This document shows positions 1-64,000 of a stretch of 64,000 bases of DNA, one piece after another. Origin of the DNA: Pyxidicoccus trucidator (GTDB taxonomy: Bacteria > Myxococcota > Myxococcia > Myxococcales > Myxococcaceae); NCBI RefSeq assembly GCF_010894435.1, contig NZ_JAAIXZ010000007.1, positions 467,339 through 531,338 of the forward strand. Direction: 5' to 3'. Numbering within the stretch: the first letter of the stretch is position 1; every line of letters begins with the position of its first letter. A model generated the notes under the pieces. The model was not told the DNA's origin. It searched no databases and was given only the letters and a program-made list of their open reading frames with translations. The position numbers and the translations under genes were made by a program.

Positions 1-258
1 ACGTTGCAGACGGCGCGAGAGCGCTGGGATGCGGAAGCGGACTACTGGCGTCAACACGGCGGCGCGTCGGCGGAGCAGGTGGCCCTGGAGCGCGAGCTGG
101 CGGAGGAAGCACGGGCCGCACCGCCCGAGCCGCCGGTGCCTCAGTCCGGCGAGAGCACGGCGCGAATCTTCTTCGGCGTCGCGCTGCGGCTCGTCCTGGT
201 CTTCGGCGGCTTCTTCGCCGTCTGCACGGGCTATTTCTACTTCTTCGGCCACGCGTAG
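1..258 (+). CDS. small C-terminally membrane-anchored protein, 5' end outside window
   Basis: The frame is open to the first base, so the true start probably lies upstream; the first in-frame candidate here is the TTG at 4. At least 84 residues are visible. The N-terminal part is hydrophilic and rich in Glu and Ala, and a Pro-rich linker follows. One hydrophobic segment near the C-terminus (about residues 55-80, rich in Phe, Val and Leu) suggests a tail-anchored inner-membrane protein. I do not recognise a family. Third codon positions are strongly G/C, as in the confident genes. The function cannot be inferred. Confidence 0.55.
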   Translation, partial: TLQTARERWDAEADYWRQHGGASAEQVALERELAEEARAAPPEPPVPQSGESTARIFFGVALRLVLVFGGFFAVCTGYFYFFGHA

Positions 259-712
259 GCTGGAGTCCTGCGTGGCCATCATTCATGGGCAAAGCCGCGC
301 ATATGAGGGATGGGGGCCCTGTTGAGGGGGAGGGAGGGTGCAGAGGGGCCGAGGAGGGCCGCTGACGGGGCCGCCCGAGCGATGCTCCCGGCCGGTGGAC
401 AGGCCGCTTGAGCCCCCTTGGGGCACACGCCTGCCCAGGCCGCGCTCCCATCAGGTGCGTGGCAGGAGTCTGGGCCTGTTGGCTGTCTTGAGCCTCAACA
501 CCCCACGGCCTGGGGTGGCCCTCGTGCCGGGGCCAACCTCGCACATGCCGTGGGCAAGCCCAGCGCATAGCTCCTGCATCTGCTGGATGGCCTGCTCCGG
601 CGTGAGCTCGCCCGAGCGCAGCGGGGCCTGGAGCTACCCGGGAGGGACACGGCTGCCCGGGCAGCCCACCCAACCACTTGCACGCTCCTGTCCCGCATCT
701 CATGCTGAAGAC
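259..712. other. gene-free stretch
   Basis: About 450 bases lie between the first small gene and the next plausible start at 713. Open frames exist on both strands, including one running from 338, but they show no protein-like composition. No convincing promoter, RNA gene or strong hairpin was seen. Together with the following kilobases it reads as eroded accessory DNA. Confidence 0.4.
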
Positions 713-982
713 ATGAGCGACTCCAGCTGCCAGCGCGTCCTGGGCGGAGGTGGGGCCGCGGCCGCGCGCCGCGCCTTCCTCGCGAAGGCGTGCGCCGTCG
801 CCGCTGCGGAGCGGCCCGGTCTCGTCATCATGGCAGACGAGGCGCGCTTCGCTCTCAGCGTGGAGCAGCCGGTCGGGTGGTTGAGCGTGCCGCTCGCGGA
901 GATCTATGAGGAAGACCGCGCGCTCCCCGCGGAGGAGCGGGGCGCCGCGCTACGTGAGGGGCTTCGCGCGCTGCTGCCCTGA
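713..982 (+). CDS. hypothetical small protein, possibly a remnant
   Basis: This 89-residue frame starts at the ATG at 713. Downstream of this point third positions become consistently G/C and the translation looks protein-like. It has an Ala-rich helical start, then a section containing the words PGLVIMADEARF and VGWLSVPLAEIY, and an acidic C-terminus. The same frame is open upstream to 338, but that part has poor coding character, so the gene may have lost its 5' end. No family is recognised. It may be a decayed fragment rather than a working gene. Confidence 0.35.
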   Translation: MSDSSCQRVLGGGGAAAARRAFLAKACAVAAAERPGLVIMADEARFALSVEQPVGWLSVPLAEIYEEDRALPAEERGAALREGLRALLP

Positions 983-1135
983 GTCGCTGACCCGTTGCAT
1001 CGAGCACGCGCGGCGAGGATGCGGCCCAGGTTCTCCTCCATCCAATCGACGAGCCCCTCGACGCGCTCCAGCGGAGCTCACCGCCTCCGGGATGGAGGCC
1101 CGATGAAGGCGGCTCGGTAGTGCCCGGAGAGCATC

Positions 1136-1507
1136 TCAGTGGGACTGCGCCTTCGGTGACGACAGCAGCACCAGTACCAGTGCCAGCAACGCCGGCATCG
1201 CCTGTACGAACAGGATGGAGACCTTGGAGGTAAAGCCGCCGAAGACGCCCGCGACCAGCACGCAGCCCAGGAAGAACAGCTTCACATCGCGTCTGCCCGT
1301 GGCCAGCGCCCAGCCCAGACCCGCGGCCAGGAAGCCGTTGTAGAGGCCCTGGTTGGCGGCCAGCACCGCCGAGGAATGCAGCACCTCGCGCGGCAGCTTG
1401 AACACCTTTTCGCCCACGGCGTGGTCCCAGAAGAACATCTCCAGGACCATGAACCCGACGTGCAAGAGGGCTACGAAGCCCACCATGATGTTGGCAAGCA
1501 GTTTCAT
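1136..1507 (-). CDS. DUF1304-family membrane protein
   Basis: This is a 123-residue integral membrane protein. It begins MKLLANIMVGFVALLH and has four predicted hydrophobic segments, at about residues 1-24, 50-70, 78-95 and 100-120. The segment HVGFMVLEMFFW and the later NQGLYNGFLAAGL are typical of the small DUF1304 family (about 120 residues), whose role is unknown. The start at 1507 is preferred over the upstream extension to 1594, whose translation is not protein-like. It stands alone, with eroded DNA on both sides. Confidence 0.85.
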   Translation of the reverse strand: MKLLANIMVGFVALLHVGFMVLEMFFWDHAVGEKVFKLPREVLHSSAVLAANQGLYNGFLAAGLGWALATGRRDVKLFFLGCVLVAGVFGGFTSKVSILFVQAMPALLALVLVLLSSPKAQSH

Positions 1508-1583
1508 GCAGGCAATGTGCCCCTGAGTCCCCCTTCGTGGCAATGACCACTGTGGCCAGACCCTTGGCCGCTCAGGCCAGCGG

Positions 1584-1640
1584 TCACGCCCCACGCCGGA
1601 AGGCCGCCGGGGTCATCCCCGTCCAGCGCCGGAAGACGCC
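1584..1640 (-). pseudogene. C-terminal remnant of an AraC-type regulator
   Basis: On the minus strand the last 18 codons before a stop read GVFRRWTGMTPAAFRRGA. This is the usual end of an AraC/XylS helix-turn-helix domain (F.R..G.TP..FR). Nothing upstream in this frame resembles a regulator, because the lysine-repeat tail of the DUF1801 gene occupies that DNA. It is therefore a stub left after most of the gene was lost. It overlaps the 3' end of the DUF1801 gene in another frame. Confidence 0.45.
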
Positions 1641-2203
1641 GCGCGCTTCTTCGCCGCCGGCTTCTTCTTCGCCGCCGGCTTCTTCTTCGCCGCCGGCTTC
1701 TTCTTCGCCGCCGGCTTGCTCTTCTCGGCGCCCGGCGCCTTCTTCTTCTCCGGCGGCCGGATGACGGACTCGTAGTGCTGGATGTACGCCTTCGCGGGCG
1801 AACGGCGGATGGCCTCGCCAATCACGTCGAGCGCGACGTCCTCGAGCTTCTTGAAGCGCACGCACGACTTGCCCATGTCGAGCTTCTTGCCCGTCTTCGC
1901 CCACGCCTCGCGGAACCACTTCTCCTGCTCAGGCTGGCCGTAGTTGCACATCAGGTAGACGGCCATGTGGCTCTTCTGCGAGGCCAGCGATGCGAACGGC
2001 AGCGGCTGCTTCGGATCGCAGTGGTAGCCCGCAGGGAACACCTTGTGCGGGACGTAGTAACCAATCATCCCGTACTGCATGCCCTCCTCGTAGCTCTTAT
2101 CGAGGTTGTCGAGGATGACCTTGCGCACGGCGGAGAGCGCCGCACGGCGGTCCTCCGGAAGCGAGGCGAGGTACTGGTCAACGGTGGTGGCTTTGCTCTG
2201 CAT
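1613..2203 (-). CDS. DUF1801-domain protein with lysine/alanine repeat tail
   Basis: This is a 196-residue protein. Residues 1-125 match the DUF1801/YdhG-like fold seen in small soluble bacterial proteins of unknown role, with TVDQYLASLPEDRR near the start and GYYVPHKVFPAGYHCDPKQP and KLDMGKSCVRFKKLEDVA further on. After about residue 150 comes a basic low-complexity tail of KKKPAA repeats, like those that bind DNA or polyanions in myxobacterial proteins. The start at 2203 was chosen because the upstream extension is not conserved-looking. The last dozen codons run into the AraC remnant DNA, so the natural C-terminus may have been altered by a rearrangement. Confidence 0.85.
   Translation of the reverse strand: MQSKATTVDQYLASLPEDRRAALSAVRKVILDNLDKSYEEGMQYGMIGYYVPHKVFPAGYHCDPKQPLPFASLASQKSHMAVYLMCNYGQPEQEKWFREAWAKTGKKLDMGKSCVRFKKLEDVALDVIGEAIRRSPAKAYIQHYESVIRPPEKKKAPGAEKSKPAAKKKPAAKKKPAAKKKPAAKKRAASSGAGRG
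1653..1718. repeat. 18-bp tandem repeat (about 3.5 copies)
   Basis: The unit GCCGCCGGCTTCTTCTTC is repeated head to tail at 1653, 1671 and 1689, with a partial copy from 1707. Read on the minus strand it encodes the KKKPAA hexapeptide of the DUF1801 tail. Copy number is likely to vary between strains through slippage without breaking the frame. Confidence 0.85.
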
Positions 2204-2315
2204 GACGGCGAGCCTAGCGGACGAGGAACGTGGGCACAGCACGGTAACCAAGCGCATAGAAGAGATGAAGCGGCCCGGCCAGCCACGGAGGTGGAGGGAG
2301 ACCCACCGAGCCCTG

Positions 2316-2396
2316 GATTGCCCTCACCGCCTCGTACAGCACCGTCCCCTCCGGCTGCCTCCGCCGGTACTCCCACCCGCGCTCCTTCCCGGCCAC
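2316..2396 (-). pseudogene. N-terminal fragment of an IS91-type transposase
   Basis: Read on the minus strand from 2396, the translation contains [18 protein letters not shown]. This strongly resembles the opening of IS91/ISCR-like transposases, which carry a Y.PR.PE...LY.... motif just before their zinc-binding region. After about residue 27 the match stops; no zinc-finger cysteines or catalytic Tyr region follow. It is a remnant and not a working element. The identification rests on recall of the family motif. Confidence 0.45.
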
Positions 2397-2601
2397 ACCT
2401 CGCCAGGGCTCACGCTACGGAGGGGCTCCCACGGGCTTCCGTGGAGCCCCTGGCTGCTCGGGTGGTTCGAGGCGCGACCAGGACAGCGCGTCAGGATGGG
2501 CGAACCCGGTACCAAACGGGTACCCGTCGAGAACAGACCTCAAGACGCCGGAAGCTTTGCCGCAGGTCTCATACGGGCGACAGCAGTGGAAGAGCACTCC
2601 C

Positions 2602-2790
2602 TCAGTCGCAGCCCTGAGCGTCCTCCGTGACGAACCCGTTCTTCGAGGAGATACGACGGCCGTAGCAGGCCCCGTTCTCGGTCAGCTGGTAACGGTGCGT
2701 GGACGTTCCCACCGCGTTGCGCTGCGCGCGCGGCACACCCAGGTTGTAAACGGCCTCGCCGGTGTAGACGTCGCTGAACTTCCGGTGCGA
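2602..2790 (-). pseudogene. 3' fragment of an unidentified protein gene
   Basis: The last 60 or so codons of a minus-strand frame ending at 2602 have coding-like third positions. They read [16 protein letters not shown] and later [20 protein letters not shown], ending with a Cys-Asp stop. Two cysteines close to the C-terminus suggest a secreted protein with a disulfide. Upstream of about 2790 the frame loses coding character, so it appears truncated. No family is recognised. Confidence 0.3.
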
Positions 2791-3152
2791 CTGCATGCGA
2801 GCACGAAGCGCTTCTCGGAGCAGCTCACCGTCGGAAGTCCGAGGGCATCCGAAACCGTGACATTCCGATGTCTGGAGTGCCATTGCACCAGGCGGCGGGG
2901 GAGTTGGCAGGCGGGGCTTGCTCCTGTCGTTGCTCAGGCCGGTGTCCACGCATATCCAGCCAGTTGTGGTGCTCCGTGGAGAACAAGGTACGTTCATAGG
3001 CCAGGGCAGAGATAGCTCCTTCCAGTGCAGCCTCCTTTGGGCACACGCCAACAAGGTGGAGCATTGGCGGCGAGGACCCAGCAGGCGCCGTTCAGCTCCA
3101 CGTAGCCAGCGAGGCACGGCGGCCGGGCCCGGTTTTCCTGGGGCTTACCTCC

Positions 3153-3215
3153 GTGCTCGCCGAGACGAATGAGGAGAACAACCAGGTCGTCGTTCCCTTC
3201 ACCGTCGACCCGTAG
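3153..3215 (+). pseudogene. duplicated 3' end of a CARDB lipoprotein gene
   Basis: Twenty codons plus stop read VLAETNEENNQVVVPFTVDP. The 3' end of the intact gene at 3356-7759 reads LPETNEENNLVVVPFTVDP, and the DNA is nearly identical through the TAG and the following GCGGG. Sequence before 3153 does not continue the CARDB repeat. A paralogous gene once stood immediately upstream and has been deleted except for its tail. Confidence 0.75.
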
Positions 3216-3355
3216 CGGGGCCCTGATCCGTTGACGGGAGGTCGACCTCGGACCTCATCTGGGTGGCAGTTGCCATCCGGTGGGGCCCGAGGTGCATTCC
3301 GCGCCCCCTGCCTTGTGTCTGACAGGAGCCGCGAAGTAAGGACTCAAGGACAACC

Positions 3356-6300
3356 ATGGCCATTCCCAGACAACGGCTCCGCCGGACGAGCTTCCTCCTC
3401 GCGTTCCTCCTCTTCGCGTCCGGTTGTCTGCCGACGACGGACGCCCCCGCTCCCGACGCCCCTGAGTCCGCCTTGCGCGCACGTAACACCCCCAGTTCGC
3501 GGCTCACGTACACCCATGTGCGCGCGGAGCGGAGTGGAACGCCAGGGCCGTCGGACATTCTCAGCTGGATAGACAAGGTGCAGGACCTGAGGGACTACGT
3601 CAAAGACTACAACCGGTGCGCGGGAGAGGGCTTCAACAAGCCTGGCTGCACCGCGAAGGACATGACCTGGAAGGGCATCTGCCTGCTGCTGTCCTGGCAG
3701 GTAGGCGACATCGGCGACATCATCGATTTGGGCATCGGTATTCCCGTCGACAAATTGTGCCTGGGCGAACCGACGCTCAAGTGCTGCAAGTACGAGCCAG
3801 CCACGGAGACGAGCTGTCACACCGCCTTCAACACGAGAGCGCCTATCAACTGCGAGGGCAATGATACCCGCCCCTTCGCGCAGTCCTACGGCGAGTGCCT
3901 CGCTGCCAACCGCTACGAGGGAGACCCGGGCTGCTATTGCGACTACATCCCTGCGTGCGTCAGCTCCGGCCCAGTGGTCGAGCGGCCAGACGCGGGCGCA
4001 TGGCGCTTCAATCAGCTTGGTGTGGGGCTCGCCAATGCCATCGCGGCAGGCCCGGACGCGCTCATCCGGCGGCAGCCGGGGAACTTCGTGGACTATGTCA
4101 GCTTCGTCGGCACCTGTCCGCACCGGGAGGTCATCCTCACGGGAGCCCCCTTCTCGAAGCCAGATGAGTTCCCGCCGGGCTACCCGCTGAGCCCCGCCTA
4201 CCACGAGAGTGACAACGTCCCGGAGGCCCGCTACCTGCGCGGGCTCACCACGCTCGCCATCCAACGCGTGTTCGCGGGCATCCCGAACCTCCAGGCCCGA
4301 TGGAACGCCATCTCCTCGCGCTACTGGACGGAGCCGGAGAAGGCGGCGTACCTCGCCAACATCCCGGACCCGGAATCCGTGCTGAAGGGCTGTGTGGGCG
4401 AGTTCGGCGTGGACATGCTCCGCAAAGCCTATCCGGGGGAGTATCTGCTGCTCGCGGCGCCCCTCCAGGGGGAGACCGAGCCCGACTGTCCCGACGGTTG
4501 GGTAGGTGGGGCCGCCATCTGCGCCGCAGCGTCGCTCAGCATGACAGCGAGTACCTCGGAGGCCACGGTGACGCTGGTGCCCACGGTGCAGGACCCGAAC
4601 CCAAGCGGCAACGTCGATGGAACCTACGCCGTGCAGCTCGACTGGGGCGATGGCTTCGTGGAGGGCCGCGCCTATGGCGTGTCCGAGCCGTCCACCCACG
4701 CGTGGACGCACACGTTCGAGGCGGCCGGCACCTACACGGTGACGGCGCGCATCATCAACGCGTCCGGACTGGTGGGAGAGACCACCGCCCAGGTGACAGT
4801 GACCGAGGGCTCCGGCCAGCCTGTGCGGCGCTCGGTGGAGAGCGTCCAGTTCGCACTGGAGGCCTCCGTGACCGCGTACATCCACGGGCGCATCCGCGTG
4901 GACGTGGAGGGCATTGACGCGGAGGGCAAGGTCCACAAGCTGGGCTATCACTGGGTGCCGCTGACCGGTGCGGGCTGGACGAATGTCACCGTTCCCATCA
5001 CCACGGTGTTGAACCATGACGGCCTCACGGACCTCCAGTCGTTCCGACTGAAGCCGAGCCACTACGATGGTAACTCTGTCTCGCTGCGCGTGCTGCGGCT
5101 GTCAGGCGTGACCCTGAACCTGCACGCTTCGCCGGGCATGTCGCCGCAGTCGCGCACGTACGTGCTGACGAACCGGGACGTGAAGGTCTATGCGTCCGGG
5201 GTCTCGGTCCCCACCGCGCCGCTGGTGGAGCGAGGGACGGGCAGGTTGGAGTTGCCGCTGATGAACGCGGAGATCGTCATCGACCTGCCGGCCAGCACGG
5301 AGCCGGACCCCGAGGCGAGCCATGGCTGCCGGCCGGTGTATGGCACGGACACTCCGCTGATGCGGACGGCCAATGGTGGCTGCGAAGACATCGCCAGCGG
5401 GCTGGTCTTCGCCGTCCTCCCGGCCTACAGCAACTGGCACGACGCCATCTGGGACTCGTCCGTTCCAGGCAGCGCCCCCCCGGATGCACATGACTACGGC
5501 CGACTCAATGAATACCCGGGCGGATACCCCGTCTTGCAGGGGCCGGATACCTCTGCCGCGGCCTATTGTCATGAGCTGAGCCAGGGTGGTTTCAACGACT
5601 GGCGATTGCCCTCCGAGGCGGAACTGGCCAGGGTGACGAGCGCCTCCAGGGCCGGGGCCTACTTCCCTCACGCCGTCTCGGAATACGCCTGGACCACATG
5701 GAGCTGGGACACTGCGACCGCCGTGCTGCTCTCGCTCTCGTCGGGCGCCAGGAACTATGCCAGCAAGGCGACCGGCTCCTACCGTGTCGTCTGCGTGCGG
5801 AGCGCGCCTCCACCCATCGAGCATGCCTGTCGGGTGCCCGCCGACGGCGAGCAGCTCTTCGTGACGGGAAGCGGAGGCTGCATGGATACGCGTGCTGCAG
5901 GACTCGTGTGGAGCCGGGCCTCGGTGCCCGTGAAGACGTGGCACGCCGCCGTGTGGGGCTCCGAGCTGGCGGGCAACGCGTCGCCGGACGTGGACGATGG
6001 AGCACGCGCGAATGACTACACCGGTGGATTCGTTCCGGGCATCCCGGATGCTTCGCTGGAGAACTACTGCCATTCGCTGGTGGAGGGCGGATTCAGCGAC
6101 TGGCGCCTGCCCACCTCGGCAGAGCTCCGGAGCGTGAGCGGCAGCGCCTGGGCGGTGAAGTACTTCGCCTTCGACACGAACGACTACTTCTGGAGCGCGT
6201 CCACCGACACCACGGCTGGCATCGCCGGTCTGAGCATCCACTTGGGTAGCGCTGGCTTCGGGTATGACGCGAAGACGGCGTATCGGCGAGTGGTCTGTGT

Positions 6301-7759
6301 GCGGACTCCGGTTTCCGTTGTGGCCGCGGACCTGACGCCTACAGCCTTCATCGGGCCTGCCGCGGCGGCGACACGGCAGACGGTCTCCTTATCCTGGACC
6401 GTCACGAATCAGGGCTCGGTGGGGGCCATGCCGACGTGGCGCGACGCCATCTACCTGTCGCGTGACACGTACCCCAGCAGCACCGACAGGCTGATGCTGG
6501 AAGAGTATCGGAGTACGCTGCTCGCGCCGGGTGCCAGCTATACCGTCACGAAGTCTTTGACCTTGCCGGGCGTGCCAGCGGGTGACTACTTCCTGCTCCT
6601 GCGCGTCGACAGCACTGCCGTGCTGGTGGAGAAGGACGATGGGAACAACGGGTGGACCGCGCTGCCCATCACCGTGACGAACCCCGACCTGGCCATCACC
6701 TCGTTCAGTGGGCCGTCGGTGGCCGCGGTCCAGCAGCGGGTGCCCATCAGCTGGACGGTCACCAATGCGGGTACGGCCAGCGCATACTCCCCCTGGCAAG
6801 ACTACGTCTACCTCTCCACGGACGCGACGTTCGGTGGGGGAGACGTTCCGGTGACGTACCCGCTGAGCTCGGGCGTGTTGGCGCCTGGGGCGAGCTATAC
6901 CGTTACGAATACCGTGGCCGTGCCGAACGTTCCCGCCGGGAACTACTTCCTGCTCCTCCGAGTCGACAATCACGGTGAACTCTACGAGTCGGACGAGACG
7001 AACAACACCTGGACCGCGCTGCCCATCACCGTGACGAACCCCGACCTGGCGGTCACCGCGTTCAGTGGACCCTCGGCGGCCGAGGCCCGGGAGCCCGTGT
7101 CCTTCACGTGGACGGTCACCAACGCGGGCACGGAGGTCGCGCATCCGGAGTGGTATGACTACGTCTACCTCTCCACGGACGAGACATACGACAGCGGGGA
7201 CACGTCGGTGACGATCGGGGTTCGCACGAGCGCGCTGGCACCGGGCGAGAGCTACACCGTCACGAAGTCCGTGGCCCTGCCGAACGTTCCCGCCGGGAAT
7301 TACTTCCTGCTCCTTCGGGTGGACCGCAACGGTGTGCTCCACGAGCCGAATGAGACGAACAACACCTGGACCGCGCTGCCCATCAGCCTCCGCGCCGCGG
7401 ACCTCGTCCCAGGGGGGCTGTCGGCTCCGGCCTCGGCACGGGCGGGGTCCTCCATCAGCCTGACCTGGAGCGTGAGCAATGGCTCGGTGGACGTCGATGC
7501 GCATCCGAGCTGGGCGGATTACGTCTATCTCTCCAAGGACGCGACCTGCTGCACGGGGGATACGTCGCTCACGAACGTGTCGCGCTCGACGGTGGTGGCG
7601 CCAGGGGCGAGCTATTCCCTCACCAGGACCGTCACGCTGCCGGCGACTCTGACGCCCGGTGGCTACAACCTCATCCTGTCGGTGGACAGGAACGGCTCGC
7701 TCCCCGAGACGAACGAAGAGAACAACCTGGTCGTCGTTCCCTTCACCGTCGACCCGTAG
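3356..7759 (+). CDS. large mosaic lipoprotein: PKD-like, two DUF1566 and four CARDB domains
   Basis: This 1467-residue exported lipoprotein has a lipobox-type signal peptide (LLFASGC, Cys about residue 24). Residues 40-380 form a Cys-rich region of unknown fold. A PKD-like beta domain follows at about 395-485 (VQLDWGDG, YTVTARI). Two DUF1566 (Lcl C-terminal) modules lie at about 675-816 and 835-984, each with the NDWRLP/SDWRLP signature and paired Cys. The last 480 residues are four CARDB-type repeats with the recurring words WTVTN, YVYLS and GNYFLLLRVD. CARDB and PKD folds are adhesive and common in myxobacterial surface proteins, so a surface-binding role is inferred. The start at 3356 has an AAGGA-rich leader. 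A remnant of a sister gene lies just upstream. Confidence 0.85.
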   Translation: MAIPRQRLRRTSFLLAFLLFASGCLPTTDAPAPDAPESALRARNTPSSRLTYTHVRAERSGTPGPSDILSWIDKVQDLRDYVKDYNRCAGEGFNKPGCTAKDMTWKGICLLLSWQVGDIGDIIDLGIGIPVDKLCLGEPTLKCCKYEPATETSCHTAFNTRAPINCEGNDTRPFAQSYGECLAANRYEGDPGCYCDYIPACVSSGPVVERPDAGAWRFNQLGVGLANAIAAGPDALIRRQPGNFVDYVSFVGTCPHREVILTGAPFSKPDEFPPGYPLSPAYHESDNVPEARYLRGLTTLAIQRVFAGIPNLQARWNAISSRYWTEPEKAAYLANIPDPESVLKGCVGEFGVDMLRKAYPGEYLLLAAPLQGETEPDCPDGWVGGAAICAAASLSMTASTSEATVTLVPTVQDPNPSGNVDGTYAVQLDWGDGFVEGRAYGVSEPSTHAWTHTFEAAGTYTVTARIINASGLVGETTAQVTVTEGSGQPVRRSVESVQFALEASVTAYIHGRIRVDVEGIDAEGKVHKLGYHWVPLTGAGWTNVTVPITTVLNHDGLTDLQSFRLKPSHYDGNSVSLRVLRLSGVTLNLHASPGMSPQSRTYVLTNRDVKVYASGVSVPTAPLVERGTGRLELPLMNAEIVIDLPASTEPDPEASHGCRPVYGTDTPLMRTANGGCEDIASGLVFAVLPAYSNWHDAIWDSSVPGSAPPDAHDYGRLNEYPGGYPVLQGPDTSAAAYCHELSQGGFNDWRLPSEAELARVTSASRAGAYFPHAVSEYAWTTWSWDTATAVLLSLSSGARNYASKATGSYRVVCVRSAPPPIEHACRVPADGEQLFVTGSGGCMDTRAAGLVWSRASVPVKTWHAAVWGSELAGNASPDVDDGARANDYTGGFVPGIPDASLENYCHSLVEGGFSDWRLPTSAELRSVSGSAWAVKYFAFDTNDYFWSASTDTTAGIAGLSIHLGSAGFGYDAKTAYRRVVCVRTPVSVVAADLTPTAFIGPAAAATRQTVSLSWTVTNQGSVGAMPTWRDAIYLSRDTYPSSTDRLMLEEYRSTLLAPGASYTVTKSLTLPGVPAGDYFLLLRVDSTAVLVEKDDGNNGWTALPITVTNPDLAITSFSGPSVAAVQQRVPISWTVTNAGTASAYSPWQDYVYLSTDATFGGGDVPVTYPLSSGVLAPGASYTVTNTVAVPNVPAGNYFLLLRVDNHGELYESDETNNTWTALPITVTNPDLAVTAFSGPSAAEAREPVSFTWTVTNAGTEVAHPEWYDYVYLSTDETYDSGDTSVTIGVRTSALAPGESYTVTKSVALPNVPAGNYFLLLRVDRNGVLHEPNETNNTWTALPISLRAADLVPGGLSAPASARAGSSISLTWSVSNGSVDVDAHPSWADYVYLSKDATCCTGDTSLTNVSRSTVVAPGASYSLTRTVTLPATLTPGGYNLILSVDRNGSLPETNEENNLVVVPFTVDP

Positions 7760-7777
7760 CGGGCGGGCTCACCGGGT

Positions 7778-7810
7778 GGGGATGGCTCCTGGGTTCATGG
7801 AGCCATCCCC
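7778..7810 (+). terminator. hairpin after the CARDB lipoprotein gene
   Basis: A perfect 12-bp inverted repeat (GGGGATGGCTCC / GGAGCCATCCCC) with a 9-base loop lies 19 bases past the stop codon. There is no T-run, which is common in GC-rich genomes. It is likely a transcription terminator or a stabilising 3' hairpin. Confidence 0.7.
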
Positions 7811-7817
7811 CCCGGGC

Positions 7818-7930
7818 TCAACCCAATAGGGCTCCTGTCCTTCCTATGCTCAGCACGGCCAGGACGTTGTTGATGGACTTGAGGCTCAGGAGCTTCACCC
7901 CGGAGCGCTTGCGTAGGCGGCGCCCTCGTG
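7818..7930 (-). pseudogene. fragment of a tyrosine recombinase (integrase)
   Basis: A minus-strand frame ending in a stop at 7818-7820 reads LRKRSGVKLLSLKSINNVLA followed by VLS. The SL.SINN.L.VLS pattern is typical of the SAM-like N-terminal domain of phage-type tyrosine integrases. Neither the catalytic Arg/His/Tyr domain nor an intact N-terminus is present. It is probably the relic of an integrated element. The match is from memory and short, so confidence is limited. Confidence 0.35.
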
Positions 7931-8046
7931 ACGAGCCCGGAGGACCGCAACACGATGACTTTACACTGTCGGATGCCCGGCACCGCACCGCCGCAGGCTA
8001 GATCTCAGCCTTCCCACCCGACTTGAGGTACGAGAGAGAGAGTCGT

Positions 8047-9324
8047 ATGCGAACCCTCTCGATGCCCATCATCGTCGCCGCCCTCCTCGCCGGCTGTAAC
8101 AAGGACCCGGACCCCACGCCAACGCCCCAAGACTCGGGCGTCTCGCAGCAGGACGCGGGCGTCCCGCAGGAAGAGCCGCTTCCCACCGGCCCCCCGGTCC
8201 CGCAGGGTCCGCCCAACGTGCCCGAGTTCGATCCGGCCTTCCCCGGGCAGACACGCGTCCCGGCCATCCAATCGCAGACGGCCATCCAGGTCACTGAGAT
8301 TGCCTCCGGCTTCAGGAACCCGTGGGCCATCGCCTTCCTGCCCGACCAGCGCATGCTCGTGACGGAGAAGCCCACCGGCTCGCTCTACATCGTCACTCCG
8401 CAGGGCGCGAAGTCCCCCGCCGTCGCGGGGCTGCCCGCCGTGGATGGCCGTGGTCAGGGGGGCCTGCTCGACGTGGAGGTCGGTCCCGACTACGCGCAGA
8501 GCCAGCTCATCTACTGGACCTATTCCGAGCCACGACAGGGCGGCAACGGGCTGGCGGTGGCGCGCGCGAAGCTCGTGGAGGGCGCGCAACCTCGCGTGGA
8601 GGGTGTTCAGGTCATCTTCCGCATGATGCCCACGCTCGAGTCGACGCTGCACTCCGGGGGACGGCTGGTGTTCACCCCTGACGGCAAGCTGTTCGTCACG
8701 CTTGGAGAGCGCTCCATCCTCGCAGGCCGGGTGCAGGCGCGGGACGTGACGAGCCACTTCGGCAAGGTGGTCCGCATCCATCCCGACGGCTCCGTGCCCC
8801 AGGACAACCCGTTCGTGAACACCGCGGGAGCGAAGCCGGAAATCTGGTCGGTGGGCCACCGCAACATCCTGTCGGCGGCGCTCGACGGCCAGAACCGGCT
8901 GTGGACGGTGGAGATGGGGCCACGCGGGGGTGACGAACTCAACCGGCCCGAGGCGGGCAAGGACTACGGCTGGCCCACCATCGGGTATGGCGAGGAGTAC
9001 TCCGGCGCGCCCATCCACGAGAGCCCCGAGGGCCTGGGCATGGAGCAGCCCGTGTACTACTGGGACCCGGTGATTTCCCCCTCGGGGATGACCATCTACA
9101 CGGGGAGCCTGTTCCCCGAGTGGCGGAACAACGTCTTCATTGGAGGACTGTCCAGCCAGGCACTGCTGAGGCTCATGATGCGGAATGACCGCATCGTGGG
9201 CGAGGAGCATCTCCTCAAGGACCGGAACGAGCGCATCCGCGAGGTGGTGCAGGGGCCCGACGGCGCCCTCTACCTGCTCACCGACGCCACCAACGGCAAG
9301 CTGCTCAAGGTCACACCGCGCTGA
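8047..9324 (+). CDS. PQQ-type aldose sugar dehydrogenase lipoprotein
   Basis: This is a 425-residue exported lipoprotein (MPIIVAALLAGC, then a Pro/Thr/Gln-rich linker). From about residue 80 it is a six-bladed beta-propeller of the GSDH/soluble aldose dehydrogenase (YliI) family. The supporting words are GFRNPWAIAFLPD, GGRLVFTPDGKL, SVGHRNILSAALD, EMGPRGGDELN and DYGWPTIGYGEEY. Family members oxidise aldoses using calcium and pyrroloquinoline quinone in the periplasm. The HRN and GGDE segments usually contribute to the active site. The ATG at 8047 follows a purine-rich GAGAGAGAG leader; an upstream TTG at 8023 is less likely. It is monocistronic, with a strong hairpin behind it. Confidence 0.9.
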   Translation: MRTLSMPIIVAALLAGCNKDPDPTPTPQDSGVSQQDAGVPQEEPLPTGPPVPQGPPNVPEFDPAFPGQTRVPAIQSQTAIQVTEIASGFRNPWAIAFLPDQRMLVTEKPTGSLYIVTPQGAKSPAVAGLPAVDGRGQGGLLDVEVGPDYAQSQLIYWTYSEPRQGGNGLAVARAKLVEGAQPRVEGVQVIFRMMPTLESTLHSGGRLVFTPDGKLFVTLGERSILAGRVQARDVTSHFGKVVRIHPDGSVPQDNPFVNTAGAKPEIWSVGHRNILSAALDGQNRLWTVEMGPRGGDELNRPEAGKDYGWPTIGYGEEYSGAPIHESPEGLGMEQPVYYWDPVISPSGMTIYTGSLFPEWRNNVFIGGLSSQALLRLMMRNDRIVGEEHLLKDRNERIREVVQGPDGALYLLTDATNGKLLKVTPR

Positions 9325-9350
9325 AGTTCCCGCCCGCCAAGGCATGATTC

Positions 9351-9384
9351 GCGCTCCCCGAGTGAGTCGGCCCTCGGGGAGCGC
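9351..9384 (+). terminator. hairpin after the sugar dehydrogenase gene
   Basis: This is a perfect 12-bp stem (GCGCTCCCCGAG / CTCGGGGAGCGC) with a 10-base loop, starting 26 bases after the stop at 9324. It lacks a T-tract and is probably an intrinsic terminator. Confidence 0.75.
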
Positions 9385-9511
9385 GTCGAGCCCCAGGGAG
9401 ACGTGGCAGTAACGTCTGCTCTCCCTGAAGTTCGCGTCACCCAGGACAGAGACATGAAGGACATTCAGCAGCGCGGTTCTTCGCAATCGGCGCCCCACCG
9501 ACGTCGTTACA

Positions 9512-10774
9512 ATGCGCGCCATGCACGCCTTCTGGAAGCGCAACACGGCCCTCTTCCTGGGCAGCCAGGCCCTCTCGCTGCTCGGCTCCTCCCTGGTGCA
9601 GTACGCGCTCCTGTGGCAGGTGACGCTGCAGACGCGCTCGAGCGTCATGATGACGCTCTATATCGTGGCCGGCTTCCTGCCCACCTTCCTCCTCTCGCCC
9701 TTCGCGGGCGTCTGGGCCGACCGGTACGACCGTCGCAAGCTCATCGCCCTCGCTGATGCGATGATTGCGCTGGTGACCCTGGCGCTGGCCGTGGTGTTCA
9801 CGCTGCGCGGCACGGAGTTGTGGCTCTTCTTCCTGGCCGCGGCGATCCGCTCCGTGGGCACGGCCGTTCAGCAGCCAGCGGTGGGCTCGCTGCTGCCGCA
9901 GTTGGTGCCCGAGGACCGGCTGATGCGGGTCAACGGCATCCAGAGCACCCTCCACTCGGTCAACATGCTGGGGGCGCCTGCGCTCGCCGGCTTCCTCATG
10001 TCTGTAGCCCCCCTGCAGGTGCTCTTCTACGTCGACGCGGTGACCGCGGCCCTGGCCATCGCCATCCTGACCTTCTTCGTCCGGGTAGAGGCTCGCCCCC
10101 GCGCGCCGGTACAGGATGGGGCCTCGCAGTTGGGGGAGATCCGCGACGGCTTCCGGTACATCCGCGGCCACGCGCACCTGGTGCCGTTCTTCGGCTACCT
10201 GGGCTTCATCCTGGTGCTCATCACCCCGGCCGCGTTCCTCACGCCGCTGCAGACGGCGCGGAGCTTTGGGGGCGAGGTCTGGCGGCTGACGGCCATCGAG
10301 ATGGTCTTCTCGGTGGGCATGATGTTGGGAGGCACCGCGCTTGCCGTGCGGAGCGGCTCCAGCAACCGCATGCGGACGATGGTCGCCTCCACCCTCATCA
10401 TGGGCGCGAGCACCGTGGCCCTCGGCGTGGTGCCCCACTTCGGCGTGTACCTGGCGTTCATGGGACTCTTCGGCGTGGCACTGCCGTTCTACAACACGCC
10501 CGCCACAGTCATGCTCCAGGAGCACGTGGAGCCGGTCTACCTGGGCCGTGTCTTCAGCGTGCTGACCATGCTCTCCACCGCGCTGATGCCGCTGTCCATG
10601 GTGCTCTTCGGCCCCCTGGCGGAGGTGGTCGCCATCGAGCGGATCCTGCAGGTCACCGGCGTGCTGGTGCTCCTCCTCGGACTGCTCGCGCCGCTACACC
10701 GCCGGCTGATGTCCTTCGGCGAGCCCAAGCGGACTCCTGGTGAGTCCCAGGACTCGACCGGGATGACGGCGTGA
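9512..10774 (+). CDS. MFS transporter (drug/macrolide-efflux-like)
   Basis: This is a 420-residue integral membrane protein with about twelve hydrophobic helices. It begins with LGSQALSLLGSSLVQYAL, and the loop GVWADRYDRRKL is the major-facilitator motif A (G..aDr..rr). The ordering and the VQQPAVGSLLPQLVPEDRL stretch match the MefA/EntS-like branch of efflux carriers. The substrate is unknown. A second in-frame ATG at 9521 could be the real start. The gene is alone and convergent with the small minus-strand gene at 10806. Confidence 0.88.
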   Translation: MRAMHAFWKRNTALFLGSQALSLLGSSLVQYALLWQVTLQTRSSVMMTLYIVAGFLPTFLLSPFAGVWADRYDRRKLIALADAMIALVTLALAVVFTLRGTELWLFFLAAAIRSVGTAVQQPAVGSLLPQLVPEDRLMRVNGIQSTLHSVNMLGAPALAGFLMSVAPLQVLFYVDAVTAALAIAILTFFVRVEARPRAPVQDGASQLGEIRDGFRYIRGHAHLVPFFGYLGFILVLITPAAFLTPLQTARSFGGEVWRLTAIEMVFSVGMMLGGTALAVRSGSSNRMRTMVASTLIMGASTVALGVVPHFGVYLAFMGLFGVALPFYNTPATVMLQEHVEPVYLGRVFSVLTMLSTALMPLSMVLFGPLAEVVAIERILQVTGVLVLLLGLLAPLHRRLMSFGEPKRTPGESQDSTGMTA

Positions 10775-10805
10775 GCCTCATCATTGGCCTCGCAGTTCCC
10801 ACCTT

Positions 10806-11129
10806 TCACTCGACCCAGTGGCGCACCGTCAGAATCCGGAAGCCCGTCTGCGTGTCGACGAAGAAGGACACCTGGATGCCGGCCCACGGGCCATTCTCGT
10901 AGCTCAGGTGGCAGCCCTTGAACGTGTGACCCGCGATGCGCGACTCGAGGTCCGCGAGGCCGTCCGTCACAAGCCCACCCGGAATCGAGTTGTCGCGGTT
11001 GGCGAAGGTCACCGCGCTCGTGACGTAGTTGCGGACCTCGTCGGCCGTGGCCAGCGTGGGGCGGTTCGTCCAGTACGGGCTCGGGAAGGTGCCGGGCCTC
11101 TCGCCGTGGGGGGGGATGCTGACCCACAT
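10806..11129 (-). CDS. hypothetical protein, 107 aa
   Basis: The ATG lies 4 bases after the stop of the SDR gene, so the two are probably co-transcribed. The sequence mixes TADEVRNYVTSAVTFANRDN with a C-terminal half resembling a compact beta sheet (GCHLSYENGPWAG, QVSFFVDTQTGF). There is no signal peptide or membrane segment. No family is recognised. It may have lost an N-terminal part, because it starts abruptly after the SDR stop. Confidence 0.5.
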   Translation of the reverse strand: MWVSIPPHGERPGTFPSPYWTNRPTLATADEVRNYVTSAVTFANRDNSIPGGLVTDGLADLESRIAGHTFKGCHLSYENGPWAGIQVSFFVDTQTGFRILTVRHWVE

Positions 11130-11133
11130 CAGC

Positions 11134-11901
11134 TCAGAGCCGGTACCCGCCCGTCACCTCGACGCGCTGTCCGGTAATCCACCGAGTGTCCTTCGACAGC
11201 AGCGAGGCAATGACGTCGGCCACGTCCTCGGGCTCACCCACTCGACCCAGCGGCGTCTCGCCAGCGACCACCTTCTGGAATTGTTCATCGCGCATGAGGC
11301 CTCCTCCGAAGTCGGTCGCGATGCCGCCCGGCGCGACGGCGTTGACGTTGATGCGCCTCGGTCCGAGCTCCAGCGCGAGGGCGCGCGTCAACACCTCGAG
11401 GGCGCTCTTCACGGCCGAGTACACGGCGACGCCGGAGACCGCATAGCGAGTCAGGCCCGTCGACACGTTCACGATGCGACCACCATCAGCGAGCACCGGG
11501 AGGAGTTTCTGCGTGAGAAAGAACGGCCCCTTGAAGTGGACGTCGACGAGCGTGTCGAACGCCGCCTCGGACGTCTCGCTGAAGGCCGAGAAGCCTCCCG
11601 AGCCACCGTTGTTGACGAGGAAGTCGAACGTGTCGCGCGACCACACCGACGAGAGCTGTCGCTTCACGTCAGCTACGAACGCGTCAAAGGTTCCAACCTG
11701 GGTGAGGTCGAGCCGCAGCGCAACGGCCTTGCGCCCCGTGCCGCGGATGGCTTGCACGACGTCGGTCGCCTCCTTCTCGGCGGAAACGTAGGTGACGATG
11801 ACGTCGACGCCGCGCGCAGCGAGGGCAAGCGCGGTGCTCTTGCCGATGCCTCGGCTGGCGCCAGTGATGAGGGCAATGGCGGTGGTCTTCTCGTTCGACA
11901 T
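11134..11901 (-). CDS. short-chain dehydrogenase/reductase
   Basis: This is a 255-residue classical SDR. It has the Rossmann signature TGASRGIG near the N-terminus and an NNGG segment in place of NNAG. The catalytic YSAVK pair (Tyr...Lys) is present, as is the late VNAVAPGGIATDF loop. The C-terminal WITGQRVEVTGGYRL is typical of FabG-like enzymes. It should reduce or oxidise a carbonyl/alcohol with NAD(P). The start at 11901 (MSNEKTT) is favoured over an upstream extension to 11985. It is divergent from an HxlR-type regulator, which suggests quinone- or aldehyde-responsive control. Confidence 0.88.
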   Translation of the reverse strand: MSNEKTTAIALITGASRGIGKSTALALAARGVDVIVTYVSAEKEATDVVQAIRGTGRKAVALRLDLTQVGTFDAFVADVKRQLSSVWSRDTFDFLVNNGGSGGFSAFSETSEAAFDTLVDVHFKGPFFLTQKLLPVLADGGRIVNVSTGLTRYAVSGVAVYSAVKSALEVLTRALALELGPRRINVNAVAPGGIATDFGGGLMRDEQFQKVVAGETPLGRVGEPEDVADVIASLLSKDTRWITGQRVEVTGGYRL

Positions 11902-11978
11902 GGGAGTCCTTTCAACGACCCGGCATGGGGCTCGGACTCTTGATGCCGTACACTCCTCGACGTAACTAGAGACTCTTT

Positions 11979-12001
11979 CACCCACTACGAACGTATGGGT
12001 G
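11979..12001. promoter_or_regulatory. candidate operator in the SDR/HxlR intergenic region
   Basis: An inverted repeat with 6-bp arms (CACCCA / TGGGTG) around an 11-base spacer sits 23 bases before the HxlR-type start, in the 122-base divergent region. HxlR regulators usually bind dyads between themselves and a divergent redox gene. A smaller perfect palindrome, AGAGACTCT, lies just to its left. Binding itself is inferred. Confidence 0.4.
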
Positions 12002-12023
12002 CCATAGGAACCACGAGGTAACC

Positions 12024-12428
12024 ATGCCCATCGTCAAGGCGCTGCCCCTCATCCCCGCCGAGCGCGCGCTGAAGGTCATTGGCGGCCGATGGAAGGTGTT
12101 CGCGCTCTACTACCTGTTCGAGGGACCGAAGCGCCTCTCCGAGCTCCGGCGCCTCATCCCCACGGTGAGTCAGAAGGTGCTCGTGCAGTCGCTGCGAGAG
12201 CTGGAAGAGCACGGCATCGTTCATCGCGAGATCTTCGCCGAGGTGCCTCCGCGCGTCGTCTACACGGCGACGAAGCTTGGCATGAGCCTCCATCCCATCG
12301 TGAAATCGCTCTGCGATTGGGGGAAGCGCCACGCGGACGAGCTCGACGCCGCCGCGGCTGGATGCCCCCCTTCGCTCCCCGTCCCTCAAGCGCCACGCAA
12401 AAGGACAGGGCGGGACGGGGCGGGATGA
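12024..12428 (+). CDS. HxlR-family transcriptional regulator
   Basis: This is a 134-residue winged-helix protein. The sequence runs AERALKVIGGRWKVFALYYL, then RLSELRRLIPTVSQKVL, then LRELEEHGIVHREIF and the wing PPRVVYTATKLG. This is the standard HxlR architecture of about 110-130 residues. It lacks the conserved N-terminal Cys of the aldehyde/redox sensors in this family: there is no Cys near Pro9, and the Cys residues sit only in the C-terminal part. The C-terminus has an extra Pro/Arg-rich tail. Divergent placement implies control of the SDR gene. Confidence 0.88.
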   Translation: MPIVKALPLIPAERALKVIGGRWKVFALYYLFEGPKRLSELRRLIPTVSQKVLVQSLRELEEHGIVHREIFAEVPPRVVYTATKLGMSLHPIVKSLCDWGKRHADELDAAAAGCPPSLPVPQAPRKRTGRDGAG

Positions 12429-12432
12429 CGAG

Positions 12433-13173
12433 CTACACCCGCCGCGCCCGAGCGGACACGGGCGGCATCTGCAACCCACCGCGCGGCTTCGCGCGCATGG
12501 ACCAGTACACCGCCACGGCCAGCAGGCTCACGGCGAGCAGCGTCCACAGCGCGGCCCACACCACCGCGGGCACCAAGGTCAGGTCCGCCAGCAGCGCCGC
12601 ATCACTCCGCGAGCGCACCGCGCTGTTCCACAGGTCGTCCCGCAAATCGAACACCGCGTAGAGCGCCGTGAAGGCCGCGATGAACAGGTTCACCGCGTCC
12701 ACCGCGCCGTCGGGCAGGTACTTCGCACCCAGCCCCATGGCCACCGCCGTGCCCAGGCAGAACGCCAGCGTGAAGAAATCCCCCGCGTACACCAGCCCCA
12801 TCACCGTCAGCCACACACACGCCGCGCCCAGCACCCAGCGCCGGAGCTGGAAGCGGAAGGTCGCCAGCAGCAGCCCCGCCCCCGCCACCGCGCTGCCCAG
12901 GTAGCCTCCAGAGTAGACGACCACCTTCGCCAGGAAGCCGGGCGGCAGGCGGGACAGGCAGGAGCCCGACTCGTTGGTCGCCAGGTGGATGCTGTCCACC
13001 GAGCCTCCCACCAGCAGCGTGGCCAGCGCATGCCCGCTCTCATGCATCATCACCACCAGCACCTTGAGCGGCCAGAAGACGGGCGAGTACCAGAAGTACC
13101 ACCCCACCCCCAGCATCAGCACGAGGAGGGCCAACCGGCCGAAATCAAGCTGCGCTCCGCTGGCGGTCTTCAT
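12433..13173 (-). CDS. M50B-like integral membrane metallopeptidase
   Basis: This is a 246-residue polytopic membrane protein. The zinc motif HESGH (His44, Glu45, His48) sits at the end of the second hydrophobic stretch, followed by ALATLLVGGSV. This arrangement matches the peptidase M50B-like family of actinobacterial and delta-proteobacterial membrane proteins. The conserved YSGGYLGSA segment follows. Substrates are unknown; M50 enzymes usually clip membrane proteins. The start at 13173 has a GGAGGGG ribosome-binding site. The gene converges with the HxlR gene, with 4 bases between stops. Confidence 0.8.
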   Translation of the reverse strand: MKTASGAQLDFGRLALLVLMLGVGWYFWYSPVFWPLKVLVVMMHESGHALATLLVGGSVDSIHLATNESGSCLSRLPPGFLAKVVVYSGGYLGSAVAGAGLLLATFRFQLRRWVLGAACVWLTVMGLVYAGDFFTLAFCLGTAVAMGLGAKYLPDGAVDAVNLFIAAFTALYAVFDLRDDLWNSAVRSRSDAALLADLTLVPAVVWAALWTLLAVSLLAVAVYWSMRAKPRGGLQMPPVSARARRV

Positions 13174-13310
13174 CGCTCGTACCCCTCCGGTGGGACACCC
13201 CAACACTTAAGCCCGGTCCGTCTTCCATGAAAAATCCCCATCCATGGCGCGGAGCGTTGGAGGAAAGGGGATTCGCGTGCGGGCGCCGGACGGGGTAGGG
13301 AGGAAACACC

Positions 13311-15488
13311 ATGAAGAAGACGCTCCTCCTCCTGTCGCTCGTGGCGGCTCCGGCTCTGGCCGGAGAAGGCAAGTGGACCCCTCAGCAGGTCCTGGAGCTG
13401 GACCCGGCGTGGCTGCGTGCCCAGGGCCTCCAGGTGCCTCCCAAGAAGCTGTGGGACCCCCAGCGTGGCACCGGCCTGCTCGCGGGCACGGTCAACGTCG
13501 GCGGTTGCTCCGGTGCCTTCATCGCCCCCTCCGGTCTCGTCATCACCAACCACCACTGTGCCTTCGGCGTCATCCAGGAGCACAGCACCCCACAGCGCGA
13601 CCTCATCACCGAGGGCTTCCTCGCCTCGAAGCGCGAGGATGAGCTGCCCGGCAAGGGCTCGCGCGTGCAGGTGCCTCGCAGCTTCAAGGACGTGACGAAG
13701 GAGGTCCTCGCCTCGGTGCCCGCGGGCGCCGACGACCTCGCCCGCTACAAGGCCATCGAGCGCAAGCAGAAGGAGCTGGTCGCCGAGTGCGAAAAGCGCC
13801 CCGCCACCCGCTGCAACGTGGCCACCTTCGACGGCGGCCTCAACTACACGCTGATGGACTCGGTGGAGCTGGCCGACGTGCGGCTCGTCTACGCCCCGCC
13901 CCGCGCGGTGGGTGAGTACGGCGGCGAGGAGGACAACTGGATGTGGCCGCGCCACACCGGTGACTTCGCCATCCTCCGCGCGTACACCGCGCCGGACGGC
14001 AGCTCGGCCCCGTACAGCGACAAGAACGTCCCCTACAAGGCCGAGTTCTTCTTCCCCCTGGCCACCGAGGGCGTGAAGCCCAACGACTTCGTCATGGTGC
14101 TCGGCTACCCGGGCCTCACCTTCCGCGCGCTGCTCGCCGAGGAGATGGCGGAGCGCCAGTCGCGCCTGTACCCGCGCTTGCGCGACGTGTTCGGCGAGGC
14201 CATCAACATCCTCGAGGAGGAGAGCGACAAGAGCCCCACCGGGAAGATTGCCGTCGCCTCGCAGCTCAAGAGCCTGCACAACGTGCACAAGAACGCGGGC
14301 GGCCAGCTCGCCGGGCTGAAGCGCGGCCGCATCGTTGAGAAGCAGCACGCCTCCGAGGCCGCGGTGGCCGCCTGGGCGGGCAAGGACGCCAGGAAGTGGG
14401 CGCCCGCGCTCTCGGCCCGCGAGGCCCTGCTGGCCGAGCAGGCCAACACGGCGAAGGTGTTCGAGCGCGAGTTCCTCCTGTCCTCCGTGGGCCGCCTGGC
14501 CCGGGGCCCGGCCCTGGCGGCGACGCTGTCGCGCCTCGCCGCCGAGCGCGCGAAGCCGGACCTGGAGCGGCGCCCGGAGTACATGGACCGGGAAATGCCG
14601 CGCCTCAAGGACCGGCTGGAGCGCGAGCAGAAGAACCTCTTCGCCGCCTCGGACAAGCGCCTCCTGCAGGCCTTCGTCCGGCGCGCGCAGGCGCTGGGCC
14701 CCGAGGAGCGCATCGCCGCAGTGGACAAGCACTTCGGCGCGAAGTCCCAGGAGAAGGACGTCGTCGCGAAGATTGACGCCATGTACGCCGGCACGAAGGT
14801 GCTGACGCTCGACGAGCGCATGAAGATGGCGGGAGAGACGGTGGCGCAGCTGGAGGCCCGCAAGGACCCGCTGCTCGCCTTCGGCCTGGACCTGGCCCGC
14901 GAACTGGCCGCGCTGGACGAGGTGAGGGACCGCCGCCAGGGCGCCGCGCTGCGGCTGCGGCCCGAGTGGCGCAAGGCCGTGCTGGCGCACGCGGGCAAGC
15001 CGGTGGCTCCGGACGCCAACGGCACCCTGCGCGTGTCCTTCGCGAAGGTGCAGGGCTACTCCCCGCGCGACGGCGTCGTCTACACGCCCCAGACGACGCT
15101 GGCGGGCCTGCTGGCCAAGCACACCGGCCAGGAGCCCTTCGACGTGCCGGCCAAGGTGTCCAAGGTCGCCGAGGCGAAGCGCTACGGGACGTGGATGGAT
15201 GCGAAGCTCAAGGACGTGCCGGTGGACTTCCTGTCGGACGCGGACACCACGGGCGGCAACTCGGGCAGCCCCACCGTGAATGGCAGGGGACAGCTCGTCG
15301 GTGTGAACTTCGACCGCGTCTGGGAGAACGTGGCCAACGACTTCGGCTACAACCCGGACGTGGCCCGCAACGTCAGCGTGGACGTGCGCTACATCCTCTG
15401 GATGCTGGACCAGGTCGAGGACGCGGACGCGCTGCTGCGGGAGCTGGGCGTGCGCAAGGGCCCGCCCGTCGTGAGGGAGACGCGCTGA
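13311..15488 (+). CDS. S46-family dipeptidyl-peptidase, DPP11-like
   Basis: This 725-residue protein has a signal peptide (LLSLVAAPALA). The serine-peptidase S46 family is shown by GLVITNHHC (catalytic His at 81 or 82), a central helical insertion, EEDNWMWPRHTGDFA, and GGNSGSPT with nucleophile Ser651. S46 enzymes remove dipeptides from peptide N-termini in the periplasm or outside the cell. In the family, the residue 18 positions after the nucleophile sets P1 preference: Gly in DPP7, Arg in DPP11. Here it is Arg669 (NFDRVWE), predicting a preference for Asp/Glu. The next gene starts within its stop codon. Confidence 0.92.
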   Translation: MKKTLLLLSLVAAPALAGEGKWTPQQVLELDPAWLRAQGLQVPPKKLWDPQRGTGLLAGTVNVGGCSGAFIAPSGLVITNHHCAFGVIQEHSTPQRDLITEGFLASKREDELPGKGSRVQVPRSFKDVTKEVLASVPAGADDLARYKAIERKQKELVAECEKRPATRCNVATFDGGLNYTLMDSVELADVRLVYAPPRAVGEYGGEEDNWMWPRHTGDFAILRAYTAPDGSSAPYSDKNVPYKAEFFFPLATEGVKPNDFVMVLGYPGLTFRALLAEEMAERQSRLYPRLRDVFGEAINILEEESDKSPTGKIAVASQLKSLHNVHKNAGGQLAGLKRGRIVEKQHASEAAVAAWAGKDARKWAPALSAREALLAEQANTAKVFEREFLLSSVGRLARGPALAATLSRLAAERAKPDLERRPEYMDREMPRLKDRLEREQKNLFAASDKRLLQAFVRRAQALGPEERIAAVDKHFGAKSQEKDVVAKIDAMYAGTKVLTLDERMKMAGETVAQLEARKDPLLAFGLDLARELAALDEVRDRRQGAALRLRPEWRKAVLAHAGKPVAPDANGTLRVSFAKVQGYSPRDGVVYTPQTTLAGLLAKHTGQEPFDVPAKVSKVAEAKRYGTWMDAKLKDVPVDFLSDADTTGGNSGSPTVNGRGQLVGVNFDRVWENVANDFGYNPDVARNVSVDVRYILWMLDQVEDADALLRELGVRKGPPVVRETR

Positions 15489-16150
15489 TGTCGGACGCGG
15501 GGAACGGCTCGCTGCCCCTCCCGGTCTTCAAGCCGGAAGAGAAGGTGTGCTCCAACTGCAAGCTGTTCAGCCCCCACTCCGTGGAGGAGCGCCGGGGCTG
15601 GGTGGGGACGTGCCGGCTGCACTCGTGGCGCGGCATGTTCCCGCCCTCCGCTCCCATCTGCGACAAGTTCGTTCCCAAGGGCAGCGCCGCACCCCTGGCG
15701 CTCCCCGTCACCGTCCGCGCGCGGGCCGTCGTGCGCGGCGTGGCGCCGGTGGTGGTGCGGCGCCGCGTGGACCCCAATGAAGAAGTGGACCTGGAAGGGC
15801 TGAGCATGACGCGTGAAGAGCTGATGGAGATCTTCCGGGAGGCGTCCGGCATGGCCGAGTCTCCGCAGCTGGCCAACAAGTGGGAGGGCGGCACGGTGCG
15901 GCTCGTCCCCTCCAACCCGGAGCTGCAGCCCAAGGACTTGCCCATCGACAACCTGTTCCACAAGGTCGTCATGGTGCGCGACAGGCTCCGCGTGCTGGAG
16001 CAGAAGCTCAACGCGCACCCCAAGCTGTCGGACGCGGAGAAGGTGGAGATGCAGAGCTACATCACCCGCGTCTACGGCTCGCTCACCAGCTTCAACGTCC
16101 TGTTCAAGGACAAGTCGGACCAGTTCGTCGGCTCGAAGGGCGACGAGTAG
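15488..16150 (+). CDS. hypothetical Cys-motif protein co-transcribed with the S46 peptidase
   Basis: This is a 220-residue soluble protein. Its ATG overlaps the TGA of the peptidase gene by one base, so translation is probably coupled. The N-terminal 60 residues hold four cysteines in a C-x2-C-x20-C-x15-C layout (CSNCKLF..., GTCRLHSW, ICDKF), suggesting a zinc- or iron-sulfur-binding module. The rest is helical, with VVMVRDRLRVLEQKLNAHPK and YGSLTSFNVLFKDKSDQF. No family is recognised. Its link to the peptidase is by position only. Confidence 0.75.
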   Translation: MSDAGNGSLPLPVFKPEEKVCSNCKLFSPHSVEERRGWVGTCRLHSWRGMFPPSAPICDKFVPKGSAAPLALPVTVRARAVVRGVAPVVVRRRVDPNEEVDLEGLSMTREELMEIFREASGMAESPQLANKWEGGTVRLVPSNPELQPKDLPIDNLFHKVVMVRDRLRVLEQKLNAHPKLSDAEKVEMQSYITRVYGSLTSFNVLFKDKSDQFVGSKGDE

Positions 16151-16163
16151 GCGCACCCCGGAC

Positions 16164-16191
16164 GCCGGCCGGGCCCAGGCCCGGTGCCGGC
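16164..16191 (+). terminator. GC-rich hairpin after the S46 operon
   Basis: The inverted repeat GCCGGCCGGGCC / GGCCCGGTGCCGGC has a CAG loop and one small bulge. It lies 13 bases downstream of the stop at 16150 and before the convergent sigma-factor gene. It is a likely terminator. Confidence 0.55.
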
Positions 16192-16222
16192 TCTGGGGGG
16201 GCGAGGCGCACCCCACGGGGAG

Positions 16223-16732
16223 TCACGGCTGCTGGCCGCGCTCCTCCATGAGAGACAGCGTGCGCTGCCGGGCGCGGTGCAGGGTGCTCTTCACCGTGCC
16301 CTCGGGGATGCGGAGCAGGCGGGCAATCTCCGGGTAGCTCAGGCCGCGCACCTCGCGCAGGTAGAGCACCTGGCGCTGCTGCTCGTTGATTTCCTCCATC
16401 GCCTCGCCGAAGTGGCGCTCCAGCTCCGAGCCCACCGCCTGTACCTCGGGCGACAGCGGCTCCTGGGGCTCGAGGCTCAGCCGCTCCCGGCGCTTGCGCG
16501 CGCGCAGCCAGTTGATGCTGCTGTTGACCATGACGCGGTGGAGCCAGGTGCTCCACGCGGCCCGGCCTCCGAAGCCCGGGGCCACGCGGGCCAGCCGGGC
16601 GAAGACGTCCTGCACCACGTCCTCGGCGTCGTCGGTGTCGCCGACGATGCGCCGGGCGATGGCCAGCGCGCGGGAGCGGTGCTCGGTGTAGAGCTGGGTG
16701 AGGGGAGGAAGCGAGACGCAGGCGGCATTCAT
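16223..16732 (-). CDS. ECF-type RNA polymerase sigma factor
   Basis: This is a 169-residue sigma-70 family protein with only regions 2 and 4. Region 2 shows DTDDAEDVVQDVFARL and AWSTWLHRVMVN. Region 4 shows LPPEQR-like INEQQRQVLYLREVRGLSY and the helix-turn-helix EIARLLRIPEGTVKSTLHRA. This length and layout are standard for extracytoplasmic-function sigma factors. No anti-sigma gene lies beside it in the window. The genes on either side do not appear to be in the same transcript. Confidence 0.92.
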   Translation of the reverse strand: MNAACVSLPPLTQLYTEHRSRALAIARRIVGDTDDAEDVVQDVFARLARVAPGFGGRAAWSTWLHRVMVNSSINWLRARKRRERLSLEPQEPLSPEVQAVGSELERHFGEAMEEINEQQRQVLYLREVRGLSYPEIARLLRIPEGTVKSTLHRARQRTLSLMEERGQQP

Positions 16733-16836
16733 GGCGGGTGGTCTCCTGGAACACCCCGGGTGGGGACTGCCAGGAGTTGGAACGAACGAGCCGCCAGAAG
16801 GTTCTATCGCCCCGTGGGGAAAGGATTTCCTCCCCC

Positions 16837-16858
16837 GCGTGTCGGGTGGCCGACACGC
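16837..16858 (-). terminator. hairpin after the FHA-activator gene
   Basis: This perfect 9-bp stem (GCGTGTCGG / CCGACACGC) with a GTGG loop starts 23 bases beyond the minus-strand stop at 16881. It is likely a terminator separating this gene from the sigma factor gene. Confidence 0.6.
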
Positions 16859-16880
16859 CTACCTCCCCCGCGTCCCTCCG

Positions 16881-18521
<1,641 letters not shown>

Positions 18522-18583
18522 TCCCAGCCCCTCCCGACAGGTTGGTTCCCGAGCGCTTTACACGGCGGGTGTTCACCTTTCAA

Positions 18584-18609
18584 CCCCACGCCCCGGGTAG
18601 GGCGTGGGG
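18584..18609 (-). terminator. hairpin at the end of the gsp operon
   Basis: This perfect 10-bp stem (CCCCACGCCC / GGGCGTGGGG) with a 6-base loop starts 11 bases past the gspN stop. It marks the end of the long secretion operon and separates it from the FHA-activator gene, which begins at 18521. Confidence 0.75.
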
Positions 18610-18619
18610 GAGGGTGGCC

Positions 18620-19594
18620 TCAGCGACGCGGCGTGAAGGTGGGCCGGTTGAGGAAGCCGGCGAGGCGGGCGGCCCGGAAGCTGGGGTCCTTCTTGTCCGG
18701 CGGGAGGATGGTGACGCCCATGCCGATGGGCCCCAGCCGCTTCTGGGCCTCGGGGTCCAGCTTGAAGTTCACATCCATGGCCGGCTCGCTGTACTCCAGC
18801 CGCTTGCCCAGCTTCAGCGTGCCGGTGGCCAGGGCCTCCAGGTCGTCGCTCTTGAGGCGCAGCGTCTGCACGGTGCCCAGCCCCTTCTCGAACTGGATGC
18901 GCCCGGTGAGCGCGCCCAGCGCGATTCGCGGCAGGTCCACGGCCATCGCCTGCCCGCCGCCCATGGGGAGGGAGGCCTTGCCGCCCTTGATGACCAGCCC
19001 CTGCGAGTCCAGCGTCAGCTCGCCGTCCGCCTGGGACAGGTCCGCGTCCGGGCCCTTGCCCTTGGGCAGCGTCAGCGCGAGGGTGCCGTTCAGCTCACCC
19101 TCCATGTCCAGGCCGGTGAAGGCCGGCAGGTTGCCGCCGGAGGCCTGGAGGCCGTCCGCCTCCACGCGCACCTTCACGTCGCCCAGCCCGCCCACGGCCG
19201 CGCTCAGCGTGCCGCCCATGGCGCTCGCGCGCACGGCCACGCCCGGCGGGAAGAGGGTGGGGCGCACCGCCACGGAGTCGAGCAGCACCGGCTCGCCCAG
19301 TTCCAGCGCGCCCGGCACGTTGCCCTCGCCGGTGGCCAGGGCCGCAATCACCTCGGCACTCAGCGGCTGGGCCGGCTTGCTCACGCGCACCTGGGTGGCG
19401 GTGATGCCCGCCAGCCCCGGCCGCAGCGAGCCGATGCGCACGGCGAGCCCCGCCTGGGCCGCCTCCGTCACGAGCCGCGAGCGGATGGCGTCGTACGGGA
19501 AGGTGACGAACAGGCCGAGGATGAAGGCCACCACCGCGAACGCGGCGTAGCCGAGGAAGAGCTTCCAGCGGGCGGGCTTGGTGTCAGGAGGCAT
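18620..19594 (-). CDS. gspN: type II secretion protein GspN
   Basis: This is a 324-residue protein with one N-terminal membrane segment (LFLGYAAFAVVAFILGLFV). The rest is a beta-rich periplasmic region typical of delta-proteobacterial GspN, which resembles AsmA/DUF748 folds (VRIGSLRPGLAGITATQVRV, MDVNFKLDPEAQKRLGPIG). It is the last gene of the operon, 3 bases after gspM. GspN is an accessory inner-membrane component of unclear role. The identification rests on position and the fold-like sequence pattern. Confidence 0.8.
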   Translation of the reverse strand: MPPDTKPARWKLFLGYAAFAVVAFILGLFVTFPYDAIRSRLVTEAAQAGLAVRIGSLRPGLAGITATQVRVSKPAQPLSAEVIAALATGEGNVPGALELGEPVLLDSVAVRPTLFPPGVAVRASAMGGTLSAAVGGLGDVKVRVEADGLQASGGNLPAFTGLDMEGELNGTLALTLPKGKGPDADLSQADGELTLDSQGLVIKGGKASLPMGGGQAMAVDLPRIALGALTGRIQFEKGLGTVQTLRLKSDDLEALATGTLKLGKRLEYSEPAMDVNFKLDPEAQKRLGPIGMGVTILPPDKKDPSFRAARLAGFLNRPTFTPRR

Positions 19595-19597
19595 GGC

Positions 19598-20155
19598 TTA
19601 TTGCTTCATCCGGTAGGTGGCGACGGTGGTCCACGCCGTCAGCGTGTCCGAGGCGCTCCTCGGCTCGATGCGCAGGTACTTCACCTTCACCACCCCCGGC
19701 CCGCTCTCCACCGTGGTGAGGAAGTCCGTCAGCTTGCGCAGGTCCACGTCCGTGAAGGTCAGCTCCACGGAGCTCTCGATGATTTTACCGTCCCCCACGC
19801 CCAGCTCGCCCTTGGGCGTCATGTTGGGCACCTGGAGGCCGGCCGCCGTGGCCTTGTCCTCGATGTAGCTGATGAGCTGCACGTCGCTGGACGACAGCTG
19901 CTGCTCCACCGACTGCCGCGCCGCCTGCGCCTCGCGGTAGCTGGCCGCCAGCGCCTGCACCTCCTGCAGCTTCGCCAGCTTGTCCTGCGTGCGCTTGCGG
20001 TAGCCGGACGCGCTGTTGGCGAACGTCACGACGACGGCGAAGACGATGAACGCCAGCAGCGCCGCGCCGGCGATGGACACCATCCGCCGCTCACGGTCAC
20101 TCAGCCGCTCGAACCACGTCGTCACCGGTGCGAAGACTTCCTGGATCCTGGCCAT
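19598..20155 (-). CDS. gspM: type II secretion protein GspM
   Basis: This is a 185-residue protein with a short cytoplasmic start (TTWFERLSDRERRMV), one membrane helix (about residues 25-48), then a coiled stretch and a ferredoxin-like periplasmic domain (SSVELTFTDVDLRKLTDFL). The size and layout match GspM, which pairs with GspL in the inner-membrane platform. The start at 20155 lies 2 bases after the gspL stop; the longer frame upstream overlaps gspL and is not protein-like. Confidence 0.88.
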   Translation of the reverse strand: MARIQEVFAPVTTWFERLSDRERRMVSIAGAALLAFIVFAVVVTFANSASGYRKRTQDKLAKLQEVQALAASYREAQAARQSVEQQLSSSDVQLISYIEDKATAAGLQVPNMTPKGELGVGDGKIIESSVELTFTDVDLRKLTDFLTTVESGPGVVKVKYLRIEPRSASDTLTAWTTVATYRMKQ

Positions 20156-20157
20156 GA

Positions 20158-21765
20158 CTAGCTCTCCCCGCCCTGCGTCCCCGGGCACTGCACCTGGACG
20201 TCCAGGCGGAAGGACACCTTGTTGCCGTCCCGCGTCCGCTCCACTTTGCCCTGCCGCACGTCCTTGAAGCACGCGTGGCCCTTGAGCGCGTTGGACAGCG
20301 TGTCCACCTGCTTCGACGAGTCCGTCTCACCCTGGAGGATGACGCGGTCCAGGTCGATTTGAATCCGGTCGAACTTCACCGGCACGTCCTCCGGCACCCG
20401 CTGCGTGACTTCCGCCAGCAGATTCACCGCCGTCAGCTTGGGCAGCGCCGCCGCCGGGCTCTCCACGCCCTTGAGCATGCTGAGCGCGCGGTTGTAGTCC
20501 TTCTCGCACTTGCCGAGGATGCGCTGCGTGGTGTCACACAGCACGGCGTCCACCTGCGCCTCGCGGCGCGACAGCACCGAGTTGCGCACCACGCCGTAGG
20601 CGATGAAGAGCAGCAGGAGCGTGGCCGCGAACGAGGCCAGCAACCCCAGCTTGTCCTTCATGTAGTCGAAGTCACCCTTGAAGGAGAGGTCACCCCGGCG
20701 GAAGTTGAAGCGCGGCGCCCTGGCGCCCGTCGCGTTGCCCCGCAGCGCCAGCGAGTACGCCTGCACGGCCGCCGGCTGCACCGCCGCGGGAATCGCCTCC
20801 GCCGCGTCCGCGGGCAGCGCCAGCAGCCGCACCGGCAGGTTCAAGTCACGGGAGAGCTGCTCGGCCAGCCCGGGCATGCGCGCGGTGCCGCCGCTCAGCA
20901 CCACCGAGCCCACCTGCTGGCGGGTGCGGGCGGTGAAGGCCTTGAGGGTGGGGCGCAGCTCGCGCAGCACCGGCTGCAGGCCCCGCACGAAGGCCCCCGC
21001 CGCGCGCTCCGCGTCCGGGCCCTGCGCCGCGCTGGCCATGGCCCCGTGCTGCTCCTTCCAGTGGTGCGCCTCCGCCAGCGACGTCTGGAACTCGGTGGCC
21101 AGCGCCTTGCTCAAGTCCCGCCCGCCGCCCGCGAAGGTGCGGGTGAACGTCACGCCCAGGCCCGGCTTGCCGAAGGACACCGAGGTGCGCTCGTGGCCGA
21201 TGTCCACCAGCGCCACCGCGCCGCCCTCGCCCGTGCCCTCGAAGAGGCCCGGCGACTGCTGGAACAGGTTCTGGTAGGCGAGGCCGGGGTGGGTGACGAT
21301 GCGCGGGTCCAGCTTGAGGTCCGCCAGCAGCGCCAGCAGCGACTGCAGCTCCTCCTTGCGCACCACGCCCACCAGCAAGTCGCTGGCCTTGTCCTTGCTG
21401 CCCTCCACATCCTTCAGGCCGACGACCTGGTAGTCGTAGACGGCGTCGGAGAGGTCGAAGGGCAGCTGGCTGCCAATCTCGAAGGGCAGCGTCGCTTCAA
21501 TGCGCTTGCCGTCGGAGAACGGCAGGCTCAGCGCGTGCGTGGTGAGCGACGGGCCGGGCAGGGCGATGACGACCTGGTCCAGGTTTCCGGGCGGGAGCTG
21601 GCCGAGCAGCTCCTGCACCGCGGCGCGCAGGGTGTCCGCGCGCTCGCCCTCGGGCGCGCGCCGGACCTCGGCGAACCCCTTGACGGTGTGTCCCTTCGTC
21701 TTGGACTCCAGCACCACGCCCTTCACGGAGTGGCTGCCAAGGTCCAGGCCAAGAATGCGGGCCAT
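20158..21765 (-). CDS. gspL: type II secretion protein GspL (PilM-like)
   Basis: This is a 535-residue protein. The N-terminal 340 residues form an actin-like ATPase fold of the PilM/FtsA type (LGLDLGSHSVKGVVLE, ALVDIGHERTSVSFG, SVVLSGGTARMPGL). A membrane helix follows at about residues 375-395 (GLLASFAATLLLLFIAYGVV), then a coiled segment and a small periplasmic domain. In GspL the cytoplasmic actin-like part recruits the GspE ATPase to the membrane. It starts 1 base after the gspK stop. Confidence 0.9.
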   Translation of the reverse strand: MARILGLDLGSHSVKGVVLESKTKGHTVKGFAEVRRAPEGERADTLRAAVQELLGQLPPGNLDQVVIALPGPSLTTHALSLPFSDGKRIEATLPFEIGSQLPFDLSDAVYDYQVVGLKDVEGSKDKASDLLVGVVRKEELQSLLALLADLKLDPRIVTHPGLAYQNLFQQSPGLFEGTGEGGAVALVDIGHERTSVSFGKPGLGVTFTRTFAGGGRDLSKALATEFQTSLAEAHHWKEQHGAMASAAQGPDAERAAGAFVRGLQPVLRELRPTLKAFTARTRQQVGSVVLSGGTARMPGLAEQLSRDLNLPVRLLALPADAAEAIPAAVQPAAVQAYSLALRGNATGARAPRFNFRRGDLSFKGDFDYMKDKLGLLASFAATLLLLFIAYGVVRNSVLSRREAQVDAVLCDTTQRILGKCEKDYNRALSMLKGVESPAAALPKLTAVNLLAEVTQRVPEDVPVKFDRIQIDLDRVILQGETDSSKQVDTLSNALKGHACFKDVRQGKVERTRDGNKVSFRLDVQVQCPGTQGGES

Positions 21766-21766
21766 A

Positions 21767-23134
21767 CTATTCCTCTCTCCAGTACAGGAGCCTGCCCAGC
21801 GTGTCGTCCAGCCGGACCACGGCGGTGAGCGTCTTCTGCACGCTGCCCGCTTCTCCCACGGATTTGATGGTGAACGTCTGACTCTTGTCGCCCACGAGCC
21901 GGTTGCCCGCCACGTTGGCCTTCACGGCCGGGTTGATGGGGATGCCGGCTGACTCGACCACGGCGACGAAGTCCTGCACGGACATGCCGAAGAAGCTGAA
22001 CATCTTCGCCGAGCGGACGCGGGTGATGACCTCGTTGAGGAACACCGGGTCGTGCAGCCGCGGGTCCGGCCGCGTCTGGTCCGCCACCGACATGATGGCC
22101 AGCCCCAGCATCACCGGGTCGTCCGTGTTGATGTTGGGCCGCCGGTTGATGTCCGGGTACACGGTGAGCCTGTCGCGGAACGCGGACATGAACTGGTCGT
22201 TCACCCCGTGCACCCGGTACAGCTCGTCCACGCTGTCGAAGCGCGCGTTCTTCGGCTCGTAGGTCGGGTCATAGCGGCTGTACGCGGCGCCCTCATCCGA
22301 GAAGCCGGAGGGCAGGGGGTTCGTTGCGTCCACCAGGTTGATGGCCGAGCCCGTCTCGTCGTCGTCCGCCCAGTCCTTCAGCGCCAGCACCACGTCCTGC
22401 GGCGTGCTGCGCACCTTGTTGGCGTCGTCGCGCTCCCAGAGGAACTCGAAGCGCTTGTCGTTGAACATGTCCAGCATGCGCAGCATGGTGGGGTACGCGT
22501 CGCCGGCGCCGGCCATCAGGCGGTGGACGTTGAGCTTCTCCTCCTCGTCGGAGATGGAGGCCAGGAAGCAGCCCTCGAAGCCGCCGAAGGAGCGTTGCGT
22601 CATCTGCGACGCCACCTCCATCGCCGCCGGGTCCTTCTCGGCGTCGTCCATCTTGAAGTCCTTGTCGTCCGCCGGCTCCATCGCCGCCGTCTCGCCGTCC
22701 GCGCCCTCGCTCTTCACCAGCCCCTTGAGCATGTGGCAGTCCACACGCGCCATCTTGTAGAGCTGGATGTTGAGCGACGACGGCTGCGGCGTCTGCTGGC
22801 CACCCTGCTGCGCCTGCGGGCCCAGGAACTGCGAGAGGAGGGCCGCCGGGTTGGGGATGGGCGTCTGGTCCACCTGCTTCTGGAAGCGCAGCAGCAGCCG
22901 GGACAGGGCAATGCCCGAGCGCGCCAGGTAGTACGCGCGCACCTCGTCCCGCTGGTTGGCCGCCAGCTGCAGGTCCACCCGGCTGTTGTAGGCGAAGTCG
23001 GTGGCAATCACCGTGAGGATGGCGATGGACACCACCGCGATGATGAGCGCCACGCCACGCGAGCGCCGCTCACGGCGGGCCGCGGGGGACGCGCTCCTAC
23101 GGCGGCGGGACTTCTGTTGGAAGAAGCTGGGCAT
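21767..23134 (-). CDS. gspK: minor pseudopilin GspK
   Basis: This is a 455-residue protein. A basic leader (RRERRSRG) is followed by VALIIAVVSIAILTVIATDF, the hydrophobic N-helix of type IV pilin-like proteins. It lacks Glu at position +5, as GspK usually does. The large globular domain is also typical, with YLARSGIALSRLLLRFQ and later SVDELYRVHGVNDQFMSAF. GspK caps the pseudopilus tip together with GspI and GspJ. The ATG overlaps the gspJ stop by one base, showing coupled translation. The start at 23134 was chosen for this overlap and the leader. Confidence 0.9.
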   Translation of the reverse strand: MPSFFQQKSRRRRSASPAARRERRSRGVALIIAVVSIAILTVIATDFAYNSRVDLQLAANQRDEVRAYYLARSGIALSRLLLRFQKQVDQTPIPNPAALLSQFLGPQAQQGGQQTPQPSSLNIQLYKMARVDCHMLKGLVKSEGADGETAAMEPADDKDFKMDDAEKDPAAMEVASQMTQRSFGGFEGCFLASISDEEEKLNVHRLMAGAGDAYPTMLRMLDMFNDKRFEFLWERDDANKVRSTPQDVVLALKDWADDDETGSAINLVDATNPLPSGFSDEGAAYSRYDPTYEPKNARFDSVDELYRVHGVNDQFMSAFRDRLTVYPDINRRPNINTDDPVMLGLAIMSVADQTRPDPRLHDPVFLNEVITRVRSAKMFSFFGMSVQDFVAVVESAGIPINPAVKANVAGNRLVGDKSQTFTIKSVGEAGSVQKTLTAVVRLDDTLGRLLYWREE

Positions 23135-23805
23135 CAGTACCTCGGCAGCTCCGTGTTGAGCATGATGCGGGCCTGGGTGGTGTACTTCGCTTCCTTGCCC
23201 GTCTCGTCCACGGCCGTGACGGTGACGCGCACCCGCGTGGGCAGCAGGGCCTTGAGCTCCGTGCGCCGGGTGTCCCACTCGTCGTCCCACTCCTTCTTCT
23301 CCGAGTTCCAGTACGCGAACTCCAGCCCCTTGACGCCCTCGAAGAGCACGTCCGTGTTGCCGCCCCGGTCCATGCGGTCATCCACGTTGGGGTTGACGCG
23401 GCGCTTGAGGTCCTGCCGCCCCTTCGCCTCCCGGTCCGTGGACGCCTCCACGAAGTACTCCACCACCGCCTGGTCGGACTCCTTCACGTCCGTGTACAGG
23501 CGCTGGTGTGAGAACGTGGTGAAGAGCAGCTTGTCCCGCTCGCCGACGAAGTTGGTGGGCCGGTCGTTCTGATCTCGGAAGCGCTTCAGGTCATACCTGT
23601 CGCTGACGTACGCGGAGCCAATCTCGCGCGCCATGCGGTTCATGGCCACGCGCACCTGGCGGTAGCGGTCCGCGTCCGCCTCCACCGTCTCCTTGGCCGT
23701 CAGGCCCGTCTGGAAGGCCATGGCCACCACGGTGCCCATCAGCGCCGTAATCGCGACGGCCACCATGACCTCCATCAGCGTGAAGCCGCGAGCGTGGCGC
23801 CTCAT
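23134..23805 (-). CDS. gspJ: minor pseudopilin GspJ
   Basis: This 223-residue protein begins with the prepilin motif RHARGFTLMEVMVAVAITAL (cleavage after Gly, conserved Glu at +5). The body contains RMAREIGSAYVSDRYD and FYVEASTD-like segments typical of GspJ. It forms part of the pseudopilus tip. The ATG overlaps the gspI stop by one base, and its own stop overlaps gspK. Confidence 0.9.
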   Translation of the reverse strand: MRRHARGFTLMEVMVAVAITALMGTVVAMAFQTGLTAKETVEADADRYRQVRVAMNRMAREIGSAYVSDRYDLKRFRDQNDRPTNFVGERDKLLFTTFSHQRLYTDVKESDQAVVEYFVEASTDREAKGRQDLKRRVNPNVDDRMDRGGNTDVLFEGVKGLEFAYWNSEKKEWDDEWDTRRTELKALLPTRVRVTVTAVDETGKEAKYTTQARIMLNTELPRY

Positions 23806-24725
23806 CACTGGGTCCTCCTCTGGAAGCCGGGGATCTTGATGTTGCCCAGCGGGTTGTTGCCCTGGCCGCCCGGGGGGACGATGCCGCCCGTGCCCGGCTG
23901 CTGGGCGCCGCCGTTGCGCTGGTTGTTGAAGTCGGACTGGCGCATGAGCGGCATGCGCGTCTGCGGGTCCAGCATGGTGCCGTTGGGGCCGGGCATCGGG
24001 TTGGCCACGATGAGGCCCGTGTTCGGGTTCACCCACTGGTTCTCCTGGCCCGGGGGCTGCTGGCCCTGCGACTGGGCGAAGGCCGCGCCGCCGTTGCGGT
24101 CCGAGCCCGGCCCCAGAGACACCACGTGCGTCACCAGGTCGATGCTCTCCAACTGCGTGCCCTCCATCCAGAAGACCGTGAGGTGCACCTCGCGCACCGT
24201 CTGGGTGATTTGCTGAATCATCTGCGTGAACATGGGCTGCGCCATGCCCATGGCCGCGCCGCCCATTCCACCCAGGCCCGAGGGCTGGGGACCGCCGGAC
24301 GCGCCGTCCTTGCCACCGCCGCCGCCCGCGCCGCCGCCGAAGAGGCTGGCGATGCCGCCCATGGGGTCTCCATCCCCGCTATCGCCGATGGGCAGGTTGA
24401 AGATGGCGCCGATGAGCTGGTCCGGCGTCACGCCCTCCGTCTTGGGGGCGATGATGCGCGCGCGCCACTTGAACTGGGGCCAGCCGTCGTCGGAGAAGTC
24501 ACCGGACTCCTCGTCGTCGTCGTTGGAGAAGCCGTCGTCGTAGAGCTTCTGCTCCAGGTCCGTCATCTTCGAGCGGGCCAGCAGCGACGCCACGGTGAGG
24601 CGCTTGGTGTAGACGTGGTTGGACACCGCGCCCGCGTTCAGGTCGAAGATGGCCATGAGCGCGAGCCCGAGGATGGCGAGCGCCACCACCACCTCCAGCA
24701 GGGTGAAGCCCTGGTTGCGTCTCAT
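23805..24725 (-). CDS. gspI: minor pseudopilin GspI, unusually long
   Basis: This 306-residue protein starts MRRNQGFTLLEVVVALAILG, a clean prepilin signal. GspI proteins are usually about 120-150 residues. Here a Gly/Met-rich insertion sits near residues 125-175 (GGGAGGGGGKDGASGGPQPS, then MGGAAMGMAQPM). A tail of about 90 residues rich in Gly, Pro, Asn and Gln follows the core strand VHLTVFWMEG. The frame is maintained, with normal codon use throughout. It overlaps gspH by 4 bases (ATGA). The extra parts suggest a lineage-specific tip structure. Confidence 0.85.
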   Translation of the reverse strand: MRRNQGFTLLEVVVALAILGLALMAIFDLNAGAVSNHVYTKRLTVASLLARSKMTDLEQKLYDDGFSNDDDEESGDFSDDGWPQFKWRARIIAPKTEGVTPDQLIGAIFNLPIGDSGDGDPMGGIASLFGGGAGGGGGKDGASGGPQPSGLGGMGGAAMGMAQPMFTQMIQQITQTVREVHLTVFWMEGTQLESIDLVTHVVSLGPGSDRNGGAAFAQSQGQQPPGQENQWVNPNTGLIVANPMPGPNGTMLDPQTRMPLMRQSDFNNQRNGGAQQPGTGGIVPPGGQGNNPLGNIKIPGFQRRTQ

Positions 24726-25441
24726 TTCGGCACCTCCAGCTCTTCGGCCACCACCTGCACCTTGCCGGTGAGGGGTGACACGTCCAGCGTCCAGACGTTG
24801 TCCCCCTGCTTGACGTACACGTGGGCCTTCTCCGTGTAGCCCTGCGGGAAGAAGTAGAGGTAGGCCACGCCGCTCTCCACCGGCTCGCGCTGGTGGCGCG
24901 TCCACACCGACACCTTCACGTCCCCCGGCAGCTCGCGCGAGGGCACCTCTTCCGAGGTGTACGACGAGAAGCGGGCCGCGTTCTCCACGCGCTGCTTCTC
25001 ACCTTCCATCAGCTCCGTGGCGGTGGGCGCGTCCCCGCCGGACACGAGGTAGTTGCGGCGCGTCTCGCCGTTGGCGCCCGTGCCTCCGCTGGCGCGCGCG
25101 TTCCGCTCGCGCTCGCTGTTCTCGTCGCGCAGCGCGGTGTCCCGGTCCCTCGACGTCGTCACCGCGCCCTCCGCGCACTCGGCGTGGTAGCGGGTGGGCT
25201 CCTCGCTCTTCGGGTCGGGAATCTCGAACACCAGGCGGCACGTCTTGCCGCGCAGCGCGGCCGAGTCGTACAGCGAGCGGATGAGGCCCGCCAGCTCGCC
25301 CGCGGAGCCCTTCGCCTTGGCGCCGGTGATGGAGCCGATGCCCATCACCGCCGCGGAGAACAGCATCGCGACGATGATGATGGCGATGGAGATTTCGATG
25401 AGCGTCAGGCCGCGCTGGGCGCGGCGGCGGGCGGGCGTCAT
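24722..25441 (-). CDS. gspH: minor pseudopilin GspH
   Basis: This 239-residue protein has the prepilin signal RRAQRGLTLIEISIAIIIVA near the N-terminus. A globular domain follows, containing GLIRSLYDSAALRGKTCRLV, the usual GspH/FimT helix-strand region. A charged central insertion (RDRDTALRDENSERERNAR) and the end DVSPLTGKVQVVAEELEVPK make it somewhat longer than the typical 150-190 residues. Its start overlaps the stop of the preceding gene by 4 bases. Confidence 0.88.
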   Translation of the reverse strand: MTPARRRAQRGLTLIEISIAIIIVAMLFSAAVMGIGSITGAKAKGSAGELAGLIRSLYDSAALRGKTCRLVFEIPDPKSEEPTRYHAECAEGAVTTSRDRDTALRDENSERERNARASGGTGANGETRRNYLVSGGDAPTATELMEGEKQRVENAARFSSYTSEEVPSRELPGDVKVSVWTRHQREPVESGVAYLYFFPQGYTEKAHVYVKQGDNVWTLDVSPLTGKVQVVAEELEVPK

Positions 25442-25887
25442 GGCTGCTCCCAGTGGGCGGCCAGCGCTCCGCCGCTGCTCAGGTCCGCGTCCGGGCCACT
25501 GCCGCCCGCCTTGCCGTCCGCCCCGTAGGAGACGACGGCGCCCGTCTTGCCGTCCATCCAGTACACGTACGGGTGGCCCCAGGGGTCCACCGGCACCGCG
25601 TCCAGCAGGCGGGCCTGGATGAGCGGGGTGAAGCCCTCTTCCTTCGAGGGGAAGCGCCCCATCAGCCGGTGGTGCGACTTGAAGAACCCCTCCAGCTTGC
25701 GGATCTCCGCCCGCGCCCGGCGCTGCTCGGTCGTGAGCGACGCGTCATGCGTCAGCCACACGAGGAAGAAGGCCAGACCCGTGGCGACCAGGAAGACGAG
25801 GGCCAGGATGAACCGCCCCACGTTCCGGGGGCGGTCCGTCCCCTCCTGCGAGGGCATCGGGGTGGTGAGGGAGGCGTGCTCGTTCAT
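25438..25887 (-). CDS. GspG-like pseudopilin-domain protein without a prepilin signal
   Basis: This is a 149-residue protein whose C-terminal half matches the GspG major-pseudopilin domain: FPSKEEGFTPLIQARLLDAV, DPWGHPYVY, then VVSYGADGKAGGSGPDADLS. The calcium-binding loop of GspG is recognisable. The N-terminus is different: a cytoplasmic stretch of about 30 residues, a membrane helix (FILALVFLVATGLAFFLVW), and no GFTLIE-type cleavage and methylation motif. It is therefore unlikely to be processed by the prepilin peptidase. It lies between gspG and gspH and overlaps gspH by 4 bases. It could be a platform-anchored modulator of pilus assembly. Confidence 0.85.
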   Translation of the reverse strand: MNEHASLTTPMPSQEGTDRPRNVGRFILALVFLVATGLAFFLVWLTHDASLTTEQRRARAEIRKLEGFFKSHHRLMGRFPSKEEGFTPLIQARLLDAVPVDPWGHPYVYWMDGKTGAVVSYGADGKAGGSGPDADLSSGGALAAHWEQP

Positions 25888-25926
25888 ACCCAAGGCCCTA
25901 TGCAACACGCGGGGTGCGCTACTTCT

Positions 25927-26349
25927 TCACTTGTTGTTGGCGGCGGCGCCGTCCGCGGAGGAGATGTCCGCGTCGTTGCCCTCGCCACCGGCGGTGCCGT
26001 CCGCGCCGTAGGAGATGATGACGGGCTTGCCGCCCTCGTTGATGTACACGTAGTCGTTGTTCCAGGGGTCCTTGGGCATCTGCTCCAGGGCCTGGGTCTC
26101 CACGAGCGCGTTCAGGCCCGAGGCGGTGTCGGGGTACTTCCCCTTCTTCGTGTAGTAGAGCTTCATCGCGCCCTGGATGCTCTTGATGTCCAGCGAGGCG
26201 CGGTCTCTACGGGCGGCCTCCAGCTGCGGAATCACCGCCACGCCCACGGCCGCCGCGATGAGGCCGAGGATGGTGATGACCACCATGATTTCAATCAGGG
26301 TCATGCCGCGGCTCTTGCGGCGCTGCTTCCTCTGGGTCTTCTGGCTCAT
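25927..26349 (-). CDS. gspG: major pseudopilin GspG
   Basis: This 140-residue protein starts with a basic leader followed by the cleavage motif RGMTLIEIMVVITILG. The conserved GspG core follows, with KGKYPDTASGLNALVE, MPKDPWNNDYVYINEG and ISYGADGTAGGEGNDADIS. It is the main subunit of the secretion pseudopilus. A purine-rich AGGAACGA site precedes the start. Confidence 0.95.
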   Translation of the reverse strand: MSQKTQRKQRRKSRGMTLIEIMVVITILGLIAAAVGVAVIPQLEAARRDRASLDIKSIQGAMKLYYTKKGKYPDTASGLNALVETQALEQMPKDPWNNDYVYINEGGKPVIISYGADGTAGGEGNDADISSADGAAANNK

Positions 26350-26410
26350 GTCTCGTTCCTAGCTCGGGTGACTTTCTGGCAGTCCACCCGGTTGAGTTCG
26401 TGTCGTCCTG

Positions 26411-26563
26411 TCAGGGCGTCCGGGCCCCGTCCGCCACGCCCGCCTGCGGGCGCTGGGACTGGGGACCGTACAGCCGGGCCCCCACCGTCAGCAGCGCCGC
26501 CGCCACGGCAATCATGGCGGCCAGGGTGACGCGCTGAATCCAGCGGTCCATGGTGTCGTTCAT
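26411..26563 (-). CDS. 50-aa single-span membrane protein in the gsp operon
   Basis: This short frame encodes MNDTMDRWIQRVTLAAMIAV followed by a hydrophobic Ala/Leu stretch and a polar Pro/Gln/Arg tail. It has one predicted inner-membrane helix at about residues 10-30. It lies 14 bases after the gspF stop and 61 before gspG, with a GAGGAG ribosome-binding site that overlaps the end of gspF. Third positions are G/C-rich. Strand, spacing and signal support a real gene. The function is unknown; a small platform subunit is plausible. Confidence 0.65.
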   Translation of the reverse strand: MNDTMDRWIQRVTLAAMIAVAAALLTVGARLYGPQSQRPQAGVADGARTP

Positions 26564-26577
26564 CGTCGCGTCACTCC

Positions 26578-27834
26578 TCACCGGATGGCCGAGTTCACCT
26601 GGAGGATCGGCAGCAGGATGGAGAGCGCTACGAATGCAATCACCGCGCCCATCACCACGATGAGCAGGGGCTCGAGGAGCGAGGTGAGGGCGCCGATGCG
26701 CACATTCACCTGCGTCTCGTAGTTGTCCGCCACGTTGGTGAGCATGTCCTCCAACTGGCCGGAGCGCTCACCGATGGCGACCATGTGGTACACGAGCGGA
26801 GGGAACTCCCCCGAGCGCTTGAGCGGGGTGGCGATGCTCTCGCCCTCGCGGATGGAGTCGCGGGCCTTCTCCACCACCTCCGCGAGCACCGTGTTCGTCA
26901 TCACCGCCTTGACGATGTCCATGGCCGCCAGCAGCGGGACGCCGCTCTTGAGCAGCGTGGCCAGCGTGCGGGCGAAGCGGGAGATGGACAGCAGGCGCAC
27001 CAGGCTGCCGACGACGGGGGCCCTCAGGGTGATGCGGTCCCACTTCGGCTTGCCCTTGGGGCTCTTCGTCCAGCGCATGAACAGCCAGACGCCCAGCGCC
27101 ATCAGCGGCACGGCGACGAACCACCAGTTCTGGAAGAAGTTGCTGGTGGCGATGAGGATGCGCGTGCTCAGGGGCAGCGTGGCCTTCATCGTCTCGAAGA
27201 TCTTCGTCACCTTCGGCACCACGAAGACCATGAGGGCCACGAGGATGCCGCCGCCCACCACCATCATGATGGCGGGGTAGAGCATGGTGCTGAGAATCTT
27301 CTGCTGCAGCCGGGCCTGGTTCTCCGTGAAGTCCGCCAGGCGCGTGAGCACCGCGTCCAGCGCGCCCGAGGCCTCGCCCGCGCGCACCATGTTCACGTAG
27401 ATGCTGGGGAAGATTTTGGGGTGCTGGCCCAGGGCGTCCGCGAGGGTGGAGCCCTCGTTGACGCGCTGCTTGATGTCGGAGAGGGCGCGCTTGAAGCGCT
27501 CCTTCTCCACCTGGTCCACCAGCGCGCTGAGCGACTCCACCAGGGTGACGCCGGCGTGCAGCAGCGTGGACAGCTGCCGGGTGAAGATGGCGACGTCGTC
27601 GGTGTTGACGCGGCCCCGGCCCAGCTTGCGCAGGTCGATGTCGCGCGCCACCAGCGACGCGTTGGCGCCCTTGGACACGGCGGCGCGGCTGCCCTCCGCC
27701 TGTGCCAGCACGTCCGTGAGGAAGATGCCGTCGCCGCGCAGCTTGGAGCGCAGCGTCTTGGGGGAGTCCGCCTCGAGCAGGCCCTTGATGGACTTGCCCG
27801 CGGAGTTGATACCTCTGTACTCGAAGACCGGCAT
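26578..27834 (-). CDS. gspF: type II secretion inner-membrane protein GspF
   Basis: This is a 418-residue polytopic protein with the two tandem GspF/PilC domains. The first contains FTRQLSTLLHAGVTLVESL and the second contains RFARTLATLLKSGVPLLAAM. Three membrane helices lie between and after them. YRGINSAGKSIKGLLEADSP at the N-terminus is also characteristic. GspF is the platform core that works with GspE to assemble the pseudopilus. Confidence 0.95.
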   Translation of the reverse strand: MPVFEYRGINSAGKSIKGLLEADSPKTLRSKLRGDGIFLTDVLAQAEGSRAAVSKGANASLVARDIDLRKLGRGRVNTDDVAIFTRQLSTLLHAGVTLVESLSALVDQVEKERFKRALSDIKQRVNEGSTLADALGQHPKIFPSIYVNMVRAGEASGALDAVLTRLADFTENQARLQQKILSTMLYPAIMMVVGGGILVALMVFVVPKVTKIFETMKATLPLSTRILIATSNFFQNWWFVAVPLMALGVWLFMRWTKSPKGKPKWDRITLRAPVVGSLVRLLSISRFARTLATLLKSGVPLLAAMDIVKAVMTNTVLAEVVEKARDSIREGESIATPLKRSGEFPPLVYHMVAIGERSGQLEDMLTNVADNYETQVNVRIGALTSLLEPLLIVVMGAVIAFVALSILLPILQVNSAIR

Positions 27835-27872
27835 GGCTCAGACCCCGGCCCCTCCCAGGGAGGAGCTGTCGG

Positions 27873-29684
27873 TTACATGTCCTCCTGGGTGATGCTCAGC
27901 ACTTCCGCGATGGTCGTCTCGCCCAGGGAAATCTTCCGCGCGCCGTCGTCCAGCAGCGACGTCATGCCCTTGGACGCTGCGGAGCGCTTGATGGTGGACG
28001 CGTCCACGTTCTTCAGCACGAGCTGGCGGATGTCGTCATCCACGGGGAGGAACTCGTAGATGCCGGTGCGGCCCCGGTAGCCGTTGCGGTTGCACGACGG
28101 GCAGCCGGTGGCCTTGTAGATGCGGTCCGTCCCGTAGCGCGCCTTGAAGGAGGCCAGCGTGTGGCTGAGCTCCTTGAGCTCCGCGTCCGTGGGCACGTAG
28201 GCCACGCGGCAGTCCGGGCACACCCGGCGCACGAGGCGCTGGGCGAGGATGCCGGTGAGCGACGAGGCCACGAGGAAGGGCTCCACGCCCATGTCCACCA
28301 GTCGCGTCACCGCGCCCGCGGCGTCGTTGGTGTGCACCGTGGACAGCACGAGGTGGCCCGTCAGCGACGCCTGGATGGCGATTTCCGCCGTCTCCTTGTC
28401 GCGGATTTCGCCGACCATGATGACGTCCGGGTCCTGGCGGAGGAACGAGCGCAGCCCCTGCGCGAAGGTGAGGCCAATCTTCGGGTTGATGGCCATCTGG
28501 CCAATGCCCTTGAGCTGGTACTCGACCGGGTCCTCGACGGTGAGGATGTTGAGGTCCGGCGTGTTGATTTTCGACAGGGCGCCGTAGAGCGTCGTCGTCT
28601 TGCCGGAGCCCGTGGGGCCGGTGACGAGGATGATGCCGTGCGAGCGCTTGATGACGGCTTCCATGGAATGGAGCGTCGCCTGGCTCATGCCGATTTCGGC
28701 CAGGTCCAGCAGCGTCGCCGTCTTGTCGAGCAGACGCATGACGATGCGCTCGCCGAAGGACGTGGGGATGGTGGACAGACGGATGTCGATGTCGCGGCCG
28801 GCCAGCTTGATGCGGATGCGGCCGTCCTGCGGCAGGCGCTTCTCCGCGATGTTGAGCTGCCCCATGACCTTCACGCGGCTGACAATCGCGTTCTGGTAGC
28901 GCTTGGGCGGCTTGATGACCTCCTGCAGCACACCGTCCACGCGGAAGCGCACCAGCAGCTCGCGCTCCATCGGCTCGATGTGGATATCGCTCGCGCGCTC
29001 CTTGGCGGCGCGGAACAGCACGGAGTTCACCAGCCGGATGACGGGTGCCTCGTCATTCACGTCGAGGAGGTCCGTGGGCTCCTCCAGCTCGTGGGCGATG
29101 GAGTCCAGGTCCGTGGTCTCCATCTCGTCCACCAGCTGCTCGGCCTCGTTGACCGAGCGGTCATAGACGCTGTTGATGGCGTCGGTGACGGTGCTCGCCA
29201 GGGCGATGCGCTGGCTGATGCTCTGGCCCAGCAGGAGCCGCACATGGTCCAGCGCGGAGGTGTCCAGGGGGTCCGAGACGGCCACCGCCACGGCGTCCCC
29301 CTCCATGGACAGCGGGAGGATGTGGGCCTGCTTGGCGAAGTTGATGGGGATGCGCTTGACCAGCTCCGCATCCACCTCTTCGGTGAAGATGCGGGCCAGG
29401 TAGGGCAGGTCCAGCTGGTGGCCCAGCGCCTTGGCCACGTCTTCTTCGCTGACCGCCTTCATCCCCACCAGCACCTCGCCCAGGCGCTGGCCCTTCTCGG
29501 CCTGGACGGCGAGGGCCTCCTGGATCTTCTCCTCGGTGAGCGAGGGGACGAGCGCGCGGAGGATTTCCCCCAGCGGCCGGCCACAGAGGAAGGCCTGGCC
29601 GTGCGAGACGACCTGGGTGGCGTCATTGCGCGCGGGGGCAACCGCGGTGGCGGTGGTCAGGGTGGGGTCGGCGGTCACGTTCAT
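27873..29684 (-). CDS. gspE: type II secretion ATPase GspE
   Basis: This is a 603-residue protein. The N-terminal MshEN-type domains include KIQEALAVQAEKGQRLGEVL. A RecA-like ATPase follows, with Walker A GPTGSGKTTTLYGAL (about residue 355), an Asp box and Walker B DPDVIMVGEIRD, and a His-containing TGHLVLSTVHTNDA. A four-Cys zinc module (CPDC...CPSC, about residues 490-530) is present, as in typical GspE. It powers pseudopilus assembly from the cytoplasm. The ATG overlaps the gspD stop by 4 bases. Confidence 0.96.
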   Translation of the reverse strand: MNVTADPTLTTATAVAPARNDATQVVSHGQAFLCGRPLGEILRALVPSLTEEKIQEALAVQAEKGQRLGEVLVGMKAVSEEDVAKALGHQLDLPYLARIFTEEVDAELVKRIPINFAKQAHILPLSMEGDAVAVAVSDPLDTSALDHVRLLLGQSISQRIALASTVTDAINSVYDRSVNEAEQLVDEMETTDLDSIAHELEEPTDLLDVNDEAPVIRLVNSVLFRAAKERASDIHIEPMERELLVRFRVDGVLQEVIKPPKRYQNAIVSRVKVMGQLNIAEKRLPQDGRIRIKLAGRDIDIRLSTIPTSFGERIVMRLLDKTATLLDLAEIGMSQATLHSMEAVIKRSHGIILVTGPTGSGKTTTLYGALSKINTPDLNILTVEDPVEYQLKGIGQMAINPKIGLTFAQGLRSFLRQDPDVIMVGEIRDKETAEIAIQASLTGHLVLSTVHTNDAAGAVTRLVDMGVEPFLVASSLTGILAQRLVRRVCPDCRVAYVPTDAELKELSHTLASFKARYGTDRIYKATGCPSCNRNGYRGRTGIYEFLPVDDDIRQLVLKNVDASTIKRSAASKGMTSLLDDGARKISLGETTIAEVLSITQEDM

Positions 29685-32272
29685 GGGCTCTGTTCACCAA
29701 CGTCCGGCTGGATGCGCAGGTTCTCGGGGGAGACGTCCTCGGGAGCCGGAGGGCTCTCGGGGACGGGCGCCTCGGGCCGCGGGGCCGGCACTGGTTCATC
29801 GGAACCCCCCGGAGGCGGCGCGACTTCCCGCACCTCGGGTTCACCCTGGGGCGCGCCCGGCGTGGGAGCCGGAGCAGGGAGCGTGCGCCCGTTCGCCGGG
29901 CTGGCGGGGGCGATGATGCGCTCGCCGGGCATGCCCGGGCCGCCGTTCTCCGCGCGCTGCTGCTCCTTCATCACCGCCTGGTTCATGCGCGACAGGGGGC
30001 CGGGCTTGCGGCTGAAGTCCACCGCCACGTCGTAGCCGGGCACCTGGCCGTAGAACTGCTCCACGAACTGCTGCCGCTCCTTCATCTTCCGCTCGAAGAT
30101 GATGCGGAAGTCCTCGGGGCCCCGGATGATGTAGGGCGTCAGGAAGAGCAGCAGGTTCGTCTTCGTCTTGCGGCGCGACGTCTCGCGGAAGAGGTGGCCG
30201 ATGATGGGGATGTCACCCAGCACCGGCACCTTGGAGACGGACTCCAGGGTGCGGTCCTGCATGATGCCGCCCAGCACCACCGTCTCCTGGTCCTTGGCGA
30301 TGACCGTCGTCTTCGCGCTGCGGCGGGCCGTGGTGGGGCCGAGCACCGGGTCCGTGGAGGCAATCTCCTCCGTCTGCTCGGTGATGACGAGGCGGATGTA
30401 GTCGCTCTCGTTGATCTGCGGCTTGACGGTGAGCTTCAGCTCCACGTTCTGGCGCGTAATCGGCGCGTAGAGCGAGCTGAGGCCGCCCAGCCCACCGAGG
30501 ATGGAGGGGATGCCGCCGGGGGTGCCGGTGGTGCCGCCGCCCACCGTGGAGCCCAGCGACGAGGGGTTGAAGCCAGACTGGAAGGGCACATTCTGCCCCA
30601 CCGTGATTTCCGCCTCCTCGTTGTCGCTGGTGAGGATGTGCGGGGTGGAGAGGACGTTGACGTCCGAGCTCTGCTGCATGGCGTGCAGCACCACGCCGAA
30701 GGCGGGGATGTCCAGGCCCAGCTTCTCCAGCGCGGGGATGACGGGGCCCTGGAGGCCGGCGAGGAAGCCGCCGAACTGCGCGAGGCTGCCCAGCGACAGC
30801 GACGGGGGCAGGCCCTGGCCGGTGTTGTTGGTGCCGATGAGGCCCGGCACCGCGCCGTCGTCCGTCTTCAGGCTGAAGCCGCTGTGGAGGTTCACGCCGA
30901 ACTCGGCGTTCCGGTCCAGGTTGACCTCCATGATGACGGCCTCCACGAAGACCTGGCGGCGCGGCGTGTCCAGCTGCTGGATGATTTGAACGATGTTCTT
31001 GTAGTCGGCCGCGCTGGCGACGATGACCAGCGAGTTGGTGCCCTTGTCGGCCGAAATCTTCACCTCGCCGCTGAACAGCTCCGCGGCCTGGGTGGCGCCG
31101 CCGCCACGGGGGATGCCCTGGGGCGCCTGCGGGGAGGGGTTGCGCGGGCGGTTGGCGGTGCCCTGCGCCAGCGACTGGAGCGTGCTGGCCAGCTCCTCCG
31201 CGTTGGCGTTCTCCAGCGGGTAGACGTTGATGCGGCCGCCCGTGCTGGTGGGGATGTCCAGCTGCCCGACAATCTCCTGGATGCGGTCGAAGGCCGCGGG
31301 GCTGGCGACGATGATGAGCTTGTTGGTGCGCTCGTCCGGGATGATCTGCGACAGCGTCACCGGCCCGCTGGAGCCCTCCTGGCCGGCCTGCGCGGCCTGG
31401 GCGGCGGCAATCTCACCCGGCGAGGCGCCGGGGGACACGTTCTGCGAGAAGCCCCCGGGGCGCTGGCCGGGGCGGGCGCCCTTGGACTCGAAGAGGCGCT
31501 GCACCGTGGTGGCCACGTCCTGGGCCGCCGCGTACTGAATCTGGATGACGCGCAGCTCGTCGCTGGCGGCGCGGTTGTCCAGCTGGTTGATGATGCGCTC
31601 CAGGCGGTGGATGTTGGAGCCCACGTCGTTGACGATGATGGTGTCCGGCGGGTACGGAATCGTGTCGCCGTCCTTGGACACCAGCTGCTGCAGCACGCCG
31701 CGCAGCGGCTCGACTTCCACGTTCTTGATGCGGAACAGCTTCGTCACCATCTGCTCGTTGGTGGTGTACGGCGCACCCTCGTCGACGATGGTGGGGATGG
31801 GGTTCTGCTTCGCCGAGCGCTTGTCGACAATCTTCAGGAAGCGGCCGTGCTGGTAGACGGACAGGCCGTTGGCGTCGAGCGCGGCGAGGAAGGCGGAGTA
31901 GAAGGCGTCCGCGTTGACCTCCACGCGGCCATTCTCCGGGCCGATGATGGAGATCTTCCCGCGCACGTTCTCCGGGAGGATGAAGGTGCGGCAGGTGGCG
32001 TCCGCCACCGTCTGGACCAGCTTCTCGATCTCCACCTTGTCGAAGTAGATGCCGTAGCGGGCATTGCGCCGGGCCTCCTCGCACGTGGGCGTGCGGCGGG
32101 GACCCTGGTTGGCCTCCTCGGCGCCACCGGCGCCGGAGGTCTGCGGGGTGATCGTCCGATCACCCGGCGTGGCGGGCGAGGTGGTGCCGGAAGGAGGGGG
32201 GCGGCGCTGGGCCTGCGCGGGAACGGCGAGCGCGAGGCACAGGCAGAGCATCCAGGACGGGAGCGTCTTCAT
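29681..32272 (-). CDS. gspD: type II secretion outer-membrane secretin GspD
   Basis: This 863-residue protein has a signal peptide (LCLALAVPAQAQ). The N0 domain lies at about residues 70-150 (VRGKISIIGPENGRVEV) and N1-N3 repeats follow (YAAAQDVATTVQRLFESKGA, VYPLENANAEELASTLQSLA). The secretin beta-barrel begins near residue 435 (VFVEAVIMEVNLDRNAEFGV) and ends with VPVLGDIPIIGHLFR at about residue 686. A Pro/Ala-rich tail of about 70 residues closes the protein. Gly-rich gaps within the N domains are longer than in enterobacterial GspD. It forms the outer-membrane channel. Confidence 0.96.
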   Translation of the reverse strand: MKTLPSWMLCLCLALAVPAQAQRRPPPSGTTSPATPGDRTITPQTSGAGGAEEANQGPRRTPTCEEARRNARYGIYFDKVEIEKLVQTVADATCRTFILPENVRGKISIIGPENGRVEVNADAFYSAFLAALDANGLSVYQHGRFLKIVDKRSAKQNPIPTIVDEGAPYTTNEQMVTKLFRIKNVEVEPLRGVLQQLVSKDGDTIPYPPDTIIVNDVGSNIHRLERIINQLDNRAASDELRVIQIQYAAAQDVATTVQRLFESKGARPGQRPGGFSQNVSPGASPGEIAAAQAAQAGQEGSSGPVTLSQIIPDERTNKLIIVASPAAFDRIQEIVGQLDIPTSTGGRINVYPLENANAEELASTLQSLAQGTANRPRNPSPQAPQGIPRGGGATQAAELFSGEVKISADKGTNSLVIVASAADYKNIVQIIQQLDTPRRQVFVEAVIMEVNLDRNAEFGVNLHSGFSLKTDDGAVPGLIGTNNTGQGLPPSLSLGSLAQFGGFLAGLQGPVIPALEKLGLDIPAFGVVLHAMQQSSDVNVLSTPHILTSDNEEAEITVGQNVPFQSGFNPSSLGSTVGGGTTGTPGGIPSILGGLGGLSSLYAPITRQNVELKLTVKPQINESDYIRLVITEQTEEIASTDPVLGPTTARRSAKTTVIAKDQETVVLGGIMQDRTLESVSKVPVLGDIPIIGHLFRETSRRKTKTNLLLFLTPYIIRGPEDFRIIFERKMKERQQFVEQFYGQVPGYDVAVDFSRKPGPLSRMNQAVMKEQQRAENGGPGMPGERIIAPASPANGRTLPAPAPTPGAPQGEPEVREVAPPPGGSDEPVPAPRPEAPVPESPPAPEDVSPENLRIQPDVGEQSP

Positions 32273-32296
32273 GGAGAGCGTGCGCTGCGGGGGTGA

Positions 32297-33202
32297 TTAA
32301 CGGACGTTGTACGACTTCTTGATCGGCGCTCCGTTGCGCTCGATCTCGATCTCGATGCGGGATGCGTCCTTCATCTTCGAATAGACCTCCAGCGCCTTCT
32401 CCGGGCTGTTGAGGTCGAATCCGTTGATGCGGCGGATGACGTCGCCGTTCTGGACGCCAATCTTGGAGTAGATGGAGTCCGGGCGGATGGAGAAGAGCTT
32501 GAACCCCACCGCCTGACCATCCTTGAAGGCGGGGACGATGCGGGCCTGCATGGCCACGTCATTGAGGTTGTTGAGCGTCTTGTCGATCTCCGCGCGCGGC
32601 ACCTCGTACTCGTTGTCGTTGACGGCGCGGATGCCGCTGCCGTTGGGCGGCGGGGCGGTGTTGGCCTGGGCCACGGGCGGGGTGGGCGGCACGAAGGCGC
32701 CGTCACCCGGCTGCCCGTCGATGAACTCGCGGCGGCCGTTGTTGAGGATGATGACGCGCTCGCGCTCGATTTCCTGCACGGTGGCGCCCTGGAGGGCGTT
32801 GCCAACCATGTAGGTCTGCGAGCGCTGCGTCACCATGTCCTGGATGGAGGCGAAGGACCAGTCGGCGTTGCTCGCGACGAGGGTGCCCAGCAGCTTCACC
32901 CTCAGGCCGCTCTTCACCGGCGCCGCGTTGGGGTCCGCCTGGACCAGCTCCGGCTCGACGACCGCCTTCTCGGGCTCGGGAATCTTGATGCCGGTGAGCC
33001 GCGACAGCCGGTTCATGTCCAGCATGGCCAGCGTCGACTCCGACCGGCGTGGCTGCGTGGGCGCGCGCGTCGCCGTCCCGGAGGGAACCGGGGCGATGGC
33101 GGACTCGACGAACAGGTTCACCGTGCGCGCCGCCAGCAGGGCCACGAGCAGGATGAACAGCAGGTTCACCGTCCAGAAGTATTTTCGAAAGAAGAGTTCC
33201 AT
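32297..33202 (-). CDS. gspC: type II secretion protein GspC
   Basis: This is a 301-residue protein with an N-terminal membrane helix (FWTVNLLFILLVALLAAR), a Pro-rich linker, and the homology region that contacts GspD (VKLLGTLVASNADWSFASIQ, IILNNGRREFID). A C-terminal PDZ domain is present (PDSIYSKIGVQNGDVIRRIN). It links the inner-membrane platform to the secretin. It is the first gene of the operon, with a sigma-54 promoter just upstream. The start at 33202 precedes the membrane helix; upstream extension is not protein-like. Confidence 0.93.
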   Translation of the reverse strand: MELFFRKYFWTVNLLFILLVALLAARTVNLFVESAIAPVPSGTATRAPTQPRRSESTLAMLDMNRLSRLTGIKIPEPEKAVVEPELVQADPNAAPVKSGLRVKLLGTLVASNADWSFASIQDMVTQRSQTYMVGNALQGATVQEIERERVIILNNGRREFIDGQPGDGAFVPPTPPVAQANTAPPPNGSGIRAVNDNEYEVPRAEIDKTLNNLNDVAMQARIVPAFKDGQAVGFKLFSIRPDSIYSKIGVQNGDVIRRINGFDLNSPEKALEVYSKMKDASRIEIEIERNGAPIKKSYNVR

Positions 33203-33234
33203 CACGCTTCCGGTAGTAAGCAGGGCCTTCGGTG

Positions 33235-33250
33235 AGCAAGTCAGGTGCCA
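33235..33250 (-). promoter_or_regulatory. sigma-54 promoter of the gsp operon
   Basis: On the minus strand the sequence reads TGGCACCTGACTTGCT. This is an exact -24 box (TGGCAC) and -12 box (TTGCT) with the required 5-base spacing. The expected transcription start is near 33224, about 22 bases before the gspC ATG. An NtrC-type activator gene lies immediately upstream. Prediction from consensus only. Confidence 0.8.
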
Positions 33251-33295
33251 CCGTGCAGCCCGGCGGGCAATCCAGGCCCAACGGGCCAAGGGCGC

Positions 33296-33312
33296 GGAAT
33301 TATTCCGGAATA
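33296..33312. promoter_or_regulatory. candidate enhancer site for the sigma-54 promoter
   Basis: Two perfect palindromes overlap here: GGAATTATTCC (33296-33306) and TATTCCGGAATA (33301-33312). They lie roughly 75-85 bases upstream of the predicted start and form one of the few AT-rich patches in the region. That is a normal place for an upstream activating sequence bound by a sigma-54 activator. Confidence 0.5.
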
Positions 33313-33397
33313 GCAGGCGGGTCCGACTCGGGTGGCGGCCCCCGAAACCCCGCCGGACAAATTGTCAAAAGGCGGTGGGGGCCGGTGTGACGCCCTG

Positions 33398-34810
<1,413 letters not shown>

Positions 34811-34860
34811 GGCGTGCGAAAGCTCCTGGGCGGCCTCGCACCTGCAAGCCGCGTTCCCTG

Positions 34861-35871
34861 CTAAGCGTGCTCCTCGTCCGGCTCCACCGGGCCTCCGCCC
34901 ATCCGGCCGATGTCCTCGCGCTTCACCTTCTCCACGTTGAACTTGCGGGCGCTGGCCAGCAGCCGGTCCAGGGTGGCATCGAAGTCCGGCTTGCCGCCGT
35001 CCTTGCGGAAGCGGAGGAAGTTGATGCGGGCGACGACGAAGTTCTTGAGGTAGGGGCTCTGGAGGCCACGCTCCTTGAGGCTGTCGACGACGCCCACCAC
35101 GACGTCGTCCAGCTCCAGCAGCCGGTCCGCGCGGGCCTCGCGCAGGGCGAGGGCCTCCTTCAGGGGCAGCTCCTGGAAGTCCTCCAGCACCTTGACGAAG
35201 GGGTGGTAGGCGCCCGCGGAGTAGCGGGGCCGCTTCTCGTACGCGGCGCCGAGGGTGACGAAGGAGGGCTCCTCGAAGAGGTGGGCGAAGGCCTTCTCCG
35301 GGCCCTTGCGGTCCGCGCCCACGAGGCCGCGGTACATGCGGATGACCTCCAGCGAGCGCTCCTTCAGGTTGTGGGCCTTCTCCGTGTTGAGGGCGAGGAT
35401 TTGATAGGCCACGTCCTCGTCCGGCAGCACCAGGGCCATGATGGACTTGGCCCCCAGCAGCTTGCTGGCGTGGAGCCGGTGGTTGCCGTTGGGCGTCCAG
35501 TACAGGCCGTCCTTGCGCACGGCGATGACGGGGTCCAGGAAGCGGTCCAACCGCTCCATGGCGTTGGCCAGCCGCTTCACGTGGGGCTCGGACAGGTCCC
35601 GCTGGTACGGGGTGGGCTGCACCTTGTCGATGGGGAGCACGGCGAAGATGACGGGGTGGCCGCCCAGCGGCTCGCGGTAGACGCCGAGAACCTCACCGCC
35701 GTCGGTGTGCACCGCATCCAGCAACTCGATGGGGTACTCCACGGAGTCGCTGGCCACCTCCGCCGGGGACAGGCCCTTCGACTTCGGTTCCGCCTTCTTG
35801 CGGCGCGGCTTGCGGGCCGTCGTCGGCTTCTTCGCGGTGGCGGACTTCCGTGCGGACTTCGCTGCTGCCAT
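34861..35871 (-). CDS. ParB-domain protein with basic N-terminal tail
   Basis: This is a 336-residue protein. Residues 1-35 are rich in Lys, Ala and Arg, like DNA-binding tails in other myxobacterial proteins. A ParB/Srx-type domain follows (VLPIDKVQPTPYQRDLSEPH), with a GNHRLHASKLLG segment corresponding to the GEHR-like CTP/DNA pocket of ParB relatives. The C-terminal part is helical and unfamiliar. It is probably not the chromosome ParB, because no parA or parS sites are near. It lies between the TldE gene and the sigma-54 activator on the same strand. An AGGAGG site supports the start at 35871. Confidence 0.75.
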   Translation of the reverse strand: MAAAKSARKSATAKKPTTARKPRRKKAEPKSKGLSPAEVASDSVEYPIELLDAVHTDGGEVLGVYREPLGGHPVIFAVLPIDKVQPTPYQRDLSEPHVKRLANAMERLDRFLDPVIAVRKDGLYWTPNGNHRLHASKLLGAKSIMALVLPDEDVAYQILALNTEKAHNLKERSLEVIRMYRGLVGADRKGPEKAFAHLFEEPSFVTLGAAYEKRPRYSAGAYHPFVKVLEDFQELPLKEALALREARADRLLELDDVVVGVVDSLKERGLQSPYLKNFVVARINFLRFRKDGGKPDFDATLDRLLASARKFNVEKVKREDIGRMGGGPVEPDEEHA

Positions 35872-35970
35872 GGCCGAGCCTCCTTGCGCTGCCTCGGGTT
35901 GTACGCGGGGCCACTGACATGTGGCAGGGGCCCCGCGTAGGTCCACGCTAGGGTGACGCGGAGGGTAGGG

Positions 35971-37317
35971 CTACTCTCCCGAGACGGTGAGCTGCCGGAA
36001 GCGGACAGTGGGCGCGCCCACCGAGCCTCCGCGGAACTGCAAATCGTTTCCGATGCCATCCAGGTCCTGGAGCATCTGGAGGAGGTTGCCCGCCACCGTC
36101 ACCTCCTGCACGGGGTACGTCAGCTCGCCCTTCTCAATCCACAGGCCGTTGGCGCCGGCGGACAGCTCGCCCGTCACCGGGTCCGTGCCGTGGCCGAGCA
36201 GGGCCGTCACGTACAGGCCGCTGTCCACCTCGCGCAGCAGCTCCTGGGGCGACTTCGTGCCCGCCTCCAGGTAGAGGTTGGTGGTGCCGATGGCGGGCAG
36301 GCCGTTGTAGCTGCGGGACGCGTTGCCGGTGGTGCGCGCCTTCGCCTTGCGCGCGGTGAAGGCGTCGTAGAGGAAGCCCGTCAGCACGCCCTTGTCGAGG
36401 ATGGGAGTGCGCCGCGTGGGCACGCCCTCGCCGTCGAAGGGCGCGGTGGCCAGGCCGCGCGGCAGGAGGCCGTCATCGACCAGCGTGACGTGCGGGCCCG
36501 CCAGCCGCTTGCCCTTGAGGGGCGCCAGCACGCTGGCCTGCTGGTACACGGCGTTGCCGTTGGCCGCGGCGGCCAGGTCCGAGACGAAGTTGGAGGCCAC
36601 CAGCGGGTCCAACACCACCGGCACCTGCTGCGTCTTCACCCGCTTCGCGCCCAGCATGCGCACCGCGCGGCGCGCCGCCTCGCGGCCCACGGACTCGGGC
36701 GAGTCCAGGTCGTCCAGGAAGCGCTTGTAGTCCACCCAGTAGCCCGTCTGCAGGCCCGCGCCATCCGAGGCCACCGGCATGGAGTAGAGGAACACGTACG
36801 TGCCGGAGTAGGCGCCGGACAGCCCTTCCGTGGAGGCCACGTACACCTCGGAGACGAAGTCCCCGGCGCCCACCGCGTTGAAGGCGACGACGCGCGAGTC
36901 CTCGGCGCGGCCCGCCTTCTCCACCTCGAGCGCGGCCTTGATCTTCCAGTCGCCGGGCAGCTCCGCCACCTTCGTGTCGAAGAGGAGGCCCGTCTCCCCG
37001 AAGCGGCCCAGGTCCCTGCCGGCGGGCAGGCCGTTGAGCTTGTTGGGCGCGGCGGCCCCGGCCAGCTTCACCGCCTGGTCGATGATGTGGTCCAGGGCGG
37101 CGGGCTCGAAGTCGGACGTATAGGCGAAGCCCATGCGCCCCTTCACGAGGACACGCACGCCCACGCCCTTGCTGGTGGACTGGGTGAGGTCCTCAATCTG
37201 TCCCTCGTGCACGCGCACGCTGCTCTGGCGGCCCACCTCCAGGAAGGCCTCGGCCTGCTGGGCGCCCTTCTTCTTCGCGCGCTGGACAATCTTCTTCGCG
37301 AGCTGCTGGTAGTCCAT
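35971..37317 (-). CDS. pmbA: TldE/PmbA-family protein
   Basis: This 448-residue protein belongs to the TldD/PmbA family. Supporting segments are EAFLEVGRQSSVRVHEGQIE, TSKGVGVRVLVKGRMGFAYT, VPVVLDPLVASNFVSDLAAA and TRRTPILDKGVLTGFLYDAF. It lacks the HExxxH zinc motif, as TldE subunits do; in the TldD/TldE complex only TldD carries the metal. The pair degrades unfolded or modified peptides in other bacteria. It starts 17 bases downstream of the tldD stop. Confidence 0.92.
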   Translation of the reverse strand: MDYQQLAKKIVQRAKKKGAQQAEAFLEVGRQSSVRVHEGQIEDLTQSTSKGVGVRVLVKGRMGFAYTSDFEPAALDHIIDQAVKLAGAAAPNKLNGLPAGRDLGRFGETGLLFDTKVAELPGDWKIKAALEVEKAGRAEDSRVVAFNAVGAGDFVSEVYVASTEGLSGAYSGTYVFLYSMPVASDGAGLQTGYWVDYKRFLDDLDSPESVGREAARRAVRMLGAKRVKTQQVPVVLDPLVASNFVSDLAAAANGNAVYQQASVLAPLKGKRLAGPHVTLVDDGLLPRGLATAPFDGEGVPTRRTPILDKGVLTGFLYDAFTARKAKARTTGNASRSYNGLPAIGTTNLYLEAGTKSPQELLREVDSGLYVTALLGHGTDPVTGELSAGANGLWIEKGELTYPVQEVTVAGNLLQMLQDLDGIGNDLQFRGGSVGAPTVRFRQLTVSGE

Positions 37318-37334
37318 GGTTGGCGCTCCCTCTC

Positions 37335-38816
37335 TCAGGCGACCTTGGTTCCGCCGACGGTGACGTTGTCGATGCGCAGCGTGGGCAGGCCCACGCCCAC
37401 CGGCAGCATCTGCCCATCCTTCATGCACACGCCCATGCCGGGGTCCGGCATCGGGTCTGTCCCCACGCGCGTCACGTTCTTCAGCGCCTCCGGCCCCACG
37501 CCGATGAGCATGGCGCCCTTCACCGGCCGGCCCAGCTTCCCGTCCTCAATCTGGTACGCCTCGCTCACCTCGAAGACGAAGTTGCCGTTGGTGATGTCCA
37601 CCTGCCCGCCGCCGAAGGTGGCGCAATACAGGCCGCGCTTCACCTCCTTGAGGATGTCCTCGGGGGCATGGTCTCCGGGGGCGAGGAAGGTGTTCGTCAT
37701 GCGCGGCAGCGGCAGGTGCTTGAAGGACTCGCGCCGTCCGCTGCCGGTGGTGCGCTGGCCCATCAGCTTCGCGTTGAGGCCGTCATAGAGGTAGTTCTTG
37801 AGGACGCCGTTCTCGATGAGGACCTTGCGCTCCCCGGGGTTGCCCTCGTCGTCGATGTTGATGGAGCCGCGGCCGCTGGACACGGTGCCGTCGTCGATGA
37901 CCGTGACGAGGTCCGACGCCACCTTCTGCCCCAGCTTGCCGGCGAAGAGGGACGTGCCCTTGCGGATGAAGTCCGCCTCCAGGCCGTGGCCCACCGCCTC
38001 GTGCAGGAGGATGCCGCTCCAGCCCGGCGCCAGCACCACCGTCTGCGGGCCCGCCGCGCAGTCCACCGCGCCCAGCGTGGCCACCGCCTGCCGCGCGGCC
38101 TCGCGGCCCACGGACTCCGGCGGGAAGCCGTCCCAGTGGGAGAAGGACACCCGGCCGCCGCCGCCGTACATGCCGGTGCGCTGCTCGCCGCCCTTGCCCT
38201 GGGCCACCACCTGGACGGCCATGCGGCACAAGTCCTGGGTGTCCTCGGTGTAGCGCCCCTCCGTGTTGGCCACGGCGATGCGGCGCGTCTGGTCCACGTA
38301 CGTGGCATTCACCTGCTTCACCCGCGAGTCGAACGCGCGGGCCGCCTTGTCGGCGCGGGTCAGCAGGGCCGTCTTCAGCGACACCTCCACGTCCATCAGC
38401 GGGGTGCCGACGCGGTAGTAGCTGGGCACCGCGGCGCGGCGCACCGCGAAGCTGCGCTCGGCGCCGCCACCCTGGGCAATCATCGCCGCCGTGGAGGCCG
38501 CGCGCAGCAGCGCCGGCTCGTCCCAGTCGTCCGAGTAGGCATAGCCCACCTTGCCCCCGGAGATGACGCGCACGCCGACGCCCTGGATGAGGCCCGTCTG
38601 CGCGCTCTTGATGCGCGACTCCTCCAGCATCACCGCGGTGGTGAGCGTGCGCTCCACGTACACCTCCGCGAAGTCACCCCCGCGCTCCATGGCGACGGCG
38701 AGCAGGCGCTCGACGAGCGGCTGGGGCAGCAGCGGGGCGGCCGAGGGCCCCCGGGCCACCGGGGGGGCAAGCTGGGAAGCAGGGGCGCGCCGTGGGGACG
38801 CTGAGGCTCGGGGCAT
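37335..38816 (-). CDS. tldD: TldD metalloprotease
   Basis: This 493-residue protein carries the TldD zinc motif HEAVGHGLE at about residue 272. Family segments include ERTLTTAVMLEESRIKSAQT, GVGVRVISGGKVGYAYSDDW, SSGRGSINIDDEGNPGERKV and GRRESFKHLPLPRMTNTFLA. It is the catalytic half of the TldD/TldE protease. The start at 38816 leaves a Pro/Ala-rich N-terminal extension of about 30 residues. The gene is divergent from the FHA/TPR gene, with 177 bases between. Confidence 0.95.
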   Translation of the reverse strand: MPRASASPRRAPASQLAPPVARGPSAAPLLPQPLVERLLAVAMERGGDFAEVYVERTLTTAVMLEESRIKSAQTGLIQGVGVRVISGGKVGYAYSDDWDEPALLRAASTAAMIAQGGGAERSFAVRRAAVPSYYRVGTPLMDVEVSLKTALLTRADKAARAFDSRVKQVNATYVDQTRRIAVANTEGRYTEDTQDLCRMAVQVVAQGKGGEQRTGMYGGGGRVSFSHWDGFPPESVGREAARQAVATLGAVDCAAGPQTVVLAPGWSGILLHEAVGHGLEADFIRKGTSLFAGKLGQKVASDLVTVIDDGTVSSGRGSINIDDEGNPGERKVLIENGVLKNYLYDGLNAKLMGQRTTGSGRRESFKHLPLPRMTNTFLAPGDHAPEDILKEVKRGLYCATFGGGQVDITNGNFVFEVSEAYQIEDGKLGRPVKGAMLIGVGPEALKNVTRVGTDPMPDPGMGVCMKDGQMLPVGVGLPTLRIDNVTVGGTKVA

Positions 38817-38934
38817 GGTCAGGGACTCCCGGAGTGAAGCCGTTGGGGGATGTGGGCACCTACATAGGAGGCGGCGCCGCCCGGAGCAACGCACAATGCC
38901 CGCCCTTCTTTCCCGGATGATCCACCAGTCTGCA

Positions 38935-38949
38935 TTCCCACCGTGGGAA
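38935..38949. promoter_or_regulatory. palindrome between tldD and the FHA gene
   Basis: A perfect inverted repeat TTCCCAC-C-GTGGGAA lies 44 bases before the FHA-protein start and about 120 bases before tldD. Its placement in a divergent promoter region suggests an operator. No matching regulator is identified. Confidence 0.4.
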
Positions 38950-38993
38950 CGGCGCTCTAAGATGTCCGCCGTTTCGAGACTGGAACCCACCCC

Positions 38994-41111
38994 ATGCCTC
39001 CTCGTCCTCCTCCCTCCTCCCGCGCTGGTGCCGGCCGTTCCGGCGGCGGCTCGGGAGCAGACCCCAAGTCACCCGGCCGGAACCGGCCACCCCGGGGCAC
39101 GCCCTCGTCCGAGGACGAGGACTTCGCCGCGCCCTTGACGGGGGAGGAGGGCTACCCCGAGGACGGTCCTCCCAACCCGGAGCTGTACGGTGACGCCAGC
39201 GGCGCGCAGAGCTCGCGCCGGGACATGACGCGCGTGGCCTCCGTGCAGGACGTGGAGGAGGAGCGCGGCCGCGAGGACGACGACGACAACCCGGAGGCCA
39301 CGCGCGCGGGCCCCCCGGTGCAGATGGTGGTGCTGGCGGGGCCGGACCGGGGCCGCAAGAAGCGCTTCCAGAGCGTGCGGATGGTCATCGGCCGCAACAA
39401 GGACTGCGACTTCAGCCTCGAGGACCAGTCGGTGTCCCGCCGTCACCTGGAGCTGGTGTACGGCCAGAATGGCGTGGTGATGCGCGATCTGGGCAGCGTC
39501 TCCGGCACCCAGGTCAACGACCAGCGCGTGGACGAGTGCGTGCTGAAGCACGGCGACGAGCTGTCGGTGGGCAAGACGCGCCTGCGCTTCGTGGACGAGG
39601 CGGAGCAGATAAAGGAGCTGCGCGCCCAGGCCGAGGCCCGTGAGGCCGAGGAGAAGAAGGAGCGCGAGGAGGCCGCGCAGGAGGCGCAGGAGGCCCGCAA
39701 GTCGCAGACGTCCGCGCGCGGTGGCGAGCTGGACCCGAGCGACCCGCGCCTGAACGAGGCCACCAACGCCAACTACAAGCTGGCGGACGTGCTCCGGAAC
39801 GAGAAGAACAAGGACAAGGGTACCTCCGTGGTGGCCCGTCCCCGGCCTCCCACGCGCGCCAGCGCGGCGAAGTCGGGCATGGGGCTGACGAACAAGCAGA
39901 AGGCGCTCGTCGGCGTGGCGGGCGTCGTGGTGGTTTTCCTGGTGGCCGGGCTCATCTTCATGCCCAAGGGCCCGCCGCCTCCGCCGCCGGTGGACCCGAA
40001 CGTGGAGCGGGCGAAGCTGCTGATGCAGAAGGCGCGCGAGTCCGTGCGCGCGGACGACTACGCCAACGCGGTGCGCCTCGTCGGGGAGGCGGAGAAGCTG
40101 CTGCCCGGCGTGGACGAGGAGGGCCTGGCCCGCGCGGCGCGCAAGCAGCAGGACGTGCTGGACGCGTTCCAGGCCGTGCGCGGCCTCATCGACGAGAAGC
40201 GCTTCGACGACGCGCGCAAGAAGCTGGCCGAGGCGCCCGAGGGCACGGCGAAGACGGACGAGGTGCGCGGCAAGCTGGCGGCGGAGCTGGAGGAGAAGCA
40301 GCTGGCGTGGCGCATCCAGCAGGTGGACGAGGCGCTCGAGACGCGGGACCCGGAGGTCATCCGCCCGCTGCTGGACACGCTGCCCCCGATGAACCGGCCC
40401 GCGTACGAGGAGAAGCTGGCGGCCCTGGAGGCGGAGCTGGCGAAGCAGTCCGCGGACGAGAAGCGCCGCGGCCGTGACGCCCAGGCGCGCGCCGCGCAGA
40501 ACGCGAAGGAGAAGCGCAAGCAGTTCATGGAGGAGGCCTTCGTCGACGTGGAGCGGCGCTTCAACGGCGGCGAGTACCAGCGCGCGGTGCTGGAGTGCGA
40601 CCGGGTGGTGGACAAGTTCAAGGGGGACAAGGAGGTCAAGGACCGGTCCATGTCCCTCAAGCGCCTCATCCCCCAGTTCCAGCGCAACCTGGAGGACGGG
40701 CAGAAGAAGCTGGCCTCCAACGCCCTGGAGGCGGCGGCGAAGCCGCTGCGCCGGGCGTCGGAGCTGTACCGGCAGATTGGCTTCATGAGCTCGCTGGGCA
40801 ACTCGCTCGATGAGCAGCTCGCGTCCTCGTCCGTGGCGGCGGGGCAGGCGGCCCTCAAGCGGGGAGACCTGGCTGCCGCGGGCTCCAGCTTCCGCGAGGC
40901 GCTGCGGCTCAACCCCGGCGACGGCCGCGCGCGCGACGGGCTGGAGTCCCTGCAGAAGAAGGTGGAGGAGCTCTACCTCCAGGCCTATATCCAGCGCGAC
41001 CGGGATCCGCAGGCGGCCGCGGAGAAGTTCAAGGTCATCATCGAGACGGCCTCCGAAGGTTCCGAAGTGAAGCGCAAGGCCGAGATGTACCTGGGCGAGC
41101 TGCAGCCGTGA
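38994..41111 (+). CDS. FHA-domain membrane protein with periplasmic TPR-like repeats
   Basis: This is a 705-residue protein. Residues 1-105 are disordered and rich in Pro, Gly, Asp and Glu. A good FHA domain follows at about 110-200 (VIGRNKDCDFSLEDQSVSRR, HLELVYG, GTQVNDQRV). Then come a Glu/Ala-rich coiled segment, a membrane helix near residue 305 (VGVAGVVVVFLVAGLIF), and about 370 residues of helical repeats, including TPR-like AGSSFREALRLNPGDGRARD. The FHA part should read phosphothreonine in the cytoplasm. It heads an apparent three-gene operon. Confidence 0.85.
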   Translation: MPPRPPPSSRAGAGRSGGGSGADPKSPGRNRPPRGTPSSEDEDFAAPLTGEEGYPEDGPPNPELYGDASGAQSSRRDMTRVASVQDVEEERGREDDDDNPEATRAGPPVQMVVLAGPDRGRKKRFQSVRMVIGRNKDCDFSLEDQSVSRRHLELVYGQNGVVMRDLGSVSGTQVNDQRVDECVLKHGDELSVGKTRLRFVDEAEQIKELRAQAEAREAEEKKEREEAAQEAQEARKSQTSARGGELDPSDPRLNEATNANYKLADVLRNEKNKDKGTSVVARPRPPTRASAAKSGMGLTNKQKALVGVAGVVVVFLVAGLIFMPKGPPPPPPVDPNVERAKLLMQKARESVRADDYANAVRLVGEAEKLLPGVDEEGLARAARKQQDVLDAFQAVRGLIDEKRFDDARKKLAEAPEGTAKTDEVRGKLAAELEEKQLAWRIQQVDEALETRDPEVIRPLLDTLPPMNRPAYEEKLAALEAELAKQSADEKRRGRDAQARAAQNAKEKRKQFMEEAFVDVERRFNGGEYQRAVLECDRVVDKFKGDKEVKDRSMSLKRLIPQFQRNLEDGQKKLASNALEAAAKPLRRASELYRQIGFMSSLGNSLDEQLASSSVAAGQAALKRGDLAAAGSSFREALRLNPGDGRARDGLESLQKKVEELYLQAYIQRDRDPQAAAEKFKVIIETASEGSEVKRKAEMYLGELQP

Positions 41112-41151
41112 GCTGCGGCAAGCAAACACTGACTGGCTGTGGAGACATGGG

Positions 41152-42483
41152 ATGAACGAGTCGTCGCTGCGTGAGCTCGGGATGGACCTCATCGAGGAGC
41201 GCCAGTTCGAGCGAGCCCTCGCCGTGTTCGCCGAGGCGGTACGCCGCGTCCCCGCGGACCATCGCTCGCGGATGCTGGCCGCCCGCAGCCTGGCGGAGCT
41301 GGGAGAGCGTGAGCGCGCCGTCACCGCCTACCACGCCTGCGCGGAGGGCCTGCTGCGGCGCGACTACCTGCTGTCCGCGATGGCCGCGTGCAAGCAGGGC
41401 CTGGATTTGTCCCCGAACGAGCGGCGGCTGAAGGAGACGCTCATCCGCGTGCACGCGCGCGCGGTGCGCAACGCGCCGGGCCGCGCCGCGGTGCCGCCGC
41501 CCCTGCCGCCGGAGGTGCTGTACGACGGCAAGGTGGACACGGACCTGATGGGCCTGCAGGGCGAGGAGCTGTCCAACCGCGCCATCGAAGTGCTGGCCGC
41601 GACGGACCCGGGTGGCTCGGCTGACCCCAACAGCCGGCCGCCGCTGCCGCTGTTCGCGGAGCTGGACCGGGACGCCTTCCTGGACCTGGTGGGCCGCATG
41701 GCGTGGCGCCGGGTGAAGCCGGAGGACGTGGTGAGCCGCGAGGGCGAGCCGACCGACCACCTCTACGTGCTCGTCGCGGGCAAGGCGGAGGTGACGCGGC
41801 AGATGGAGGGTGAGGCGCGCACGCTGGGCTTCCTCGGCGGCGGCTCCATCTTCGGTGAAATCGCGCTGCTGACGGGCGCGACGCCCACGGCGACGGTGAC
41901 GGCGGTGTCGGACACGGAGGTGTTCGAGATTCGTCGCGAGCACCTCAACGCGGTGGCGAAGAACCACCCGGCGGTGCCGCAGGTGCTGGCGGACTTCGCG
42001 CAGCAGCGCATGGCGCGCAACCTCATGGCCACCTCGCCCATGTTCCAGACGCTGCCGGAGTCGGAGCGCGGGGCCATGCTCCAGCGCTTCGCCTTCCGGG
42101 CGCTCCAGCCGCGCGAGAAGGCGCTGGTGGAGGGTGAGCACTCCCCGGGCCTGTTCCTGGTGCTCGCCGGAGAGCTGGTGGTGCAGAAGGAGGACCCGGC
42201 GGGCGGCGTGGTGACGCTGGGCGTGCTGCGCGAGGGCGACGTGGCGGGGGAAATCTCGCTGCTGACGGGCCTGCGCGCGTCGGCCACGGTGGAGGCCACG
42301 CGCAAGACGGCGGCGGCCTTCCTGGAGCGCTCCGCGTTCCACGAGCTGGTGAAGACCTTCCCGCACATCCGCACGTACCTGGAGCAGCTGTCGGACCGGC
42401 GCCTGAAGCAGATTGGCGAGGCGCTGCGGCCCGCCGAAATCATCGACGCCGACGAGCTGGTGCTCGAGCCCGAGGCGGCATGA
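41152..42483 (+). CDS. TPR plus twin cyclic-nucleotide-binding-domain protein
   Basis: This is a 443-residue soluble protein. Residues 1-105 are TPR-like (ERQFERALAVFAEAVRRVPA). Two cNMP-binding folds follow, at about 165-285 (HLYVLVAGKAEVTRQMEGEA, GGSIFGEIALLTG) and 300-415 (GLFLVLAGELVVQKEDPAGG, EGDVAGEISLLTG). The FGEIALL and AGEISLL loops resemble the phosphate-binding cassette, but each lacks the Arg that holds the cyclic phosphate in CRP-like proteins. Ligand binding is therefore uncertain. There is no DNA-binding domain. It lies 40 bases after the FHA gene. Confidence 0.88.
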   Translation: MNESSLRELGMDLIEERQFERALAVFAEAVRRVPADHRSRMLAARSLAELGERERAVTAYHACAEGLLRRDYLLSAMAACKQGLDLSPNERRLKETLIRVHARAVRNAPGRAAVPPPLPPEVLYDGKVDTDLMGLQGEELSNRAIEVLAATDPGGSADPNSRPPLPLFAELDRDAFLDLVGRMAWRRVKPEDVVSREGEPTDHLYVLVAGKAEVTRQMEGEARTLGFLGGGSIFGEIALLTGATPTATVTAVSDTEVFEIRREHLNAVAKNHPAVPQVLADFAQQRMARNLMATSPMFQTLPESERGAMLQRFAFRALQPREKALVEGEHSPGLFLVLAGELVVQKEDPAGGVVTLGVLREGDVAGEISLLTGLRASATVEATRKTAAAFLERSAFHELVKTFPHIRTYLEQLSDRRLKQIGEALRPAEIIDADELVLEPEAA

Positions 42484-42490
42484 GGCGGCC

Positions 42491-42988
42491 ATGGTGACGC
42501 TGTCCCGCTCGCGGGTGGTGGGGGTGGCGCTGGCGCTGCTGGCCGCGGGGGCCGTGCTCTTCTTCTGGCCGCGCGCGGAGCCGGGCGTGCAGGAGGCCAT
42601 CACCCGCAAGGTGGTGGAAATCACCCGCGCCGCCGAGGCGAAGGACGTCGGCGAGGTGATGGAGAGCGTGTCCGAGCGCTTTCGGAGCGACGGCGGCGGG
42701 TGGGGGAAGAAGGAGGTGCGCGGCGTGCTGACGGCGCAGGTGCTGCGCGGTCAGTGGGTCCGCGTCTTCGTGACGAACCTCGAGGTGCAGGAGGTGTCCC
42801 CCACGCAGGGCACCTTCCAGGCCCGCTTCATCTTCGGCCGCTCGGAGGCGGAGAAGGTGCAGGACCTGGCCGCCAGCAGCGTGCTGAACGCGTACTACAT
42901 CGAAGGCACCTTCGAGAAGGAAGCGGACGGCGAGTGGCGCGTGGTGCGCGCGAAGCAGCGCGCCATCAACCCGACGGACCTGCTGTAG
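42491..42988 (+). CDS. small membrane-anchored protein with NTF2/SnoaL-like domain
   Basis: This is a 165-residue protein with an N-terminal membrane helix (VVGVALALLAAGAVLFFW). The periplasmic part follows the alpha-beta pattern of NTF2-like folds (AKDVGEVMESVSERFRSDGG, EGTFEKEADGEWRVVRAKQR). It starts 7 bases after the previous stop, so it is the third gene of the FHA operon. The role is unknown. The fold assignment is tentative. Confidence 0.75.
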   Translation: MVTLSRSRVVGVALALLAAGAVLFFWPRAEPGVQEAITRKVVEITRAAEAKDVGEVMESVSERFRSDGGGWGKKEVRGVLTAQVLRGQWVRVFVTNLEVQEVSPTQGTFQARFIFGRSEAEKVQDLAASSVLNAYYIEGTFEKEADGEWRVVRAKQRAINPTDLL

Positions 42989-43008
42989 CGAAGCGGCCGG
43001 CGCCCGCC

Positions 43009-44595
43009 CTACTGGAGCAGGACGCCGGTCTCCGTCATCCACGCCTTGGCCATGGCGCCCTGGCCCGCGGACTCCAGGCCCTTCTTGATGCCTTCGATTC
43101 GCGCGGACAGCTCCTCGCGCGGGGTGCCCTGTGAGCGGGCGCGCACCAGGCTGAAGTAGTAGTGCTGGCAGCCGGCGGCGTACTCGCTCTGGGCGAAGAG
43201 CAGGTCGCCCATGGCGGTATAGGCCTCGGCCAGCGTGCCCGCGCCGCTGTCCGGCGCCACCGTGGCCAGCAGCGGCTTCGCGCCCGCGTAGTCCTTGCGC
43301 GCCAGCAGCAGCGCGCCCTTGGCGTACTGCGCCCGGGCCAGCCCCACGCCGCGCGCGGAGATGGCCTTGTCGTACGCGCCCAGCGCCTCGTCCTGGCGGC
43401 CCGCCGCCTCCAGCACGCCGCCGCGGGCCAGCCAGTAGCGGCCGTCCTGTTCCAGCGTGCTGACCTGCTTCCCGTCCGCCGTCGTCACCTGCACGGGACG
43501 GAAGGTGGCCTCGTACGCGTCCAGCAACGCCAGCGCGCCGGGGCCGTCACCCGCGCCCTGCAGGGCGCGCGCGCCGTCCAGGTAGAGGAGGGGGGCGGTG
43601 CGCCGCTTCGCCACGGCGGCCTCGAAGGCCGCGCGGGCCTCGGGGGCCTTCTTCACCGCCAGCGCGCGGGCGCGGGCGAAGAGGGCGTAGTGGTCCTCCG
43701 GCCACACCTGGAGCGCCGCGTCCGCCGCCTGCACGGCCTCGTCCGCCGCGCCCCGGGCCAGCGCGAGCTCCGCCTTCAGCACCCCGACGCGGGACTTCAC
43801 GACGGGCGTCAGCTCCGCGTCGCGGGCCTGGAGGTCGGCCAGCGTCTTCTGGGCCTCCTCCAGCTTCCGGCCCTGCCACGCCCGCGCCAGCGCCAGGGAC
43901 ACGCGCGCCAGCAGGTGGTCCGGGTTGACGCTGGTGGCCTTGCCGAAGGCCTCCATCGCCGGGGCGTACTGGCCCTCGTCGAGGAGCGCCTCTCCGTACG
44001 CGGTGGTGAAGCGTGGGTCTCGATAGGCAACCTCCGCGGCCCGGGCGAAGGCCTGCCGCGCGCCGGGCAGGTCGCCCCGGGCCTGGAGCGCCATGGCCAG
44101 CGCCAGCGTCAGCTTCGGGCTGCTGGCGCCCTGCGTCTTGAGGTCCTCCAGGTACTTCTCCGCCTCGGCCGCCTTGCCTTCCGCCAGCAGGTGCAGGGCG
44201 CGGGCGCCGTAGCGCTCTCCGGAGCGGGAGTCGAGCTGCTCCGCGCGGCCCAGGAACTCGCGGGCCCTGGCGTCCGCGCCGGGCAGCCGGTGCTCCAGCC
44301 ACAGCACCGTCTGGATGTCGGCGGCCAGGGCGTGGCCGTCACGCGAGGACTCATTGACCTGGAAGAGGGCCTCCAGCTCCTTCATGGCCTGGGTGAGGTC
44401 GGCCGGGTTGCCGCGCTGGGCGGCGGCGCGGGCCGAGCGCAGGCGCTCCTCGGTCTGCTTCCTCACGCCGCCCCGGTGGACGAAGTACGCCACCGCACCC
44501 ACCAGCAGCAGGGCCACCACGCCCACCTGCAGGAGCGCGCTCCTGAAGCTCTCGCGCCGCTTCCAGTCCCTGCGCCCTTCCGTGCCCGTGGGCAT
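43009..44595 (-). CDS. TPR-repeat membrane protein
   Basis: This is a 528-residue protein. A short basic start is followed by one membrane helix at about residues 20-40 (VGVVALLLVGAVAYFV). About 480 residues of tetratricopeptide-type helices then face the periplasm (YGEALLDEGQYAPAMEAFGK, ALDAYEATF-like repeats). It begins at 44595 after a GGGGGAAA leader; an upstream extension to 44691 is unlikely. It converges with the FHA operon. TPR scaffolds of this type hold protein complexes; no partner is obvious. Confidence 0.82.
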   Translation of the reverse strand: MPTGTEGRRDWKRRESFRSALLQVGVVALLLVGAVAYFVHRGGVRKQTEERLRSARAAAQRGNPADLTQAMKELEALFQVNESSRDGHALAADIQTVLWLEHRLPGADARAREFLGRAEQLDSRSGERYGARALHLLAEGKAAEAEKYLEDLKTQGASSPKLTLALAMALQARGDLPGARQAFARAAEVAYRDPRFTTAYGEALLDEGQYAPAMEAFGKATSVNPDHLLARVSLALARAWQGRKLEEAQKTLADLQARDAELTPVVKSRVGVLKAELALARGAADEAVQAADAALQVWPEDHYALFARARALAVKKAPEARAAFEAAVAKRRTAPLLYLDGARALQGAGDGPGALALLDAYEATFRPVQVTTADGKQVSTLEQDGRYWLARGGVLEAAGRQDEALGAYDKAISARGVGLARAQYAKGALLLARKDYAGAKPLLATVAPDSGAGTLAEAYTAMGDLLFAQSEYAAGCQHYYFSLVRARSQGTPREELSARIEGIKKGLESAGQGAMAKAWMTETGVLLQ

Positions 44596-44942
44596 GTTTC
44601 CCCCTGCTGGATTGGGTGATTCCGGACGGTCCTGCCCGCTTGACGAGTATAGGGGCCGGGCACAGATAGGGATGCCCCCCTCGGGTGTCAACGGTGGATG
44701 TCCTTCGCCAGGACTCCCGGTCTGCGTGAGCGCGGGAGCAGGCCGGCGCTCGGGCGGGTGCGGGTGTTCAGCGCTGGAGGGTGGTGGACATTCACATCGC
44801 CGTGGGTCCGGGCCTCTGGTACGGCCCCGCTTCGTGGCACTGGACGCGTTTCGCGGGCTGGTGGCGACGAGTCTCGCAGGAGCACCGCGAGCCTCCAGGC
44901 GTTCGTCGCCCCGGCACCTCTACACCGACACGGGGAAGCTCG
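44596..44942. other. divergent intergenic region
   Basis: These 347 bases separate the TPR gene (minus) from the hybrid kinase (plus) and must hold both promoters. An open plus-strand frame runs through 44781-44942 into the kinase gene, but its translation is Trp/Arg/Pro-rich and not family-like. No clear sigma-54 or sigma-70 match, RNA gene or strong hairpin was recognised. Confidence 0.4.
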
Positions 44943-47900
44943 ATGAGGCAACACACTGCGGCCGAGGCTGTGCTCAGCGGCGGCGGGGAGATGGGGGCGC
45001 TGATGCGCTCCACCGACTGGTCCAAGACGGCGCTGGGGCCCGTGGAGCAATGGCCTCAGTCCCTGCGCACCTCGGTCAGCACGTGCCTCAACTCCCGCTT
45101 CCCCCTGTTCGTCTGGTGGGGGCCGGAGTTGGTGATGCTCTACAACGACGCCTATATGGCCATCCTCGGCTCGAAGCATCCCCGCTCTCTGGGGACGCGC
45201 GGCCGCGAGGTGTGGCCGGAAATCTGGCACATCGTCGGCCCCATGCTGGAGGGGGTGCTGAACCGGGGCGAGGCCACCTGGTCCGAGAACACGCTGCTGT
45301 TCGCCATGCGCCGGGGCTTCACCGAGGAGTGCTATTTCACCTTCTCCTACAGCCCCATCCAGGACGAGTCCGGGGGCATCGGCGGCGTCTTCACGGCGGT
45401 GTACGAGACGACGGGGCAGGTGCTCAGTGAGCGCCGCCTGCGCATGCTACAGGCGCTGCCCTCGCGCACGAGCGGGGCGAAGACGGCGGAGGCCGCGTGC
45501 GTGCTCGCCGCGGGCGTGCTGGAGGAGAACCTCGCGGACCTGCCCTTCTGCCGCCTGTACCTGCTGGACGAGGCCTCCGGGGTGGCGCGCCTCGCTGCTT
45601 CCACCGGGCCCGCGCCGGCCGCCACGCGCAGCCTGGAGCACGTCCCCGGCAGGGGCGCCGCGGAGGACCTCGAGGACGAGTGGTCCATCCGTGAGGTGCT
45701 ACGCACCGGGCGCGCCGCGCGGGTGGAGGGCCTGGCGCGGCGCTTCGGGCCCCTCGTGCCGGTGGGGGCCTCGGCCGCCCTGGAGTCGGCGCTGGTGCTG
45801 CCCCTGGTGCGTCCGGGCAAGGAGGCGCCAGCGGGCGTCCTCGTCGCGGGCGTGAGCCCGCACCTCGCCTTGAACGAGCGCTACCTCAGCTTCCTGGAGC
45901 TCGTCGCCGGACAGGTGGCCACGGCCATCGCCAACGTGCGGGCGCTCCAGGAGGCCGAGGAGCGGGCCGAGGCGCTGGCCGAGCTGAACCGGGCGAAGAC
46001 GGCCTTCTTCAGCAATGTCAGCCACGAGTTCCGCACCCCGCTGACGCTGATGCTGGGGCCGGTGGAGGACAGCCTCGCCGACACGCGCCACCCGCTCCCT
46101 CCCGCGCAGCGGGAGCGGCAGCTGCTGGTTCACCGCAACGGCCTGCGCCTCATGCGGCTCGTCAACGCGCTGCTGGAGTTCTCGCGCATCGAGGCCGGGC
46201 GCATGCGTTCGCTCTATGAGCCCACGGACCTCGCCGCCCTGACGCGGGACCTGGCGAGCGCGTTCCGCTCGGCCGCGGAGAAGGCAGGCCTGCGGCTCGT
46301 CGTCGACTGCCCGCCCCTGGACGCGCCCGTCTGGGTGGACCGGGGCATGTGGGAGACCCTGGTCCTCAACCTGCTCTCCAATGCCTTCAAGTTCACCCTG
46401 GAGGGCGAGCTGCGCGTCACCCTGCGCGGGCACGGCGACCACGTGGAGCTGGCCGTGCGGGACACGGGCGTGGGCATCCCCGAGGCCGAGCTGCCGCGCA
46501 TCTTCGAGCGCTTCTACCGGCTGGAGCAGACGCGCGGGCGGTCCATCGAGGGCAGTGGCATCGGCCTCGCCCTGGTGCAGGAGCTGGTGCGGCTGCACGG
46601 CGGAAGCGTGCGCGTGGAGAGCGCGCCGGGGAAGGGGAGCACCTTCACCGTGTCCATTCCCACCGGGACGGCGCACCTGCCGAAGGAGCGGCTCGGCACG
46701 GCCAGCCCGCTCCCGGCGACGCACACGGGGGCGGCGCCCTTCGTCCAGGACGCGCTCCAGTGGCTGGGCGAGGCGTCCTCCGCCCCCGAGCCGACGGACG
46801 CGGTGGCCCTGCCCGGCCCCCTCGCCCCGGCGCGGGAGCTGGGGCGCATCGTCCTGGCGGATGACAACGGGGACATGCGCGACTACGTGGCCCGAATCCT
46901 CGCCGCCGCGGGCTGGAGGGTGGAGCCGGTGCGCGACGGCGCGGAGGCGCTCGACGCCGCCCGGGCCCGGGTGCCGGACCTGGTGTTGACGGATGTGATG
47001 ATGCCGGGGCTGGACGGCTTCGAGCTGCTGGAGGCGCTGCGCAAGGACCCACGCACGGCGGACGTGCCCATCATTCTCTTGTCCGCCCGGGCCGGTGAGG
47101 AGGCCACCGTCGAGGGACTCAAGGCGGGCGCCAACGACTACCTCGTCAAGCCCTTCAGCGCACGGGAGCTGCTGGCGCGGGTGGAGGGCTCCATCCGCAC
47201 GGCGCGCGCCCTGCGGGAGCAGCGCCGGGCCGAGGCCGAGCGCGAGCGCTTCTTCCAACTGGCGCCCGACCTGTTCTGCATCGCCGGCCTGGATGCGTAC
47301 TTCCGGCGCGTCAACCCGGCCTTCCCCCAGACGCTGGGGTGGAGCGAGGAGGAGCTCTACGCGCGGCCCTTCCTCTCGCTGGTCCACCCCGAGGACCTGC
47401 CCGCCACCCTGGCGGAGATGGAGAAGCTCTCCCAGGGCCAGGTGACGGTCCGCTTCGAGAACCGCTACCAGTGCAGGAACGGGGACTACAAGTGGCTGGC
47501 CTGGGCCGCGGCCCCCGTCGTCGAGGAGGGCTTCATGTACGCCGCCGCGCGCGACATGACGGAGGCGCGGCGCGCGGAGGCGGAGCGGGAGCGACTGCTG
47601 GCGCGCGAGCGCGACGCGCGCCAGGAAGCGGAGGAGGCCAACCGGCTGAAGGACGAGTTCCTCTCCACCGTCAGCCACGAGCTGCGCACGCCCCTGACGG
47701 CCATGCTGGGCTGGGTGCAGTTGATGCGCAGCGGCAGCCTTCCCCCGGAGCGGCGGGAGCGCGCGCTGGAGACGGTGGAGCGCAACGCTCGGGCACAGGG
47801 CCAGCTGATTGAAGACCTGCTCGACGTCAGCCGCATCCTGTCCGGGAAGATGAAGCTGGACGTGATGCCCGTCGAGGTGAGCCACGTCGTCGAGCAGGCG

Positions 47901-48791
47901 TTGGAGTCGGTGCGCCCGGCGGCGGCGGCGAAGGGCATCCGGTTGCAGGCGGCCCTGGACTCCACGGGCCACGTCATGGGGGACTCGCACCGCCTGCAGC
48001 AGGTGGTGTGGAACCTGCTGGCCAACGCGGTGAAGTTCACCCCCCGGGGCGGGCGCGTCCAGGCCTTCGTGGAGCGGCGCGAGTCCGCGGTGGACATCAC
48101 CGTCGCGGACACGGGGATGGGCATCTCCGCTGAGTTCCTGCCCCACGTCTTCGAGCGCTTCCGCCAGGCCGACGGCGGCACCCGGCGGCAGTACGGGGGC
48201 CTGGGCCTGGGGCTGTCCATCGTCCGGCACCTCGTGGAGATGCATGGCGGCACCGTGACGGCGTCGAGCCGGGGCGAGGGGCAGGGGGCCACCTTCGTCG
48301 TGCGGCTGCCCCTGTCGGTGGCCCTGCGCGACGATGTGGCGCTGCTCACCGCGCCGCAGGTGCCCGAGCCGCGAGGGGGGCTCGCCTGTCCCCCGCGGCT
48401 CAACGGGCTGCGCGTGCTGCTGGTGGATGACGAGCCGGACACCCGCGAGTTCCTGCGCGCCCTGCTGGAGGGCTGCGACGCCCGGGTGACGGTGGTGGCC
48501 TCCGCGGACGAGGGGCTCGAGGCCCTGCGGCGCGAGCGGCCCGACGTGCTGGTGTCGGACATCGGCATGCCCGGCGAGGATGGCTATGGCTTCATCCGGA
48601 AGGTGCGCGCGCTGCCCGCCTCCCAGGGAGGCCGCACCCCGGCGGCGGCGCTGACGGCCTACGCACGGACGGAGGACCGCACGCGCGTATTGCTCGCCGG
48701 CTTCCAGGCCCACGTGCCCAAGCCGGTGGACCCCACGGAGCTGCTGGCGGTCCTCGTGTCCCTGTCCGGGTACGGCATGCAGGGGGAATGA
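44943..48791 (+). CDS. hybrid histidine kinase with two kinase cores and two receivers
   Basis: This 1282-residue soluble protein has, in order, a PAS-like domain (about 15-165), a GAF domain (about 180-330), and a first kinase core with phospho-acceptor His361 (SNVSHEFRTPLTLML) and its ATPase domain. A receiver with Asp684 (LTDVMMPGLDG) follows, then a PAS domain (about 765-885), a second kinase core with His912 (STVSHELRTPLTAML) and its ATPase domain, and a final receiver with Asp1206 (VSDIGMPGEDG). No membrane helix or HPt domain is present. It should be a cytoplasmic phosphorelay sensor. The ATG at 44943 was chosen where family similarity begins. Confidence 0.93.
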   Translation: MRQHTAAEAVLSGGGEMGALMRSTDWSKTALGPVEQWPQSLRTSVSTCLNSRFPLFVWWGPELVMLYNDAYMAILGSKHPRSLGTRGREVWPEIWHIVGPMLEGVLNRGEATWSENTLLFAMRRGFTEECYFTFSYSPIQDESGGIGGVFTAVYETTGQVLSERRLRMLQALPSRTSGAKTAEAACVLAAGVLEENLADLPFCRLYLLDEASGVARLAASTGPAPAATRSLEHVPGRGAAEDLEDEWSIREVLRTGRAARVEGLARRFGPLVPVGASAALESALVLPLVRPGKEAPAGVLVAGVSPHLALNERYLSFLELVAGQVATAIANVRALQEAEERAEALAELNRAKTAFFSNVSHEFRTPLTLMLGPVEDSLADTRHPLPPAQRERQLLVHRNGLRLMRLVNALLEFSRIEAGRMRSLYEPTDLAALTRDLASAFRSAAEKAGLRLVVDCPPLDAPVWVDRGMWETLVLNLLSNAFKFTLEGELRVTLRGHGDHVELAVRDTGVGIPEAELPRIFERFYRLEQTRGRSIEGSGIGLALVQELVRLHGGSVRVESAPGKGSTFTVSIPTGTAHLPKERLGTASPLPATHTGAAPFVQDALQWLGEASSAPEPTDAVALPGPLAPARELGRIVLADDNGDMRDYVARILAAAGWRVEPVRDGAEALDAARARVPDLVLTDVMMPGLDGFELLEALRKDPRTADVPIILLSARAGEEATVEGLKAGANDYLVKPFSARELLARVEGSIRTARALREQRRAEAERERFFQLAPDLFCIAGLDAYFRRVNPAFPQTLGWSEEELYARPFLSLVHPEDLPATLAEMEKLSQGQVTVRFENRYQCRNGDYKWLAWAAAPVVEEGFMYAAARDMTEARRAEAERERLLARERDARQEAEEANRLKDEFLSTVSHELRTPLTAMLGWVQLMRSGSLPPERRERALETVERNARAQGQLIEDLLDVSRILSGKMKLDVMPVEVSHVVEQALESVRPAAAAKGIRLQAALDSTGHVMGDSHRLQQVVWNLLANAVKFTPRGGRVQAFVERRESAVDITVADTGMGISAEFLPHVFERFRQADGGTRRQYGGLGLGLSIVRHLVEMHGGTVTASSRGEGQGATFVVRLPLSVALRDDVALLTAPQVPEPRGGLACPPRLNGLRVLLVDDEPDTREFLRALLEGCDARVTVVASADEGLEALRRERPDVLVSDIGMPGEDGYGFIRKVRALPASQGGRTPAAALTAYARTEDRTRVLLAGFQAHVPKPVDPTELLAVLVSLSGYGMQGE

Positions 48792-48995
48792 GGTGCCGGC
48801 CTCCGGGACCCATTCGCCAGTCTGCGGCGAGCTTCATTGCCGGGCCGCTCGCACTGGCCTTTCGAGCCGGTAACAGGCCGCGCGCATTTCCCCAGCAACG
48901 CTGAGCAATGATGACGGGCCCGACGCTGCTGCCGAGCTGGACGGGAGGCGTGTGTCCTCCATCCCCCGGCTTGGGGGCATTCACAGGAGCCGTGT

Positions 48996-50417
48996 ATGCG
49001 CGTGAGGCGAAGCCGGGCCGCTGTGTTGTTGGTGCCGCTGCTGCTGTTGCCGTGCGTCGCGTGGACGGAGGAAATCGCCGAGCCACCGGCCACTCCCGAG
49101 CCAGGGGAAGCGCCCGCGACGCAGACGCCGGCTGAAGCGCCTCCCGCACCGGAGCCGGAGCCGGCCGCGCCCGTCGCGATGCCCTCGCCGCGCAAGTGGC
49201 ACTCCCTGACGCGCCTGGAGGCGACGACGTGGGCGTTGCTGCCGCGTGCGGGCGTGGGCGCGGAGGAAGGGTTCGCTCAAATCGAGCCCACGTTCATCAT
49301 CGACGGGGGCCCGGAGTTTGGCGTCAACGTGGGGGCGCCCCTGCGGCTGCGGCTGTGGGGCGGCGGTGAGGGCAAGGGCGTCGTGCGGCGGGAGGACTGG
49401 GACAGCCTCTCCGACTGGGGACAGCTCGTGCGCGGCCTCAAGCTGGGCTCGGAGCACTCGCCGCTGGCCGTGTGGTTCGGCGCGCTGGAGAACTACACCC
49501 TCCTGTCCGGCCATCTCGTGCGGCGCTACTCCAACCGCACCCATCCCGACTACCACCCGGCAGGAGGCATCCTCACCGGCACGGCGGGGCCGCTCTATAC
49601 ACATGCCTTCGCCTCGGACGTGCTGGGCGCGCGTCTCATGGGCGCCGAGTTCGCCCTGGACATGCAGCACGTCCTCTTCGGCAAGCCGCGAGAGCCGGGC
49701 CGCTACACGCTGGCGCTGTCCGCCGTGCATGACTGGGGCCGGGCAGGCGGACGCGCGCCCTCGGTGACGCTGGCGCACCTGGACGCGACGGCCGTGGTGA
49801 GGGTGCGTCCGACGCATGAGGCGCACGTGATTGCTGGCTGGGGTGGAAGGCCCGGGGAGGGTGGCGCATGGGGCGCGGTCGTGGGCGTCGGCCTCGATGC
49901 ACTGACGTCCACGCTGGACCTGAAGGTGCGTCTGGAAGCGAGGCGGCAGCACGGCGGCTTCCGGCAGGGATTCTTCGGCCCGGACTACGAGCTGGCGCGC
50001 TTCCGGGCGGCGGGCCCTGACGGCGGGGCGCTGGCGGAAGCTCCGTTCCCCTCTGGCTACTCCGTCCATGGCGAGCTGAAGGTGGGCTGGGATGCCGTCA
50101 GCTACGGAGGGCTGCAACGGCACCTGGTGCTGACAGTGGGCGCGGAAGCCTTCTCCTGGGGGCGCTTCGACGTGGACGGGCGCGTCGCGGTGCAGCTCTT
50201 GGAGCGCAGCCTTGAAGTCGCGGTGAAGGGGCTGGGCGTGGGCATGGGGCAGCCTGGAGCGCGCTACCTCGGCGCGGCGGAAGTACGGTGGCGATTCCTC
50301 AAGGGGAAGCTCTACGCGGTGGGCACGGGAGGGACGCTGCTGTTCCCGGAAGCAGATGGCACGCCGCGGCCGGGGGCCTTCGCTTCGGTGGGCCTGGGGG
50401 TGGACCATGCGCGCTGA
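48996..50417 (+). CDS. outer-membrane beta-barrel-like protein, first gene of a toxin cassette
   Basis: This 473-residue protein has a signal peptide (AAVLLVPLLLLPCVAW). A Pro/Glu/Ala-rich linker is followed by alternating strands ending in aromatic residues, typical of an outer-membrane barrel (EFGVNVGAPLRLRLWGG, LVLTVGAEAFSWGRF, GAFASVGLGVDHAR at the end). No specific family is recognised. Its last 11 bases overlap the start of the toxin-like lipoprotein gene, so the two are made together. In Sit loci a gene upstream of the toxin (sitB) potentiates it; this could be a functional counterpart, by position only. Confidence 0.75.
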   Translation: MRVRRSRAAVLLVPLLLLPCVAWTEEIAEPPATPEPGEAPATQTPAEAPPAPEPEPAAPVAMPSPRKWHSLTRLEATTWALLPRAGVGAEEGFAQIEPTFIIDGGPEFGVNVGAPLRLRLWGGGEGKGVVRREDWDSLSDWGQLVRGLKLGSEHSPLAVWFGALENYTLLSGHLVRRYSNRTHPDYHPAGGILTGTAGPLYTHAFASDVLGARLMGAEFALDMQHVLFGKPREPGRYTLALSAVHDWGRAGGRAPSVTLAHLDATAVVRVRPTHEAHVIAGWGGRPGEGGAWGAVVGVGLDALTSTLDLKVRLEARRQHGGFRQGFFGPDYELARFRAAGPDGGALAEAPFPSGYSVHGELKVGWDAVSYGGLQRHLVLTVGAEAFSWGRFDVDGRVAVQLLERSLEVAVKGLGVGMGQPGARYLGAAEVRWRFLKGKLYAVGTGGTLLFPEADGTPRPGAFASVGLGVDHAR

Positions 50418-51936
50418 CGCCCTGCTGCTGTGCGTGGCCGTGCTCGCCACCGGCTGCGCGTCGTTGCCGCGAGCACCCAACCGACGCGGAGGCCTGAGCG
50501 ACATGCCGCTCGGTGCCACGAGCCCCACGTTGACGCAACGGCCGAGCGAGGAGCGTCCGCGCGCCCGGGTTTCCCCTTCGCGGGTCGTGGCGGAGCCTGA
50601 AGTGCTGGAGCGGCGGCTGCACCGGCGTGTGGAGCCACGGGACGATGCAATGGGGGCGGCCTCTGGCGGCGTAGCGGGCGCCGCTGCCGCGAGCACCTCC
50701 CAGGTACGGCAAGCCGTGCTCGGAGCGGTGGATGACGTGAAGGGCTCCACGGACAATGTCGCCAGCGCACTCTCGAAGCTGGCCAGCCGTCCCCCCACGA
50801 GCCTGGGCAACCTGGGCCTGACCGGAGTCAATGGCGTGTTCACCCGCAGCCTCGACCATGGCTCCAACCAGCTGACCTGGCTTCGCGGCGCGCTGGGGAG
50901 CACGACGGCGCTGGTCGCTGCTGCCGGGGAAGTCTCGGACTCGGACATGGAGCTGGGCATCCTCCGCATGACGGGCCCTCGCCTCCAGGGCGCCCTGTTC
51001 GGCGCCATGCTGTTGTCCGCATGGCTCGACTTCCTCACCCTGGCCGATGTCGTGCTCCGCGAATGCCCCGCCTACAGCGTCGAGAGGCTGTTTGTGGACA
51101 TGCGCCGCGTGCAGGGACTGATGGAGCCCACCCTGGCGGCGCTCGCGTCAGGAGACTCCGAGCAGGTCGAGGCCGCGGCCCTGGCCATGCCCCAGTTGAT
51201 GGGGCAGCTCTCCGGCGAGTTCGGCTCCATCCGCGACGGCGCACGCAGGTCCATGGAGAACTTCGGGAAGACCCTGGCGGTGATGCAGTTCGTGGACATG
51301 CTCACCATGGTTTCGGCGCTGAAGATGTCGCTGCCCCGCTTGCCGCCCGCCGCTCCCGCGACACTCGGCGTGGGCCTCGTCATGGGCTCGGGCGGAGTCA
51401 TGGCGGGCTCACGGATTGTGGTCTCCGCCGAGTGGGTGGAGAGGATTCGGCGGCTCGTTCAGGCGGGCGTCATCTCGATTCCGGTCGCCAGCGCTGCTGT
51501 CCGCATCCACGGCGGGCAGGTGATGATGGCGCAGGCGCAGGGAGACTTGCCGCGGGGCGTACGCGAGGCGCTGGGGGACAGTCCGGAGGTGCGCGGCATG
51601 AAGGTGACGGGGCGCGCCGGGGCGGGCATGTCCGAAGCTCCGAAGCACCACGTCCTGCCGAAAGAGCACCGGGAGTGGTTCGAGCAGCGAGGCTTCAAGG
51701 GCGACATGGACATCGACAAGTTCTGCGTCCGGCTGGAGAGGGCGCACCACGAGGCGATTCACGGCGGTGGGAACTGGAAGCTGGGGCGCATGTGGCCCGG
51801 CGAATGGAACCGGATGCTCATGGAGGTGTTGTCCAAGGCCGAGACGAAAGCCGGCCGAATGTTGACGCGCAATGAGGTCCTGGACATCGTCGCGGTGAAC
51901 CTGAAGCGCTACTACATCCCGATGAACTTTGTCTGA
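50407..51936 (+). CDS. SitA-like polymorphic toxin lipoprotein (DUF2380/TIGR02269-like)
   Basis: This 509-residue lipoprotein has the lipobox LATGC (Cys17) followed by Ala-Ser, consistent with outer-membrane sorting. A long Ala/Leu-rich helical middle has hydrophobic stretches (GALFGAMLLSAWLDFLTLAD, TLGVGLVMGSGGVMAGSRIV). The C-terminal 100 residues carry paired histidines: KHHVLPKEH (His414-415) and RAHHEAIH (His447-448, His452), then GNWKLGRMWPGEWNRM. This matches the end of the Myxococcus paralogous lipoproteins TIGR02269/DUF2380, which I recall being classed with Sit toxins, and it looks like an HNH/His-Me-type nuclease core. A putative immunity gene follows 11 bases later. Confidence 0.8.
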   Translation: MRADALLLCVAVLATGCASLPRAPNRRGGLSDMPLGATSPTLTQRPSEERPRARVSPSRVVAEPEVLERRLHRRVEPRDDAMGAASGGVAGAAAASTSQVRQAVLGAVDDVKGSTDNVASALSKLASRPPTSLGNLGLTGVNGVFTRSLDHGSNQLTWLRGALGSTTALVAAAGEVSDSDMELGILRMTGPRLQGALFGAMLLSAWLDFLTLADVVLRECPAYSVERLFVDMRRVQGLMEPTLAALASGDSEQVEAAALAMPQLMGQLSGEFGSIRDGARRSMENFGKTLAVMQFVDMLTMVSALKMSLPRLPPAAPATLGVGLVMGSGGVMAGSRIVVSAEWVERIRRLVQAGVISIPVASAAVRIHGGQVMMAQAQGDLPRGVREALGDSPEVRGMKVTGRAGAGMSEAPKHHVLPKEHREWFEQRGFKGDMDIDKFCVRLERAHHEAIHGGGNWKLGRMWPGEWNRMLMEVLSKAETKAGRMLTRNEVLDIVAVNLKRYYIPMNFV

Positions 51937-51947
51937 GGGAGAAGCCG

Positions 51948-52418
51948 ATGACCGCCAGTCATCCTTGGGACGGCAACTGGAAGGCGCGCCTGTATGAGCG
52001 GGTCCGCGACCGTGGCTATGACTGCCTGACCGCCTTTGCTGAGGCACGCCCTACCGCCTCGCTGGTGGAACTTGCTGAGGAGCTAGGCGAGGGCGAGGTC
52101 GCCGGAGTGCAGGTGTTCAGCGGACTGGTTGCCGAGGCGGAGCGGAGCAATCAGCTCACGCGCTTGGTTCGCGGACAGCTCGTGCGTGAACTGGCTGAGA
52201 GCCTCCCCAATGGCTGGCCGGCCGTGCTGGACGACGCCAACCGTTTCAAGGTCGCCAAGGCACTCGGCCTATGGTTCGGCTACACCCCCGAAACACATAA
52301 GGAGCGTGTTGACCGGGCTGGCGACGCGCTTCTTGCCAATCCGCCTCCGCCCGGCTGGCGCCCGCTTGGCCCCGACGACGAGCTGCTCCGGACGCTCCTC
52401 CCCGACGAAGAAGCCTGA
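51948..52418 (+). CDS. probable immunity protein for the upstream toxin
   Basis: This is a 156-residue soluble acidic helical protein without signal peptide (VRDRGYDCLTAFAEARP, DANRFKVAKALGLWFGYTPE). It starts 11 bases after the toxin stop, where SitI-type immunity genes sit. It contains a single Cys, so it is not the double-CXXCG immunity type I recall beside TIGR02269 lipoproteins. Codon use is less biased to G/C at third positions than in neighbours, suggesting recent acquisition. No family is recognised. Immunity is inferred from position and size. Confidence 0.7.
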   Translation: MTASHPWDGNWKARLYERVRDRGYDCLTAFAEARPTASLVELAEELGEGEVAGVQVFSGLVAEAERSNQLTRLVRGQLVRELAESLPNGWPAVLDDANRFKVAKALGLWFGYTPETHKERVDRAGDALLANPPPPGWRPLGPDDELLRTLLPDEEA

Positions 52419-52605
52419 CCGGCAACGGAAGTTCTTCGTCTGGCTGGATTCAGGCCGTCGCAGCGTGATTCCAGGAAACGAGGCGTCAGATTGACACTCT
52501 GGGAGGCCGGGGGCGCGCGACCCATCGCCCCTGGTAACCTCCCAGCCCCCGGCGGCACCTGCCCCCGGACGCGGCTGGTGCATACTGGCCCCGGAGGTGC
52601 GCGCA

Positions 52606-53577
52606 ATGGCGGTACACACGGCGCTGCCACCCGAGGCCTTCGCTCGGGTCGCGGAGGCGTACGGACTGGGAGCGGTGCGGGAGGTGGTGCCCATTCCCCA
52701 GGGGTCCATCAACACCAACCACCGGCTGGAGACGGAGGGCGGGCGCTACTTCATGCGCCACACCACCGTGCGCTCCTCCGACGACTTGCGCTTCGAGTCC
52801 GCGCTGCTGGCGCACCTGGCCGAGTTCCACTTCCCCGGGCCCGTGCTGCTGACGCCGCGAAACGGCGCCCCCTTCCTGGAGCTGGAGGGCGGTCGCGTCA
52901 GCGTCTTCCGCTGGCTGCCGGGCGAGGAATTGCGCCACCCGCACCTCACCTCCGACCACCTGGAGGCGCTGGGGACGGAGCTGGGGAAGATGCACCGGGA
53001 CACGCAGTCCTTCTCCGGCTCGCGCGACAACCCCTACGGCCCGGGCACGGTGCACGGGTGGATTGTCGGCCTGACGGGGCACCCGGACGCGGAGCTGGCC
53101 CGCGTGGCGGCCGAGCTGGAGCGCTACCTGGGCAAGGCGGAGGTGGTGCGGCAGGGGCTGGAGCCCCGCGGCGTCATCCACGCGGACCTCTTCATGGACA
53201 ACGTGAAGTGGCTCGGCGAGCGCGTGGGCGCCTTCTTCGACTTCGAGATGGCGTGCCGCGAGGCGTACGGCCTGGACGTGGCGATTACGCTCAACGCCTG
53301 GTGCTTCGACGGCGGCCAGTACCTGCCGGAGCTGTGCCGTGCCTTCATACGCGGCTACCAGGACGTGCGGCCCCTGTCGGCCGTGGAGCGGGGCAACCTC
53401 TTCGGCCACGCGCTCTACGGGGCGGTGCGCTTCACCGCCAGCCGCATCCGCGACTACCACCTGTCGCCGCTGCCGCCGGACAAGCTCACGCGCAAGGACT
53501 ACCGCACGTACCTCAACCGGGCCCGCACGCTGGCGGCCATGGGGCCCGAGGGACTGGTGGGGCTGCTGGGGCTGTGA
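52606..53577 (+). CDS. thrB: homoserine kinase type II (ThrB-like)
   Basis: This is a 323-residue aminoglycoside-phosphotransferase-fold enzyme. The glycine-rich opening is PIPQGSINTNHRLETEGGRY. The catalytic loop GVIHADLFMDNV is followed by the metal-binding FFDFEMA. The later CFDGG and GYQDVRPLS segments are typical of ThrB type II, which phosphorylates homoserine on the threonine pathway. The ATG at 52606 is favoured over the GTG at 52597 because GGAGG lies 8 bases before it. The gene stands alone; other phosphotransferases of this fold cannot be fully excluded. Confidence 0.82.
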   Translation: MAVHTALPPEAFARVAEAYGLGAVREVVPIPQGSINTNHRLETEGGRYFMRHTTVRSSDDLRFESALLAHLAEFHFPGPVLLTPRNGAPFLELEGGRVSVFRWLPGEELRHPHLTSDHLEALGTELGKMHRDTQSFSGSRDNPYGPGTVHGWIVGLTGHPDAELARVAAELERYLGKAEVVRQGLEPRGVIHADLFMDNVKWLGERVGAFFDFEMACREAYGLDVAITLNAWCFDGGQYLPELCRAFIRGYQDVRPLSAVERGNLFGHALYGAVRFTASRIRDYHLSPLPPDKLTRKDYRTYLNRARTLAAMGPEGLVGLLGL

Positions 53578-53585
53578 GGCCCCAA

Positions 53586-53609
53586 GGCCCCGGAGTCGCT
53601 TCCGGGGCC
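53586..53609. terminator. bidirectional hairpin between thrB and the small lipoprotein gene
   Basis: This perfect 9-bp stem (GGCCCCGGA / TCCGGGGCC) with a 6-base loop lies in the 41-base space between two convergent genes. It is likely a shared terminator. Confidence 0.7.
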
Positions 53610-53618
53610 CGTGCCGTC

Positions 53619-54086
53619 TCAGATGCCGGAGGCAATCTTCCACCCGCCGTCTTCGCGGCGGAAGACCATCTGCTCCAGCTCGGACTCGCGCTGGGGCCGG
53701 GGGCTGAGGCCCGGCATCCGCCAGCTCGCCTTCCAGTAGTAGACGGCGGCGGCGACGTTCTCACCCACCTGAACGCGGCGCACGTCCAGCTCCACCTTGG
53801 GCGACTGGAGCTGCTTGAAGAGGTTCTCCAGGTAGGGGCCGAGGTTGGCGGCGGTGAGGTCGTCCTCGAGCTCGGCCGGGGTGCCCGCGTCCTCACGGAA
53901 GTCCTTGGTGACCAGCGCCTGGATGGCGGCGGCATCACGGGCCTCCAACGCGGCGCGGTACTGCTCCATGACCTGGAGGATGGCGCGCGTGTCCGTGGTG
54001 TCGGCGATTTCGGTGCCGGGGATGCGCTTCGGGGCGCAGGCGACCAGGAGGGACAGGACGCTGAGGGCGAGGAAGCGTTTGAGCAT
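53619..54086 (-). CDS. small lipoprotein with NTF2/SnoaL-like fold
   Basis: This is a 155-residue lipoprotein (LSLLVAC lipobox, Cys17). The mature part reads ILQVMEQYRAALEARDAAAI and later VAAAVYYWKASWRM and VFRREDGGWKIASG. This is the pattern of DUF4440/SnoaL-type NTF2-like domains. No catalytic role can be assigned. It lies downstream of the DUF2505 gene on the same strand, with a GC-rich hairpin between them. Confidence 0.82.
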   Translation of the reverse strand: MLKRFLALSVLSLLVACAPKRIPGTEIADTTDTRAILQVMEQYRAALEARDAAAIQALVTKDFREDAGTPAELEDDLTAANLGPYLENLFKQLQSPKVELDVRRVQVGENVAAAVYYWKASWRMPGLSPRPQRESELEQMVFRREDGGWKIASGI

Positions 54087-54133
54087 GGCGGGGCCTTACG
54101 AGGACAACCGAGAAGAAGTCAACCCATTCCCCA

Positions 54134-54163
54134 GGCCCCGCCCGGCCGGCCGGGGCGGGGGCC
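54134..54163 (-). terminator. GC-rich imperfect hairpin after the DUF2505 gene
   Basis: The sequence GGCCCCGCCCGGCC is followed by a near-complementary arm ending GGGGCGGGGGCC, just beyond the stop at 54174. It is likely a terminator or processing hairpin. Confidence 0.45.
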
Positions 54164-54173
54164 GCCCAGGAGG

Positions 54174-54701
54174 TCAGCCCTTGCGGATGACCTCGGCGAT
54201 GAACCGGTTGAGCACCGGCACCTCGTTGTCGAGAATCTTCAGGCCCTCGCTCTGGATGATCTTCTCGCCAATCATGGCCAGCGGCTTCATGAGGAAGGGC
54301 AGCTTGAGGGTGATTTCGCCGTCCAGCGAGCGCTCCGTCTGGCCGCCGCCCACGTCGCGCAGGGACAGCTTGCCGGTGTTGACCAGCATCTTGGAGATGG
54401 TGTTCGACGTGGGCACGTTGGTGAAGGACAGCTCCTTGCGGCGCTTGTCGTACGTGGACGTCTCGATGAAGGCGAAGTACTCGGGCGGCACCTGCTTGGG
54501 GCCGATGCTCTGGATGACGGGCTTGGGGCGGTAGCGCACCTTGCGGCGCACGAGGTCGCCCTCGGTCTTCACCTCCAGCGGCTGTAGCTCCAGCAGGACG
54601 CCGTGGTGCTTCAGGAGGAACTCGAAGTACCGCTCGTCGAGGAGCGCGCGCTCCACCTCGTCCACCGTCCCCTGGATTCGCTGCCTCGTCTCGAACCGCA
54701 T
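54174..54701 (-). CDS. DUF2505-family (SRPBCC-fold) protein
   Basis: This is a 175-residue cytoplasmic protein. FETRQRIQGTVDEVERALLD, a central beta region (GDLVRRKVRYRPKP) and a long C-terminal helix (MIGEKIIQSEGLKILDNEVP) match DUF2505, part of the START/polyketide-cyclase fold that binds hydrophobic ligands. The function is unknown. It appears monocistronic. Confidence 0.82.
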   Translation of the reverse strand: MRFETRQRIQGTVDEVERALLDERYFEFLLKHHGVLLELQPLEVKTEGDLVRRKVRYRPKPVIQSIGPKQVPPEYFAFIETSTYDKRRKELSFTNVPTSNTISKMLVNTGKLSLRDVGGGQTERSLDGEITLKLPFLMKPLAMIGEKIIQSEGLKILDNEVPVLNRFIAEVIRKG

Positions 54702-54766
54702 CCGCTTCCTCCTTGGCTGAGCTGGTACGTCGCCGTTGTCGGGTTCCTGCCTAGCGGAAACCCCGG

Positions 54767-57133
54767 CTAGCGGAAAGCCTGACGTGGCACGAGGGGGCCC
54801 CGGAAGGTCGTCTCCTCGAAATCACACCGCTCCCGCCACTCGTCGGCGGTGGCCCGGAAGGCGGCGCCGAAGTCGGGCAGCGCGCCCACCTCGTGCCGCA
54901 CCGCGCCGCAGTCCCCGGCGAGGTAGGCGGACTCCACCCGCAGTCTCACCGCCTCGCGCCGGAGCGCCTCCGGCAGGCCCTCCGCGGCGAGGGCCCGCTG
55001 GAGCTCCTCCCCCGCGAGCGAGGGAGCGCCCACCTGGTGCAGCCGCCGGCCCAGCAGGTAGCGGAGGTACGGGTCTCCGGGCAGCGCTTCCAGGGCGCGG
55101 GACAGCAGCAGCAGGCGCAGCTCCTCCTGGGGCGCGCGGAAGTAGGCGTCGATGGGGGCCCGGCGCGCGGGCGAGTCCAGCGCGGCGAGCTTCACCTGCG
55201 CGGTGCGGGTCAGCTCCGGGCCGGCGTCCTTCGCCAGCACGGCGTCGAGGAAGCGGCGGGCCTCGTCGGGCTGCTCGCGCCGCATCGCGACGTCCGCGCG
55301 CGCCATGGCCACCTCCGCCTCCAGCACGGCCTGGCCCTTCACGCGCTCGGAGTCCGCCAGCGTGGTCAGCACGGCCGCCGCGTCGTCGTAGCGTTCGAGG
55401 ACGGACAGCGCGGTGGCCTGCCCCAGGCGGAAACCGGGCTCCTCGGGCTGCAGCTCCGCGGCGCGGCGGTAGCGCTCCAGCGAGTCCTCCGCGTCGCTGG
55501 CGAGCGCTTCGCGGGCGGACTCGGACAGCCGGGCCACCTCGCGGGCGCAGGCGCGGGTGAAGAGGCTGCCGGTGCGGAAGCGGGCGAAGGCGCGCGCCAC
55601 GGCGGCGTCGTCCAGGGGCAGCGCGTCCACGTGGCGCTCCCACTCCGAGACGAGCTCGGCCAGGGGGCGGCCATAGGCCTCGTCGAAGTCGCCGTTGGCG
55701 TAGACGGCGCGCAGCTTCTGGGCGCCGTACGTCTCCGCGAGGTACAGCAGGAACGAGCCGGCCACGGTGTACGCGCGGGCGGGCGCGGACTGGTAGAAGC
55801 CCTCCGGCCCCATCAGCTTGCGCATGTCCGGGGCCAGCTTCTGCCGGCGCATGCCCGCCGCCCACTGGTGCAGCGTGAGGTCGCCCTGCACCGGGCCGTC
55901 CGCCGCCACCGCGTACCCCTCGATGATGCCCATCAGCGGCCACACGCCCAGCCGGGTGGTGACACGGAAGGGGCCGCTGCCGGCGGGGGCGGCCATGACG
56001 TGCGCCAGCTCGTGGTGGAGCGTGTTGTGGGGGAAGGGCTTGTCCTGGATGTGGAACGCGAGCTGCCAGGGCTTGGCGTACTGGGTGCGGCCGGCGCCCA
56101 CCAGCCGCTGCTTCTGCTTCTCGTCCTTGTAGAGCCACACCTGGATGCGCCCGGTGGGGGCCACGCCGAGGAAGCGCTGCGTCTGCATCCAGCGGAACTC
56201 CATGTCCCGCGCCAGCCGGTCCACCTCTTCGCGCTGCTTGCCCCGGGGGTAGTGGAGGCGGAAGTGCTCCGTCTCCCGGACGCCGCCCAGCGTCTCGGCG
56301 AGGTACTCATCCGTCATCCTCAGGCCCAGCTCGGGGCCGCGGGTCTCCATCAGGACGATGGCCGTCAGCGGCAGCGCCAGCACCGCCAGCCACCCGGCGC
56401 GCAGGCCGGAGCGGCCCAGCCGGCCGGAGCCCGGGTCCAGCAGCGCGGCGGCGAGCCCCGCCAGCACCCAGGCCCACAGCAGCGTCTCCAGGCGGAACCA
56501 GCCCAGGGCCGGCGTAATCACCAGCGCCTCGTCGTACAGCGGCCCCGGCATGTGGCCCAGGAAGTGGTTGAAGGCGAACACCTGGGGGCCCAGGACGATG
56601 GGCCACACCGTGGGCACGGCCGACACCAGGACCAGAAGCGCATAGAGGCCCACGGCCCGGGCCGGGCGCTTCGCCTTGAAGCCGCAGAAGACGCCCGCCG
56701 CCGCCGACAGCACGGCCGAGGGGAGGGTGAGCAGGGGGAAGAAGCCCACCAACTCGAACGGGTCGCACTCGGTGCGCAGCAGGGCGAAGAGGGTGGCCGC
56801 CAGGAAGGGGGGCACCAGCACACCCACATTGAGGACCAGGGCGGCCCCCAGGGCGCGGCCCACGGCGGCGCCAGGGGCCTGCTCCCGCGTGGCGCCGGGG
56901 GGGCGGGGGTCCACCCCCAGCAGCAGGCGGCGCTCCTGGGCGGCGGCGGCGATGCCCGTCCCCCCACCGAGCAGGCCCAGGGCGATGGACAGGGCCAGGG
57001 CGAGCTCGAAGCCGGGCACGCCGAAGAGGGGGACGAGGACGAGCGCCGACCCGCCGCCCGCCAGGAGGAGGACGGTGGCCAGGACTGCCGGGCGGCGCAA
57101 GAGGCCCAGGGCACGGGTGAGGACTTGCCGCAT
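54767..57133 (-). CDS. multi-pass membrane protein with metallopeptidase-like and TPR domains
   Basis: This is a 788-residue protein. The first 290 residues contain about seven hydrophobic helices. A gluzincin-like domain follows, with HHELAHVMA near residue 373 (zinc motif HELAH) and a downstream IIEGYAVAADGPV supplying the likely third-ligand Glu. The last 300 residues are TPR-like helices (ERYRRAAELQPEEPGFRLGQ-like). It may be a membrane-bound peptidase with an external catalytic part. No partner gene is adjacent; the PilZ gene diverges 26 bases away. Confidence 0.8.
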   Translation of the reverse strand: MRQVLTRALGLLRRPAVLATVLLLAGGGSALVLVPLFGVPGFELALALSIALGLLGGGTGIAAAAQERRLLLGVDPRPPGATREQAPGAAVGRALGAALVLNVGVLVPPFLAATLFALLRTECDPFELVGFFPLLTLPSAVLSAAAGVFCGFKAKRPARAVGLYALLVLVSAVPTVWPIVLGPQVFAFNHFLGHMPGPLYDEALVITPALGWFRLETLLWAWVLAGLAAALLDPGSGRLGRSGLRAGWLAVLALPLTAIVLMETRGPELGLRMTDEYLAETLGGVRETEHFRLHYPRGKQREEVDRLARDMEFRWMQTQRFLGVAPTGRIQVWLYKDEKQKQRLVGAGRTQYAKPWQLAFHIQDKPFPHNTLHHELAHVMAAPAGSGPFRVTTRLGVWPLMGIIEGYAVAADGPVQGDLTLHQWAAGMRRQKLAPDMRKLMGPEGFYQSAPARAYTVAGSFLLYLAETYGAQKLRAVYANGDFDEAYGRPLAELVSEWERHVDALPLDDAAVARAFARFRTGSLFTRACAREVARLSESAREALASDAEDSLERYRRAAELQPEEPGFRLGQATALSVLERYDDAAAVLTTLADSERVKGQAVLEAEVAMARADVAMRREQPDEARRFLDAVLAKDAGPELTRTAQVKLAALDSPARRAPIDAYFRAPQEELRLLLLSRALEALPGDPYLRYLLGRRLHQVGAPSLAGEELQRALAAEGLPEALRREAVRLRVESAYLAGDCGAVRHEVGALPDFGAAFRATADEWRERCDFEETTFRGPLVPRQAFR

Positions 57134-57158
57134 GGCCTCCCCTATACTCCCGGCCAGC

Positions 57159-57553
57159 ATGTCCGAACAGAAGACAGGTCCCGAGGGCCGCCAGCACGGG
57201 CGCGCGCCCATCGAGCTGAAGGTCGACTACAAGAAGCTCAACTCGTTCTTCGCGGACTACACGAAGAACATCAGCAAGGGTGGCACCTTCATCAAGACGA
57301 AGAAGCCGCTGCCCATCGGTACGCGCTTCCTCTTCAAGCTGACCGTGCCCCACCGGGAGGCGCCCTTCGAGCTGCTGGGCGAGGTGGTGTGGTCCAAGGC
57401 GGACGCGGAGGAGCCCGGCATGGGCATCCGCTTCATCTACAGCAGCGAGGGCCAGCGGGTGGAGTTCGAGACCGTGGTGGAGCGGCTGATGTCCGACAGC
57501 CTCGGCGCCGAGCTGACGGAGAAGCTCCTCAACAAGCCGCTGCATCCGCACGC

Positions 57554-57557
<4 letters not shown>
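57159..57557 (+). CDS. PilZ-domain c-di-GMP-binding protein
   Basis: This is a 132-residue single-domain PilZ protein. The ligand motifs are intact: R11-x3-R15 (RQHGR) and N37-x-S39-x2-G42 (NISKGG). The barrel segment FLFKLTVPHREAPFELLGEV follows. It resembles the small Myxococcus PilZ paralogues known as TIGR02266. It should bind cyclic di-GMP and relay it to a partner. The next gene starts inside its stop codon. An EAL phosphodiesterase lies about 5 kb away. Confidence 0.9.
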
Positions 57558-58117
<560 letters not shown>

Positions 58118-58125
58118 GCGTCACG

Positions 58126-58143
58126 CTGTGATGAAGAAGTGAC
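58126..58143 (+). promoter_or_regulatory. possible Pho-box-like site upstream of the PhoX-type gene
   Basis: CTGTGATGAAGAAGTGAC shows one good (CTGTGAT) and one weak (AAGTGAC) copy of the PhoB half-site at the expected 11-base spacing, 93 bases before the phosphatase start. The same spot also forms a small palindrome TCACGCTGTGA. The match is weak. Confidence 0.25.
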
Positions 58144-58235
58144 GTACCTTCCAAGTGGCTGCCACACGGCCTCCCCAGGATGCGCCCGCGTTCGCGCGGC
58201 CCCGGGCCCGCGACCAACCTTGGAGGGAGTTCTTC

Positions 58236-60572
58236 ATGTCTTCTCGTCTTCTGGGGCTCGCGACCAGCGCGATGCTTCTCGGCAGCACCGTGGTCACCGT
58301 TGGCTGCGAGGGTGAGCAGGGCCCTGGCGGCCCACAAGGTTCTTCCGGCCAGGAGGGCGACGACGGCGCTCCGGGGCAGGACGGCCAGGATGGCCCGCAG
58401 GGCCCCGCGGGTCCGGGCTCGTCTGGCCAGCCGGGTCCGGGCGCCGTCACCCGCGCTCCGGGCGTGGAGGCGGGCACGGCGCTCTCCTCGGTGATTGCCA
58501 TCACCTTCCGCGGCGACCTGGGCACGGGCGCCACCAACCTGGCCGAGTACGTGAAGGCGCGTGTGGACCAGGTGGTCGCCGGGCAGATGCCGACACCCAT
58601 GGTGTTCCCGCTGCCGTCGGCCTCCACGGACACGGTGCGCACGGTGCCGGGGCTGTTCTCCTCCACGGTCATCAAGTGGATGGACCCCATCGGCTTCGCC
58701 AGGACGAGCCCGCGCTTCGGCGGCAACGCGGACTACATCGCCTTCTTCGGTGACGGCTGGTCCGCCAATGCCAACGCGCCGCAGTTCACGGGCAACGGCT
58801 CGGCGGGCTGGATGTGGGTCAACCACGAGTACGTCTCCGGCACGAAGCCGCGCACGGGCACGGCGCCCATCGGCCAGCACCTGGACTTCGCGAAGTTCCT
58901 CCGCAACACGGGTGTGCTGTCCAACAACGTGACGGACGGCACCACGTGGCAGGCCGACGCGCTCATCACCTACAACAAGGAGTGGAAGAAGCAGGTGGGC
59001 GGCTCGTGGATTCGCGTGGTGCAGGACCCGGCCACCGGCGAGTGGGCCGTGGACCGCAACGCGGCCAACAAGCGCTACGACGCCACCAGCGCCACGCTGG
59101 CGAAGGTGGTGGGCGTGACGCTGTCCGGCACGGAGCGCGACGACAGCGGCGCCGCGCTGGCCGAGGGCGTGGTACCCGGCACGCACTCCAACTGCTCCGG
59201 CGGGCAGACGCCGTGGGGCACCCTCTTCACGGGCGAGGAGAACGTCCAGGGCGCCTATGGCGACCCGGAGGGCGCGCTGTGGGATGGCAACAACTGGAAG
59301 CCGGATGCAGTGGGCTTCGCGGCGGGGGCGCCCATCTCTCCGGACTTCTCGGCCCCCACGTCGGGTGACTTCGTGAGCCCCGATGCCAACTCCAGCCACC
59401 TGAAGGACGGGTATGGCTACCTCGTGGAGATCGACCCGGGCCAGCCGGGCGACCTCTGGTACGACAAGGACGCGGAGCGGCCGGGCGTGGGCCACCGCAA
59501 GCTGGGCGCCATGGGCCGGGCCCACTGGGAGAACGCCGCCTTCGTGGTGGATGCGAGCTGGAAGCTCCTCCCCAACCAGCCCATCGTCATGTACGGCGGC
59601 GATGACCGTCGCGGTGGCCGCATCTACAAGTTCGTCTCCGGCGGCAACTACACCGAGGGCATGACGAAGAAGCAGGTCCGCGACCTGCTCAACGACGGCA
59701 AGCTGTACGCCGCGCACTTCGCCGGGCTGGACAACAGCACGGGCGACACGCTGGTGGGCGGCGCGATTCCCACCGAGCAGGCTCCGGGCCAGGGTCGCTG
59801 GGTGGAGCTGAGCCTGGACAGCGAGGACGTGGCGCCCAACGCCGAGGCCTTTGGCCAGCCCACGCTGACGGTGGGGGCTGCCCTGCGGGATGCCAGCTAC
59901 AACGCCATTGGCGGCTTCGCGAACAACGACCAGGTGCGCAAGCTGCTGTGGACGGCCTCCAACAAGGTGGGGGTGATGGAGCTCAACCGCCCCGAGGACC
60001 TGGAGTGGAACCCGAAGGACCCCAGCGGCACGCCGCTGCTGTATGTGGCCTTCACCGAGCATGGTGATGTCACCGCGCTGGACCCGCAGGGCCGCATCGC
60101 CGTCGCCGAGCGCAACGCGGAGGGCGCCTGGGTGCGGAAGACCCGCGCCGCCACGGACAACCGCTCCGTGGACCGCGTGGGCTCGCTCTTCGCCATCCGC
60201 GAGGCGAACACGGCGGCGCCGGGGGGCTCGAAGAGCTTCGCGTACTTCCGCGTGTGGAAGGGCGAGACGGCCTCGCTCAGCGCGGCGCCGGAGTACGCCG
60301 CGGGCAAGCCGGACAACCTCGCCATCGACCGTGACGGCGGCGTGTGGTTCGGCACCGACGGCAACTTCAACCTCAACAAGGTCGCCGACAGCGTCTACTA
60401 CCTGAACCAGAGCCCGGCGCACCGTGGCAGCGAGTACTTCCGCAAGGCGTTCCGCGTGCTCTCCGTGCCGAGCGACGCGGAGGCCACCGGCCCCGCGTTC
60501 AGCCCGGACATGAAGACCCTCTTCGTCAGCGTCCAGCACCCGGGCGAGGACAACTTCAGCGTCTGGCCGTAG
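58236..60572 (+). CDS. PhoX-type (DUF839) phosphatase lipoprotein with collagen-like repeats
   Basis: This is a 778-residue exported protein. The signal ends in a lipobox-like TVGC (Cys about residue 24). Gly-X-Y collagen-like repeats follow at about residues 26-68 (GDDGAPGQDGQDGPQG). The rest is the PhoX/DUF839 fold, with WMWVNHEYV, NCSGGQTPWGTLFTGEENV, IVMYGGDDRRGGRIYKFVSG and RPEDLEWNPKD. PhoX enzymes are calcium/iron-dependent periplasmic alkaline phosphatases. GGAGGGAG precedes the start at 58236. A diheme protein gene follows 37 bases downstream. Confidence 0.9.
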   Translation: MSSRLLGLATSAMLLGSTVVTVGCEGEQGPGGPQGSSGQEGDDGAPGQDGQDGPQGPAGPGSSGQPGPGAVTRAPGVEAGTALSSVIAITFRGDLGTGATNLAEYVKARVDQVVAGQMPTPMVFPLPSASTDTVRTVPGLFSSTVIKWMDPIGFARTSPRFGGNADYIAFFGDGWSANANAPQFTGNGSAGWMWVNHEYVSGTKPRTGTAPIGQHLDFAKFLRNTGVLSNNVTDGTTWQADALITYNKEWKKQVGGSWIRVVQDPATGEWAVDRNAANKRYDATSATLAKVVGVTLSGTERDDSGAALAEGVVPGTHSNCSGGQTPWGTLFTGEENVQGAYGDPEGALWDGNNWKPDAVGFAAGAPISPDFSAPTSGDFVSPDANSSHLKDGYGYLVEIDPGQPGDLWYDKDAERPGVGHRKLGAMGRAHWENAAFVVDASWKLLPNQPIVMYGGDDRRGGRIYKFVSGGNYTEGMTKKQVRDLLNDGKLYAAHFAGLDNSTGDTLVGGAIPTEQAPGQGRWVELSLDSEDVAPNAEAFGQPTLTVGAALRDASYNAIGGFANNDQVRKLLWTASNKVGVMELNRPEDLEWNPKDPSGTPLLYVAFTEHGDVTALDPQGRIAVAERNAEGAWVRKTRAATDNRSVDRVGSLFAIREANTAAPGGSKSFAYFRVWKGETASLSAAPEYAAGKPDNLAIDRDGGVWFGTDGNFNLNKVADSVYYLNQSPAHRGSEYFRKAFRVLSVPSDAEATGPAFSPDMKTLFVSVQHPGEDNFSVWP

Positions 60573-60609
60573 TCGCTGTCTCGCAGTGCGGTCACGGAGG
60601 TTGCAACGG

Positions 60610-62271
60610 ATGTCCGCGGTGTCGAAGGGAGGCGCGCGAGGAGTCGCCGTAGGAGTCCTCGCGCTGGGACTGGTGTTCTCGGCCATCGGCGTGTGGAGGA
60701 GTCGCCACCATTCGCCGTCGGAGCCTCCCTTCGACCCGCTCGCACAGGCGCTGGCGAGCGGCAGCCGCGTGGCCAACCGCGAGGCCCCCATTCCGTCCAT
60801 GTGCTACACGAAGACGGAGGGGGTCTCCAACCCGTGCTGGACGTGCCACACGGGCGGCGTCGGCAACAACGTCATGGACGACGCTGCCCTGCAGGCCGAG
60901 TACGCCTTCAGCGACGTGGGGCAGACGAACCAGTGGTCGAACCTCTTCACGGAGCGCTCCGCCGCCCTGGCGGACATCTCCGACGATGAAGTGTTGGAGT
61001 ACATCCGCCAGGACAACTACACGCCGCTGCGGTCCGCGCTGCTGGGGCGTCCTGGTGGCTTCAAGGGCTGGGTGCCGGACCTGGACCTGGCCCGGGGCTT
61101 CGATGCGGACGGCTTCGCCCTCGATGGCAGCGGCTGGCGGGCGGTGCGCTACAAGCCCTTCCTGGGCACCTTCTGGCCCACCAACGGCAGCACCGACGAC
61201 GTCTTCATCCGGCTGCCGGCGACCTTCCAGCGGGATGCGGATGGGCAGCCCTCGCGTGAGGTGTACCGCTTCAACCTCGCCATCCTCGAAGCGGCGATGA
61301 CGGTGGACCCGGCGCTGACGGACGTGCGCGAGGCGCACCGCCAGGTGGAGCCGGTGGACGAGCGCGCGGGCGGCGTGGACCTGGACGGGGACGGAGTGCT
61401 GGAGGCCGGGGTGGAGGAGGTGCGCGGGCTGCCGGCGCGCTACGTGGGCGGCGCGGCGAAGGTGGCGGTGCGCCAGCACTTCTATCCGGTGGGCACGGAG
61501 TTCCTCCACACGGTGCGCTACGTGGACCCGGACGCCCCCACGCTGCTGTCCTCGCGCATGAAGGAGGTCCGCTACTCGCGCAAGGACGAGGAGCACGAGG
61601 ACCTGCGCGTGAGGAGCTTCTACGCCGAGGAGAAGGAGAAGAAGCTCCAAGGACGCCTGCCCGTCTTTCCCGGCACGCCCGAGCTGGGGCTGGTGAATGA
61701 GTTCGGCTGGCGCCTGCAGGGCTTCATCGAGGACGCGCGCGGGCGGCTGCGTGTCCAGACGATGGAGGAGCACGCGTTCTGCATGGGCTGTCACACCAAC
61801 CTGGGCGTGACGGTGGACCAGACCTTCGGCTTCCCGCGCAAGGTGCCGGGGAAGGAAGGCTGGCGGCACCAGGACCTGCGCGGCCTTCCCGACGTGCCGC
61901 AGGCGGGCCACGCGAAGCCCGAGGTGCTGACGTACTTCGAGCGCGTGAAGGGTGGCGACGAGTTCCGCGCGAATGACGAGCTGCTCTCGCGCTTCTTCTC
62001 GCACGGCACGCTGGATGAGGCGGCCGTGCGCAGGGCAGGGAAGGGCGGAGACCGCGATCTGGCCTGGCTGGTGACGCCGTCACGCGAGCGGGCGCTGGCG
62101 CTGGGCCGGGCCTACATGGCGCTGGTGCGGGAGCAGTCCTTCACGAAGGGAAGGGACACGCTGCTCGCGCCGCCGAAGAACGTGCTGCCCGCCGTGGAGA
62201 ACGGCTCCACGGGGCTGGAGGCCGCCGGCCTCCTCTTCGAGGACGGGCGGCTGCACCTCGCGTGGGAGTGA
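60610..62271 (+). CDS. membrane-anchored diheme c-type cytochrome-like protein
   Basis: This 553-residue protein has one N-terminal membrane helix (VAVGVLALGLVFSAIGVW). Two CxxCH heme-attachment motifs are widely spaced: CWTCHTGG near residue 78 and CMGCHTN near residue 390. The long section between them contains VRYKPFLGTFWPTNGSTDDV and HFYPVGTEFLHTVRYVDPD and does not match a family I can name. It is probably co-transcribed with the PhoX-type gene. An oxidoreductase role is inferred from the hemes. Confidence 0.8.
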   Translation: MSAVSKGGARGVAVGVLALGLVFSAIGVWRSRHHSPSEPPFDPLAQALASGSRVANREAPIPSMCYTKTEGVSNPCWTCHTGGVGNNVMDDAALQAEYAFSDVGQTNQWSNLFTERSAALADISDDEVLEYIRQDNYTPLRSALLGRPGGFKGWVPDLDLARGFDADGFALDGSGWRAVRYKPFLGTFWPTNGSTDDVFIRLPATFQRDADGQPSREVYRFNLAILEAAMTVDPALTDVREAHRQVEPVDERAGGVDLDGDGVLEAGVEEVRGLPARYVGGAAKVAVRQHFYPVGTEFLHTVRYVDPDAPTLLSSRMKEVRYSRKDEEHEDLRVRSFYAEEKEKKLQGRLPVFPGTPELGLVNEFGWRLQGFIEDARGRLRVQTMEEHAFCMGCHTNLGVTVDQTFGFPRKVPGKEGWRHQDLRGLPDVPQAGHAKPEVLTYFERVKGGDEFRANDELLSRFFSHGTLDEAAVRRAGKGGDRDLAWLVTPSRERALALGRAYMALVREQSFTKGRDTLLAPPKNVLPAVENGSTGLEAAGLLFEDGRLHLAWE

Positions 62272-62277
62272 CGCTCG

Positions 62278-63456
62278 TCACCGCGACGTGCGGCGCTCCA
62301 GCAGCTCCGTGGAGCGGTGGATGAGCTGCTTCATCGTCACCGTCCCCAGGAAGCTGCCCTGCTCGTCCACCACCACCACCGGGTCGTAGACGGTGTCCGC
62401 CCCGCGCTTCATGGCCACGCGTGCCAGCGTGGTAATCGCCATGCGGTCCTCCACCACCAGCGGGCGCTCGTCGCGCGCGGGCGCGCGCTGCCGCGTCACC
62501 AGCGCCTTCGGGCGGTCCCCCTCCAGCAGGACGACATGGTCCAGCTGGCTCGCGTTCGCGAAGAGTCCCTGCACGTCCCCGGTGGGCGTGGCGGCGTCCA
62601 TACAGAGGCGGCGGATGACCATGCTGCCCACCGTCTCGTCGTCCTCGTGCTCGCGGAAGTCGAGGGCGCGCATGGCTGAATGGCGCTGCGCCTCGAACTC
62701 GCCGTTGGGGCGGACGGGCGCCGGAGCGGGGCGGGCGATGAGGTAGCCCTGCACGTGGCGGATGCCCAGCCGCAGCAGCACCGCCAGCTCATCCCAGGTC
62801 TCCACGCCCTCGGCGATGAGCACCGCGTCCACGCTGGCGGCGAAGGCCACCAGCGACTTCACCAGGTGCTGCTGGTAGCTGTACCGGTGGATGTTCCGCA
62901 CCAGCGCCTGGTCCAGCTTGATGAACTGGGGCGCGCTGTGCACCAGCGTCACCAGCCCGGAGTGCCCCGCGCCGAAGTCGTCGAGCGCAATCCCGAAGCC
63001 CTCCGCCGCGCACTGGCGCGTCAGCCGCTGGATGAGCTCGATGTCCTCGAAGGCCGCCTTCTCGGTGATCTCCAGCACGAGGTGGCCGGGCTTGAGGCCG
63101 TACCGGGCCAGCAGCGCCACCGTGGAGCCGTCACCGAAGCGCGGATCGCTCAGCACGTCCGGGCTGACGTTGAAGAAGAAGGGCGCGCGCCGCTGCTCGT
63201 CGGACAGCGTGGAGATGCAGCGCAGCGCCGACGTCCAGCACGCGCGCTCCAGCTCCCACGTGTAGCCCTCCTCGCGCGCCTGCGTGAAGAGCACCTGTGG
63301 CTCCCTCCGCTCTCCGGGGCCGCGCGACAGCACCTCGTGGCCGATGACCTCGCCATGCAGCAGGTCCACGATGGGCTGGAAGACCGAGGTGACGCTGGGC
63401 TCGTCGCCGTTCCACAGCCAGGCGGGGGCCGGCGCGGAGGAGAGGGGGAGTCTCAT
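62278..63456 (-). CDS. EAL-domain c-di-GMP phosphodiesterase with C-terminal CBS pair
   Basis: This is a 392-residue cytoplasmic protein. The EAL domain keeps all catalytic groups: Glu41 (EVLSR, in place of EALLR), FNVSP, LEITEKA, the DDFGAGHSG loop, FIKLDQ, AEGVET and QGYLIARP. It should therefore hydrolyse cyclic di-GMP. The last 130 residues form two CBS-like segments (HVVLLEGDRPKALVTRQRAP, DPVVVVDEQGSFLGTVTMKQ) that may bind an adenosine nucleotide. It is convergent with the cytochrome gene, with 6 bases between the coding regions. Confidence 0.92.
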   Translation of the reverse strand: MRLPLSSAPAPAWLWNGDEPSVTSVFQPIVDLLHGEVIGHEVLSRGPGERREPQVLFTQAREEGYTWELERACWTSALRCISTLSDEQRRAPFFFNVSPDVLSDPRFGDGSTVALLARYGLKPGHLVLEITEKAAFEDIELIQRLTRQCAAEGFGIALDDFGAGHSGLVTLVHSAPQFIKLDQALVRNIHRYSYQQHLVKSLVAFAASVDAVLIAEGVETWDELAVLLRLGIRHVQGYLIARPAPAPVRPNGEFEAQRHSAMRALDFREHEDDETVGSMVIRRLCMDAATPTGDVQGLFANASQLDHVVLLEGDRPKALVTRQRAPARDERPLVVEDRMAITTLARVAMKRGADTVYDPVVVVDEQGSFLGTVTMKQLIHRSTELLERRTSR

Positions 63457-63461
63457 GTGGG

Positions 63462-63564
63462 GAAATTGTAGCCGAAGTCGCCCCCGTCTTCAGGGCACCC
63501 CCCTGTGAACTGCGGAACAGTCCCATGGCGACCAGGCAAAAGGTCGCCTCTTTGGCTACATTTC
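63462..63564. repeat. long-range inverted repeat with internal hairpin
   Basis: GAAATTGTAGCC (63462-63473) and GGCTACATTTC (63554-63564) are inverted copies with one base difference. They enclose a perfect 7-bp hairpin GGCGACC / GGTCGCC (63527-63548). The block lies between the stop of the rightmost gene and the start of the EAL gene. It may contain the terminator of the former and regulatory sites of the latter. Confidence 0.5.
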
Positions 63565-63587
63565 ACCCTGGCGAGAGAGCGGGCCGT

Positions 63588-64000
63588 TCAGGACTCGCGA
63601 ACCCGCGAAGGCGCCTCGGAGGAGGGCGTCCCCTCGATGGGCGCGAGCGGCTCGACGGGCGCGACAGCCTCCGCCACGGTGGGAGTCACCTGGACCGGCG
63701 GCGTCACGGACAGCGCCGCCTGGGTGGCAACGGCGTCCAGCGACTGCCCTTCCTCCCACTGAACGGAGGACAGGGCGCGGAAGCGGCGGGCCAGGGCGGA
63801 CAGCTCCGCGGCCTTGAGCTGGGCCTGGCCGCTGCGCAGCGACAGCAGGGCCACGCGCGCCCGCTCCAGCAGGGCCACCTCGGCACGCAGCCGGGCGAGG
63901 ATGCGCTCGCGCCGTCCCTTCAGCTCGCCCAGGTGCTCCACCTCCTCGGCCAGCGACGCCGCGGCCAGCTCGAGCTGCCGCCGCGCCACCGCGTCCGTGC
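63588..64000 (-). CDS. coiled-coil protein, 5' end outside window
   Basis: The minus-strand frame is open to the window edge and ends at 63588, so the N-terminus is missing. The visible part of about 137 residues is a Leu/Arg/Glu-rich helix with heptad character (LAEEVEHLGELKGRRERILA, RLRAEVALLERARVALLSLR). A Pro/Val/Glu-rich tail follows. The family is unknown. It is likely structural or a partner-binding protein. Confidence 0.6.
   Translation of the reverse strand, partial: TDAVARRQLELAAASLAEEVEHLGELKGRRERILARLRAEVALLERARVALLSLRSGQAQLKAAELSALARRFRALSSVQWEEGQSLDAVATQAALSVTPPVQVTPTVAEAVAPVEPLAPIEGTPSSEAPSRVRES

Follow-up and report, generated by a model that had tools for sequence, protein, structure and literature searches.

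A predicted sigma-54 promoter with paired upstream enhancer candidates ahead of the type II secretion operon of Pyxidicoccus trucidator and its relatives

Type II secretion exports enzymes used in feeding, and in the DNA studied here the operon for this machine is flanked by two regulator genes, which raises the question of what switches the operon on and through which sites. The window, meaning the whole 64,000-nucleotide stretch that was analysed, comes from a 12.67-Mb genome of the Myxococcus/Pyxidicoccus group; the closest named relative among the GspC matches compared is Pyxidicoccus caerfyrddinensis (93% in GspC). A preliminary description of this DNA had proposed a sigma-54 promoter before gspC, with palindromes further up and an activator gene at each end of the operon. 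The genes concerned are the following.

32297-33202, minus strand: gspC, which opens the type II secretion operon (Pfam T2SSC, E 3.8e-13)
18620-32272, minus strand: remaining genes of the operon, gspD to gspN, two of them gspG-like (lettered from a reading of the translations)
33398-34810, minus strand: NtrC-type response-regulator EBP, likely activator, Nla4 by gene order (Response_reg, Sigma54_activat and HTH_8)
16881-18521, minus strand: EBP with tandem FHA domains at the operon's 3' end, a competing or second activator

Both regulators named in that description, the NtrC-type activator directly upstream and the tandem-FHA activator at the other end, proved to be real sigma-54-type activators: each has a Pfam Sigma54_activat match (E 1.1e-72 for 33398-34810, E 5.7e-71 for the tandem-FHA EBP) and each contains GAFTGA. 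The upstream protein combines a receiver, an AAA+ domain with GAFTGA and a Fis-type HTH, which is the make-up of an NtrC-type activator. Matches to gspC are present in 95 of 96 family genomes, and the gene order of the operon is the same in relatives, as far as the compared stretches reach. Two consecutive gspG-like pseudopilin genes lie within the operon (window 25438-26349, minus strand).

The region between the EBP gene and gspC contains four elements.

33250-33235, minus strand: -24/-12 sigma-54 promoter (predicted) of the gspC operon, TGGCACCTGACTTGCT, 11/11 match, predicted +1 at about 33224
33312-33281, minus strand: middle element, TATTCCGGAATAATTCC...CTTGGCCCGT, holding the palindromes noted earlier; possibly a second regulator's site or an ECF-type promoter, GGAAT-N17/18-CGT
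33367-33355, minus strand: UAS1, proximal enhancer candidate, TGACAATTTGTCC, centre at about -137
33400-33388, minus strand: UAS2, distal enhancer candidate, TGACAGGGCGTCA, centred at about -170 and sharing bases with the EBP gene's stop codon

The TGGCAC-N5-TTGCT motif claimed ahead of gspC is present in full, 32 bases before the ATG at 33202, and counting from the GC of the -12 box gives a predicted start at 33224, in agreement with the position given in the preliminary description. We tabulated 76 gspC upstream regions, from the 95 family genomes with a gspC match; the other 19 genomes were left out, and seven of these (G005, G013, G020, G023, G024, G049, G080) show the composite element described below before gspC. 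Taking the best match within 160 bp, 71 of the 76 upstreams (the window's own included) score 11/11, four score 10/11 and one 9/11, while the best score in 291 control windows at least 500 bp upstream of gspC was 6-8 in 286, 9 in four and 11 in one. The GG and GC are invariant in all 41 distinct family promoters. Searched bare in the 12.67-Mb genome, the exact motif gives nine matches against 4+4 for the reversed control, which is near chance, so that the case for the promoter is carried by its conservation and position; three of the nine matches directly precede gspC-type genes. Two other matches in this genome have features of their own: one (L001, G000:C1:110577) has upstream TGACA-N4-TGTCA repeats, with a spacing of 4 rather than 3, and one (L008, G000:C31:51604) lies 88 bp before a gene whose product, judged by eye, resembles an RpoH-type sigma factor.

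In other families of the order, for which 19 loci were selected from a larger set of matches, a -24/-12 element of at least 10/11 lies within 60 bp of the gspC start in 14. Among the remaining five, two (L163, L172) have the EBP upstream in the stretch; L172 has a 9/11 match at -33, and in L163, L168 and L169 a 9/11 match lies further up and is preceded, at about 100 bp, by a TGACA site. In L165 neither a 10/11 match within 60 bp nor a weaker match further up was found. Had relatives retained the operon and lost the boxes, this would have spoken against the promoter; a match of at least 10/11 is retained by 75 of 76 family upstreams and, counting matches within 60 bp, by 14 of the 19 loci from outside the family. 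The prediction that gspC has a real, conserved sigma-54 promoter is well supported by these comparisons, and in the cell the promoter would presumably depend on sigma-54. In eight loci of deep genera (L090-L096, L098) the -12 box lies just 13-16 bp before the aligned gspC GTG start; either the transcript there would have almost no leader, or translation would truly begin further in.

Alignment of the gap between the EBP gene and gspC revealed conserved blocks beyond the -24/-12 boxes. The two sites that they define, UAS1 and UAS2, are 33 bp apart with the consensus TGACA-N3-TGTCA, and were made into the pattern TG[AC]CA-N4-G[TG]C. Within 160 bp before the -24 box, this pattern occurs at least once in 76 of 76 family upstreams and at least twice in 65, with a single site in the other 11. 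The reversed pattern was found in 0 of 76 upstreams, and the pattern itself in 0 of 73 regions 500-660 bp upstream; since the pattern was drawn from the same sequences, these controls weigh more than the 76 of 76. The site profiles were likewise built on fixed-pattern matches, in which the fixed letters are invariant by construction. The paired sites of the 65 upstreams are spaced by 33 bp in 49, 31 bp in 12 and 32 bp in four, about three helical turns. Between the proximal site and the -24 box lie 102-104 bp in 60 of 76 upstreams and 50-51 bp in 10, values that differ by about five turns; the remaining six distances are 42, 82, 82, 91, 93 and 113 bp. Outside the family, the pattern lies within 260 bp in 17 of the 19 order-level loci (reversed, 0 of 19). 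In family f3, presumably Anaeromyxobacter and its kin, four of five loci have the site TGCCAAATTGGCA, with a second copy 40 bp up. The region therefore has the arrangement of an EBP-dependent promoter, paired inverted-repeat sites about 80-200 bp from the start and in helical phase.

A composite of TGACA-N4-GTC, 92-122 bp and TGGC-N7-TTGC occurs three times in the 12.67-Mb genome (control 0), every time before a gspC-type gene: the gspC of the operon, a second full gspC paralog (51% identity, on contig C21) and a gene for a short GspC-like protein (on C33). A tblastn search (E 1e-4) with the other gsp proteins of the window gave no match in the 14 kb and 19 kb around the C21 and C33 copies, and so we call these genes orphan gspC. 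The C33 copy (L153 8605-9225) encodes a 206-aa GspC-like PDZ protein and has its own enhancer and -24/-12 boxes; directly downstream of it lies a gene of 2176 aa (L153 1578-8108) whose product, judged by eye, resembles a non-ribosomal peptide synthetase, with more NRPS-like sequence apparently on the other side. Across 92 family genomes, the composite with the full -24/-12 gave 69 matches in 63 genomes (controls 0), all 69 upstream of a gspC-type gene and on the same strand. The distance to the gene is within 41 bp for 66 matches and 42 bp, with a corrected start, for one (G071); the other two lie at 205 and 288 bp, each from a gspC-type gene that is covered only in part by the listed match.

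Among 13 orphan gspC genes chosen for having an available upstream stretch, 12 carry the enhancer pattern there. In a set of 16 gspC paralog upstreams, five lack the -24/-12 by a strict test and seven (L101, L103-L106, L110, L111) lack the enhancer in the 700 bp tested; four of the seven genomes (G064, G068, G069, G079) have the composite at a more distant upstream position, ahead of a short gspC-like gene.

A further target was found with the perfect TGACA-N3-TGTCA site and a shorter gap, which gave 24 matches in 19 of 92 genomes. Six of these are gspC and 12 lie before MXAN_2561-family genes; the others precede an MXAN_2561-like gene in G013, an MXAN_2562-family gene in G047 and another small protein in G031, and three further matches lie in G033, G051 and G095. 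By NCBIfam, the proteins belong to the MXAN_2561 family of MXYO-CTERM-anchored proteins (275.6 bits, cut-off 150) and to the MXAN_2562 family of outer-membrane barrels (213.1 bits, cut-off 100); Pfam gave no match for the two proteins. At the best 30 MXAN_2561 loci, the enhancer pattern is present in 29, mostly as TGACAATTTGGCA and about 97 bp before the promoter (reversed, 0), and a -24/-12-like element of at least 9/11 is also present in 29, mostly as TGGCCY-N4-CTTGCT. At 13 further loci the pattern is present in nine; of the four misses, three have TGACAATTTGACA or a similar sequence and one is truncated where its contig ends. The genome of the window has its own composite of this type at C11:372090-372202.

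A looser composite, searched in 24 genomes, gave 52 matches (controls 0), which were sorted by comparing coordinates by eye into 22 at gspC, eight at orphan gspC, 21 at MXAN_2561 and one other; its gap range misses the C21 copy of the window's genome and the shorter gaps of G010 and G047. The sole match not placed before a gspC-type or MXAN_2561-type gene is G002:C1:1622255-1622360 (L248). In those upstreams of MXAN_2561 genes (L198-L227) that were inspected, a second site like TGCC[CT][AG]TTTGGC can be seen by eye about 31 bp after the first, which suggests that these promoters may also carry paired enhancers. MYXO-CTERM proteins have been reported, in the accessible text of the source, to reach the myxobacterial surface via type II secretion (PMC11980579), so that the machine and a probable client may stand under a common switch.

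The adjacent EBP can be matched to a known regulator by gene order. In the accessible parts of two M. xanthus papers, nla4 is Mxan 2516 (PMC2875238) and gspD is MXAN2514 (PMC3222651), which makes the EBP at 33398-34810 the counterpart of Nla4 (MXAN_2516). M. xanthus AM003 (L043) has the EBP (95.5%) and gspC in the same order. Orthologs of the EBP were found in 14 of 15 other genomes checked, at 96% in G060 and at 76-81% in 13 deeper ones. In five of these 13 (G044, G010, G012, G047, G091) the gene is on the gspC contig, 2-11 kb upstream; in the other eight, which are fragmented assemblies, it and gspC are on different contigs. At the order level, the EBP lies upstream of gspC in the stretch in 14 of 19 loci and elsewhere in the genome in the other five. 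Linkage is therefore unproven or absent in eight of 13 deep-genus assemblies and five of 19 order-level loci. No EBP ortholog was found in G011 and G086, which both keep the enhancer; the G011 contig stops at the expected position of the gene, G086 lacks a gspC match as well, and assembly gaps are the likely cause of both absences. The EBP gene itself is preceded, at 32 bp, by GGGAACGCGGCTTGCA (window 34858-34843, minus strand; 9/11 against the -24/-12), and of eight named relatives, six reach a best score of 9 upstream of the EBP gene and the other two reach 8, one of them at another position. This element is perhaps a weak sigma-54 promoter of nla4 itself.

We weighed four other accounts of these elements. 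That the -24/-12 match is a chance one, with the operon read from another promoter only, would fit the near-control count of the bare motif (9 against 4+4), and it is barely credible when 75 of 76 family upstreams score at least 10/11 and 69 of 69 composites precede gspC-type genes; given the controls, we rejected a chance origin of the elements. The preliminary description had put forward the palindromes of the middle element as candidate sites of the activator and had proposed a search for them in orthologous loci. They do exist (GGAATTATTCC at 33296-33306, and TATTCCGGAATA as well), and they are kept in part: the perfect form occurs in 15 of 76 family upstreams and the core GAAT[AG]A in 46 of 76, the latter being the one point in favour of that role. 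The core is found in 0 of 13 orphan gspC, 1 of 30 MXAN_2561 and 1 of 15 deep-branching gspC upstreams, which places the middle element outside the conserved sigma-54 module, and the deep-branching upstreams still keep the -24/-12 and the TGACA sites. We therefore regard it as very unlikely that the activator binds the palindromes, which are probably not enhancers of the gspC promoter; the TGACA-N3-TGTCA sites, absent from the preliminary description, are better candidates. An IHF site in the middle element was rejected by eye, as the IHF consensus does not fit. The element may instead be a second promoter of ECF-sigma type, whose consensus has the shape GGAAT-N17/18-CGT, for basal or stress expression, with sigma-54 as one of two inputs. 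GAAT-N17/18-[CT]GT is present in 45 of 76 family upstreams, and a search for GGAAT, 14-20 bases and [CT]GT returned a spacer of 17 or 18 wherever it found one. Against this, a CTTGG within the spacer is also conserved, unlike in a plain ECF promoter, and the deep-branching gspC upstreams have the pattern in 4 of 15 and the core in 1 of 15. A second promoter here is a possibility worth keeping in mind, at clearly less than even chances, and is compatible with sigma-54 control of gspC.

The last account accepts the sigma-54 promoter and gives the TGACA sites to another EBP, either the tandem-FHA protein or a different one. The FHA EBP sits at the end of the operon in the window and has matches in 20 of 23 genomes checked, and two genomes with the site gave no match to the Nla4 ortholog. 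In addition, the recognition-helix stretch of the EBP is nearly invariant, which fits a nearly invariant site yet gives no co-variation: even at the f3 loci with TGCCAAATTGGCA, where co-variation was sought, none is evident and the helix has hardly changed. On the other side, G100, G133 and G140 keep the sites without an FHA EBP match at E <= 1e-130 (a strict limit; G140 is 89% complete), and in G108 and G119 the FHA EBP lies 3.1 and 0.3 Mb from gspC, with the Nla4 ortholog adjacent. We consider binding by another EBP unlikely, if much less so than the palindrome reading, and the tandem-FHA EBP appears to be a weaker candidate than the Nla4 ortholog. By association, not by proof, the NtrC-type activator beside gspC is the strongest candidate for the regulator; adjacency and conservation are what point to Nla4 as the binder of the TGACA sites. 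The linkage in deep genera rests on five of 13 genomes, which slightly lowers our confidence in the explanation that follows.

The elements, their conservation, their positions and their near-exclusive association with a few genes are established by computation. On this basis we think it probable that the gspC promoter is a sigma-54 promoter with two upstream enhancers bound by Nla4, that it is the main switch of the operon, and that its regulon is shared with orphan gspC genes and MXAN_2561. Most likely, Nla4, the response-regulator EBP encoded next door, would bind both TGACA-N3-TGTCA sites, which are separated by about three helical turns; once phosphorylated it would oligomerise, loop to the sigma-54 RNA polymerase at TGGCAC-N5-TTGCT and melt the promoter. 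The same pair of enhancer and promoter before the orphan gspC genes and the MXAN_2561 family gene (for a MYXO-CTERM surface protein), and in G047 alone also directly before the MXAN_2562-family outer-membrane barrel gene, would let a single activator induce the secretion machine along with alternative GspC subunits and a probable client. These genes would form a small Nla4-sigma-54 secretion regulon.

This would provide a candidate direct regulon for Nla4, an EBP with known mutant phenotypes, and the control of type II secretion becomes directly testable, since site, regulator and a small number of targets are now proposed. The orphan GspC proteins may have a role in the machine as well: their genes under the enhancer of the secretion operon hint at a substrate-facing subunit that may be exchangeable, which to our knowledge would be unusual for a type II system. 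More tentatively, and as a somewhat improbable extension, Nla4, known as an activator in starvation, development and the stringent response, may ancestrally be a dedicated secretion-and-surface switch with few direct targets, namely the operon, the orphan GspC paralogs and MXAN_2561. If so, orphan GspC proteins may be exchanged into the machine to serve as other subunits for substrate selection, and the growth and starvation phenotypes of Nla4 may be partly secondary to failed secretion and feeding.

For the comparison with published work, we take COG3031 to be GspC. The preliminary description held that type II secretion is rarely described as sigma-54 dependent; "rarely" stands, and "undescribed" would be wrong, going by the accessible text of three papers (PMC12316311, PMC9765219, PMC9743648). 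According to the first of these, type II secretion COGs, COG3031 included, are enriched in the predicted sigma-54 regulon of Myxococcia, so that sigma-54 control of type II secretion in this group has been predicted in print before. That work resembles ours in having type II secretion among the predicted targets, and differs in that its main text contains neither "Nla" nor "upstream activat"; a link to orphan gspC or MXAN_2561 was not found in the accessible passages. In the accessible literature on MXAN_2503, 2504, 2514, 2515 and 2516 we found no account of gspC control. In the literature searched, whose scope excluded most subscription papers, we found no paper joining Nla4 and type II secretion, and none on MXAN_2561/2562; the kind of promoter is known, and the enhancer, the compact regulon and the link to Nla4 were not found. 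For Nla4 itself, the accessible text of two papers states that nla4 mutants grow poorly, with a supposed link to (p)ppGpp (PMC7910581), and that Nla4 activates relA and nla6 (PMC4048283).

Three described systems are close to the one proposed here, each known to us from the accessible part of its source. The T2SS-2 of Plesiomonas shigelloides is RpoN-dependent, sigma-54 positively regulating the type II secretion cluster; it belongs to another phylum, and no activator or site is established for it there (PMC9743648). NmpR of M. xanthus is an NtrC-like response regulator with paired inverted-repeat enhancers before a -24/-12 promoter, and differs in its sites (GCGCA-N5-TGCGC) and in its genes, which concern oxygen utilisation and pilR (PMC11841059). 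The Nla28 regulon of M. xanthus shares the operon and the sigma-54/EBP logic: the Nla28 DNA-binding domain shifts a fragment of the internal type II secretion promoter MXAN2511 in vitro, this promoter serves 10 genes and reads GGGCGCG-N4-TTGCA, and the half-site is CT(C/G)CG(C/G)AG; the published sites are those at MXAN2511, with gspC not mentioned in the accessible text (PMC9765219). In the window, GGGCGCGGTGATTGCA (26650-26635, minus strand), near the end of gspF, fits the form of this Nla28-dependent MXAN2511 element (PMC9765219). In contrast, the promoter described here is that of gspC at the head of the operon; it has TGACA-N3-TGTCA sites and a perfect -24/-12, and its likely EBP is another one, Nla4.
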